38,928 bases of DNA from positions 1 through 38,928 of IMG/VR virus record IMGVR_UViG_3300044707_000508; one strand, given 5' to 3'. Source of the stretch: a virus. The position numbers were made by a program, and so were the translations under genes. The notes below the pieces were generated by a model. The model did not search any database and had not been told where the DNA came from. It saw only the letters and a program-made list of their open reading frames with translations. This document shows, piece after piece, positions 1 through 38,928 of the stretch (the stretch's first letter is position 1; each line of letters starts with the position of its first letter).

Positions 1-122
1 CGGCGTAGGACATCCGCAGTCTGCCCCCCCCCCGCAATCAAATAAATAACAAATGAATACTGAGACGATACGAGTCGGGGGCTTCTCAACACGCCTCTGG
101 CTCGGATCGGATGGTCGCTGGA
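1..122. repeat. Terminal direct repeat, left copy
   Basis: Positions 1-122 are identical to 38807-38928. This gives a circular unit of 38,806 bp. The repeat contains the integrase leader and the first 70 bases of the integrase gene, and its ends coincide with no phage signal. It is more likely an assembly overlap from a circular or circularly permuted template than a biological terminal repeat. Confidence 0.95.
24..33. repeat. C10 homopolymer in the integrase leader
   Basis: Ten consecutive C residues lie 19 nt upstream of the integrase ATG at 53. The same run appears in the right-hand copy of the terminal repeat. Runs of this kind slip during replication, so the tract could vary in length and alter integrase expression. 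It could also simply be a sequencing weak point. No Shine-Dalgarno sequence is visible between the run and the start. Confidence 0.9.
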
Positions 123-1111
123 AATGGCACACCAGAAGGGGCGGAAAGCGGGTCATGTGTGCCGCCAAGCAACTAGACAAAGCCAAAACCCGCGCCAAGG
201 CACAACTCCTCGCCCTGCGGGATGGCAAGACGGCGCTAGGGGAAATGAGCGACAAGCTGGTTGCCGAGTTTCTTGCATGGAAGGGCCAGCGCGCGGGCAG
301 TCCTCCGGTCGCGGAGGCCGTGAAGAAATACCTAGCTCATCTTGCCGAGCGGGAGATTCAAACCCGCATCATCGAAGGCGATCTCGCCCGCTTTGCTGCC
401 GCCTTCCCCGGCCCGATTGCGGAAGTCACGGCGGCACAAGTTGCGGACTACCTTGGTAGGCTCGGCGTTGGCCCGCGCCGTCACAACAACGTCCGATCTA
501 CGCTCGTCACGTTCTTTGGCTACTGCCGCAAGCTCGACCTTTTGCCAGACCGGATGACCGCCCCGGAGCGGACACACGCTCTCGACCTTCAAACAAAACG
601 GCCCGCCATCTACACGCCGCAAGAGTTCCGCGCGCTGCTCGCTGCCGTTGCCCCGGAATGGCGGCTACCGCTGGCCGTGTGCGGGCTGGCGGGACTGCGG
701 ACTTGCGAGGCGGAAAGACTTCTCTGGGGGCAAGTAAAGCTCGGCAAGAAGGTGATTGAGGTCTTGCCTGATGTGCGAACTAAGACCAAGCGGCGGCGAC
801 TTGTGCCGATTCATCCTGCGCTAATGACTTGGCTGCGGAGGGTAAAGCTCGCCCCGGAGGATCACATTTGCCCGCAGCACACAAGGATAGACAACCTTGC
901 CAAGCGGCTTCGTAGGCGCGGGGTCAAATGGGTCAAGAACGGGCTGCGCCATAGCTACGGAAGTTATCGCTGCGCCGTGGTCAAATCTGCCGCGCAGGTC
1001 GCCTTGGAGATGGGCAATAGTGAGGGGATTGTCCGGTCAAACTACCTTGATTTTGTCGAAAGACCCTCCGCGACGAAGTGGTTTCAAACTGGTTACTTTT
1101 CGCCCCCCTAA
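53..1111 (+). CDS. int: Tyrosine recombinase / phage integrase
   Basis: This 352-residue protein has the layout of a tyrosine integrase: an N-terminal arm-binding region, a core-binding domain at about 75-175 and a catalytic domain at about 185-340. Visible catalytic positions are Arg216 (GLRTCEAERL), Lys244/246, Arg299 in NGLRHSY and the nucleophile Tyr331 (SNYLDF). Two His positions of the canonical R-K-H-R-H/W-Y set read Asn here (Asn296 and Asn322); similar variants occur in some integrase subgroups. The gene is directly followed by a tRNA-like attachment site, which fits its role in site-specific integration and excision. It is read rightward with the regulator at 38520-38771 across the circle join. 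The start is the only sensible ATG and follows an A-rich leader. Confidence 0.95.
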   Translation: MNTETIRVGGFSTRLWLGSDGRWKWHTRRGGKRVMCAAKQLDKAKTRAKAQLLALRDGKTALGEMSDKLVAEFLAWKGQRAGSPPVAEAVKKYLAHLAEREIQTRIIEGDLARFAAAFPGPIAEVTAAQVADYLGRLGVGPRRHNNVRSTLVTFFGYCRKLDLLPDRMTAPERTHALDLQTKRPAIYTPQEFRALLAAVAPEWRLPLAVCGLAGLRTCEAERLLWGQVKLGKKVIEVLPDVRTKTKRRRLVPIHPALMTWLRRVKLAPEDHICPQHTRIDNLAKRLRRRGVKWVKNGLRHSYGSYRCAVVKSAAQVALEMGNSEGIVRSNYLDFVERPSATKWFQTGYFSPP

Positions 1112-1115
1112 AAAC

Positions 1116-1142
1116 TTAACCCCCTGTTTTACAGGGGGTTAA
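1116..1142. terminator. Perfect 12-bp hairpin after integrase
   Basis: TTAACCCCCTGT (1116-1127) pairs with ACAGGGGGTTAA (1131-1142) around a 3-nt loop, 4 nt after the integrase stop. Reading rightward no T run follows. Reading leftward a GTTTTT run follows. It is probably a transcription stop at the integrase/attP boundary, better suited to leftward transcripts, or a bidirectional terminator. Confidence 0.65.
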
Positions 1143-1146
1143 AGCA

Positions 1147-1203
1147 TACCGGCGGAGGGGGTCGAACCCACACTCCCTTGCGGGAAACGGATTTTGAGTC
1201 CGT
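1147..1203 (-). other. attP: attP core: 3' half of a tRNA-Leu(CAA)
   Basis: Read on the minus strand, this stretch is the anticodon-to-3'-end portion of a leucine tRNA. The anticodon stem ACGGA/TCCGT encloses the loop CTCAAAA, with anticodon CAA at 1196-1194. It is followed by a long variable arm (CCCGCAAGGG), a T arm with loop TTCGACC and part of an acceptor strand ending at 1147. There is no 5' half and no CCA, so it is not a functional tRNA. One T-T mismatch sits in the T stem. Phages integrating into tRNA genes carry such 3' fragments as the core of attP, and its place right after the integrase supports this. Confidence 0.85.
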
Positions 1204-1314
1204 CTGGACACTAGAAAATGAAAACGGAAGTCCGATTGTGGTGCGCGGTGAGTGGTTACTTTCCGGTTACTATTTGACCCGTAAAAACGGCGGAGGGGGC
1301 GTTCCCCACACTCC
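1150..1314. repeat. Imperfect 27-bp direct repeat flanking the attP core
   Basis: CGGCGGAGGGGG, five variable bases, then CCCACACTCC occurs at 1150-1176, inside the tRNA-like segment, and again at 1288-1314. The 12-base and 10-base blocks are identical and the spacing is the same. The second copy looks like a degenerate duplicate of the T arm and acceptor end of the same tRNA. Confidence 0.85.
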
Positions 1315-1345
1315 ACCGGGGCTTTGACATAAACGCCGCCCTTGC

Positions 1346-2164
1346 ATGGCGGCAAAGAAATCCTCTCGCCCCCGGTTGCTCGTTGTGGTGAGCGACCTCC
1401 ACTGCGGTTCAACTGTCGGCCTTCTCCCGCCCGATAGCGAAATCCTCGGCGGCAACACCCTTGGCTTTGGCAACAATCATCACCAGCGATGGCTCTGGGA
1501 GTGTTGGCAGGACGCACAAGCTCAAGTCAGCAAGCTCGCCGGGAGCGATCCGTTTGTCCTCCTCTGCAACGGCGATGCGACCGAAGGCATCCACCATAGG
1601 TCGCCCGAAGTGGTCGCCAGCTTGATCGAACTTCATTGCCAGATGGCCGCAACCGCCCTGCGCCCGTGGGCAGATCGCGCCGTTAAGACCTACATCACGC
1701 GCGGAACGGAATGCCATACCCATGATGTTGAGTCCTACCTTGCTCGACTTATCGACGCCGAAGACGGCAAGGCCCGCGACAAATGGCTCATCGAAATTGG
1801 CGGATGCCTTGTCGATGCCGCGCATCATATCGGAGCAACAAGCCGCACCTATCTTGAAGCATCCTTGCTTTCCATCGTTTTGGGCAATGCGCGCCTTAAT
1901 GCTGTCCGCGCGGGTCATCCTCCCGCGCAAGTGTTCCTGCGGGCGCATCGGCACTGCGGGGGCGTTTATTCGGACGGGTCGGGCATGATGTGCGTGACCG
2001 GGGGCTGGCAGTTTTTGACTAGGCACGGGCACAAAGTAGTTGGGGACGCCATACCAAGGCCGTCTGTATTGATCCTTGATTGGAGAGGCAAGCCAGACGG
2101 CGCATTGCCCACGCCGCACCACATTTATTTCAACCCGCCCGCACCGGAGATCGTAAAGGCATGA
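1346..2164 (+). CDS. Calcineurin-like metallophosphoesterase
   Basis: The 272-residue protein carries the metal-binding signatures of the calcineurin-like phosphoesterase fold in order: SDLHCG (Asp17, His19), NGD (Asp77), a variant of the GNHE block (GTECH, His124), His160/161 and AHRH (His201, His203). Such enzymes cleave phosphomonoesters or phosphodiesters; the substrate cannot be told. It starts a three-gene rightward operon linked by ATGA overlaps, just past attP, where phages often carry accessory genes. TTGACA lies 16 nt before the ATG. There is no Shine-Dalgarno sequence. Confidence 0.8.
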   Translation: MAAKKSSRPRLLVVVSDLHCGSTVGLLPPDSEILGGNTLGFGNNHHQRWLWECWQDAQAQVSKLAGSDPFVLLCNGDATEGIHHRSPEVVASLIELHCQMAATALRPWADRAVKTYITRGTECHTHDVESYLARLIDAEDGKARDKWLIEIGGCLVDAAHHIGATSRTYLEASLLSIVLGNARLNAVRAGHPPAQVFLRAHRHCGGVYSDGSGMMCVTGGWQFLTRHGHKVVGDAIPRPSVLILDWRGKPDGALPTPHHIYFNPPAPEIVKA

Positions 2165-2418
2165 GCAAAGCCAAGATCACCGCAGAACAACTCAACGCCT
2201 CGGCATGGACTGCGGCCCTAGCCTCGCCCCTCGTCCCCGACAAAGTCCCCCCCGGATGGCACACCTCCCGCGAACTTTGCAAGCGCCTTGGCAAATCTGA
2301 ATCGCGCATGGGCGAACTGTTGCGAGGCGCGTGTGAGCGAGGCGCGTGTGAGCGGCAGGCGTTTCGCGTTCCATCGGGCGGGGTTATGCGGCCCGTGCCG
2401 CACTACAAGCTCAAATGA
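2161..2418 (+). CDS. Small protein with a winged-helix-like segment
   Basis: This 85-residue protein begins at the ATG that overlaps the stop of the phosphoesterase gene (ATGA at 2161-2164). Residues 36-60 (TSRELCKRLGKSESRMGELL) look like a helix-turn-helix, and the rest resembles a small wing, so DNA binding is plausible. A 15-bp tandem duplication adds the repeated residues GACER-GACER just after the recognition helix. Its stop overlaps the next gene (ATGA at 2415-2418), implying coupled translation. Confidence 0.75.
   Translation: MSKAKITAEQLNASAWTAALASPLVPDKVPPGWHTSRELCKRLGKSESRMGELLRGACERGACERQAFRVPSGGVMRPVPHYKLK
2322..2351 (+). repeat. 15-bp in-frame tandem duplication
   Basis: GCGAGGCGCGTGTGA occurs twice in direct succession at 2322-2336 and 2337-2351, with a partial third GCG. 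It keeps the reading frame and duplicates five residues (GACER) in the small winged-helix-like protein. The perfect identity suggests a recent slippage event. Confidence 0.95.
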
Positions 2419-2837
2419 CCTACCGCATCCAGCGCGAGTCCGTGCCTCTGGCGGTGCTGCCGCTGGATCAAGAGTGTTTTCCATCAGACCATCGCCCGGT
2501 GCTTGAAAACTCGCTGTGGTGGGTTGTTTGGTGCGGCAAAGAGCCTGTCGCCTATGCGGGCCTGCGCGTCTGCGAGGGCGCACAAAACAAAGGACTCGGC
2601 TTTCTCTCGCGCGCGGGTGTGGTTGCAAAGCATCGCGGGAAGGGCTTGCAGAAGCGTCTGATCCGAGCGCGCGAAGCGGCTGCTCGGTCGTTTGGCCTAG
2701 CCGAGCTAGTCACCTACGTTGCCCATTGGAACTCGCCGTCGATCAATTCGCTAGTGGCCTGCGGCTATCGGTTTTACAGGCCAGCGACCAAGTGGGGCGG
2801 GGCGGCATCGGTTTATTTACGCAAAACGCTGAGTTAA
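2415..2837 (+). CDS. GNAT-family N-acetyltransferase
   Basis: This 140-residue protein has the GNAT acetyl-CoA loop RGKGLQKRL at about 74-82, preceded by the beta strand GFLSRAGVV and followed by the ECxxH-like region LVTYVAHWNSPSINSLVACGY, where family members carry motif B. It transfers an acetyl group to an unknown amine. It ends the rightward accessory operon, coupled to the previous gene by an ATGA overlap. A short hairpin (TTTGGC/GCCAAA, 2838-2852) follows the stop, but without a T run. Confidence 0.85.
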   Translation: MTYRIQRESVPLAVLPLDQECFPSDHRPVLENSLWWVVWCGKEPVAYAGLRVCEGAQNKGLGFLSRAGVVAKHRGKGLQKRLIRAREAAARSFGLAELVTYVAHWNSPSINSLVACGYRFYRPATKWGGAASVYLRKTLS

Positions 2838-2940
2838 TTTGGCAATGCCAAAAAGTGCAAACAGTTTGTGACAACCAATGCACTTTCTATCCGCATCGTC
2901 TGCAACGTGCATAAGAATGACTGCTTTTTCGACACGTCCG

Positions 2941-2963
2941 AAAAAAGTGTCGATGCCATCGAC
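2941..2963 (-). terminator. Rho-independent terminator of the leftward late operon
   Basis: On the minus strand GTCGAT (2963-2958) pairs perfectly with ATCGAC (2954-2949) around a 3-nt loop, followed by AC and six T residues (2946-2941). It lies 3 nt after the last leftward gene. This is a standard intrinsic terminator and probably ends the late transcript before the convergent acetyltransferase operon. Confidence 0.8.
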
Positions 2964-2966
2964 GTA

Positions 2967-3107
2967 TTAGGCCATGAGCGTCAGCAAACGTCTGACCAAA
3001 CGCCACAAGCTGAACTTCCCCGCAGGGAAACTCGGCGCGTGCCGCTCGACGTAGCCGACTGCTCCGTAAGGGCCATAGACAAGGCCGCTGTCGGTAGATC
3101 GGTGCAT
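2967..3107 (-). CDS. 46-residue protein with a strong ribosome binding site
   Basis: A short gene starts at the ATG at 3107, preceded by AAGGAGGACA (3120-3111), by far the best Shine-Dalgarno match I saw in the genome, with suitable spacing. The product, beginning MHRSTDSGLV, has a Tyr/Gly-rich N-terminal half and a basic, hydrophobic C-terminus (LWRLVRRLLTLMA) that could lie on a membrane. It is the last gene of the leftward operon, 49 nt downstream of the endolysin and immediately before the terminator. A lysis-related role is a guess from position. Confidence 0.7.
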   Translation of the reverse strand: MHRSTDSGLVYGPYGAVGYVERHAPSFPAGKFSLWRLVRRLLTLMA

Positions 3108-3156
3108 AGGTGTCCTCCTTTCATCTTCGTAATAACAAAAGCAATCGCCGTGCCGA

Positions 3157-3702
3157 TTAGGCGGGCAACTCAAAGTGCGGCCTGTCTGGCGTCTTCCACC
3201 GCCCGCCCCATTTGAGGCCAAGCTCCTCACCAATCTCGCCTGCGCGAGTGTAGTGCTTGCTTTCCCACACCACATTTTTGCCTTGGAAAAGCGCAATGTC
3301 GATCGCGCGGCCTGTGATGTGACGAGACTTCAATGTCCAAGTCACCTTACGTCCCGGCTTCGTGCGACCGATGGCATAGAGAGCCGCTTGCTCCTGCGCC
3401 GTCCTGCGGCCTTGGATGACCTTGAAAGTTAAGCCTTCGGCAGCGAGACGGCGCAAAAGCTCGCGGCCTAGCCGCTGAAGCTGTGGCTGAACGGTTGCCA
3501 AGTTTTTCTCACTGCGCGGGTCTGCGATCCACGCGGCGGCTTTGCTTTCTTTTGGCGGCTTCGACTCCACCACCTTTGTCGTGGTGCTCGGCGCGGGCGT
3601 CGAGGATGCTTTTGATACTGAGGAGGAGTTCTGCGAGGTCGGCAGTGGGCCATTTGGAGAGGCCGCGAATAAACGACTGAACCATGTGATGAGTGCTTTC
3701 AT
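3157..3702 (-). CDS. Endolysin, M15-type (VanY/L-Ala-D-Glu) peptidase
   Basis: The 181-residue protein has the zinc-peptidase signature SRHITGRAIDIA (His128, Asp135) and the C-terminal PHFEL block with the third ligand His176. These are typical of M15 D,D-carboxypeptidases and L-alanyl-D-glutamate endolysins that cut peptidoglycan peptides. Residues 15-58 form a Ser/Pro/Lys-rich linker after a weakly hydrophobic start (LITWFSRLF), which is not convincing as a signal-anchor. It sits in a lysis cassette with a holin-like protein and a lipoprotein. The start at 3702 lies 3 nt after the stop of the preceding small gene. Confidence 0.88.
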   Translation of the reverse strand: MKALITWFSRLFAASPNGPLPTSQNSSSVSKASSTPAPSTTTKVVESKPPKESKAAAWIADPRSEKNLATVQPQLQRLGRELLRRLAAEGLTFKVIQGRRTAQEQAALYAIGRTKPGRKVTWTLKSRHITGRAIDIALFQGKNVVWESKHYTRAGEIGEELGLKWGGRWKTPDRPHFELPA

Positions 3703-3705
3703 TTT

Positions 3706-3867
3706 CTAAAAGTCCGTCCCGCCCCGGACGCCGATGAATGTGATGCCTTTTTTAAGCGAGCCCTTCGCCACGAGGCGGATCGAAGTGAAGAGGCGCGTGA
3801 ACAGGGGGCGCGTGTCAGATGGCTGCGGCTTGCGTCCGAAGGCGTGACGCAACCACCACGGTTTCAT
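3706..3867 (-). CDS. 53-residue basic protein in the lysis cassette
   Basis: The frame opens at the ATG at 3867, overlapping the lipoprotein gene stop (ATGA at 3867-3864), and closes 3 nt before the endolysin start. It fills the gap between the two exactly. The product begins MKPWWLRHAFGRKPQP and is rich in Arg, Lys and aromatic residues, with a short amphipathic hydrophobic stretch (FTRLFTSIRLVAKG). I do not recognise the family. The tight coupling on both sides is the main support. Confidence 0.7.
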   Translation of the reverse strand: MKPWWLRHAFGRKPQPSDTRPLFTRLFTSIRLVAKGSLKKGITFIGVRGGTDF

Positions 3868-4079
3868 TTGCTAAACGAGTCAGCGAGAGCGCGTTCTTTG
3901 GCTCCGAATGGGCGAGAGAAATAAATAAAATACACGCCCTTGGCCCAATCGACCCCGCCGTTAAATTCCCAGCCTGACTTCCCGAGGGAGAGTCCACCAC
4001 CGGGAACCACAGGCGAAGTGGCGCAGCCGCTAATCAAAGCAGCGCAGGCAAATGCTAGGGCCGTTAGGGCCGCGCGCAT
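3864..4079 (-). CDS. Small lipoprotein (possible outer-membrane spanin-like)
   Basis: From the ATG at 4079 the 71-residue product starts with a clear type II signal peptide: a basic N-terminus, a hydrophobic run and the lipobox ISGC with the lipidated Cys at residue 19. The mature part is Gly-rich, then aromatic (GVYFIYFSRPF). It lies between the holin-like gene and the endolysin, where lambda-type phages place the outer-membrane spanin Rz1. It lacks Rz1's proline richness and no inner-membrane partner is evident, so spanin function is only a suggestion. An upstream in-frame TTG would lengthen it, but only by running into the holin gene. Confidence 0.7.
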   Translation of the reverse strand: MRAALTALAFACAALISGCATSPVVPGGGLSLGKSGWEFNGGVDWAKGVYFIYFSRPFGAKERALADSFSK

Positions 4080-4083
4080 GGAG

Positions 4084-4254
4084 TCAAGACTTGCGGAAGA
4101 CGTTGATTGCTCCGACAACCGCCAAACCGACCGAGACGATAGCCGTGGCGTGTTCGGGATTTTTTAGCAACCCGGCGCTCGTAAGCAGGAGGGCAATGCC
4201 GCGCCATGTGGAGTTTTCACCAAGGCGGGCCAGAGCGTAGTCGAGGAGTTTCAT
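4084..4254 (-). CDS. Holin-like small membrane protein
   Basis: A 56-residue protein begins MKLLDYALARLG and contains two hydrophobic stretches (about 18-30 and 38-51) separated by a short polar turn (KNPEHA) and ending in a basic tail FRKS. This matches small phage holins that open the inner membrane for the endolysin, and the motif STWRGIALLLTSAG is familiar from such proteins. GAGGAG abuts the ATG, too close for ideal Shine-Dalgarno spacing, while TTGACA lies 14 nt before the start in the 23-nt gap after the preceding gene. It is the first gene of the lysis cassette. Confidence 0.75.
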   Translation of the reverse strand: MKLLDYALARLGENSTWRGIALLLTSAGLLKNPEHATAIVSVGLAVVGAINVFRKS

Positions 4255-4277
4255 CTCCTCGGAGCGGGTGTCAAAGC

Positions 4278-4709
4278 CTAGCTATTGAGCGAGGCAACAG
4301 CCTCCGCACTCGCCTCTTCAAACGTAGCCGCAGGGCTTCCAAAGCTGGCCGATGGTGCAGCGACAGGATTCATCGCCCAGCCAAGCATCACGGTTTCCAG
4401 CCACTGCTTGCAGGCGGTCATCGCGGGGCCGAGGGGCTTGCCTGCTTGGAGGAGGGCCATCTCAAGGCGTTGGAGGGCGGCGATTTGGTAGGGCGAGAAG
4501 TATTCGCTGACGGCTTGTTCGGCGGTCACAAGCTCCACGGGCGGCACATTCCATTGCCCATCCGCCCACACGGCATCGGCTGACGGCGCTGCGGGCTGCA
4601 CGGCCCAATCAAAACGCTTCGGGTTGTCGGCAAGCTCCCACGCAGCCATCTGGTCGCCAAGGTCGCGGACATCGTTTGGGTCGGAGATGCGGTAGTATAA
4701 GTTAGGCAT
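4278..4709 (-). CDS. Tail-fibre-associated protein of unknown function
   Basis: The 143-residue protein (MPNLYYRISDPNDV) is acidic with a helical middle (EQAVSEYFSPYQIAALQRLEMALLQAG) and an Ala/Ser-rich C-terminus. No catalytic motif is visible. It overlaps the end of the LamG-like adhesin gene by 8 nt and precedes the lysis genes, a position often held by fibre chaperones or small accessory fibre proteins. Chaperone function is an inference from position only. Confidence 0.6.
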   Translation of the reverse strand: MPNLYYRISDPNDVRDLGDQMAAWELADNPKRFDWAVQPAAPSADAVWADGQWNVPPVELVTAEQAVSEYFSPYQIAALQRLEMALLQAGKPLGPAMTACKQWLETVMLGWAMNPVAAPSASFGSPAATFEEASAEAVASLNS

Positions 4710-5346
4710 AAACTCGCGGGTGGTTGGCGACTGTCGCCGTGTTGTTGTTGGTGACGGTCAAGCCGCCGCGCACATCTTGGAGGTCGCGAACGAGCGGGGC
4801 GTAGAAGACAAGCGACTGCGGGCGCACCTTGTCGCAGGTCATGCCTTTGGCGAGGGAGGCGACTTCTGCGGCGGTCAAGGCTGCCGACCAGACGCCGCAC
4901 TCTGCGATTAAGCCGTTTGCGTAATTGGTTAAAATGCCAAACCAAGCAGCTCCAATTAACACTCTTGTTAAATCGGCGGGTGTAGCTGAACCTGTGTTCG
5001 TTCCGCTATTGCCGCCGTTGCAATAGGCAATGCGACTTGTTGATGATTCAAAAACGGCGCAGGCATGGCCCCATGTGTTGTTTGTCAGTCCGCCTGTTGA
5101 TATTGCCACCTGTGCAGCGCCACCTGTTTGTTGTGCGTTTGCGCGAATAGTGTTGTTTGTGACATTGTGAATTAGAGTAAATCCACTTGGAGCTGCTGCT
5201 GCATTGCCTATTTGAATAAGCGAAGAGGAAGCATCCGACACGTTGGTTTTATAGACCCAGCACGCAAGCGTCAGCGGAGCAGATGCCACAGGTGCGCTTC
5301 CAACACTTAAATACTGACTGCTCGCCGCTGTAAAATCGTAAGCCAT
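4702..5346 (-). CDS. LamG / concanavalin A-like receptor-binding protein
   Basis: The 214-residue protein has the repeated beta-strand pattern of LamG-type lectin folds: FTAASSQYLSVG, PLTLACWVY, NTWGHACAVFES and GLIAECGVWSAALTAAEVASLAKG are typical of this family in phage tail and surface proteins. The ending EVASLAKGMTCDKVRPQSLVF is a common terminal strand region of such domains. It lies just after the main fibre gene (2-nt gap) and probably contributes to host recognition. Confidence 0.75.
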   Translation of the reverse strand: MAYDFTAASSQYLSVGSAPVASAPLTLACWVYKTNVSDASSSLIQIGNAAAAPSGFTLIHNVTNNTIRANAQQTGGAAQVAISTGGLTNNTWGHACAVFESSTSRIAYCNGGNSGTNTGSATPADLTRVLIGAAWFGILTNYANGLIAECGVWSAALTAAEVASLAKGMTCDKVRPQSLVFYAPLVRDLQDVRGGLTVTNNNTATVANHPRVYA

Positions 5347-5348
5347 AA

Positions 5349-7439
5349 CTAAGCCGCGCTCCTTACTTCGACAGCGACCAACTCTGCATCGCCTGTCATA
5401 GTGTCGTTGGTCACATCGTCCGCATTGCGGAAGACCTTTAAGCGGAACCTGTCGCCAGCCGCCAGCGAGTCGATGGTCGTGATGGTAATCTCGGTCACTG
5501 TCTCGATGCCGCTTGTGCCGTTGGCTGCGCTGTGCGCTTCGGTCCCCGCGCCGTCAAATGAGTCCGAGTCGAGGTCTGTGCCAGATTTCTCAAACTGAAC
5601 GCCCCATCGGCAGTTGCCGCTCGTTGCGGTGCTTGCCATCCAGTGAAGGAAAACTTTGAGGCCGCTGCCGAGCGATGCACCTTCGGGGATGACGCCGACA
5701 AAGACTGCGCTTTCGTCCGTGGCGGCATCGAAGTCCAAGACGGCGATGCTGTTGCGTGTGTCTAGGGTGGCGAAGGCGGTGGCAGGCGGTTGGTTGTGTT
5801 CGGCGGTGAAGACGGCGTAGGTCTTGGTGCCGCCAGACCCTCCGCCCGCCGCCGCTGCCCACTTCACTCCCAAGGTTTCCGCCGAATCGACTGTAAGCAC
5901 ATGGCCGTTCGTGCCGCCCACGGGGAGCCGCGCCGCCGTATCCGCCGCCGAGGCCACGATGAGGTCGCCTTTGGCGTCGAGGAGGGTTGCAGGGATGCCC
6001 GCGCTGACGGTCGAAGACAACTCCCCCGCCGAAAGGCTCAAGCCCGATCCGATTGTGATCTCCTCGACGGCACCTGTGCTGGCGGTTGTCCTTCCGAGGA
6101 TGCGGGCGGTGGCTTGGGTTAAGCCGCTTGAGGTGATGGAGCCGCTGGCGGCGAAGGCTGTGGTATCTTCTACGGCTGCGGTGCCGAGGGTGGGCAGATC
6201 GTCTAAATCGTCGTAGCTGTTGCTGGTGGCTACGGTTGCCAGTTGAGAGTCAAGGACAATAGTGCCGTCTGCGTCTGGGAAGGCAACTGACCTTGCTTCA
6301 GTTAGCTGCGATATATCCAAAGAGGGTCTTCCGCTGTCTTCATTTTCAAGCACGGCCACAATGCCGCCCGTTGCTGGAAAATTGTATGTAGCCCCCAATC
6401 CGCCGTTTTGTAGATATTGTGCAAACAGGTTTGTGTCGTTTGCTCCGAGCGTCATGCCAAATGCAGAAGAACCAACTTCGGCGTCGGGATTGTAGGCTTT
6501 TCCAACGTAACTTAAAATGCCAATCAGTGGATCACCCGCCGTGGTGACACCGACAAAACGACCCGCTGGCGAATCACCGCCAAGGCCAAGTTTGAATTGA
6601 TTAAGGCCCGTGGGACTTTCTAAGGTTGTCGGGATCGGCAGAGAATCACCGCCGCCCGCAACCCCGCCCGAAAGGGTTATGGAAGTTCCGTTGTTTGGAA
6701 CTTGTCCGCCATCACCGCCGCCTAATGTGGCTTGATTTGACGGGTTGGCTGCGTTCCACGCGGCCAACACGGTATCCACATCGTTCACACCATCGAAAGA
6801 CAGCGTGATGCTGTTGCCTGCGGTGCCTGCATTGTTGGCGCGGATGAAGATACTTGTGGACATCCCTGCGACTTGGCCTGTGAAACTGGCCTTGACGCCC
6901 GCCGCATGGCTGGCCGCATGAGCCAGCGTTGAACTCGGCGTCCTCGCATCCGAAAGCCGCACATCATCCCCAGCGCAAAAGCTCCCTGCCGTGTTTGAAA
7001 AAGAACCCGCCTCGACTACGCCGTTGGTGCCTGTTTTTAAGGGGAGGTTGGCGGTGGTGCCGACAGCGCCCGAATTAGTGATGTTTCCGTGGGTGTGGGC
7101 AGTCGGCGTCCTTGCATCACTGAGGCGTGCGTCATTCCCTTGGCAAGCCGTGCCTTCTGTCGTGCCGTAGGAAACATTTGCGGTAATCGTGCCGCTTGTT
7201 GTGACGGGCGAGCCGCTGATGGAAAGCCCGGTTCCAGCCAGAGCAACGCTTGTCACCGAGCCGCTGCCCGCTCCTGCCGCTGCCCATTCGGTGTCGTAGT
7301 CCGTTCCGCTGGCCTTGCGAAGCACTTGCAACGCGCTGCCGCCTGTCGGCACGCCAACACCGGGGGTTCCCTGCGGGCCTGCGGACTCGACCTCAACGGT
7401 GTTCGTCGCAGTCGTTAAAACTTCAATCACATCGCCCAT
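5349..7439 (-). CDS. Tail fibre protein
   Basis: This 696-residue protein has the modular look of a trimeric phage fibre. A short collagen-like piece (GPQGTPG, 21-27) is followed by two copies of a (N/D)D-x-RLSDARTP motif (about 102-112 and 158-168), long Gly/Ser/Thr-rich beta segments, a block resembling the common fibre repeat KGDLIVASAADTAARLPVGG, and a C-terminal beta domain of about 155 residues after a Gly/Ser hinge (AAAGGGSGGTKTY) that could be the tip. It is the largest protein of the adhesin block and likely binds the host surface. It follows the preceding gene with a 1-nt gap. Confidence 0.85.
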   Translation of the reverse strand: MGDVIEVLTTATNTVEVESAGPQGTPGVGVPTGGSALQVLRKASGTDYDTEWAAAGAGSGSVTSVALAGTGLSISGSPVTTSGTITANVSYGTTEGTACQGNDARLSDARTPTAHTHGNITNSGAVGTTANLPLKTGTNGVVEAGSFSNTAGSFCAGDDVRLSDARTPSSTLAHAASHAAGVKASFTGQVAGMSTSIFIRANNAGTAGNSITLSFDGVNDVDTVLAAWNAANPSNQATLGGGDGGQVPNNGTSITLSGGVAGGGDSLPIPTTLESPTGLNQFKLGLGGDSPAGRFVGVTTAGDPLIGILSYVGKAYNPDAEVGSSAFGMTLGANDTNLFAQYLQNGGLGATYNFPATGGIVAVLENEDSGRPSLDISQLTEARSVAFPDADGTIVLDSQLATVATSNSYDDLDDLPTLGTAAVEDTTAFAASGSITSSGLTQATARILGRTTASTGAVEEITIGSGLSLSAGELSSTVSAGIPATLLDAKGDLIVASAADTAARLPVGGTNGHVLTVDSAETLGVKWAAAAGGGSGGTKTYAVFTAEHNQPPATAFATLDTRNSIAVLDFDAATDESAVFVGVIPEGASLGSGLKVFLHWMASTATSGNCRWGVQFEKSGTDLDSDSFDGAGTEAHSAANGTSGIETVTEITITTIDSLAAGDRFRLKVFRNADDVTNDTMTGDAELVAVEVRSAA

Positions 7440-7440
7440 T

Positions 7441-7809
7441 TTAGCGCGTTACCTCCCGCGAGACTTTAGCAACCCCCTCGACCAGCCGCTTGACGGCTCC
7501 GGTGGAGGATTCGATCTCAAGGTCGTAGACATACCGACCCGCCGTGATCGCGGACATTGAAGCCGCCGAGGCTGAAAGCGTGACAAGCCCGCCTGCTGCG
7601 GAGATGACCACGCCGCCGTTGGCAGTGGTTAAAGAAAGCGCAACCGTAGCCGAGTCTGGGGTTGCTCTGAACATGGCGCGTCCGGTGTAGCCTGTAAGAT
7701 TTACAATAACGTCATCGCTTTTGTAACGAAACGCCTGCGAGAGGGTCTGCCCTTGCGGGAGACAAAGATCAGCCTGCGCGGGACAGTCGCCGTAGAGGGT
7801 GTCACTCAT
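7441..7809 (-). CDS. Tail/baseplate-associated beta-rich protein
   Basis: From the ATG at 7809, which overlaps the upstream stop as ATGA, the product has 122 residues. It contains a pattern seen in a widespread small phage tail protein: FRATPDSATVALSLTTANGG, an ITLSASA-like strand block and a final GRYVYDLEIES...VKRLVEGVAKVSREVT. I know the pattern from genes next to tail fibres but no firm function. A role as a fibre or baseplate connector is inferred from its place directly before the fibre gene. Confidence 0.7.
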   Translation of the reverse strand: MSDTLYGDCPAQADLCLPQGQTLSQAFRYKSDDVIVNLTGYTGRAMFRATPDSATVALSLTTANGGVVISAAGGLVTLSASAASMSAITAGRYVYDLEIESSTGAVKRLVEGVAKVSREVTR

Positions 7810-7991
7810 TTGTTGCGATCCCTCCATGCTTTGCGGGCGCTCATATACGCAATGAAAACACCCATAACCAAGGCGGATACGCGCATCCCTGTCTCAAGGT
7901 GCGGGAGCAGGGAAAATATCACACTGCCGAGGGAGGTGGTCACACCGACCAGAGGGCGCGAAAGAAATTCCATGGGGTCGTGAAAGCTCAT
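7806..7991 (-). CDS. 61-residue membrane protein, second holin candidate
   Basis: The start at 7991 overlaps the preceding stop as ATGA and the stop overlaps the next start the same way. The product has two hydrophobic segments (about 14-27 and 34-48) and a basic tail (ARKAWRDRNK), the topology of small holins. It sits inside the fibre block rather than next to the endolysin, so the genome carries two holin-like proteins. It could be a holin, an antiholin or an unrelated small membrane protein. Confidence 0.7.
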   Translation of the reverse strand: MSFHDPMEFLSRPLVGVTTSLGSVIFSLLPHLETGMRVSALVMGVFIAYMSARKAWRDRNK

Positions 7992-8533
7992 TGCTCGTAG
8001 TTGTCGATGATGATCCCATTTGAAACGACCATGACCCATGTCAGATTGCCGTGGTCGAGATATTCAATTGTCCCGCTATAAGGCTGGTTCGTGTTCGTGC
8101 TTCCCGCCAGCGCGCGCATCGTTGTGACGTTGCTGGTGTTGGTGAGGGCTGCCAGCGGGAGGCCGAGGTTGGTGCGGGTCAATGCCGCATTCGATACCGC
8201 GAGGCTGTTGAATGTAACATCGTTGGTGGTTCCCAACCCAATCGCCGTGCGGAACCCTCCCCCCGCAGTCACGGTCCATCCGCTTCCTGCGCTGTCGTAG
8301 GACATAGCGGGGCTACTGTCGTCCTGATCTACTAATGCTCTGGATTCTTCCGCAATAATATCGACCACGCTACCATCTCCAACAAAAGTTAAGGTATTTG
8401 TGAATACTAAGGCGTTTCCGTTTGTCGGTCCAACAACGGTGTTGTTCGTCGTATTAAATCCAAGCGTCTTGATCGTCTGACCGTAGCCGGTGGCCGCGCA
8501 GAGGGTGGCGAGAAGGATGCAAAAGAATTTCAT
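7988..8533 (-). CDS. Tail-fibre-like protein with a Sec signal peptide
   Basis: The 181-residue protein begins with an apparent cleavable signal peptide (MKFFCILLATLCAATGYGQ). The rest is Asn/Thr-rich with fibre-like beta segments: LGTTNDVTFNSLAVSNAA and RTNLGLPLAALTNTSNVTTMRALAG resemble repeats in phage fibres. Virion proteins normally assemble in the cytoplasm, so an export signal is unexpected. It lies between two putative tail genes and is coupled to the membrane protein gene downstream (ATGA). Confidence 0.7.
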   Translation of the reverse strand: MKFFCILLATLCAATGYGQTIKTLGFNTTNNTVVGPTNGNALVFTNTLTFVGDGSVVDIIAEESRALVDQDDSSPAMSYDSAGSGWTVTAGGGFRTAIGLGTTNDVTFNSLAVSNAALTRTNLGLPLAALTNTSNVTTMRALAGSTNTNQPYSGTIEYLDHGNLTWVMVVSNGIIIDNYEQ

Positions 8534-8537
8534 AATG

Positions 8538-9635
8538 TTAGAGTTTTGCGGCGGTTAGCGAGCCGTCATTCGCTACACTAATGCTCCACGTAGAGTTGTC
8601 CGGTGACTGCAAATAAAAGAAAGCAGCGGGACTCACCGTGACCGGAACGCCCCCGGTTGTCGCAATAATGTCATTGCCAAGGGTAACGAGGGCTTGCGTC
8701 ACGGTTTCGATCTTGCCGCTCTGGCTTACCTCCACTTCCATCGTCGCCTCAATGTTGGCCGATGCGCTGATCGCGTTGATTAACTCTGTCGTGTTGAAGT
8801 TAAGCGTAGCCGTTTTGCCGTAGACCGGGGTTAAGGCTTGAGCCACGGTCATGAGGGGGAGCGCGACTTGGCTTTTCGCTCCGGTAAAGGCTATGCGATA
8901 AATTCGCCCCGCAATCCCGGTCACGCGCACGTTGCCCGTGCCGATAGGCGAAATTGCTTCAAGCGCATCCTCTACCGCCGTAGTCGCGGCCCGCGCCTCA
9001 ATAACGCTGGTCGTGGCCGTAAGGGTGTATCCTGTTCCCGCTGTGGTCGCCGTGTAGCTAGTTATTGCGCTAGTTGTGGCCGTTGTGTTCGCGTAGAACT
9101 GACTGCCCGAGACAAGCTGCGCGGTGTAGAGCGTCGATCCGTTACTGAACCCCGTTGGCGTCCCGAATCCCGTGACCACAAAAGCCTGCCCTGCGGCAAG
9201 CCCGTGCGAACCGCTCGTCGTAAAAAGCCCGCCTGTTACGCTGGAAAAGGTCAGAGCTTGGCTTGGGAAAGTCAGCGCAAAGGTTCCATCGTAGGCGTCC
9301 GGGCTGAAGGAAAGCACTTGCTGCTCATTGGCGGCGGTTCCTCCGGTAATCGTGCGCGCGAGTGTCGCGCTGACCGTTATGGGAAGATTTGACCACGCCT
9401 GCGCGGCAACGTAGGCCGTAGCCGTCGAGGGCGGCTTTGGGCCAATGTGCAGCTTGACCGACTTAGACGAGTAATCCAGCGGCTCGTATGCGCTGCTGCC
9501 CGTGCCTGCGGTTAGGAAATAAAGCTCGTAATCGGCATTGTCGCCCTCAAAGGCAGATAAATTAGGCGGCACGCCGCCGTTGAGTCCTGCGACGAATCTG
9601 CCTGTATCGACATCCAAGTAGAGCTTGCGCGCCAT
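8538..9635 (-). CDS. Tail protein, probable fibre or baseplate component
   Basis: The likely start is the ATG at 9635 (MARKLYLDVDTGRF), since an upstream alternative overlaps the preceding gene and the motif TTGACA lies 15 nt before this ATG. The 365-residue product has an N-terminal region with YELYFLTAGTGSSAYEPLDYSSKSVKLHIG, then long Thr/Ala/Ser-rich beta-repeat stretches. I know no assigned function. Its position between tail and fibre genes suggests a connector or fibre. Confidence 0.7.
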   Translation of the reverse strand: MARKLYLDVDTGRFVAGLNGGVPPNLSAFEGDNADYELYFLTAGTGSSAYEPLDYSSKSVKLHIGPKPPSTATAYVAAQAWSNLPITVSATLARTITGGTAANEQQVLSFSPDAYDGTFALTFPSQALTFSSVTGGLFTTSGSHGLAAGQAFVVTGFGTPTGFSNGSTLYTAQLVSGSQFYANTTATTSAITSYTATTAGTGYTLTATTSVIEARAATTAVEDALEAISPIGTGNVRVTGIAGRIYRIAFTGAKSQVALPLMTVAQALTPVYGKTATLNFNTTELINAISASANIEATMEVEVSQSGKIETVTQALVTLGNDIIATTGGVPVTVSPAAFFYLQSPDNSTWSISVANDGSLTAAKL

Positions 9636-9667
9636 TTCTGGCGAGGGGGATGTCAAAGGAGTCCTAG

Positions 9668-9889
9668 CTAGGCTTGATCCGCTCTGTCGCAGCAACCGGA
9701 AAGGCGCGGGCGGGAGGCGGGGTGGGCGCGTTCTCCCTTGGCATCAAAAGCCGCCTTGGCTTCGGGCGTGTTGTCGCCGCGCTTCATGCAATTTATGCAG
9801 TTTCCGAGCCAAGGCTTTCCGCCGTAGTAGCCAAGGGCGCAAGTGAATTGGCCTCGGTCACGGGTGCGGGTTTGGTGGGGGCAGGTCAT
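9668..9889 (-). CDS. Small Cys/His-rich protein, probable zinc binding
   Basis: Starting at 9889, one base after the stop of the previous gene, the 73-residue product begins MTCPHQTRTRDRGQFTCALG and has Cys3, His5, Cys17, Cys30 and Cys33 in an arrangement fit for a zinc site, plus a C-terminal CC pair. An iron-sulfur or other metal site is possible. The function is unknown. It is embedded in the tail-tip gene block. Confidence 0.65.
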   Translation of the reverse strand: MTCPHQTRTRDRGQFTCALGYYGGKPWLGNCINCMKRGDNTPEAKAAFDAKGERAHPASRPRLSGCCDRADQA

Positions 9890-9890
9890 T

Positions 9891-10562
9891 CTAAGAAACG
9901 GTGGCAAATTCCGACCCTTCGGTGGCATAAACAATGTTATAAGTGCCAACAGGAGAATTTTGAAATCCGCCTTTTAGCCTGCCATAACTAACGGTGCAAC
10001 CCGCTGGCAATCCTTCTGGTTCTTCATATTCCTGAAAACTAACACTCCATTTTAGGCCGCTTTCGGCTGTTTCTGGATCGCCTTCAAATCCGCCATAAAG
10101 TAATTGTAATGGGCACCCATTGCCATCAATTCCCGCCCAATTACACAATGCAAATCTGGTTACAATTCCAGAACTAAATGGGGTAGTAACTGTGTAAGTG
10201 TCGGCAAACAAGTCTGTAACGCGCAGCGTGTCGTTTGGCGCAATCAAGCATGGCTGACTTCTGTCGCCAAGCTCGTCTTCATCTAAAAAGGGTGCCCACC
10301 GTCCATCCACTGCGCGAAGACTTTGATTGCTGAATATATAAATACTGCCGTTTTTGGTATACGTGTAAGTGTTGAACTGATCAAAGACCTCAACACTGTC
10401 TGGCAAATCTGCCGCTGTATAAAGGCCATCAGTAAGACCCTGTGCCGGATACATACAGCACCCCGCCTCGCAGCACGAACAACTTACTCGCCGCTGGCCG
10501 TTGACCGCCTTAGTAATGATACGCCTTACCCCGCCAGCGGTCTGCGTTTTAATCGTTGCCAT
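9891..10562 (-). CDS. Tail-region protein of unknown function, Cys-rich N-terminus
   Basis: The 223-residue protein has a dense cysteine cluster near its start (SCSCCEAGCCMYPAQGL, about 27-43) followed by beta-rich sequence with a few aromatic blocks. The cluster could bind a metal or form disulfides. It starts directly at the end of the 113-residue gene. This stretch is AT-rich compared with the head genes. I do not recognise the family. Confidence 0.7.
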   Translation of the reverse strand: MATIKTQTAGGVRRIITKAVNGQRRVSCSCCEAGCCMYPAQGLTDGLYTAADLPDSVEVFDQFNTYTYTKNGSIYIFSNQSLRAVDGRWAPFLDEDELGDRSQPCLIAPNDTLRVTDLFADTYTVTTPFSSGIVTRFALCNWAGIDGNGCPLQLLYGGFEGDPETAESGLKWSVSFQEYEEPEGLPAGCTVSYGRLKGGFQNSPVGTYNIVYATEGSEFATVS

Positions 10563-10904
10563 CTAGCAGTCTTCGGTTTGCGTCCAAGAAAGAACATTGT
10601 TGGTAATGGTCAGCACGTGCATCTGGCCTGAAACAACGGCCCGCAACGTGACCCATCGCGTCCCATTCCAGTAAAGTAAATCTCCGACATTTGTGCCGTC
10701 TGGCATGAGTCGCGTGAGCCGCGTTCCGTCTTTTGTGTAGCGAAGATCGTAAAGTTTGGGCGATTTATCACTCTCGATCAAAGTGACCTTTTTGTAGTTT
10801 GCGTCTAGGTCTTTTGCGCGGATGCTGCGAGGGGGGGCATTGCTTCCGGGGCCGGGGCGATTTTTTAGATCGTCTCTAAATTTGTGCAGATCGGGGGCGG
10901 CCAT
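10563..10904 (-). CDS. Tail-region protein of unknown function
   Basis: The 113-residue protein starts MAAPDLHKFRDDLKNRPGPG. After a charged N-terminal half it has a short beta segment, DLLYWNGTRWVTL, of the type found in phage fibre and tip proteins. The stop abuts the next ATG. It lies between two other unassigned tail-tip genes, all downstream of the tape measure gene, so a tail-tip role is likely by position. Confidence 0.65.
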   Translation of the reverse strand: MAAPDLHKFRDDLKNRPGPGSNAPPRSIRAKDLDANYKKVTLIESDKSPKLYDLRYTKDGTRLTRLMPDGTNVGDLLYWNGTRWVTLRAVVSGQMHVLTITNNVLSWTQTEDC

Positions 10905-10910
10905 ACATTA

Positions 10911-11576
10911 CTAGTCGGCGTCTTCGATGTAGTATCGTGTTTGCTTCACGATAACGCTTGGCGTGACACTTGTTCTTGCTGTGTCCTCTGTTCGCGCAAG
11001 CGGGCGTATAAGGTTTCTTGCAAATTTTTCTACAGTAGTCCCAAACACTCCCACTCCACTAAATTCAATCAGCGCATAGAGATCATCTGGCTGCGGGGGC
11101 ACAAACACCGCAGACTTTTCATTGTTAACTTGCACATATTCGTGGGTGATGACTATGGGCACGTAAGCAAATGTGATCCACGATCGCAGGTTTCCATCTA
11201 CGTCAAATGCAAGGGGATAAAACTTGGATACACTGCTTTCTCGTTCCGTTGAGATGTAGCCAAAACTCCCGTTGCGGGTAATCCCCGAAGCATACGATGC
11301 CGAGATGTAGCTTAAGCCGTTTTCGGTCTTTACTTCCCTGTCGCTCATAAACAAGCGACCACTCAATAGATACTGCTTATTGACGGCAGATGGATAAACT
11401 GGTGGCTCGGCATCCGGGTAAAACAGATTGTCCACAGCAAGGGAATTAGTTGCTCGGCAAACAAACTCGCAGGATACGCTATAAAGTCCATTTGCCTGCT
11501 CTGAGACGCTATGCGATACCAAGGCAACACCGGGAGAACCCGTGAGGCGGGAGGATGCGTGGACGAGGGAAGGCAT
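10911..11576 (-). CDS. Tail-tip protein of unknown function
   Basis: This 221-residue protein (MPSLVHASSRLTGSPGV) is beta-rich without a recognised motif. It is the first gene after the tape measure protein, 5 nt downstream. In siphoviruses that slot usually holds a distal tail or tip protein, which would be the working guess. Codon use and base composition are AT-richer than in the head genes. Confidence 0.65.
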   Translation of the reverse strand: MPSLVHASSRLTGSPGVALVSHSVSEQANGLYSVSCEFVCRATNSLAVDNLFYPDAEPPVYPSAVNKQYLLSGRLFMSDREVKTENGLSYISASYASGITRNGSFGYISTERESSVSKFYPLAFDVDGNLRSWITFAYVPIVITHEYVQVNNEKSAVFVPPQPDDLYALIEFSGVGVFGTTVEKFARNLIRPLARTEDTARTSVTPSVIVKQTRYYIEDAD

Positions 11577-11581
11577 GGCGT

Positions 11582-13978
11582 TTAGCTCAAGGCGTTTTGC
11601 GGAAGTTTCTCATTGATGCTTTTCAAGAATCCTTCGCATCGCACAAGTGTGGCATCCAAGGCCAACGCCTTGCCCATGCCGCTAACAGCATCTTTAAGCG
11701 CGCTTGCTGCCGTGGAAATAGATTCCCCCGCCGCATCGCCGCCGCTTGTCATGCTGTCTTCTGCGGAACTGCCGCCAGCGGTAACGTCATCGCCAGCGCC
11801 AGAACCTCCGTCACCGAGTAGTTTGCCCGCATCTTCCGCGCCCTTCTTTAGCTCGGGACTAATTTCTTCAAGCGTCTTGGTCAGTTTTGCATCGGCCCGC
11901 ATACGTAAGTTGTGCGCTGACTTTTGCTGCCCCATACTTTCCATTTCTGCCGCTCGCCTCAAGGCTCTGTCGTGAGAATTTTGTGCAACAGAGGCTTTGG
12001 TTTCCATGCTGCGAAGTCGTGTATCGGCCTCGTTTTGTTGTGCCATGTGTGCCGCTGCCGCTTTGCTCGCATCAAGGATACTCATGCCGCCGTCCCGGTA
12101 TTTTTGATAAGCCTCTTCAGCCGAAGTGCGGCCGAAATGAAACGCCTCACGCATCTTGTCGAGCATCCCGCTGGTATTATTGACCGCTGTGCTCATGCGG
12201 TCTGACAGACCAGTGAAGACGTTGGCGGTTACCTCGGCATCAATCTTCGCTTGATTGATCGCACCAGCAAAAGCCTGCGCGTTACCGGGAAGCGTGCTGC
12301 CATGAATCGACACTTGTTCGCTCGCCTTTTCCCCTTCCTTTAGCCATTGAGATGATTGCTCGGCGTAGGTAGATGTTGACTCAAGGTTGAGCGGGATTTG
12401 GGCGCTGCTTTCTGAGGCTAAATCAAACGCTGGCGCAATGCCCGCGGCGGCGTTGCTAGCGTCAGTTAAGTTTAGCGCGATCTGAGAACTTAGCGGCCCG
12501 CCCGACTCAAGAGCGGCGTTTGCTATTCCGAGTGATGCTGCGTATCCTGCGCCTGCGGAGTTGATGGCTTCCGTGCTGGTTTTTTGCAGGGCGAGCTTTT
12601 CTTCAATGGAAGCATGGAGTTGTTGCTGTTCTTGCAGCACCGGGGTCAGATCAAATATGGGCTGAAGAGACGCCTTATTCTTCTCAAAGTTTTCGGGCAT
12701 AGCTCGGCCAGCGGCACCCAAGTCTTCGCCAATCTGTTTTGCCGCGCTGCTCATGTAATAAGTCATTGCGGTTGCCTCCAATGAAGCTGCTTGACTAATC
12801 TTTACAAGATTATCAATGACGCTCTGGCTGATAAAAGGAAGCCCAGCTAACATGGTTGCAAAAGCGTCTGCCATACGAGATTCAAATGTGAGACCGATAA
12901 AATCAATAGTGCGCGCTGCCAATGTAGCAAATCCGCCGTCTGGCGAAAATATAGTCGCTAGAAATTGTCCAAGCGTCATTAAACCAGCCATGAAATTGCT
13001 GACAATTTCATTAATTGCGTTGAGCGCGGTCACCTTCATGGTGACCCACATGAGCGAAAGACCTTCGCCAAAATTCCCGCTAGTGATTGCTTCAATCGCA
13101 AGTTTTACGTTTTCAATGGCCGATCCGAGCTTGAACGCTTCAGAGGCGGCGCGAATCATCTTGTCGAAGTAATCGGCCAACATCATGCCAAAGCCCGCCG
13201 CATCAATCTCCGCAATCTTAGTGGTGATTTCAGCAAGACCGGGAGCCAGCTTGGTGAGCAATCCCGTAGCGAACTCGGTTGATTTATTGGAAATCGCCGT
13301 AAAGTTGTCGCCTATTGTGTCTAGGGCTTCGCGCGTTGCGTCAATGGCCGCAGGGTAGCTGCCAAGCTGCCTCCTAGCCGTCTCAAGCTCGACGCCCATT
13401 GCGCGCAAAAGCGGAATTAGTTCGCCGCCGCTTTTACCAAATAGGTCGATCGCGGCCTGCGTTCTCTTTGTGGGGTCTTCAATGCCAGCAACCAACTGCG
13501 CCAGCATCTTCATCTGCTCAAGGGGCGACTTCTGACCAAGTGTTTCTGCGGATACCCCTAGCTCGGCAAGCGTTTTGGCCTGCGTTGAGCTTTCCACGCC
13601 TGCCTCGGCAATGAACCTTTGCAGCCTGTTAATCATCGGCCCGACCGCGCTGGCGCTTGAGCCTGCGTTTTCAAAGGCGCGTTGCAGAATAGCAAGGTTC
13701 CCCGCCGACTCTCCAGTGCGGGCCGCAAGGTCGCTCAATTCGCCGCCCATGCGGATCGCCTCGGTAAATGCTGCCGCCATGTTTTTTGCTCCCAAGAAGG
13801 CGGCAGCTACGCCCGCAATCGGGATGGCAAACTTGGCAAATTCGCCCGCGAGGGCAGCAACCCTGCCGCTAAATCCTTCAGTCTGACCTTGAAAACCGGA
13901 CAAGCGACTCTGCAAGTTATCTACTGTTTTGGCGAAGGACTCGTCCTTTGCGGCAAATACTGTTGTTACGTCGGCCAT
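11582..13978 (-). CDS. Tail tape measure protein
   Basis: The 798-residue protein is long, helical and low in Cys and aromatics, with an Ala-rich hydrophobic region at about 50-75 (FAKFAIPIAGVAAAFLGAKN), further hydrophobic stretches near 330-400 and a low-complexity Gly/Ser/Asp linker (GDGGSGAGDDVTAGGSS) near 720-745. A motif region GELSDLAARTGESAGNLAILQRAFENAG is typical of tape measure proteins. It lies downstream of the frameshifted tail chaperone with one gene between. At about 1.5 angstrom per residue it would set a tail of roughly 120 nm. Confidence 0.88.
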   Translation of the reverse strand: MADVTTVFAAKDESFAKTVDNLQSRLSGFQGQTEGFSGRVAALAGEFAKFAIPIAGVAAAFLGAKNMAAAFTEAIRMGGELSDLAARTGESAGNLAILQRAFENAGSSASAVGPMINRLQRFIAEAGVESSTQAKTLAELGVSAETLGQKSPLEQMKMLAQLVAGIEDPTKRTQAAIDLFGKSGGELIPLLRAMGVELETARRQLGSYPAAIDATREALDTIGDNFTAISNKSTEFATGLLTKLAPGLAEITTKIAEIDAAGFGMMLADYFDKMIRAASEAFKLGSAIENVKLAIEAITSGNFGEGLSLMWVTMKVTALNAINEIVSNFMAGLMTLGQFLATIFSPDGGFATLAARTIDFIGLTFESRMADAFATMLAGLPFISQSVIDNLVKISQAASLEATAMTYYMSSAAKQIGEDLGAAGRAMPENFEKNKASLQPIFDLTPVLQEQQQLHASIEEKLALQKTSTEAINSAGAGYAASLGIANAALESGGPLSSQIALNLTDASNAAAGIAPAFDLASESSAQIPLNLESTSTYAEQSSQWLKEGEKASEQVSIHGSTLPGNAQAFAGAINQAKIDAEVTANVFTGLSDRMSTAVNNTSGMLDKMREAFHFGRTSAEEAYQKYRDGGMSILDASKAAAAHMAQQNEADTRLRSMETKASVAQNSHDRALRRAAEMESMGQQKSAHNLRMRADAKLTKTLEEISPELKKGAEDAGKLLGDGGSGAGDDVTAGGSSAEDSMTSGGDAAGESISTAASALKDAVSGMGKALALDATLVRCEGFLKSINEKLPQNALS

Positions 13979-13988
13979 GTTTTACCTA

Positions 13989-14846
13989 TTAGCCTGTTGC
14001 CAACTTCGCCTGCGCGCGCAGGGTGGTTTTGATTGCGGTGTTCATGTATTTGACGAACTTGTCGCGCGTTAGGTTAAGCGAGGCCGTGGCTTGTGACGCA
14101 GAAAGCAACTCGCTAACCCACGGCATTGAGTTGGTCATCTTGACTCTTGGATTGGCGACATCTTGGCTCATATCGACAATGCTGCCGCTGGCCCTGCCCT
14201 TGTGCCGCGTGACCCACTGCGGGATTCCTCGCGTAGCGGATTGGGCCTGCTTGACCGGGATTGCCTCGGCGCAGACAGCCCAACCAGCCTTTGCCATGCC
14301 CGCGCGCTTCATGCGTTCTTCTTTGAATTTTTGCAACTCGCCATCCGCTCCGATTACCAGTGCGAGCATTTTGCTCTTCTTCGGAACATTAGTGCGGCGT
14401 CCGGTGCGCGCAGCGTGATATAGGCCGCGATCAAAGCTGTCTAGCTGCACTCTTTCAGTCTTGAAAAAACGAGCCAGCCAAGCAATTTGCTCCGAATTAC
14501 CACTGCGACAATATCTCTCAATCTTTGCCTTGAAGGAATCTTTGGACTTACCGCTTCGCCTGCTTTGATCGACCTTTTCCTTTAACGAGTTTTCGTAGCC
14601 GCGCGTTGGCTCATTAGCCGTGTAAAAGACCTTGCTAACGTCATTGAGGATAGATTGTTCGCCAATGCGTTTGCCTTCTTTTGACTTAGACGAGCCTTCT
14701 TCGTCTTTGCCGCTGTAAGGCTGCGTTGTATTTGCCAGACTTACGCAAGCTAACCGAGCGTGCTGCTTGATCGACTCGCTGATCTCTTTGCCGACAATCG
14801 AAGAAAACAAAGCCAAGCGGCCTCGCAGATCGCTCGTATCAGTCAT
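13989..14846 (-). CDS. Tail protein between chaperone and tape measure
   Basis: The chosen start at 14846 (MTDTSDLRGRLALFSS) overlaps the end of the frameshift extension by 8 nt; an ATG 15 nt earlier is possible. The product has 285 residues and is rich in Lys, Arg and Ser, with a helical N-terminus (GKEISESIKQHARLACVSLAN). Its location suggests a minor tail protein. I recognise no catalytic motif. Confidence 0.65.
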   Translation of the reverse strand: MTDTSDLRGRLALFSSIVGKEISESIKQHARLACVSLANTTQPYSGKDEEGSSKSKEGKRIGEQSILNDVSKVFYTANEPTRGYENSLKEKVDQSRRSGKSKDSFKAKIERYCRSGNSEQIAWLARFFKTERVQLDSFDRGLYHAARTGRRTNVPKKSKMLALVIGADGELQKFKEERMKRAGMAKAGWAVCAEAIPVKQAQSATRGIPQWVTRHKGRASGSIVDMSQDVANPRVKMTNSMPWVSELLSASQATASLNLTRDKFVKYMNTAIKTTLRAQAKLATG

Positions 14847-15545
14847 GGCTGTGATCTTCATTGGCGTTGGCGAGGGACTTTCTTATCTGGGCGGCAATGT
14901 CCACCGATCCTCGCCCTTCGTTTATGCTGTGCGCCCACCGCATCTTGCGCCCCGCCTTGATGTCATGCCATAGGATCATCTGCAACCCCATCGCAAGAGG
15001 CAATCGACGCAGGATGTAGTCCGCGCTCCAGCCCGTCACGGAGGCGATGAGCGTCAGATAGGACGCTTGCCATGACGGGCCGATGCTTTTCCCGGTCGAA
15101 CGAGCTTGCTCCCGGTTGGCGCAGCGGCGACTTCGCTTTGCGCGGCAAAGTATTCCGTGACGGATTGTTCGATGATCGGCAAGGCATCGGTCAACATCTT
15201 TGGGTCATTGAGCGGCCCGCGCAGAAAGGCGCGCACGCCTTCGCGGAACTCGTCTCGTCGCCAGATAACCTCGGCTACAATGTCGGGATCGGCGGCGTGG
15301 ATGTAGATAAACTCGCCCGTTGACCAAATCGCGTTGGCATTGGCCGCGCTGACCCGCTCGCCCTTCATTCCTTTGATAAAGAAGTTCTCGACTTCAAAAA
15401 GGTAAGACAGGGTTTCCGCCGTGATCGGGCGCACGGTTAGTTCCCCGAGCTTGCGACCCTTGCTTAATATGGCCTTACTCAATATTTCGGGTCGGGACTC
15501 TTGCAGGATTTCTTCGTCGGTGGCGATTGCTTCGATGTGGCTCAT
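14839..15545 (-). CDS. Frameshifted tail assembly chaperone (G-T type fusion)
   Basis: This is a 235-residue product predicted by -1 slippage. Translation follows the 163-residue chaperone frame from 15545 to Lys153 (codon 15089-15087), slips back one base on GGGAAAA (15093-15087), and continues AGC ATC GGC to the stop at 14841-14839. The added 82 residues (SIGPSWQASYLTLIASVTGW then SADYILRR) are well-formed protein sequence with no ATG of their own at their true beginning. Lambda and many siphoviruses make such G and G-T proteins before the tape measure gene. The extension binds the tape measure protein in lambda. Confidence 0.85.
15031..15093 (-). promoter_or_regulatory. Programmed -1 ribosomal frameshift signal
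   Basis: The slippery heptamer G GGA AAA lies at 15093-15087 in the correct phase of the chaperone gene. A 6-nt spacer (15086-15081) leads to a stem of GCCCGTCA (15080-15073) with TGACGGGC (15038-15031). Inside its loop is a second perfect stem, AGCGTC (15067-15062) with GACGCT (15055-15050). Slippery site, spacer length and downstream structure are all canonical. The zero-frame stop (15056-15054) lies within the structure. Confidence 0.9.
15054..15545 (-). CDS. Tail assembly chaperone, zero-frame product (G-like)
   Basis: The 163-residue protein (MSHIEAIATDEEILQESRPE) is acidic and mostly helical, with a segment RKLGELTVRPITAETLSYLFEVEN that resembles tail assembly chaperones of siphoviruses. 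It starts by an ATGA overlap with the preceding gene. A slippery site ten residues before the stop allows a longer form. It should coat the tape measure protein before tail tube polymerisation. Confidence 0.8.
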   Translation of the reverse strand: MSHIEAIATDEEILQESRPEILSKAILSKGRKLGELTVRPITAETLSYLFEVENFFIKGMKGERVSAANANAIWSTGEFIYIHAADPDIVAEVIWRRDEFREGVRAFLRGPLNDPKMLTDALPIIEQSVTEYFAAQSEVAAAPTGSKLVRPGKASARHGKRPI

Positions 15546-15985
15546 AATAGTTTTTGCATTTGTTGAATATCCCGCGCGGATGCGTCCTCGCGGACAAAGC
15601 CGATAGAGTCGCGCCCGTAAATCTCGACCATGCGCGGTGTGGCCTTAACGATCATCAGCGCCAGATCGCGCCATGCGCCGTTGGCATAGGCCAGAGCAAC
15701 CGGATCGCTGTCCTTGACCAATGCGCGCAGCCAGACAAGGCGGGAGCGAAGGGCTTCGGGCGTTTCGCTGCCGGGGTCTTGCTGCTCAATCTCCGTCCAG
15801 CGCGCGGCAATGCGCCCGCATTCGCCCGACTCAAAAAGGAAGGTGACGATGGTGTTGCCGTCACGACGAACTTGGCGTGTGCACGGAGGGCGACGAAGCG
15901 TTTGCCCCAAAGATAAAAGCGCCGTAGCGAGGCGCGTAGATGAGGTAAGGAATACCTCGTCGTTCTTGATGGACTCTTGCAGCAT
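15542..15985 (-). CDS. Tail gene of unknown function before the chaperone
   Basis: The 147-residue protein begins MLQESIKNDEVFLTSSTRLA and is predicted to be mainly helical, with a beta segment near 42-55 (RDGNTIVTFLFES). It sits between the putative major tail protein and the chaperone, coupled to the latter by ATGA. It might be a second chaperone-like factor. No known motif was recognised. Confidence 0.65.
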   Translation of the reverse strand: MLQESIKNDEVFLTSSTRLATALLSLGQTLRRPPCTRQVRRDGNTIVTFLFESGECGRIAARWTEIEQQDPGSETPEALRSRLVWLRALVKDSDPVALAYANGAWRDLALMIVKATPRMVEIYGRDSIGFVREDASARDIQQMQKLL

Positions 15986-16041
15986 ATTTGAATTTGTGCT
16001 GCGGGATTACGCGCCCGCTGCGTTCGCGTTAAGGGGAAATC

Positions 16042-16413
16042 TTAGAGGTCGGGGTATTGCGTGGCCTCGACGGCGAACTCGTTGAACCCTTCGGAGGTCT
16101 GGTTCAAAGTCACGGAGTCCACGACAACTTTGCCTCCAGTAATGCCGCTTCCGCTTGTCGTGCTGGCAATGGTCAGCGCAACGCCGGGGGCGGCGGCGGC
16201 AACTCCGGTAGAACCGTTGAGTGTGCCCGAAATAGAAATCGAGGCGGTAGGCTTGTAATAGGAAACCGCAACAACGTCTCCGTCATTGTCCATAACCTCT
16301 GCTTTTTCGCGGCTTACCGCGCGGGAAAAGCTGTTGATGATGATTCCGGTTTCGGCGGTTGCGCCAAAAACCACCGAAGTAGCGGCGGAAGAAGAAACGA
16401 TAGTTGCGGCCAT
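16042..16413 (-). CDS. Putative major tail (tube) protein
   Basis: This small 123-residue protein is beta-rich and low in charge (MAATIVSSSAATSVVFGATA). It includes SREKAEVMDNDGDVVAVSYY and a PTASISISGTLNG strand pair of the sort found in tube proteins, and a C-terminal strand FNEFAVEATQYPDL. Its position, after a tail-terminator-like gene and before the chaperones, is where siphoviruses encode the tube protein. The TTGACA motif lies 13 nt before the start, consistent with independent, strong initiation. Confidence 0.7.
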   Translation of the reverse strand: MAATIVSSSAATSVVFGATAETGIIINSFSRAVSREKAEVMDNDGDVVAVSYYKPTASISISGTLNGSTGVAAAAPGVALTIASTTSGSGITGGKVVVDSVTLNQTSEGFNEFAVEATQYPDL

Positions 16414-16435
16414 GCTTGACCGCGCCTGTCAACCA

Positions 16436-16930
16436 CTAGGCTAGGCGGGAAACGTGGACGTTGAAACGCAGCCCGCGCACGGCGTGGCGATCCTGCCGCG
16501 AAAACTCCATGCCGCTCTGACGGACAAGGCCGTGAAAGGTCACAGACGAGCGCGAGTCCTTGAGGACAAGCAAAAGCTGCGGGTCTTCCATCATGGCGAC
16601 AAGGGCCGACCACAGCCGATCCGTGTATTCCTCCGGGGAAGGATCGCTGTCGTTGAGCTTATCCATCAGGGTCATGGCCGAGACGGCGACTTGCACCTCA
16701 TAGACATCCCCGGTCGGGATTGACTCGCGCAGGCGGGCCGCGCGCACGACCACGGCGGGGAGCTCAAGGTCGGTTCCGACATCGGCGCGGGTTACATTGA
16801 CTTCGCTTAACTGGTAAGCGCGCAGATTAAAGTTGATCATGTCCGCGACCGCCTTTTCCACCGCTTCCTCTAGCGGCTCGGGGGCGCGGCGTTGGATCGT
16901 CTGATAATTTAGCGGCGGTGACTCTGGCAT
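16436..16930 (-). CDS. Tail terminator / tail completion-like protein
   Basis: The 164-residue protein (MPESPPLNYQTIQRRAPEPL) has an alpha/beta pattern with a long helix (LEEAVEKAVADMINFNL) followed by strands (VYEVQVAVSAMTLMDKL; FNVHVSRLA), matching the usual layout of lambda U-type tail terminators. It overlaps the connector gene upstream by 22 nt and precedes the major tail gene, the expected order. Identification rests on size, pattern and position. Confidence 0.6.
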   Translation of the reverse strand: MPESPPLNYQTIQRRAPEPLEEAVEKAVADMINFNLRAYQLSEVNVTRADVGTDLELPAVVVRAARLRESIPTGDVYEVQVAVSAMTLMDKLNDSDPSPEEYTDRLWSALVAMMEDPQLLLVLKDSRSSVTFHGLVRQSGMEFSRQDRHAVRGLRFNVHVSRLA

Positions 16931-17232
16931 GAGAAAATAAGTTCTTGCCCGTCTTGCGAGCGTTCGATGGAAATGACGCGATAGGTGGTAGTGACCCCGG
17001 CGCTGGCAACGTCGAGCTTGCTTCCTACCTTGACCGAGCGTGTGGTCGTGGTGGACTTAACGTGCAGACCGACATCGCGAGCGGGTAGAAATCCGCCTTC
17101 TTCAATGTCCGCGCCCGTAGTCGATTGAGTAACCGCCGCGCTGAATGTCGCCTCGCCAAAGGTCACCGTTGCCGGGAGGTCGGCAATGATGCTGTCGAGT
17201 TCGGTAGCGAGCCGCGCAGTGTCGAGGGCCAT
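16909..17232 (-). CDS. Head-tail joining / neck protein (FII-like position)
   Basis: The 107-residue protein starts MALDTARLATELDSIIADLP and continues as beta strands (KVGSKLDVASAGVTTTYRVI). The size and pattern resemble head completion or joining proteins placed between capsid and tail genes in lambda-like phages. TTGACA lies 13 nt before the ATG, overlapping the end of the last glycosyltransferase gene. The assignment relies mainly on gene order. Confidence 0.6.
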   Translation of the reverse strand: MALDTARLATELDSIIADLPATVTFGEATFSAAVTQSTTGADIEEGGFLPARDVGLHVKSTTTTRSVKVGSKLDVASAGVTTTYRVISIERSQDGQELIFSCQSHRR

Positions 17233-17239
17233 GCTACGG

Positions 17240-18157
17240 CTACACTGTCAAGGCTTTGCGGGCGGCTTCTAAAAGACGGGCAAATCCGACTTCGGCGCAG
17301 AACTCCCGGTGCGCCAAGGCGCAGCCCGCCTCGGCAATGCCGCGCAGCCTGTCGTAGTCAAGGGCGCGGATGAAGTCGCACAATTCGGCTTCGGGCAATC
17401 CTTGCGGAAACGTAACGCGATGCTGGCCGTCCAAGAAAAGCTCGTTGCCTTGGTCAAGCGGCTGGCACTCGACAATCAACGCCCCGCTAGCGGCAGCCTC
17501 GCAGCAACGGATGCTGTGAGCGCGCCCGTGCGCGGGCGGGCAAAGCACGGCGGAAAATTCGCGGAACAACGCGGCGACCCCATTGGCCCCGGCCAAGTTG
17601 CGCGGGGCGCTAAAGGCGCGCAACAAGCCCGCGCGATGCAGGATTTCCACAATGCGGATGCGCTCGGTTTTCCATGCGTTGTTGTGACCGATATAGCACA
17701 GTTCTTTTATGCGATTGTGCTGCGGGACGGCAGGGAACAGGTCGCTGGCAAACATGATCGGGGCAAAGTCGGCCTTCATGCCCAAGGAACGAAACCACGC
17801 GACATCGCTCATTTGCGCGGCGGCGTAGTAGTGCAGCCAGTTGTGTTCTGCGTGGAACTCCCGCCCGCCGGGGAAAACGTCATTGCCCGCAATCCATTCG
17901 GAAACATAGCCAAGCAGGGGTTTGCCCAGCGCCAGCAAGTCGGCATGATGGCGGCGAATAAAGTCCGCGTGCATATGCGGTGAAAGGAAGACCACGCAAT
18001 CGGCGCTGCTTTGCCGAAGGATTTGCAGCACCCCGGCATGATCGTAGGGCATGGCAATAGCCGCGTTGCACATTCCATGCCGAAAAAGTTGCTGGCACAA
18101 ACCGGAACCAAAGCTCACGGGCTCGTCGTGCCAGAAAACAATGTCAGCCACTTTCAT
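17240..18157 (-). CDS. Glycosyltransferase (GT-B type, group 1-like)
   Basis: The 305-residue protein resembles glycosyltransferases of the Glyco_trans_1_2 type. It has an N-terminal Rossmann-like half (MKVADIVFWHDEPVSFGSGL) and a C-terminal half with HSIRCCEAAASGALIVECQP, the typical sugar-nucleotide binding segment with the E-x-x-A-x-G-x core. It would transfer a sugar from a nucleotide donor to an unknown acceptor. It is the last of four ATGA-coupled cassette genes and is followed directly by the connector gene. Confidence 0.85.
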   Translation of the reverse strand: MKVADIVFWHDEPVSFGSGLCQQLFRHGMCNAAIAMPYDHAGVLQILRQSSADCVVFLSPHMHADFIRRHHADLLALGKPLLGYVSEWIAGNDVFPGGREFHAEHNWLHYYAAAQMSDVAWFRSLGMKADFAPIMFASDLFPAVPQHNRIKELCYIGHNNAWKTERIRIVEILHRAGLLRAFSAPRNLAGANGVAALFREFSAVLCPPAHGRAHSIRCCEAAASGALIVECQPLDQGNELFLDGQHRVTFPQGLPEAELCDFIRALDYDRLRGIAEAGCALAHREFCAEVGFARLLEAARKALTV

Positions 18158-18729
18158 TTCTGAAGGGTGGTCTTGCTGCTGTCGAAGTTGTAGCGGTGCA
18201 GGATTTGCGGAATGTGCGCTTCCGTCTCAGCCTCGGCCCACAAGTGACGCAGCCAGAGGATGTCTTCATTCCTCCGCACTTGCGGGACTGCATAAGCACA
18301 AGCCAACTCGCGCCGCCACGCGCACCAAAACCACGGCGGGCGCTTGGTCACGCCTCCGGGGCGGAATGGTTCGACCTCATGACCCAGCCTTGCGTTGATC
18401 CTGCCCTCCACGCCATCGACTGTTGCCCATTGGTCATACGTAATTACGTCTTTGTCGTGGCGGATGTTGTCCAAGACCAATTCAAAGTAGCCTTCGCACA
18501 AGGCGTCATCGTCATCCAGAAACGTGATGTATTTGCCTCTCGATGCGCGTAGGAGCTTGTTCCGCGCCTCCCCGATACCGCTCAAGCAGTTGTCGCGCAT
18601 CATTATGATCTCGACGTTGCGGCCCTTAACCCGCGCTTCCAGCGACCGGAATAAGGCATTGGCCCCCTGCTCCCGCTCGGTGATGGTCGGGATGAGGACG
18701 GACAGATCGGGTGTCGGTGCGCGCTTCAT
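18154..18729 (-). CDS. Family 2 glycosyltransferase
   Basis: This 191-residue GT-A protein has the opening SVLIPTITERE typical of family 2 enzymes, the donor-binding stretch GIGEARNKLLRASRGKYITF followed by the metal-binding DDDD, and a later W-x-W segment. It is coupled by ATGA overlaps on both sides. It is shorter than most full-length family 2 proteins but the whole catalytic core appears present. The acceptor is unknown. Confidence 0.88.
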   Translation of the reverse strand: MKRAPTPDLSVLIPTITEREQGANALFRSLEARVKGRNVEIIMMRDNCLSGIGEARNKLLRASRGKYITFLDDDDALCEGYFELVLDNIRHDKDVITYDQWATVDGVEGRINARLGHEVEPFRPGGVTKRPPWFWCAWRRELACAYAVPQVRRNEDILWLRHLWAEAETEAHIPQILHRYNFDSSKTTLQK

Positions 18730-19325
18730 CGTAGGAAAATCACGTTTTCGGCGTTCATCGCGGCGACCCGGAAGGAGGCGGGCATTGCAATCTCTTGCGC
18801 GCCGTCATGCTCCAGAACCACGGCCTTGACTCCGAAGCGGTCAAAGTCGAATGCGCTGGCGATTTGCGCGCTGGTTCCTTCGGTGTCGATGCTCACAAGG
18901 TCGATTTGCGGGGGCAGCATCCACATGAGTTCGGTCATGCTGATCGTCGCGGCGGTCATGGCAATGTGCTTGCCGCTCACGCGCCCCGCCCATTTGTCAC
19001 GATGCCATGTCTCTGTCGTGCTAATCGCCCCGTCATTCTCTGCATCCTTGGGCATGAGCCATGCCGATGCAGGCGGCTGCGCGCCAATCGTCACGGCCCC
19101 GGCAACAATACGGATGCGCTCGTTGTCTTTGTAGGCTTCCAGCAAATCGACCAGCCCGTAAGGCGACATTTCGACCATAACCCCAGACCAGCCGCGCTCA
19201 ATTAGCGCGCGGGTGTTGCTGTGCTTGGTCGGATGAAACGCGCCGATCTCCAAAAACGCGCCGTCTGCCTTGTCGCCAAAATAGTCGAGCAAGACCGCCT
19301 CTTCGTTGTTCTGCGAATAGCTCAT
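18726..19325 (-). CDS. FkbM-family methyltransferase
   Basis: The 199-residue protein starts SQNNEEAVLLDYFGDKADGAFLEIGAF, where the early SQ-x-EE and the glycine-bearing LEIGA form the SAM-binding start of FkbM-type methyltransferases. Later blocks VMVEMSP, IDLVSIDTEGTS and VKAVVLEHDG agree with the family. It probably methylates a sugar hydroxyl, which fits its place between glycosyltransferase genes. It is coupled to both neighbours by ATGA overlaps. Confidence 0.88.
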   Translation of the reverse strand: MSYSQNNEEAVLLDYFGDKADGAFLEIGAFHPTKHSNTRALIERGWSGVMVEMSPYGLVDLLEAYKDNERIRIVAGAVTIGAQPPASAWLMPKDAENDGAISTTETWHRDKWAGRVSGKHIAMTAATISMTELMWMLPPQIDLVSIDTEGTSAQIASAFDFDRFGVKAVVLEHDGAQEIAMPASFRVAAMNAENVIFLR

Positions 19326-20998
19326 GGGTGGCGGGCTTGAAAGATTGCCTTTGCTCTTTCGTATTCGGCGGGGTCATTGCCGCGCTCATAAGTTGCGTCC
19401 ATCTTAACGCCCGCGTTAAAAAACGGATGGTGGTGGCGGATGACGATTTGCGGGGCTTCAATGATGGCCCCGGCCTTAGTCGCGGTCGCGGTCAGATCGT
19501 TGTCGGAATACACGTTGCGGTATTCCTCGTGGAACAATCCATGCTGCTCATACCAGCGGCGGGTGACGATGGCGCAAGTGATTAGCCCGTCCGCGCGATT
19601 GCCGTCCGAGACGCGCAGCACTTTGGGCGCGAAAATGTCGCCGCCTAACGCATCAACAATGAGGCGATCCCATCCTGCGGGCGGCTCAAAGTCATCGGCA
19701 AGCTGCACTAGGATATCGCCCGAAGAACTATCGGCAGCGGCATTCCAAGCCCCGACCGAGCAACTGCTGTGAGAGATTACGCCCCGAAAGCGCGCCAGCT
19801 TTTCGTTGGATTCCTCGTCATCCTCGTCAATGGCGAAGATGTGCTCGACCGCCATCGGGTTTTCAGCGCGAGACATCCACAAATTCATTGCCTGTATTGC
19901 CTGCGCCCAGCGCCCTCGCGTGGCGTGCAACAGAGAAATGCGGGGCTTGCCGCCTTCCTCCAACATCTTCTCTTCGATCTTCGCGGCTTCGTCCTCGTTG
20001 CCCGCCAGCCTGTGCGCCCATGCAAGTGTTGCGTAGCCCTTCCAGTTGTAGCAATCGGGGCGGTGCGTCCACTCCGGTATCTTGGGCAGCGGTATGGTCA
20101 GCGTATGCTCGGCGGTCTTTAGTGCGTCCTCCGTCTGCCCTGCGTCCATTTGCAGCAAGGCGAGGATGTTGTGCGCCTCTCGGCGTTGCGGGTTGAGCTT
20201 GATCGCTCGCTGGCAGAGGTCTTGCCCGTGGGCGTTCTCCCCGGCGAGCAGGGCGAGGTTGAGCATGACCTCGTAGCGATACACGCCGTCCAAGTCCTGC
20301 ATCCGCAGGGCTTCCAAGCCGTAGCGCACGGCCTCGTCGCGCTTACCGAGGAGGTAGTATTCATAGTGCAAATAAAACGCTAGGTGCTGCGCCTCTTGGT
20401 AGCGCCAGCGCAGGATGTTGATGTTGCGTTCCTGCGATCCGGTTTTCTCGCCTAGCGGCTCATGGATGACCCGGATGTTGCGATTGACCCGCACCTTGAG
20501 GGAGTCCTTGTCCTTGTCGTTGCTGACCGGGACGCACTTTTCATGCACCCCGTGGAACCATGCGGCGGTTCCGGTGCGGAATAACCTCTCGCGCCAAACG
20601 GCCTTACCGTGATTAGGCAGGACATACTCGGCCAGAATCCAATCCTCGGCGGTTTCCTCGCAGGCTTTACGGATCGTCTCGCCCATGCCTGCGGGCAGCG
20701 TATCGTCGCAGTCCATCCACATCAGCCACTTGGCCCCGGTATCCGCGCCAAGGCGGAAGGCTTGGTTGCGGGCGGCGGCGAAATCGTCCACGAAGGGCCA
20801 CGCTGCGGTGGCGGGGCTGTTGTGGTATTCCCCGACAATGCAACCACGCTGGCGGGCAACGTCGAGCGTGGAATCGGGGGTCTGGCCCCCTACGGCGCGG
20901 ACAACAACAACGGTATCGGTTACGGAGAAGGCAGAGTCGAGGGCGCGATCAATTAGCCCCGCCTCGTTGCCTGCAATCAAGCAGACGGCAATTTTCAT
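19322..20998 (-). CDS. Two-domain glycosyltransferase with TPR-like linker
   Basis: From the ATG at 20998 the product has 558 residues. The N-terminal GT-A domain (MKIAVCLIAGNEAGLIDRAL; metal site MDCDD near 100) resembles family 2 enzymes. A helical region at about 215-330 has TPR-like periodicity (YGLEALRMQDLDG, AHNILALLQMDAGQTEDALKTAE). A second GT-A-like domain follows (ISLLHATRGRWAQAI; LVQLADDFEP; YSDNDLTATATKAG). It may therefore add two sugars or recognise a protein acceptor through the TPR part. TTGACA lies 15 nt before the start. The gene begins right after the capsid terminator. Confidence 0.87.
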   Translation of the reverse strand: MKIAVCLIAGNEAGLIDRALDSAFSVTDTVVVVRAVGGQTPDSTLDVARQRGCIVGEYHNSPATAAWPFVDDFAAARNQAFRLGADTGAKWLMWMDCDDTLPAGMGETIRKACEETAEDWILAEYVLPNHGKAVWRERLFRTGTAAWFHGVHEKCVPVSNDKDKDSLKVRVNRNIRVIHEPLGEKTGSQERNINILRWRYQEAQHLAFYLHYEYYLLGKRDEAVRYGLEALRMQDLDGVYRYEVMLNLALLAGENAHGQDLCQRAIKLNPQRREAHNILALLQMDAGQTEDALKTAEHTLTIPLPKIPEWTHRPDCYNWKGYATLAWAHRLAGNEDEAAKIEEKMLEEGGKPRISLLHATRGRWAQAIQAMNLWMSRAENPMAVEHIFAIDEDDEESNEKLARFRGVISHSSCSVGAWNAAADSSSGDILVQLADDFEPPAGWDRLIVDALGGDIFAPKVLRVSDGNRADGLITCAIVTRRWYEQHGLFHEEYRNVYSDNDLTATATKAGAIIEAPQIVIRHHHPFFNAGVKMDATYERGNDPAEYERAKAIFQARHP

Positions 20999-21020
20999 CT
21001 GCCCGAGGGCGTCTGTCAAA

Positions 21021-21048
21021 AAGCAGAAACCCCGCCTCCCGGCGGGGT
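21021..21048 (-). terminator. Hairpin terminator after the major capsid gene
   Basis: ACCCCGCC (21048-21041 on the minus strand) pairs perfectly with GGCGGGGT (21036-21029) around a 4-nt loop, followed by TTCTGCTTTTT. It lies between the capsid gene and the glycosylation cassette. Partial termination here would favour capsid messages over downstream genes. Confidence 0.75.
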
Positions 21049-21073
21049 CTCAGTGAACACACAGAACAGTCGT

Positions 21074-22036
21074 TTAGGCGTAGCTGGTGTCGATGCCGAT
21101 GGCGCAGGAAGTGTCGATCAGCTTCTCCGCCGTGTTGTGGCGAGCGCGGATGACGTTGCTGCGGCGGGCTTCGTCGCGGTAAGTCTCGGTGACCAGCGGG
21201 GTCGGGCTATCTTCGCTCCAGAGGAGAGTGCGGCCCAAACCGCCAGCGGTGAACTCACCAGCGCCGAGCTTGGCGACGACAACCTTGGAGTTGCCCCAGA
21301 TGAAGGAACCGGAATAGCTCTGACCTTTCTTCGCACCGTTACGGGCAGCGCGACCGATGAGGACGCGAGACACGTTGAGGGCGGCGGCAACTTCCTCGGC
21401 GGAAGCAGGGCGAACCTGCGCCGTGTTTTTCACGGGGCCGAAAAGGTTGTTGAGCAGCTTGGTCGTGCGGCGGATGCGGTTGAACACCGGGAGAGAAAGG
21501 ATCACCGTGTCGGCAATCACGTTCTTCTTGGCGAGTTCCGTCATCGCATCGTCAACGTCCTTGGCAATGTCGAGGGTGTCGATGCTGCCAGCGGTGTAAG
21601 CGGCATTCGCGCTGATCGCGCTGACGCTTGAACCGAAAACGAGGTCGGCAACGCGCTGCTCATGCGAGATGAGCAAGCTGTTGTTGAGGAACGCCGCGCT
21701 GGAAACTTCAACGTCGAAGTAGCGGCCAAGGTCAGCGGCAGTCTCGTCGGGCAGAAGCTCTTCAAGTTCGTAGCTGGTCGTGGCGTAGGTGTCGCTGGTG
21801 AAGCGGCGGGTAACGCGCGAGCGGTTCGCACCGGGATCGGTCTTGAGCGCATCGACGTTGTAGGCTTCGCCGCCGCCGAGTTCGATCTTCAGATACTCAC
21901 CGGAGCGAGCAGCGACCGAATAGACCGGAAGCACCTCAAGGCCGATGAACGGGAGGGCGTTGCTGTTGCTCTGCGCCTCGAAAACAGCTTGGCTGATTTC
22001 AGCGCGAGGAAGGGCGTTGGAGTTTGTGTAGGCCAT
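21074..22036 (-). CDS. Major capsid protein
   Basis: The 320-residue protein follows the decoration protein gene and has the features of lambda E-type capsid proteins: an N-terminal region LPFIGLEVLPVYSVAARSGEYLKI, the block FTSDTYATTSYELEELLPDETA, and a C-terminal segment with SFIWGNSKVVVAKLG and LVTETYRDEARRSNVIRARH. Size and gene order (portal, protease/scaffold, decoration, capsid) agree. A hairpin terminator follows it. Confidence 0.9.
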   Translation of the reverse strand: MAYTNSNALPRAEISQAVFEAQSNSNALPFIGLEVLPVYSVAARSGEYLKIELGGGEAYNVDALKTDPGANRSRVTRRFTSDTYATTSYELEELLPDETAADLGRYFDVEVSSAAFLNNSLLISHEQRVADLVFGSSVSAISANAAYTAGSIDTLDIAKDVDDAMTELAKKNVIADTVILSLPVFNRIRRTTKLLNNLFGPVKNTAQVRPASAEEVAAALNVSRVLIGRAARNGAKKGQSYSGSFIWGNSKVVVAKLGAGEFTAGGLGRTLLWSEDSPTPLVTETYRDEARRSNVIRARHNTAEKLIDTSCAIGIDTSYA

Positions 22037-22048
22037 GGTAGTAGTCTG

Positions 22049-22405
22049 TTAGATGAAGGGCTTCGCAGGAACGACGATCTCGATGATGTCGTTGGTTGTG
22101 CCAGCGTTGATTGCGTATCCCATTGAAATTCCACCAGCAGAGGCAACCTTGCCATCGGCAATCGCGTGAACGATTCCGCCAACCGCAACGCCTGCGCCCG
22201 AAACGGTGGCGAGGAAGGTGGGGTGAAAGAGTTTGACGTTCACAGTCTGATCCGCCGAAGCGTCATCTTGTGTGAACCCGATGGCGGCTCCGTTGGTTGC
22301 AGCCACGACTTCGTTTTCCGTGGTGTGCAGTTTGACCAAGCGGAACGCGCTGATTGCAACGTCAGCGACGAAGCTGCGGTTTAGGGAGTCAACTTGTGAT
22401 GCCAT
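22049..22405 (-). CDS. Head decoration protein
   Basis: The 118-residue protein (MASQVDSLNRSFVADVAISA) contains AFRLVKLHTTENEVVAATNG and GVAVGGIVHAIADGKVASAG, beta-rich repeats typical of capsid decoration or stabilisation proteins of the DUF2190 type. It lies directly before the capsid gene with a 12-nt gap, the standard position of lambda gpD-like proteins. Confidence 0.78.
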   Translation of the reverse strand: MASQVDSLNRSFVADVAISAFRLVKLHTTENEVVAATNGAAIGFTQDDASADQTVNVKLFHPTFLATVSGAGVAVGGIVHAIADGKVASAGGISMGYAINAGTTNDIIEIVVPAKPFI

Positions 22406-22417
22406 AGTAGTTTTAGG

Positions 22418-22852
22418 TTAGAGAGTGCGAATGCCGCTGTTACGGGCAGCGATGAAAAGATCAGGGAAGCGAGCGATGACGGCTTTGGTGGCCGATGTGC
22501 CGCTCAAGCCTTCGGACTTAACGAGGTCGAGGGCTTCGTTGAAATTGGTAGGAGTCTTAGGCTCGGCCTTGACTTCGGTGGCAACGGCAACCGAAACGGG
22601 CTTTGCGCCGAAATTGGCGACGAGGGCTTTCAGTTCGGAGACTTCAGCGGCCAGCTTGGCGCTCATGTCTTCCTTTTCTTCGTCGTGCTCGACCATCGCT
22701 TTGTCTTCGGTCATTTCCTCGGGCTTGTCCTCGGTCATTTCCTTCTCTTCGTCCACTTCAAGAGCGGCGAGCTTGGCCTGCATATCGGTCATTTCAGCGA
22801 TGACCGGGGCCAGAGCGGCAGCGATAGCGTCAGCGATTTGCTTTTCGTCCAT
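22418..22852 (-). CDS. Nested scaffold protein (internal start in the protease gene)
   Basis: An in-frame ATG at 22852 (Met164, MDEKQIADAIAAALAPV) would give a separate 144-residue scaffold, as the Nu3 gene does inside lambda gene C. TTGACA stands exactly 14 nt before this ATG (22872-22867), as it does before independent genes of this phage, and AAAAAGG gives a modest ribosome-binding match. The protease body ends just before this point. Internal initiation is an inference. Confidence 0.65.
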   Translation of the reverse strand: MDEKQIADAIAAALAPVIAEMTDMQAKLAALEVDEEKEMTEDKPEEMTEDKAMVEHDEEKEDMSAKLAAEVSELKALVANFGAKPVSVAVATEVKAEPKTPTNFNEALDLVKSEGLSGTSATKAVIARFPDLFIAARNSGIRTL

Positions 22853-23341
22853 AGCCTTTTTCTCGCTGTCAACCTTAACGCTAAACAGCCCCGTGGGATT
22901 CGCGGCGGGAGCATCGACCAGATCGGCGCTGTAAATCTCCGTGCAGCGCGCAAAGACAATATCGTTGTCGCTCTCTTCGTGCTCGCCCGTGAACGAGATC
23001 GAAAGACCAAAGGTGTCGGGCATAAGCTCGGCCATCTCCAAGATGCGAGCGGTCGCATCGTGATTTTTGAGAAGGAACAAGTCGGCGCGTAGCTGATCGC
23101 CGTCGATGCGGAAGTTTTTCAGCGTGCCGACAATCTCGTTGAATCCGGTGTAATGATCCGTCTTTACCTTCAACCCGCCTGCGTAAGTCTCGGCAGCGGC
23201 TTTTACTTCAACCAGGGTTTGCGCGTCGATTTGCAGTCCGTGGCCCTTGGCTTCGCCCACCGTAATAACGCTAACGTCAGAAATGGTTGCAGCCTGCGCG
23301 TCGATCTGTCCTTGAAGAACAGCGAAGTCGGTCTTGGTCAT
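22418..23341 (-). CDS. Capsid maturation protease with C-terminal scaffold
   Basis: Residues 1-155 of this 307-residue protein look like a prohead serine protease: VKTDHYTGFNEIVGTLKNF with candidate His63, MPDTFGLSISFTGEH with candidate Ser114 or Ser116, and YSADLVDAPAANP with Asp140. Residues 164-260 are highly charged and helical (EVDEEKEMTEDKPEEMTED) like scaffolds. The closing segment (LSGTSATKAVIARFPDLF) is compact. It lies between portal and decoration genes. The TTGACA motif precedes the start by 13 nt, after two hairpins. Confidence 0.85.
   Translation of the reverse strand: MTKTDFAVLQGQIDAQAATISDVSVITVGEAKGHGLQIDAQTLVEVKAAAETYAGGLKVKTDHYTGFNEIVGTLKNFRIDGDQLRADLFLLKNHDATARILEMAELMPDTFGLSISFTGEHEESDNDIVFARCTEIYSADLVDAPAANPTGLFSVKVDSEKKAMDEKQIADAIAAALAPVIAEMTDMQAKLAALEVDEEKEMTEDKPEEMTEDKAMVEHDEEKEDMSAKLAAEVSELKALVANFGAKPVSVAVATEVKAEPKTPTNFNEALDLVKSEGLSGTSATKAVIARFPDLFIAARNSGIRTL
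22867..22872 (-). promoter_or_regulatory. TTGACA start-associated motif (example; class of ten)
   Basis: Minus-strand TTGACA occurs at 4274-4269, 9656-9651, 16432-16427, 17251-17246, 21019-21014, 22872-22867, 23360-23355, 25802-25797 and 32578-32573. The ATG follows after 14, 15, 13, 13, 15, 14, 13, 13 and 13 nt respectively. A plus-strand copy at 1324-1329 lies 16 nt before the phosphoesterase. A near match, CTGACA, lies 15 nt before the small terminase start at 31576. The spacing does not place a -10 box before the start codon. Confidence 0.8.
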
Positions 23342-23370
23342 GCAAGACGCAATCTGTCAAAAGGTGGAGG

Positions 23371-23408
23371 CGGGGGGCTTTCACCCCCGTGCCAGACTCC
23401 GCAGAGTC
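23371..23408 (-). other. Two hairpins between portal and protease genes
   Basis: CGGGGG (23371-23376) pairs with CCCCCG (23384-23389), and GACTC (23395-23399) with GAGTC (23404-23408). Both lie in the 94-nt gap downstream of the portal gene and upstream of the protease start. No clear T run follows. They could attenuate transcription or protect mRNA ends. Confidence 0.5.
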
Positions 23409-23435
23409 GGTCGAAGCAATCGCCCCCGTTAAAGT

Positions 23436-25538
23436 TTAGCCCTCATCGTCATCGACGGCATCCATCTGTGCCGCGCGAGCCGCAGCCCATGACGCGCCCG
23501 CATCGCCGCCCCACAAGGCCCACGCGATACGGCCAGCGGACGGATAACCGTCCTGCCCCGGCTTAAATCCTTCGCCCTGCTTATCGACTTCGTGACGGGC
23601 AAAATAGCTATTCATGCGGCGGATCGTGTCCGGTGAAAGATTGGCGCGGTTCATTAGATCACGCGCGCGGGCGACTCCGACTTCCGTTCCGCCGCGTCCG
23701 TATTCCTCGCGCCACTCAAGGCCGCGCTTGGCCTCGACCGCGAGAGCGGCGGTTGGCTTAAAATTGATGTGCGCGTATTTTTTGGGGATCGCCAGTTCGG
23801 TCTTGGCCTTAAACTCTGCCTCCCTTGCTGCCTCGCGGATCGCGTCCGGGGTAATCGTGTCCGCTTCGATATTGTCGAAGATGCGGTCGATGACGGACGA
23901 AGACACAAGCGGGAAGGCAGCGGCGGCAATGGCTTTTGCGGCTTCTGCCGTAATGATTCCGCTCGCCACGGACTGCGCCAGTTCAAGCAACGCCTGCACC
24001 TGTGCGCCGTTGAGCGCGGTGTCCTGCACCGTCTCGGCGGTCGCGCCGTCTGGCAGTTCGACTTCGCCATCAACCGGAGCCGTGACGGGCGCGCGATTCG
24101 GATCAGTGGCAACGGATTCGATGCCGCCAGAGATTTCCGCAGGCGACACATCCATCTCTTCCGCAAGCTCGCGGATATACGCCGCCTCCTTGGCGCGCTG
24201 TCTCATGCTGGCCTGCCAATCGTGTCCCGCCTCGCCGTAAAGTTCCGCAGCGGTAGCAAGACCCATGCGCCAAAGTTCAATGTCGGCGCGAGCATCACGC
24301 CCCGCGTCGATGCTGACCGACCCCGGCCATTGCCATTGACCGAGTGTGACTTCGGGGCGGTTAGGCAGGAGACGCTTTGCGGCGGCATCCATTAAGGCGA
24401 GGCGCACGACTTTGTTGAGGAACTGCGCCTCCAACTGGTAGCGCCAGAAATCAAACGTGCGTTCGGCCTGCCGCAAGTCTTTGCGCGCTTCCGGCCCTGC
24501 GCTGGTGCGGTCGAGGATGACGCGAGCGGAGGCACCAAGGGCGCGACACATCCGGTTCTCCAAGTATTGCACGAAGTTGGCGAAGGCGGCAGCAGGGCGG
24601 TCACCGCTCTTGAACATCTCCATGCTCTCGCCCGTGTTCAGATAGTTAATGCGCCCCGGCTCCAGCGCCGTCAGCTTGATCTCATTGCCGAATTGATCTT
24701 TCTCCCCGCGCAGCACGGAAGCAAGTTCCTCGTCCGCGCCGTATTCTGTCTTGACCACGCCCGCCTGTGACGAGGCCCAACGCGCGGCCAGCTTTTCGTA
24801 TTCGATCAGATCGGCTACGTCCTGCGCGTCATCAAGCATCGGCGCGAGAACCGAGCGTCCACGGTATTCGTCGGGGCGAGTGAAGTTGGCAATGTGGCAG
24901 AAGTTCTCCGCGTCGATTTCCTCAAAGTTCAGATAACGCCCGGAGCGGTCGCGCTCATAGACGCGGTATTTCAGCGGACGCCCGCGCGGGTCGATCTGCA
25001 CCCCGCCGATATAGGCCGTGTCGTTAAGGTCGAGGTCAATGTCCCGTCCGATCCGGTCGGCGGTCACCGTCTGAAGTTTGAGGTCATCCCCGTCGCGGAC
25101 AAGGATCACGCCGCAATCGCCATCGACCAGCACAGCGCGGAAGACGAGTTGCGTGAGGCAAAGGAGCGAGTGGCGTCCGGTCAAGTCGCAGTTGGCGAAC
25201 CACTGATTCAGATACGCCTCAACGTCTTGGTCGAGGGCCGTGTCGCCCGTCCGGGCTTGGTAAGCTAAGGTTCCCGCCGTGTGAATGACGAAGTGGGTTA
25301 AGATCGCTCTGACCGTGGAGAAGTTATCGTCCAAGTCGCGGGCGCGGTTCATTAACCGGATGCGCTCAGTCGTTCCCCCGATCTGCTCGGCGGGCATATT
25401 CTGACGGGCCTGCGGGCGGGCGCGAGTGATCTTGGCTGCGTCGAAGCGCGAGAAAGCCGTTAGCTTCTGGCGGGCCACTTCCCGGCGCAGGGCCGCGCGG
25501 GGGCTGAACAGGGCGATGGTCTGGTCAACAAGGTTCAT
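23436..25538 (-). CDS. Portal protein (lambda type) with C-terminal extension
   Basis: The 700-residue protein matches lambda-family portals: NRARDLDDNFSTVRAILTHFV near 64, VFRAVLVDGDCGVILVRDG, VDPRGRPLKYRVYERD-like text, YRGRSVLAPMLDDAQDVADL and ENRMCRALGASARVILDRTS. The portal part ends at about 520. The C-terminus (about 575-690) carries an extra domain with KYAHINFKPTAALAVEAKRGLEWREEYGRGGTEVG broken into motifs such as ARARDLMNRANLS, ARHEVDKQGEGF and GRIAWALWGGDAG, known to me from other phage head proteins. It overlaps the gpW-like gene at a single base. Confidence 0.92.
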   Translation of the reverse strand: MNLVDQTIALFSPRAALRREVARQKLTAFSRFDAAKITRARPQARQNMPAEQIGGTTERIRLMNRARDLDDNFSTVRAILTHFVIHTAGTLAYQARTGDTALDQDVEAYLNQWFANCDLTGRHSLLCLTQLVFRAVLVDGDCGVILVRDGDDLKLQTVTADRIGRDIDLDLNDTAYIGGVQIDPRGRPLKYRVYERDRSGRYLNFEEIDAENFCHIANFTRPDEYRGRSVLAPMLDDAQDVADLIEYEKLAARWASSQAGVVKTEYGADEELASVLRGEKDQFGNEIKLTALEPGRINYLNTGESMEMFKSGDRPAAAFANFVQYLENRMCRALGASARVILDRTSAGPEARKDLRQAERTFDFWRYQLEAQFLNKVVRLALMDAAAKRLLPNRPEVTLGQWQWPGSVSIDAGRDARADIELWRMGLATAAELYGEAGHDWQASMRQRAKEAAYIRELAEEMDVSPAEISGGIESVATDPNRAPVTAPVDGEVELPDGATAETVQDTALNGAQVQALLELAQSVASGIITAEAAKAIAAAAFPLVSSSVIDRIFDNIEADTITPDAIREAAREAEFKAKTELAIPKKYAHINFKPTAALAVEAKRGLEWREEYGRGGTEVGVARARDLMNRANLSPDTIRRMNSYFARHEVDKQGEGFKPGQDGYPSAGRIAWALWGGDAGASWAAARAAQMDAVDDDEG

Positions 25539-25783
25539 TATGAGCGGACGCCCGCGAAGGATGCGTGGGTCGTGCGGCGGCGGCTACCGGAAGCGCGGTC
25601 GATGGCGGCGGTGATGTCGCCAAGAGTGTTCCGCATCTCCGTGAGATTGGCGCGGGACAGGCTGCGCCCCCCGATGGAATACGAAACGCCATTGGTGGCA
25701 ATCGCTTTGATGGCGGCGACATACTCATCCCGCAACTCAGTAAGAGTCGCCACGGGTAAGCCGTAAAAGTCGGAACGCGCCAT
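25538..25783 (-). CDS. gpW-like head-tail joining protein
   Basis: The 81-residue protein begins MARSDFYGLPVATLTELRDEY and has the helix, beta hairpin and helix pattern of lambda gpW, with SYSIGGRSLSRANLTEMRNTLGD as the hairpin and second helix. It stands directly before the portal gene, as W does before B in lambda. TTGACA lies 13 nt before the start. Its basic C-terminus fits DNA contact in the neck. Confidence 0.8.
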   Translation of the reverse strand: MARSDFYGLPVATLTELRDEYVAAIKAIATNGVSYSIGGRSLSRANLTEMRNTLGDITAAIDRASGSRRRTTHASFAGVRS

Positions 25784-25798
25784 GCTTTTGCCAAACTG

Positions 25799-25921
25799 TC
25801 AAAGGCCAAGCACTCGCAGGATGACCCGACAAGTGGCCTCGACCGACCAGACAAAGCCCAGAGCGGCGAAGCAAAACAGGAAGATCGGGATTGCCATGCT
25901 CCCGCGCGGTTGGTCGTTCAC
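25799..25921 (-). CDS. 40-residue membrane protein
   Basis: A GTG start at 25921 overlaps the preceding stop (GTGA at 25921-25918). The product begins MNDQPRGSMAIPIFLF and has one clear transmembrane segment at about 9-27, followed by a short basic tail. Its stop overlaps the TTGACA element of the gpW-like gene. The function is unknown; superinfection exclusion and lysis control are possibilities for such small phage membrane proteins. Confidence 0.65.
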   Translation of the reverse strand: MNDQPRGSMAIPIFLFCFAALGFVWSVEATCRVILRVLGL

Positions 25922-26475
25922 AAGCCAAACTCCGTCTTGAGGATTGAGGCCAGCTTCGCCAGCCGTTCAAACTCATAAAGAAAATCGCGCGCAGAATCTC
26001 GACTCCATTCGGAGGGCTGGCGGTATTGCGTCTTGAAAGACAAAACGAAAGGAGGCTTTTCTTTTTCGCTTTCTCCTCCCTCAACCTTCGGCTCTGGTTC
26101 GGGAAGGATGCCTGTGGCGCGATAAGCGTCCGTAATGGTTTTGATGTCCGGGTTGTCCATCAAATCTTTCACGTGTGAAAGTTTTGCCAGCTTCATCCAA
26201 CGATAACAGGTGATATAGGCGACATCGGTTCCGCAGCTTTCGAGCCATTGCTCAAACTCGCCATGAGGGACAAGTTCCTTCGCCTTGTTCATAATTGCGC
26301 CCGCCTTGATCGCGTAGCGGATCGCCATTTGCCCATAGCCAACCGCCGAAGCGGCCATCTTGTTTGCCTCAGTCGCGGCGAGCTTTAATTGCTCGGCGCA
26401 GGCGTCAGCGGTTTCAAGTTGCTGGACATCGAAGTCCAGAACTTGTTGAACAGTGAGTTCGTCGGTGTTTTGCAT
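25918..26475 (-). CDS. DUF3102-like protein
   Basis: The 185-residue protein (MQNTDELTVQQVLDFDVQQL) contains a helical block with AIRYAIKAGAIMNKAKELVPHGEFEQWL, which resembles DUF3102 proteins found in phages and plasmids, followed by YITCYRWMKLAKLSHV, a helix-turn-helix-like pair. Its function is not known. It overlaps the preceding gene by 91 nt in another frame, unlike the 4-nt overlaps elsewhere. Confidence 0.75.
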   Translation of the reverse strand: MQNTDELTVQQVLDFDVQQLETADACAEQLKLAATEANKMAASAVGYGQMAIRYAIKAGAIMNKAKELVPHGEFEQWLESCGTDVAYITCYRWMKLAKLSHVKDLMDNPDIKTITDAYRATGILPEPEPKVEGGESEKEKPPFVLSFKTQYRQPSEWSRDSARDFLYEFERLAKLASILKTEFGL

Positions 26476-27041
26476 AATTTGTCTTTTCTGATTTTGTGAA
26501 TCCGCAAGGCTCTCTCGCGGTATGACTCTCTTGCAGTGTCACTTTTCATGTGACGAGCAGGCGCGGGCAGTCCGACCTTGTTCCACGTTTCTGGGCCTAT
26601 ATCGTCTTTAATTTGAACAATGATCTTTGAGACTGCCGCGCGTGTGACTCCATATTTCCGCGCAATTTGCGTTTGGCTTTCTGGCTTCCTGTTGATGACT
26701 GCCAGATAACACTCGGCGCGCATTGCGGTTTTTCGATCACGGCTGTTGGTAATGATTTGCAGCATCTGAATAACTGCTTCATCGCCAAAGGAACGCGAAG
26801 CGTGGCCTCCACCTTCTTGCGCTTCGTAGTCCTTCCAGAACTCCTTGAAGACTTCCAGCGACCACCAATCAAGCAGGGCGCGGAAAGACGCAAGCTGCGC
26901 GGGAGCGGCTACGCGACAGCGAGCGTCTAAAAATAAATCCTCCGCAGTATCGTGCGGCAGTTCCGGGCCGCACGATGCTTCGTTGTAATCGGCGGGGTCA
27001 GCGTGTTTGGAATCGTGGGTTATCACGACTCCGGGCGGCAC
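26385..27041 (-). CDS. Helix-turn-helix protein, possibly run-on at its C-terminus
   Basis: From a GTG start at 27041 the frame gives 218 residues. The segment ESQTQIARKYGVTRAAVSKIIVQIKDD (about 121-147) is a good helix-turn-helix, so it may be a regulator or a terminase-small-subunit-like DNA-binding protein. The last 30 residues are read in an alternative frame of the next gene's beginning and look unnatural. The gene probably lost its original stop or carries a small indel. The start is uncertain. Confidence 0.65.
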   Translation of the reverse strand: MPPGVVITHDSKHADPADYNEASCGPELPHDTAEDLFLDARCRVAAPAQLASFRALLDWWSLEVFKEFWKDYEAQEGGGHASRSFGDEAVIQMLQIITNSRDRKTAMRAECYLAVINRKPESQTQIARKYGVTRAAVSKIIVQIKDDIGPETWNKVGLPAPARHMKSDTARESYRERALRIHKIRKDKLCKTPTNSLFNKFWTSMSSNLKPLTPAPSN

Positions 27042-27097
27042 GTAGGCTCATGGGTGCGGAGATTACCACAAACCGGAAATCGGTCAAATGGGGGCGG

Positions 27098-27466
27098 CTA
27101 TTCATTATGCTCGTTCCAATCGGCGGTTTCCGCTTCGGCCTCCTTAAAGTCTTGCTGCATAGGAATTGTGGCCGCCTCCCGAATAGCGTCCTTCGCCTGC
27201 TCGCGCGTCATGCCATACCGCTTCATGCGGTAGTTCTCTGCGGCCCGAGCCTTGCGCTTGGCGTCTTTGATGTGCTGCGGCAGATCGACCCTGCCAACGC
27301 CAAGGGCCTTGCGGCGTTCTGCGTTTGCGCGGCGAACCTCCCCGGACTTCTTCCCCGCTTCGGAGTAATGCGCCTTGCTGCGGGCCTTGGCCTTGCCTGT
27401 GCCTGCCTGCCCGCCCCTCTTGCCGAGGGCGGCGGCGGCTTTGCTGATGTCGGTTTGTTTGCTCAT
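27098..27466 (-). CDS. Basic protein of unknown function
   Basis: The 122-residue product (MSKQTDISKAAAALGKRGGQ) is very rich in Lys, Arg and Ala, and mostly helical, with Gly-rich turns (ALGKRGGQAGTGKAKARSK). It could bind nucleic acid. It is coupled by ATGA to the preceding 47-residue gene. No family is recognised. Confidence 0.7.
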   Translation of the reverse strand: MSKQTDISKAAAALGKRGGQAGTGKAKARSKAHYSEAGKKSGEVRRANAERRKALGVGRVDLPQHIKDAKRKARAAENYRMKRYGMTREQAKDAIREAATIPMQQDFKEAEAETADWNEHNE

Positions 27467-27606
27467 ACGGCGTAAGGGCTGGCGGTCACGATATACTCGT
27501 CGCGGTCGAACTCGACTGTGATGATGTTCTGCGGCTCGGCCTCGTCAAGCACGGGCTTGGGGGCGGCGGGCTTGATCGGGAAGGGAATGATCTTGTCGGG
27601 TTTCAT
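27463..27606 (-). CDS. 47-residue protein of unknown function
   Basis: An ATG at 27606 overlaps the preceding stop, and the stop overlaps the next start (ATGA at both ends). The product begins MKPDKIIPFPIKPAAPKPVL: a Pro/Lys-rich first half and an acidic beta second half (IITVEFDRDEYIVTASPYAV). The exact fit between neighbours is the main support. The function is unknown. Confidence 0.7.
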   Translation of the reverse strand: MKPDKIIPFPIKPAAPKPVLDEAEPQNIITVEFDRDEYIVTASPYAV

Positions 27607-27788
27607 GCCGCCTCCCCGTGTAAGTCGATGGGCAACTCAAGTTGCGGGTCTGCGGCTTGGATGCGGGCCAGTTGCACGGTGTGCGCGTGGCGGATGATGA
27701 TCTCGGTCAGCTTGAGAGCTGACGGGAGGTCGTAGTCGTGCTGCTCGTTGAAGTGCGCGGCGGCGAGGGCGATTTCGTTGATGTTCAT
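27603..27788 (-). CDS. 61-residue protein of unknown function
   Basis: The protein starts MNINEIALAAAHFNEQHDYD and is mostly helical (LPSALKLTEIIIRHAHTVQL). It lies after a GC-rich hairpin that separates it from the DUF932-like gene and starts a chain of three overlapping small genes. No motif is recognised. Confidence 0.65.
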   Translation of the reverse strand: MNINEIALAAAHFNEQHDYDLPSALKLTEIIIRHAHTVQLARIQAADPQLELPIDLHGEAA

Positions 27789-27799
27789 TGTGGTAAGGC

Positions 27800-27824
27800 G
27801 GCGGGGAGGATCGGACTCCCCGCC
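27800..27824 (-). other. GC-rich hairpin downstream of the DUF932-like gene
   Basis: GGCGGGGAG (27800-27808) pairs perfectly with CTCCCCGCC (27816-27824) around a 7-nt loop in the 44-nt gap between two leftward genes. No T run follows on the minus strand. It may be an attenuator or an RNA-stability element. Similar perfect stems lie at 28653-28673 and 36466-36489. Confidence 0.65.
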
Positions 27825-27832
27825 TGTCTTGA

Positions 27833-28579
27833 TTAGTTAAGGAATCCCGCCGCGAGGTTCCAAAGGTCGCGGTTAATTTCGACATCCTTGGCCGCGCTGG
27901 TGATACGGCGAACGCGGTAGCCGCCCCGGATGATGTTTTCCTGCACGCGGTTGAAGACTTGCCACAGGCTATTTGTTCCGTCCTCGTAGCGGCGTTTGCG
28001 GCCCAAGGCCCACGCGGCTTCGTTGACCTTGCGCTCGTCATCCCATCGCAGGGCGGCGGCGTCACGGATGAACTTGCCGACTTCCGGCTCGCTCAACGTG
28101 CGCTCCTTCATCCCGGCAATGCGGGCTTGCAACTGCGGCACCATCTTGGTCAGACCGATAGCCGCCTCATTCACGCGATCCGTGGTGATGTCTCGGTGAA
28201 TGAAGCGCGTGCTGAAAGCCATTTCGCCGCTGATGATTCCGTTCATGCAAACAAACCGGATGATGCCCAAGGCCAGCTTGAGACTGCTCCGGGCATCGTG
28301 CGAATTAATCAGCACGATTTCCGGCTGATGGTCGTTGCCGATGCTCGGCATGAGGTCTGCGTGTTGCAGGCGGATGATGTGCTTTTGGAATCCCTGCCGC
28401 TCGGACTTGTTCACGCGGGCGATCTGAATGTCGCGCGGTGTGAATCCTTCGGCTTGGAGGTTATCTAGCAACGTGCGGGTCGAGACAAACCCGTAGCGAT
28501 CGCTGACTGTCGATGCGCCGTGCTCGGCGGTGAGAGGATCGCGGTTGAGCGATCCGATGGTTTCGAGTGTGCTTATCAT
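27833..28579 (-). CDS. DUF932-like protein
   Basis: The 248-residue protein has the features of DUF932 proteins seen on phages and plasmids: an early RYGFVSTRTLLDNLQAEGF, a beta region (HIIRLQHADL; EIVLINSHDARSS), then KLALGIIRFVCMNGIISGE with a characteristic cysteine-bearing helix, and a helical end with NSLWQVFNRVQENIIRGGY. The biochemical role of the family is unknown. AACACAGAACA directly precedes the ATG. The gene belongs to a block inserted between the large terminase and gpW-like genes. Confidence 0.82.
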   Translation of the reverse strand: MISTLETIGSLNRDPLTAEHGASTVSDRYGFVSTRTLLDNLQAEGFTPRDIQIARVNKSERQGFQKHIIRLQHADLMPSIGNDHQPEIVLINSHDARSSLKLALGIIRFVCMNGIISGEMAFSTRFIHRDITTDRVNEAAIGLTKMVPQLQARIAGMKERTLSEPEVGKFIRDAAALRWDDERKVNEAAWALGRKRRYEDGTNSLWQVFNRVQENIIRGGYRVRRITSAAKDVEINRDLWNLAAGFLN

Positions 28580-28652
28580 TGTTCTGTGTTCTTTCTTTGT
28601 TATTCCAGCGGTTGCCGCCGCTGATCGTGGTTCGCCGTCTGGCGTCCCATGC

Positions 28653-28673
28653 CGCCCCCGACTTGCGGGGGCG
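28653..28673 (-). other. GC-rich hairpin before the DUF932-like gene
   Basis: CGCCCCCG (28653-28660) pairs with CGGGGGCG (28666-28673) around a 5-nt loop, in the 103-nt gap between the 145-residue gene and the DUF932-like gene. No T run follows on the minus strand. It separates two genes that each carry the AACACAGAACA motif at their start. Confidence 0.65.
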
Positions 28674-28682
28674 GGAGGGAGG

Positions 28683-29120
28683 TCAGTTAAGCGCCGCTGC
28701 GCGGTTAGGGTCGGCTTTCATGCCAACATCCGACAAGTGACAGCACCCGCCACAATGGCTTGCAGCGTGAGACGCATTGTCTGGCCCGATAATGCGTGAG
28801 CACTCATTTTTGTTCGGCGCGGTATGCAATATTGCTTCAAGCATACCCATCGCGTCGCAGCTTGCGACAGTCTGCCAGCGGGGCGCGCCATCCGCGACAA
28901 TCTGCAAGCGATAAATGGACCCCTTGTGCGCTTCGTCGTTCCACTTTTTGGCTTGCTGTTCCGCTTCCGCTTCATCCCCAAACGATGCGTGAACAACTCC
29001 CCTTTCCTTGTTGATCACTTGGAAATTTCCGCTCAGACCGAAAACGACGAAGAAGGGGTTGAAGATAATCTGATGCGCGGCGGAAGTCTCCGCGCCCGTT
29101 GGTGTGTTCTGTGTTTTCAT
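28683..29120 (-). CDS. Hypothetical accessory protein
   Basis: The 145-residue protein (MKTQNTPTGAETSAAHQIIF) has an alpha/beta pattern with ASFGDEAEAEQQAKKWNDEA, common in small phage proteins of unknown role, and a His/Cys-rich tail (SHAASHCGGCCHLSD) that could bind metal. AACACAGAACA lies inside its first codons, just after the start. A good promoter-like pair lies upstream. It begins the block between terminase and head genes. Confidence 0.65.
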   Translation of the reverse strand: MKTQNTPTGAETSAAHQIIFNPFFVVFGLSGNFQVINKERGVVHASFGDEAEAEQQAKKWNDEAHKGSIYRLQIVADGAPRWQTVASCDAMGMLEAILHTAPNKNECSRIIGPDNASHAASHCGGCCHLSDVGMKADPNRAAALN

Positions 29121-29129
29121 TACCCCGCC

Positions 29130-29158
29130 AATTTAAGACAACCGCTTGCGTTTGTAAA
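29130..29158 (-). promoter_or_regulatory. Candidate promoter for the accessory block
   Basis: On the minus strand TTTACA (29158-29153) is followed after 17 nt by TAAATT (29135-29130), a fair sigma-70 type pair, 9 nt before the ATG at 29120. It lies in the 100-nt gap after the large terminase gene, within an AT-rich stretch that also has runs of A. It would allow the downstream block to be expressed separately. Confidence 0.45.
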
Positions 29159-29220
29159 GAAAAAGATTCACCTTTTTTCATCTTTTTTTCCACCCCCCTA
29201 AACCCCTGCAAATGACCGCT

Positions 29221-31032
29221 TTACGGGGTTGCCTTCTCTTTGGGGCGCTCGGCGGCGGGGGTTAAGACCTTCGCCAACAGCGCAGCTACGACCTGCATTT
29301 TCTCGCAATCGCGCAAGTGGTTTGGCTTCCCCTTCACGACGATCCATTTCGTCGTGACCTTCCCCGTCACGGCGTTGCGAAGTTTCTTCCGCACCGTGCT
29401 CGCCATGTGTTCGTGCCAGTCGAGCGGGAAGTCTTTAGGAAATTCCCAGCGCACCGGATCGGCGCGGCGTAGTGCGTCTAAAATATCCTCGCACGTTGGC
29501 GCGGAAAATTTAATCAGCGGACACGTTCGGCGCGCGAGCGTCCCGGCGTCCCATCTTCCCCCGCCCGCAGGATCGCCGCGCTCCGGGCGGGCGTAAGCGC
29601 GTTGCACTTTGCGCCCGTTGTCGTTCCACGTGAAACTCTCGTTGTCGCTACCGCGCAGGGCGACATAGCCGAAACGACAGCACGCAAAATAAACTTCGCG
29701 CGAGGCGAAGGCGGAATCGACAAAGACGCACGGCGGGCGGATCTCATGTTCCTCGCGCAGCTTTTCCAAGTCATCCCACGTTTCGATCCGTCCCGCGAAT
29801 CTTCCGCGCGAGCGTCCGTCCTTTGACCAATCGCGGATAACGCACCAGAAATGTCGTCCGCCTGCATCTTGAACGTCCACGGTCATCGCAGAGAACTCGG
29901 CCTCGTCCCAACGATCCCCGGAAAGGTAATCGCTGGCGGCGGTCTTGACCTCTTGTTCCTTGTCGGCGTCCTCGACCCACGGCTCGGCCAAGATGGAGTT
30001 CACAAAGTCTTGCAGGCCCATCAACGATTGCTTGTCTTGCAGGAACTTGACCGCAAGCGCGCCAAATGATCGGCGCACGGAATAGAGCGCGGGCAAGTGG
30101 TAGCTGCGATGCCCCGGCAGGCAGTTGGGATTGCTGGCGATCCATTGCCCCTCGCGCAGCATCTTGGTCTTCATCGAATCAACAATCTTGCCCGCGCACT
30201 TGGGACACTCGATGTGGGCGGTGGAGCGGACGCGCTGCAAATCCCATCGCCCCTCGGAATCTCTGGCGGCATTGTCCCATTTCATGAGCGGCCACGAAAG
30301 GGTCAATGGCTCGGAGCAATGCGGGCAGGGAACCCAATAGCGCCGTTGGTCGCCGTCCATCCATGCCCGCCAGATCGCGCCCTCCTCGGTGGTGGGCGTG
30401 CTGGTCTGCACGACGAGGGCCATCGGGTAAGACGCCGTGCGCTGAATGGCAAGCTGCACGGCAGCGGCCTCTTGCTTGGTCTTAGTTCGATACTTATCGA
30501 CCTCATCAAGACAGAGCAGCGATATTGAGCGGCCCGCCAAGTTGCCGGGGCTGTTCGACCCGATGAACCATAGGTGCATCCGCTGGAAGGCTTGGTCGAG
30601 GTTCTTAAACTTGTCCTTGTTGCGCGGCATCTCCCGGCGCAGCACCTCGTTGTCGTCAATCATGATTTGCCAGCGCGATTCGCTGAAGCTCTGCGCGTTG
30701 GTCTGGGTATCCAGCACCCACAGCGCCGGGGCGGGTGCGCGCACAAGGCGGTAGGCCATGCCGACTTGCAGAGCGGTGGACTTGGCTACTTGCGCCCCGC
30801 AAAGCAGGGCCATTGACCGCACGCCGCTGGCCGGATGGAAAGCGTCGAGCCATTCCCTCATGTATGGGTAGCTGCGAACGCGGAACGGCCCCGGCGAAGA
30901 GGTGAAGCGCGAGGAGAAGGTGAGGTTGGCCTCGGCCCACTCCGTCACCGATTGGCGCGGATGCGGAACCAATTGCGAGCGCCACATGGCCCGCGCGGTT
31001 TCGCTGCTATCTGGTATCCAATCGCAGCGCAT
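29221..31032 (-). CDS. terL: Terminase large subunit, GpA family
   Basis: The 603-residue protein has the ATPase P-loop CGAQVAKST (78-86, Lys84), Walker B LLCLDEVD (172-179, with Glu177), two zinc-type pairs CPHC (236-239) and CPKC (276-279), and nuclease-domain aspartates in MTVDVQD (Asp386) and CVFVDS (Asp439). This is the layout of lambda gpA-like packaging motors. It overlaps the end of the small subunit gene by 26 nt. GpA-family motors usually cut at cos sites, but no cos could be located by reading. Confidence 0.95.
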   Translation of the reverse strand: MRCDWIPDSSETARAMWRSQLVPHPRQSVTEWAEANLTFSSRFTSSPGPFRVRSYPYMREWLDAFHPASGVRSMALLCGAQVAKSTALQVGMAYRLVRAPAPALWVLDTQTNAQSFSESRWQIMIDDNEVLRREMPRNKDKFKNLDQAFQRMHLWFIGSNSPGNLAGRSISLLCLDEVDKYRTKTKQEAAAVQLAIQRTASYPMALVVQTSTPTTEEGAIWRAWMDGDQRRYWVPCPHCSEPLTLSWPLMKWDNAARDSEGRWDLQRVRSTAHIECPKCAGKIVDSMKTKMLREGQWIASNPNCLPGHRSYHLPALYSVRRSFGALAVKFLQDKQSLMGLQDFVNSILAEPWVEDADKEQEVKTAASDYLSGDRWDEAEFSAMTVDVQDAGGRHFWCVIRDWSKDGRSRGRFAGRIETWDDLEKLREEHEIRPPCVFVDSAFASREVYFACCRFGYVALRGSDNESFTWNDNGRKVQRAYARPERGDPAGGGRWDAGTLARRTCPLIKFSAPTCEDILDALRRADPVRWEFPKDFPLDWHEHMASTVRKKLRNAVTGKVTTKWIVVKGKPNHLRDCEKMQVVAALLAKVLTPAAERPKEKATP

Positions 31033-31576
31033 TGCCCGTGTTGCTTAACGTCGAAAAAACTTGCTCTAAGTAGTCGGCCATCGCGCCCTGCGATAGGTCG
31101 GGGTCGGCGGGGTTTGCCGCTTGCGCCACGGCTCCGGGCATAGCCTCCAAGAGCGAGCGCACCTTTCCTACTTCCTCCGTGATGATGGACTGCACTTGGT
31201 CGCGGTGCATAAGGTTGGCCGCCTCTTGCTCGGATCGCACCAGATCGCGTTTGCGCGTCTCATGCGCCTCCTCGGTGTCCTTGACCATGCGGCTTGCTGC
31301 CGCGCGGTCTTGGATCGTGGTCGCGTTCTTGAAGTCTTCGATGGCTATGTTGCGTAGCTGGTCGGACACGACCAGATCGGGCGGCGGGTCGCCAGAAGGA
31401 ATCAGTCCAACCGGGATGGCGGGCTGGCTTTTTCTTCCGGTGCGGCGATAGCCGACATGGGTTGCCCGCCAGTTCTTCGCGGCCTCGACGGAATCGGTCG
31501 GCATCCCTTTTTTTACAAGTTGGGCCACGGCTGGCTGGCTGATGCCGAGCGCCTTGGCAAGCTGGGTCTGGCTCAT
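31007..31576 (-). CDS. terS: Terminase small subunit (Nu1-like)
   Basis: The 189-residue protein starts with a helix-turn-helix (MSQTQLAKALGISQPAVAQL, then VKKGMPTDSVEAAKNW) like lambda Nu1 and related small terminases, followed by long charged helices (KDTEEAHETRKRDLVRSEQE). It should recognise the packaging site and recruit the large subunit, whose gene it overlaps. A one-mismatch form of the start motif (CTGACA) lies 15 nt before the ATG. Confidence 0.85.
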   Translation of the reverse strand: MSQTQLAKALGISQPAVAQLVKKGMPTDSVEAAKNWRATHVGYRRTGRKSQPAIPVGLIPSGDPPPDLVVSDQLRNIAIEDFKNATTIQDRAAASRMVKDTEEAHETRKRDLVRSEQEAANLMHRDQVQSIITEEVGKVRSLLEAMPGAVAQAANPADPDLSQGAMADYLEQVFSTLSNTGNALRLDTR

Positions 31577-31689
31577 AAGTATAAGCGTGGATGTCAGCTT
31601 ATGATTCGCACAGGAAACACAAGAGTCGTGCGATACCCCGATAGATTTAGGGTAATAATTTGTTTGATTGATCGCTCGACATCAACGAC
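31577..31689. other. 113-nt gap before the small terminase gene
   Basis: The gap lies between the HNH nuclease and small terminase genes and is AT-richer than its surroundings. It is the conventional place for a cos site in lambda-like phages. I see no clear inverted repeat or array of short repeats that would define cos, and no convincing promoter. A minus-strand CTGACA lies at its terS-proximal end. Confidence 0.5.
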
Positions 31690-32559
31690 TTACAGCAACG
31701 CAAGCTGATGCTCGCGCTCGATCTTGTCTCCCTTTCTTCGATTGTCCTCGGCCCAGAGCGGTCGCAAGTTCGTGTAGTGATTGACGCACCGGATTTGCTG
31801 ATCGTCAGTCAAATCAAAAGCCGAGATGGGAACGATGTGATCTATCTCCCACACGCCAGCGTTGCTCCAACTCATGCCGCGCTGAAACTGTGACTCAATC
31901 CATTTGCGCGCTTGCTCGTATGTGCATCCGAGTAGTTCGTTGCTGCGCTTGGATCGCTTCGTAAGCCGCTTGATCCGCGCTGTTTGATTTCGCAATGCGC
32001 GCTTGGCCGTGAACACCGGATCGACCTTGTATTTCCTGCGCCAGTTGGCTCGGCGTCTGATTGCCCTTTGGAGATAGGCATGACCCCATTGCGCGTAGTA
32101 GCACCCCACCACGCCCCGCCATTCCTGTTCCCATGCGCCCGCAAGATGGCGACTTATTCTCTCCTCGTCACCGACCAGCGTGCCGCGCTGCCAATGGAAT
32201 GCGCGCGATGCCATGCTACTGACCTTCATTGAGTCGAACCCGTTCTGCTTTCTTCGCGTCAGCACTGCGCGCCTTGTGGCTCCGGCAAGCGCGGCAGACA
32301 TCTCCGACTTCATCCGCATCGCATCGTGACACGCTAGGCATGACTCAATCGCCACTTGCCTCGCGTATAGCCGCCCATGACGGATCGCCATATTGTAGCC
32401 CGTGGCGCATCGGTTGTTGCAGAACTTCTTATTGTGGTCGCCCTTGTATGGAATCCACAGCACATCCCCGCATTGCAGACAGTGCGTTTGTTTCGGATGG
32501 CGCGGCCACTCACGGCGCTTGGGCGCGTTGACAGCGCCCGACAAGCAAGCATTTCCCAT
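31690..32559 (-). CDS. HNH endonuclease next to the terminase
   Basis: The 289-residue protein has N-terminal Cys pairs (CLQC 27-30, Cys47/Cys51, CLAC 74-77) suggesting zinc binding, a basic helical middle, and a C-terminal HNH motif: VWEIDHIVPISAF (Asp240, His241), then Asn260-His261 and Asn264, ending NRRKGDK. HNH proteins beside terminases help DNA packaging in phages such as HK97, which is the likely role; a homing enzyme is the alternative. TTGACA lies 13 nt before the ATG. Confidence 0.87.
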   Translation of the reverse strand: MGNACLSGAVNAPKRREWPRHPKQTHCLQCGDVLWIPYKGDHNKKFCNNRCATGYNMAIRHGRLYARQVAIESCLACHDAMRMKSEMSAALAGATRRAVLTRRKQNGFDSMKVSSMASRAFHWQRGTLVGDEERISRHLAGAWEQEWRGVVGCYYAQWGHAYLQRAIRRRANWRRKYKVDPVFTAKRALRNQTARIKRLTKRSKRSNELLGCTYEQARKWIESQFQRGMSWSNAGVWEIDHIVPISAFDLTDDQQIRCVNHYTNLRPLWAEDNRRKGDKIEREHQLALL

Positions 32560-32599
32560 GCCCGCCCCGTGGTGTCAACGATGCCACGGGGCTTACATT

Positions 32600-32788
32600 T
32601 TAGACCGCCGCAACCTCCCGCCGCTCCTGCGCCCGCCTGCGCCTCGCATCCTCCCTCGCCACCGCATCAAGCAACTGGAATGTCGCCATGCCCTTCAACG
32701 CCTTCACGATCTTGCTGTATTGCCTTCCGCCCCGCCCGACATTCCTGCCGAGATACTTATGCCCGCTCTGCCGATATGCCTCCCTCAT
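32600..32788 (-). CDS. 62-residue basic protein
   Basis: The start at 32788 overlaps the preceding stop as ATGA. The product begins MREAYRQSGHKYLGRNVGRG and is rich in Arg and Gln with a helical C-terminus (DAVAREDARRRRAQERREVA). It may bind DNA. It is the last gene of the early block. No family is recognised. Confidence 0.65.
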   Translation of the reverse strand: MREAYRQSGHKYLGRNVGRGGRQYSKIVKALKGMATFQLLDAVAREDARRRRAQERREVAAV

Positions 32789-32982
32789 GCGCCCGTCCTT
32801 TCCGCGCACTCCGGGCAGATCGCCTCATGCCCCCAAAACACCGTCCCGCAAAATCCGCAATATCCGCGTTTTTCAGCGGTCAATGCCGCCCGCTCTTTCT
32901 CGGTAAAGAAAGACGTATTGGCTGGCTCTGGTTCGGGTAGCCCGTCCCTGTCGATGTATTCCTTAAACATTTCGGTATCCAT
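32785..32982 (-). CDS. 65-residue zinc-ribbon-like protein
   Basis: The protein begins MDTEMFKEYIDRDGLPEPEP and has CGFC and CPEC pairs 15 residues apart near the end, an arrangement typical of a zinc ribbon. It may be a small nucleic-acid or protein adaptor. The start follows a 31-nt gap and GGGGGC rather than a good Shine-Dalgarno sequence. It is coupled to the next gene by ATGA. Confidence 0.7.
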   Translation of the reverse strand: MDTEMFKEYIDRDGLPEPEPANTSFFTEKERAALTAEKRGYCGFCGTVFWGHEAICPECAERTGA

Positions 32983-33013
32983 GCCCCCTATGTATTTATG
33001 TGCATGATGAGCC

Positions 33014-33211
33014 TTACTCCCTGTTGGTGGTCGCCCTCCGGTATTCCCTCACATCCCGCTCAAGCAACCACCGCAGGCACTCCCCGCCATTGCCTACGTC
33101 CTCGACCTCGACGCATAGGTCGGAGCATTTTCCGTGATCTTGCAGCGCGTTCATAACGAGGCGCGGGTCAAAGTTGTTGTCTGCGATCCATCGCATAAGC
33201 GTCTGGCTCAC
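33014..33211 (-). CDS. 65-residue protein of unknown function
   Basis: A GTG start at 33211 overlaps the preceding stop as GTGA and gives a product beginning MSQTLMRWIADNNFDPRLVM. It is helical with two Cys and ends KRD-like (WLLERDVREYRR). No known domain is seen. The choice of start is based on the coupling common to this region. Confidence 0.65.
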   Translation of the reverse strand: MSQTLMRWIADNNFDPRLVMNALQDHGKCSDLCVEVEDVGNGGECLRWLLERDVREYRRATTNRE

Positions 33212-33738
33212 CACGAATACTCCGCGCTGGCCGTCTCGGCGTTGGTCGGTGCGTCCTTTGGTCGTTCCAGCGTCAGCGTGGAAAAAGCCCGCAGCGGCCC
33301 CTTGTAGCGCCAATGCGGGCGTCCCTCGCCCTTCATGTGCCATTCGTCCGTCATGGCTTCGATTCCGTAGCACCACCCCTTGACCTCAAACCCCGTCATG
33401 GGGTCGCAGATGACCAGCACATACCGCCGCCCCGGATCGTCGTTGTCGCGCAGGATCAAGCTCCCGTTAAGGTGCGGGGTTGACCGCACTTCGATGTCCT
33501 CGCCAACGTCTGCCTGCTTGTGGAACGTGTTGATCGCCGGGAGAAACGTGCGGGAGAACTTCCGCCCGACTACCAATTCAGCAAGGATGCCGCCTACGTC
33601 ACGTGACATGACCTCGACGAAATCACTCTGGTAGGTCGTGGCGTTGTTCATCCCGCCGACCCGCGCCTCCAGATAGCGAAGCTCGGCAACCTTGACGGCC
33701 TCCATGATCGTTGTGAGGCGGAATGGGCGAAGGGTCAT
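33208..33738 (-). CDS. Possible PD-(D/E)XK-like nuclease
   Basis: The 176-residue protein (MTLRPFRLTTIMEAVKVAEL) contains ADVGEDIEVRSTPHLNGSLI at about 95-114. This strand-turn-strand with Asp and Glu-x-Arg looks like the core of restriction-type folds, with Arg in place of the usual Lys. The following YVLVICDPMTGFEVKGWCYG agrees with an alpha/beta nuclease. The call is tentative. It is coupled to genes on both sides by short overlaps. Confidence 0.6.
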   Translation of the reverse strand: MTLRPFRLTTIMEAVKVAELRYLEARVGGMNNATTYQSDFVEVMSRDVGGILAELVVGRKFSRTFLPAINTFHKQADVGEDIEVRSTPHLNGSLILRDNDDPGRRYVLVICDPMTGFEVKGWCYGIEAMTDEWHMKGEGRPHWRYKGPLRAFSTLTLERPKDAPTNAETASAEYSW

Positions 33739-34028
33739 TTGCCCTCCTTCATCATCGCGGCAATCCAGCCGCCGACCTCAACGTGAATGGCGTTCAACGA
33801 TTCCTTTGCGGCAGCGAGTAGCCTGCGCGCCTCGTCGCGCTCGCGCTCCATCTGCTCTCCGAAGTTGCGAGCGATAGCCCGTTGCTTACGTAGTCGCAAA
33901 ACCGCGTCCCGCGCCTCGTCGCGCTCGCGCTCCAGTTTGCGAGCAAATTCAACATCTACGCAGTGGAGCTTCGCGCCGCTGACTGAATGAACAAGCTCCT
34001 GCGCGTCTGTTTCGGGTGTGTCTCTCAT
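33735..34028 (-). CDS. Coiled-coil protein
   Basis: The 97-residue protein contains repeated heptad-like text, including ARKLERERDEARD and EQMERERDEARR at about 29-41 and 58-69, and should form a coiled coil. Such short proteins are common in phage early regions without a known role. It starts and ends with ATGA overlaps. Confidence 0.75.
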   Translation of the reverse strand: MRDTPETDAQELVHSVSGAKLHCVDVEFARKLERERDEARDAVLRLRKQRAIARNFGEQMERERDEARRLLAAAKESLNAIHVEVGGWIAAMMKEGK

Positions 34029-34897
34029 GCCGCCACCCCCACCCCTGCTATGCGCTGCCGCATTTCGCTTATGCTTGCCTTGAGCGCCCGCACCTTTGCC
34101 ATCGGCTCCGCTTTAAGGCGGCGGTCGAAGCTGTCCTCGACCTGTTCCTTGTTCGATGGGTTAGCTTGGATGCGCTCGATTTCCTTGGTCGCTGCGTCAA
34201 TGCGCTGTTGCGTGGCCCATACGCTCTCTGGAGCGGTTTTTCCGTTCCCGTTGGGTCTTCCTGCCCCGTTGCCCCTCCGGGCGCGAATCTGCGAGGCTCG
34301 CGCCATCATGTTCGCCTGCCATTTGACGATGGGATTGCCGCGATAGTCCGTCCACTGGCCGTAAGGGGTTATGGGCCGGGATTCGTTGTCGTGCCAGATT
34401 TCCTCGGCAATCTCCCGATCAATCCCTGCTTGCCTCCCCGTCTCTATAAATTCCTCCAAGGTGGGGGTCTGAAAAACCATATGGTTTCCATTTGGTTTGC
34501 ATATAGGTGAAGAGGAAGAGGAAGAGGATGTATTAGGGGAAGGGATTATGAGGGAAGGGTCGGCGGCTTTGGGCCTCCCTCCCTTTCTCCCGATTTCCCA
34601 AAGGCGGATAATCTGCGCTTGATGCTCGGCGTAGCCGTGCAGCGACCACGTGCCGTCCTCCGCGCCGTCCAGCCACGGGGCGGCGGGATCGGTCATGGTC
34701 GCCCAGAGCAGCGATTCGTCGCCGGGGTATTCCATGATCGCGGCCAGCTTAGTCGGGTTAAGGACAAGCCCCGTGTATTCGCGGCGTATCTTGGCCTGCC
34801 CCCACAAGCGGAGCAGGCCCAAGACCGCCTCGGCCCCGCAGATGCGGTGCAGGCGCTTTGTTTTCCAGTGATCGCAGAAGCTCGGCTCAATCTTCAT
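34025..34897 (-). CDS. Replication initiator-like protein
   Basis: The chosen start at 34897 (MKIEPSFCDHWKTKRLHRIC) overlaps the preceding stop as ATGA and yields 290 residues. The N-terminal domain has a winged-helix look (GAEAVLGLLRLWGQAKIRRE) and resembles replisome-organiser or DnaD-like proteins. After a poly-Ser linker (PNTSSSSSSSP) comes a region with PYGQWTDYRGNPIVKWQANM, seen in many phage replication proteins, and a helical end. It probably recruits host replication factors to the phage origin. No origin iterons were recognised. Confidence 0.65.
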   Translation of the reverse strand: MKIEPSFCDHWKTKRLHRICGAEAVLGLLRLWGQAKIRREYTGLVLNPTKLAAIMEYPGDESLLWATMTDPAAPWLDGAEDGTWSLHGYAEHQAQIIRLWEIGRKGGRPKAADPSLIIPSPNTSSSSSSSPICKPNGNHMVFQTPTLEEFIETGRQAGIDREIAEEIWHDNESRPITPYGQWTDYRGNPIVKWQANMMARASQIRARRGNGAGRPNGNGKTAPESVWATQQRIDAATKEIERIQANPSNKEQVEDSFDRRLKAEPMAKVRALKASISEMRQRIAGVGVAA

Positions 34898-35136
34898 AGC
34901 GAGTATTCCGCGATGCGTTTCCCGCTGGCCGTCTCGACCGTGCGCTCTACGATTGCCCAACCTTCCCGCCGCAACTCATGGACGCGCGCAGCCAGACGGA
35001 AGCACCCGAATAGCTGTAGCGCGTCGAGCGGGGTAAGCCGATGACCCTCCTGCAAGAATCGCAGGATGCGGCCCGCCTGTGTCGGACGTTTGTGCGTCTC
35101 GGCAGGCGCAAACGTCAGTTCGGGTTGCCAAGTCAT
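34894..35136 (-). CDS. Small helix-turn-helix protein
   Basis: The 80-residue protein (MTWQPELTFAPAETHKRPTQ) has a winged-helix pattern: AGRILRFLQEGHRLTPLDAL, ARVHELRREGWAIVERTVET, with the wing in the last 15 residues. This type is widespread in phage early regions, where it likely binds DNA. It is coupled on both sides (ATGA). The target is unknown. Confidence 0.75.
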   Translation of the reverse strand: MTWQPELTFAPAETHKRPTQAGRILRFLQEGHRLTPLDALQLFGCFRLAARVHELRREGWAIVERTVETASGKRIAEYSL

Positions 35137-35315
35137 TGCTTACGTCCTCCCATGTCCCGCAGCTTTGCGGTTGCGTTGTGAAGTTCACGGGTTGTTGCCT
35201 CCAACTCCCACGCAAGCCTTTCGCAATGCTCGCGCAGCCAATCCATGTGCGAGGCAATCGGCGTGTCCTCGTCCGGGGCGAGGCCGTCACAAGCTCGGCG
35301 TTCGTGAAGGTTCAT
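35133..35315 (-). CDS. 60-residue helical protein
   Basis: The start at 35315 overlaps the preceding stop as ATGA. The product begins MNLHERRACDGLAPDEDTPI and continues as a long helix (WLREHCERLAWELEATTREL), probably a coiled coil. It is unrecognised. Both ends are coupled to neighbours. Confidence 0.7.
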   Translation of the reverse strand: MNLHERRACDGLAPDEDTPIASHMDWLREHCERLAWELEATTRELHNATAKLRDMGGRKQ

Positions 35316-35602
35316 ATTCTGTCCCTCCGATCCTCCCAATCCGTGCGCGAGCCACAGATTTGTTCTTCCAGCGAAGGCAAGTCAGCGCGCTTGGGCGGCT
35401 TTGCCTCGACCTTTTCCGGTTCCGTTTCCTGCGGCATCCCCCAGATGCCCGCGCCGTTGCAGGCGTAGCAGAGGTTTGTGGGGTAGTAGCCGCGCCATTG
35501 CTGCTCTCCGGTCGCGTAGAGGTCGGTCATTCCAGCCTCGCGTCCGTTGCGGCCCGTGCCGCCGCAGTCCTCGCAGATGTAGCTTTGTGTTCTTGTGGGC
35601 AT
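35312..35602 (-). CDS. DnaJ-type zinc-finger protein
   Basis: The 96-residue protein has two halves of a DnaJ-like cysteine motif: CEDCGGTG at 10-17 and CYACNGAG at about 45-52, followed by a charged tail. The CxxCxGxG repeats bind one zinc in DnaJ. Stand-alone small versions are common in phages, usually with unknown partners. It lies 3 nt after the SSB-like gene. Confidence 0.8.
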   Translation of the reverse strand: MPTRTQSYICEDCGGTGRNGREAGMTDLYATGEQQWRGYYPTNLCYACNGAGIWGMPQETEPEKVEAKPPKRADLPSLEEQICGSRTDWEDRRDRI

Positions 35603-35605
35603 GGG

Positions 35606-35884
35606 TCAGAACGGATCGTCGCCCTCCGGTTCGCTGTTGCGGTTGCCGCCGTTGCCGCCTGCGCTTGCCCCTTGGCCCGTGTATCGCCAATTGCCAATAA
35701 TCTTTCCGCGAACGCCTTTGTCGCGGAGTTCCTTGCTCACGCCTTGCACGGCGAATCCGTCATCGTTATATTTTCCTCTGCCGTCTTTGTTTTCAAACAG
35801 CACCACGGAAACGATTTTGCCGTTCTTTCCGATGATGATGTGCTCTGGTTCGATTTCGTAGGTTTTGATGCTAAGACTAATCAT
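35606..35884 (-). CDS. Small protein with an SSB-like acidic C-terminal tip
   Basis: From the ATG at 35884 the product has 92 residues (MISLSIKTYEIEPEHIIIGK). The first 70 are beta-rich (IVSVVLFENKDGRGKYNDDG; KIIGNWRYTGQG), followed by a Gly/Asn-rich linker and the ending EPEGDDPF. This closely mimics the DDDIPF tip that bacterial SSB uses to call replication and repair enzymes. It lies directly after the ERF gene. The start is fixed by the adjoining AACACAGAACA element, which ends on the A of the ATG. Confidence 0.72.
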   Translation of the reverse strand: MISLSIKTYEIEPEHIIIGKNGKIVSVVLFENKDGRGKYNDDGFAVQGVSKELRDKGVRGKIIGNWRYTGQGASAGGNGGNRNSEPEGDDPF

Positions 35885-35913
35885 GTTCTGTGTTCGTTTT
35901 GTGTTTGTGTTGA

Positions 35914-36453
35914 TTACCAAGGCAGCGCTTCGTCTGCCTCGTTCGTAGCGACCGCCGCTTTTGCCGAGCGACTGCCGTTAGATTTTTCTGCCGCCTCATC
36001 CGTCATGCGCGGGGCGGGTTTGCTTGGTTTTGCGTAGGCCACAGGCTTCGATGCGGCATGTCCGTCATCGTCTTCCGGTGCGATACCGCAAGCGGCCATG
36101 AGCGAATAACGGCGCGCATAGGTCAGCGCGCTCCCGTAGCCTTGTGCGTCTTGCTTCTGCGCGGGAACGTGCAGCGGGCCACTGCTCAATGTCTCTCCGC
36201 TCGTATGGAGGAAGACGGTTTCGACCGTGACGCCGCTTTCGCAAGGCAGGGTGCGCTGAATGAGCGCGATGCCGTTGGCGTTAAGGGCTTCGATGACCGC
36301 TTCAACGCAAGCTGCCAAGTCGGCGTATTTGCTTTTGAAATGCGGGTTCTGTGATGTCTTCAAGGCTGGCCCGAAAGCCATTTGCGCCTTGACGATTGCA
36401 CCCGCGATGGCTTTGCCTACGGGCTGCACTTGGTTCACTTGTTCTGTGTTCAT
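35914..36453 (-). CDS. erf: ERF-family single-strand annealing protein
   Basis: The 179-residue protein carries the ERF signature NPHFKSKYADLAACVEA (36-52), then VETVFLHTSGETLSSG and GYGSALTYARRYSLMAACGI, all conserved in this recombinase family. After about residue 130 there is a Lys/Pro/Ala-rich linker and an acidic ending (NEADEALPW) similar to SSB tips. It anneals single strands during phage recombination and circularisation. AACACAGAACA follows the start codon immediately, so its presence there also encodes residues 2-5. Confidence 0.92.
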   Translation of the reverse strand: MNTEQVNQVQPVGKAIAGAIVKAQMAFGPALKTSQNPHFKSKYADLAACVEAVIEALNANGIALIQRTLPCESGVTVETVFLHTSGETLSSGPLHVPAQKQDAQGYGSALTYARRYSLMAACGIAPEDDDGHAASKPVAYAKPSKPAPRMTDEAAEKSNGSRSAKAAVATNEADEALPW

Positions 36454-36465
36454 ATGTGCTAATCG

Positions 36466-36489
36466 CGCCGGGGGTTGCCGCCCCCGGCG
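36466..36489 (-). other. Perfect 9-bp GC-rich hairpin before the ERF gene
   Basis: CGCCGGGGG (36466-36474) pairs with CCCCCGGCG (36481-36489) around a 6-nt loop between the nuclease and ERF genes. No T run follows on the minus strand. A T-rich stretch follows on the plus strand. It is likely an attenuator, an RNA end-protecting element or a structural divider of the early message. Confidence 0.65.
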
Positions 36490-36501
36490 TCTTTGTTTGG
36501 G

Positions 36502-36861
36502 TTAAGTCCCGCCTGCCCTTGCCTCCTTCAGCTCGGTTTCAAGGCGGGAAATCTTCTGGCGCAGGGCGAGGTAATGCTCAAAAGCGCAGTAGGTCATCCA
36601 CGGCGTTGCGTTTGCGCGCGTCACGACGAGCGGTTCCTTGTCGATCCCGGCGTCCGCGCAGGACTGCCGATAAGCGGCGGGAAGGTTGGGGCGTTCGGTG
36701 CGCTTAACTTCAAGGTGAACGTCGAGGTTGACCACAACATCGGGCGAATCGGGCGATCCGCTAAATTGCTGGCCGCGCCGTGCGGCAAAGCCGTAGCGAT
36801 TGCAAAGCTCGGCTACCTCGCGCTCGCCCCTCTTCCCTTTGTCGCGGGACATCCTGCTCAT
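36502..36861 (-). CDS. Hjc-like Holliday-junction nuclease
   Basis: The start at 36861 overlaps the preceding stop as ATGA; the product has 119 residues. DKGKRGEREVAELCNRYGF (Glu15) and SGSPDSPDVVV with Asp41, then LEVKRTERPN with Glu51 and Lys53, form the PD-(D/E)XK catalytic set of Hjc-type resolvases. A coiled-coil-like tail (LRQKISRLETELKEA) follows. It would resolve recombination or replication junctions, alongside the ERF protein encoded next. Confidence 0.85.
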   Translation of the reverse strand: MSRMSRDKGKRGEREVAELCNRYGFAARRGQQFSGSPDSPDVVVNLDVHLEVKRTERPNLPAAYRQSCADAGIDKEPLVVTRANATPWMTYCAFEHYLALRQKISRLETELKEARAGGT

Positions 36862-37067
36862 TTCTTGCGTCCTCCGCGCGACAGCTTCCCTGCCGCTGCT
36901 TTGTAGAAATCGCGCTCGGCTTCGGCTTGTGCGATCTTCGCGCTGGCAAAGCGAACCAATGCGGCCATCAATGCGTAGAGATTGACCGGGGCGGCTTTTG
37001 GGCAACCCCACAAGGTTGCACCGCCCCGGCGTTTCCTGCTCCCCAGCAGATTCGTTTTGCGCTTCAT
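36858..37067 (-). CDS. 69-residue basic protein
   Basis: The protein begins MKRKTNLLGSRKRRGGATLW, highly basic, then forms a helix (ALVRFASAKIAQAEAERDFY) and a basic end. It is coupled on both sides by ATGA. It probably binds nucleic acid. No family is recognised. Confidence 0.7.
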   Translation of the reverse strand: MKRKTNLLGSRKRRGGATLWGCPKAAPVNLYALMAALVRFASAKIAQAEAERDFYKAAAGKLSRGGRKK

Positions 37068-37303
37068 AGCCCCGCTACCTCCTCTTGCGCGCGTATCGCG
37101 TTGCGAGCGCGCACGATTGCCAGCGCGTCATCAAGAGCCACAGTTAGGTTGCGGACTTTCTCCTCAAGTTGCAGGACTTTGCGCCCATTTTCCTGCTGGA
37201 CGCGCAGGGCGGCAAGCAAGCGATCAATCTCTTCGTTGAGCGCGGCGACTTCCGCGCGATAGCGAACGCTTAACTCGCTTTGATCTTCAATCCACGTGCT
37301 CAT
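37064..37303 (-). CDS. 79-residue coiled-coil protein
   Basis: From the ATG at 37303, overlapping the preceding stop as ATGA, the product (MSTWIEDQSELSVRYRAEVA) is almost entirely helical, with heptad periodicity at about 15-65. An imperfect form of the early motif (AACACGGAGCA) lies just before the start, inside the previous gene. The function is unknown. Confidence 0.7.
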   Translation of the reverse strand: MSTWIEDQSELSVRYRAEVAALNEEIDRLLAALRVQQENGRKVLQLEEKVRNLTVALDDALAIVRARNAIRAQEEVAGL

Positions 37304-37689
37304 TTCTTTGCTCCGTGTTTTCGCACAATGCGCCAGAAAATTTCCGGTGCAGGGCAGCGAAAATTGACCCAATCGCAAAGTTGCTGCCCGACTCCATCCA
37401 AGAAAAACTTTCGCAACTTGCGATGGTCGTTCGGGTCGCGCATTCCTGCGATGTTCATGAAATAGCTATGCGAGTGGCCTCGGTTGTCTGTGCGCGGAAG
37501 TTTCGGCCACGGCTTGCAACGCCCCTCTCGCGTAACGAGTCCGTATCCGCAAAGGATTTTCAGATCGTTGACGGCTTGCAAAAGCGCCTGCTTGCCCACG
37601 CGAACCTCGGCAGAATCATTGTCGCCGCTTTCGCCTGTGATAGCGCGAAAACGTCCGTTGTATGTCGATGTGCCGATGGGATCGTTCAT
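37300..37689 (-). CDS. Early protein of unknown function
   Basis: The 129-residue protein (MNDPIGTSTYNGRFRAITGE) has a mixed alpha/beta look, with NDLKILCGYGLVTREGRCKP and FFLDGVGQQLCDWVNFRCPA. I recognise no catalytic set. It is coupled to the small membrane protein upstream and the coiled-coil protein downstream by ATGA overlaps. Confidence 0.7.
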   Translation of the reverse strand: MNDPIGTSTYNGRFRAITGESGDNDSAEVRVGKQALLQAVNDLKILCGYGLVTREGRCKPWPKLPRTDNRGHSHSYFMNIAGMRDPNDHRKLRKFFLDGVGQQLCDWVNFRCPAPEIFWRIVRKHGAKK

Positions 37690-37784
37690 TTCCAGTATTC
37701 GATCAACCAGATCACCGCAAAGCCGATGCCGACCAAAACCAACGCGGCGACCACAGCTTCATCCGGGGGGAGGTGTGGCATCAT
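37686..37784 (-). CDS. 32-residue single-pass membrane protein
   Basis: An ATG at 37784 overlaps the upstream stop, and the stop overlaps the next start (ATGA at both ends). The product begins MMPHLPPDEA, has one transmembrane helix (VVAALVLVGIGFAVIWLI) and ends EYWK. The coupling and the clean hydrophobic segment support it as a real gene. Small early membrane proteins of phages can affect host uptake, superinfection or lysis timing, but the role here is unknown. Confidence 0.7.
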   Translation of the reverse strand: MMPHLPPDEAVVAALVLVGIGFAVIWLIEYWK

Positions 37785-37948
37785 CGCGCGATTCTCCTCC
37801 GCATGATGTCGAGTGCCTTGCGGATGCGGACTTGCAGCGGCGGGCGTTTGGTTGCTGCCGTGTCGAGGAGCCTGCCTAACAGCACCGGAGGGATGCACGG
37901 CACGGCCCCGCTGTTGTCGCTGTGACGGAAGCGCGGGTCGATGCTCAC
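37781..37948 (-). CDS. 55-residue protein with GTG start
   Basis: A GTG at 37948 overlaps the preceding stop (GTGA), and the stop overlaps the next ATG. The product begins MSIDPRFRHSDNSGAVPCIP and ends with a basic helix (VRIRKALDIMRRRIAR). No family is recognised. The case rests on seamless coupling and absence of a better frame. Confidence 0.6.
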   Translation of the reverse strand: MSIDPRFRHSDNSGAVPCIPPVLLGRLLDTAATKRPPLQVRIRKALDIMRRRIAR

Positions 37949-38211
37949 GCGATGACCTCCCCCGGCAAGCGGCTGTTGAGGTAGCGTTTTTTGCCAACGC
38001 AGCGCGCATCAACTTTGCGATACGTGAGGCGTTTGCGTTGGCGGGGCTTGCGCTCGTTTTCCGATTTAATGACGCCCCGCACTCGACGATCCGCCAGCGC
38101 GCGTTCTGCGTTGGTTCCGTTGTTGAGGCCAAGGCGATAACCGCCCAGCCATGCCAATCCAACAACGCTCATTGCCGCGAGCGTTGCGATGATGACGTTT
38201 AGTTCGTTCAT
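37945..38211 (-). CDS. 88-residue membrane-anchored basic protein
   Basis: From the ATG at 38211 the product begins MNELNVIIATLAAMSVVGLA, a single N-terminal transmembrane segment (about 5-24), followed by a basic cytoplasmic domain (RKPRQRKRLTYRKVDARC). It is the second gene of the leftward block. AACACAGAACA stands 11 nt before the start. The function is unknown. Confidence 0.72.
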   Translation of the reverse strand: MNELNVIIATLAAMSVVGLAWLGGYRLGLNNGTNAERALADRRVRGVIKSENERKPRQRKRLTYRKVDARCVGKKRYLNSRLPGEVIA

Positions 38212-38221
38212 GGTTTTGTTT

Positions 38222-38232
38222 TGTTCTGTGTT
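38222..38232 (-). promoter_or_regulatory. AACACAGAACA motif (class of five exact copies)
   Basis: Exact minus-strand copies lie at 28590-28580, 29115-29105, 35894-35884, 36450-36440 and 38232-38222. Each is at or near a start: before the ATG of the DUF932-like gene (0 nt), overlapping the ATG of the SSB-like gene by its last A, 10 nt before 38211, and inside the first codons of the ERF gene and the 145-residue gene. A 10-of-11 match lies on the plus strand at 21058-21068. All exact copies are in the early and accessory part of the genome. Confidence 0.8.
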
Positions 38233-38401
38233 ACTGCTCTGCCGCACCGTTAAGGCGTTGCATGAGCAAAAGTCGGACAAAAAGCGAAAGGCTCATCCCC
38301 TGCGCGAACGCGACTTTGCGCGCCTCGCGGATGAGTTCGGGCGGTAGGGAAATGCCAGCGGGTTTGCTGTGCTTGTGCGGTGGGATTTTGCGCCGTGCCA
38401 T
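38231..38401 (-). CDS. Ribbon-helix-helix-like regulator (leftward)
   Basis: The 56-residue protein (MARRKIPPHKHSKPAGISLP) has the short strand and two helices of MetJ/Arc-type DNA-binding proteins: GISLPPELIREARKVAFAQG then SLSLFVRLLMQRL. It resembles the divergent regulator at 38520-38771 in the strand and first helix (PAGI-x-LP-x-x-LI). It is the first leftward gene and its promoter region contains a perfect palindrome. It may act like a Cro or Arc counterpart in the lysis-lysogeny switch. Confidence 0.75.
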   Translation of the reverse strand: MARRKIPPHKHSKPAGISLPPELIREARKVAFAQGMSLSLFVRLLLMQRLNGAAEQ

Positions 38402-38519
38402 AGGTAATATGGCGGCATCTTCTAAAGTTTATCAAACTTTGTAAAGGCCAAAAATGGGGTATTCGCCCCACCATCAAAAATTGTTAAGAATTAGAAAATG
38501 TGCTATCTTGACAGTGCTC
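38402..38519. promoter_or_regulatory. Divergent promoter and operator region
   Basis: The 118-nt gap between the two regulators is AT-rich. It contains the palindrome AAAGTTTATCAAACTTT (38424-38440, 7-bp arms) and a TGGGG/CCCCA pair (38455-38470). Leftward, TTGATA (38435-38430) and CATATT (38411-38406) are 18 nt apart, the -35 lying in the palindrome. Rightward, TTGTTA (38481-38486) and TATCTT (38504-38509) are 17 nt apart, giving an almost leaderless message for the gene at 38520. Confidence 0.6.
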
Positions 38520-38771
38520 ATGAACGTCCGAAAAACACCGGGGGAAAAATCACAGCCTGCCGGGATCGCCCTTCCCCGCGATCTCATTGAAGCGGGCCGC
38601 ACCTACGCCAAGCAGCACGGCCACGGAGGCTTAAGCGGTCTAACCCGCCACCTTCTGACAACCTATCTCGCAAAGGCGGCAGAGGCCGCGCAGGAGGTAA
38701 GCCAAGAGGCAAAAGCAAAAGGCCAAAAGAAAGTAGCGAGCGGCACTAAGAAAGTCCGCTCCCGCCGATAG
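38520..38771 (+). CDS. Ribbon-helix-helix-like regulator (rightward)
   Basis: The 83-residue protein (MNVRKTPGEKSQPAGIALPR) has the same pattern as the leftward regulator: PAGIALPRDLIEAGRTYAKQ, then GLSGLTRHLLTTYLAKA as the second helix, followed by a long Lys/Ala-rich tail. It lies immediately upstream of the integrase across the join, so it is the best candidate for the lysogeny-side repressor. A TTGACA lies only 6 nt before the ATG. There is a possible alternative start at 38454, which would add an unnatural-looking N-terminus. Confidence 0.75.
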   Translation: MNVRKTPGEKSQPAGIALPRDLIEAGRTYAKQHGHGGLSGLTRHLLTTYLAKAAEAAQEVSQEAKAKGQKKVASGTKKVRSRR

Positions 38772-38806
38772 AAGAGAATGATTCATAGGGGTTCATTGTT
38801 AGTTAG

Positions 38807-38928
38807 CGGCGTAGGACATCCGCAGTCTGCCCCCCCCCCGCAATCAAATAAATAACAAATGAATACTGAGACGATACGAGTCGGGGGCTTCTCAACACGC
38901 CTCTGGCTCGGATCGGATGGTCGCTGGA
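38807..38928. repeat. Terminal direct repeat, right copy
   Basis: These 122 bases equal positions 1-122, including the C10 run and the integrase start at 38859. The integrase gene is therefore intact once the sequence is circularised. The 87-nt stretch before it (38772-38858) holds no gene; it includes the leader and possibly integrase control signals, but I see no firm promoter. Confidence 0.95.

Follow-up and report, generated by a model that had tools for sequence, protein, structure and literature searches.

A conserved, very probable −1 frameshift signal with a nested hairpin in a putative tail assembly chaperone gene of a metagenomic tailed phage

In phage lambda, the proteins gpG and gpGT are related by a −1 frameshift at the sequence G_GGA_AAG (reviewed in PMC5009743, which cites Xu, Hendrix and Duda 2004 and Levin et al. 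1993). The two proteins act at a molar ratio (gpG:gpGT) of about 30:1, and G binds the tape measure protein while T binds the tail shaft subunit (PMC5009743). For the tail assembly chaperone sites of HK97-like phages, frameshifting of 6-7% was obtained in reporter tests (PMC3711429). Outside the phage tail genes, the −1 signals of E. coli dnaX and of bacterial IS elements use hairpins or three-way junctions as stimulators (PMC5009743, PMC3711429).

The DNA considered here, referred to as the window, is the whole 38,928-nt stretch of the virus record IMGVR_UViG_3300044707_000508 (IMG/VR). As genes for terminase, portal and major head protein are present further along the window, it belongs to a tailed phage. 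On the minus strand, it carries what is very probably a genuine and functional-looking signal for −1 programmed frameshifting, of the classical type known from phage tail chaperones (Table 1). Such a signal had been proposed in a preliminary description of the window, and the slippery heptamer, GGGAAAA, and the 6-nt spacer following it proved to be correct to the base. The zero-frame reading at the heptamer is CCG GGA AAA, which is the X_XXY_YYZ phase, and the zero-frame ORF ends with CCG GGA AAA GCA TCG GCC CGT CAT GGC AAG CGT CCT ATC TGA. An outer stem of 8 bp with perfectly complementary arms, enclosing an inner stem of 6 bp that is also perfect, was present where it had been placed, and the zero-frame stop codon lies inside both stems, as had also been claimed. 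When G-U pairs are counted, the outer stem is up to 14 bp long, and the spacer would be 3 nt rather than 6 nt if the three weak basal pairs form. The 8-bp stem starts 6 nt after the heptamer; in hairpin-stimulated −1 programmed frameshifting of bacteria, the stem starts about 5-9 nt past the heptamer. A −1 shift at this site would join 153 zero-frame residues to the 82-residue extension, and the predicted product is 235 aa long (stop codon at 14841-14839), with a junction that reads RPGK followed by SIGPSW.

Table 1. Positions of the signal, of its predicted products and of neighbouring tail genes in the window
Feature	Positions	Strand	Basis or remark
Slippery heptamer G_GGA_AAA (GGGAAAA)	15087..15093	minus	sequence; same in all relatives
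Spacer GCATCG, 6 nt	15081..15086	minus	last three bases able to pair weakly, lengthening the stem
Outer stem, 5' arm GCCCGTCA	15073..15080	minus	extendable to 15083-15070
Outer stem, 3' arm TGACGGGC	15031..15038	minus	extendable to 15041-15028
Inner stem, 5' arm AGCGTC	15062..15067	minus	not conserved as such
Inner stem, 3' arm GACGCT	15050..15055	minus	
Zero-frame stop TGA	15054..15056	minus	within both stems
Zero-frame ORF "G", 163 aa, probable tail assembly chaperone	15054..15545	minus	ORF list; conservation; gene position
−1 extension "T", 82 aa after the shift, plus stop	14839..15087	minus	overlaps start of next gene (14861)
290-aa gene between G/GT and tape measure (g290)	13989..14861	minus	position kept in every relative reaching it
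Tape measure protein	11582..13978	minus	PHROG tail length tape measure, best E 5e-13
Tail tube-like gene, 123 aa	16042-16413		upstream of G; sequence inspection and position, no family match
Tail terminator-like gene, 164 aa	16436-16930		upstream of G; sequence inspection and position, no database match

Relatives were obtained by protein searches as 14 IMG/VR contigs, which were grouped by sequence into about 8 lineages with the window, L025, L026, L027, L030, L031, L033 and L035 as representatives. G is 58-100% identical across the 14 contigs, and the other lineages are 58-73% identical to the window in this protein. The preliminary description had pointed out that silent changes destroying the slippery site in relatives would speak against the signal; GGGAAAA was found intact and in the same phase in 14 of the 14 contigs. 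The codon before GGGAAAA varies (CCG, GCG or GGG), ending in G in every case, and in this genome GGA and AAA are minority choices for Gly (21%) and Lys (35%), respectively. In L035, the most distant relative, the run of A is six long (GGGAAAAAAG), and positions 4001-4010 hold tandem overlapping heptamers in one phase, G_GGA_AAA and A_AAA_AAG. No Shine-Dalgarno-like stimulator is shared in the 25 nt upstream, where the lineages differ. The annotated phage collection, searched at the nucleotide and the protein level, gave nothing usable (the sole tblastn match had E = 5). No prophage relative turned up when genomes of bacteria and archaea were scanned twice, and the G/T family is without representatives in the annotated phage collection searched.

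The 70-nt region containing the signal folds with −34.9 kcal/mol (z = −4.0), and none of 200 dinucleotide shuffles was as stable. Among the nine in-phase X_XXY_YYZ heptamers (Y = A or T) in the main coding ORFs (24.7 kb), GGGAAAA at this site has by far the most stable downstream fold (−32.2 versus −21.9 for the runner-up). It lies 40 nt from the 3' end of its ORF, and none of the other eight is close to the 3' end of theirs. Hairpin strength alone is not unique, as 75 of 25,912 segments of 62 nt on both strands fold at least as well. With so many equally stable segments, conservation matters more, and hairpin strength was not used as an argument; it is the combination of the elements and their conservation that carries the case. 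A plus-strand structure at the same place (z −2.0) is a mere mirror of the minus-strand hairpin.

RNA pairing at the signal is selected beyond coding. The natural sequences were compared with synonymous recodings in which the proteins were kept (both frames in the overlap) and codons were drawn by the codon usage of the window. In every lineage, the real sequence folded better than the average of its recodings (z for the representatives −3.0, −2.0, −3.7, −3.6, −1.1, −2.0, −1.7 and −1.4), only mildly so in L030 (z −1.1), and the Stouffer combined z is about −6.5 when the lineages are taken as independent, which is only approximately true, with synonymous sites largely saturated. When 62-nt segments of the G+T region were ranked by stability, the signal came first or second in seven of the eight lineages and sixth in the other. 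The outer stem occurs at the same place in all 14 related contigs, and in an ungapped 10-row alignment 91% of the cells of the 14-bp stem are paired, compared with 30-49% when it is slid by 1-3 columns. Covariation of the stems, which had been suggested as a check, was found in the form of compensatory changes at two outer-stem pairs, from A-U to U-A in four sequences (columns 21/56) and from C-G to G-C in one (columns 20/57). Six core pairs of the stem never vary and provide no covariation, and the count of pairs with double changes was not above that of shuffles (130/500); on its own, covariation is modest. The codons GGG, AAA, CCG, CAA, ACG and GGC are invariant in the signal, and the Thr-Gly at codons 20-21 of the −1 frame, which lies past the zero-frame stop and contributes to the 3' outer arm, is always encoded by ACG GGC across the lineages, whereas variation is seen at 9 of 10 comparable degenerate codons further downstream (Fisher p 0.009).

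The inner pairings differ by lineage and are differently placed within the same outer stem, the exact 6-bp inner stem being limited to close relatives of the window. Thus, of the double stem originally described, the outer part is conserved and longer than reported, and the inner part is lineage-specific. One might ask if the stimulator represents a distinct modular type, in which a constant outer stem, GCCCGU/ACGGGC, partly fixed by the two overlapping reading frames, encloses inner hairpins that can be exchanged freely, the chaperone family being sequence-unrelated to the known ones. We consider this rather unlikely.

With regard to the product, G/GT is probably a tail assembly chaperone, judging by its position and by the frameshift architecture. 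As expected of a G/GT pair, it lies between the tube-like gene (recognized by inspection) and the tape measure gene, with one extra gene on each side, the one next to the tube-like gene coding for 147 aa (g147). The order tail terminator-like, tube-like, g147, G/GT, g290 and tape measure does not change among the relatives over the length covered by their contigs. G and T gave no meaningful Pfam, PHROG or PDB profile match, and weak matches of T to phrog_11996, a family of unknown function, were obtained for 5 of 7 members (best E 0.0022). As chaperones of this kind are highly divergent, the absent homology does not decide the matter. AlphaFold models of G and T are too weak to settle the role (mean pLDDT 48 and 61); G is predicted to be mainly helical, with low confidence, and T to be a short helical domain. 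The previous naming of the locus as a tail chaperone gene is therefore backed by gene order and frameshift architecture and not by a sequence match to a known chaperone family. It could be argued that the frameshift is real and that the product is some other tail-module protein made in two forms, as there is no match to chaperone families and the 290-aa gene stands between G/GT and the tape measure gene (gene H of lambda, which codes for the tape measure protein, directly follows G/T). However, a position after a tube-like gene and before the tape measure gene, a mainly helical G (at low confidence), a short helical T and the frameshift itself make up the usual chaperone pattern, and we regard a non-chaperone product as improbable.

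Several other observations were made on the surrounding genes. Between the head and tail modules, two minus-strand genes (19322-21019 and 18154-18729) match glycosyltransferases in PHROG, a third glycosyltransferase-like gene on this strand (17240-18157) has a Pfam match just at or below the cut-off, and a fourth (18726-19325, minus) has no assignment; this block (17240-21019) is at an unusual place for probable auxiliary (moron) genes. The third of these genes (305 aa) and the 164-aa tail terminator-like gene are 100% and 99% identical, respectively, to their counterparts in L033/L034, despite an identity of just 59% in G. This mosaicism (L033, L034 and L022) suggests a recent exchange of the block with the glycosyltransferase-like and 164-aa genes. 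Identity also breaks sharply just past the T domain, as in L024, where G is 100%, the 290-aa gene 46% and the tape measure protein 51% identical; in L029, the 290-aa gene is 84% identical versus 66% for G. By these identities, the tape measure gene seems to have been exchanged while the putative chaperone stayed, which bears on how specific the pair is. In L027, about 500 nt of extra DNA (5099-5615) are present between the 290-aa and tape measure genes when compared to the window.

The −1 frame is open for 81-86 codons in the window and in the relatives examined, and the previously proposed extension of 82 residues was confirmed, T being conserved as a protein past the zero-frame stop in the 14 contigs. 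In this part, dN is 0.17-0.42 between lineages and dS is mostly above 1 or saturated: the T frame is under purifying selection. It carries the motifs P-x-W-Q, TGW-x-x-DYI and WHD, the W of the last being substituted in L035. T could in principle be a gene in its own right that is translated after the stop of G, either by re-initiation or by internal initiation, with a heptamer that is incidental, and in the window there is indeed a GTG in the −1 frame at codon 19 (15039-15037). However, this GTG is missing in 6 of the 8 lineages, which have no ATG, GTG or TTG before codon 20 of the −1 frame, and the residues ahead of it (P-x-W-Q-x-x-Y and A17) are invariant. The conservation of upstream parts of T without an in-frame start in these six lineages speaks against independent initiation. 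In addition, the GTG is located inside the stem, and a separate gene would give no reason for the conservation of GGGAAAA, making this explanation very improbable. As in the −1 frameshifted tail chaperone genes (G/GT) of dsDNA phages, the first ORF has an in-phase slippery heptamer close to its end, and the second domain is open in the −1 frame and conserved as a protein with no conserved start of its own.

A fusion could also arise from a fusion mRNA if the RNA polymerase, and not the ribosome, slipped on the A run, and the six A in L035 would suit this. However, the window and the other relatives have four A only, a run too short for efficient polymerase slippage, and the conserved downstream RNA structure fits ribosomal slippage, so that polymerase slippage deserves hardly any credence. 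That the frame was broken by an error of sequencing or assembly, conceivable for a metagenome assembly used here without read data, or by decay of the gene, is already refuted by conservation, as 14 separate contigs have the same break, their synonymous divergence is saturated and both frames are under selection; we give it practically no weight.

If the signal acts as a programmed −1 frameshift site, most ribosomes would read G and terminate at the zero-frame TGA. A minority would pause where the nested hairpin begins, while GGA and AAA (Gly and Lys) occupy the P and A sites, respectively. These ribosomes would move one base back onto GGG AAA, open the hairpin and go on to produce the G-T fusion of 235 aa. 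If gpG and gpGT of lambda are taken as the model, G might coat the tape measure protein and T might bring in subunits of the tail tube, and the rate of slippage would determine the G:GT ratio. The site, its phase, its potential to fold, its conservation, the selection on both the T frame and the RNA pairing, and the gene context are established here; the occurrence and rate of frameshifting as well as the chaperone function are inferred. The 235-aa fusion would be the correct gene model for this locus, which would otherwise be annotated as a single short gene lacking the T domain.

These results have the following implications: a clean, evolutionarily tested frameshift signal is added to a phage group without relatives in the annotated collection; the G and T protein families can be placed as probable tail chaperones; and the understanding of the frameshift mechanism is unchanged. 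The same trick is known from lambda and many other phages. When compared to lambda, the last base of the heptamer is A here and G there, and a strong, conserved nested hairpin follows the heptamer here; to our knowledge, the lambda site is not known for such a downstream structure. Moreover, the proteins have no detectable similarity to those of lambda, and there is one extra gene ahead of the tape measure gene. Unlike the dnaX and IS-element signals, the present one shows no conserved upstream Shine-Dalgarno-like stimulator; like them, it consists of a slippery heptamer and a downstream hairpin, and L035 even has tandem heptamers. The HK97-like chaperone cluster has no detectable sequence similarity to G/T in family searches, but its architecture and presumed pair of products are the same as those found here.
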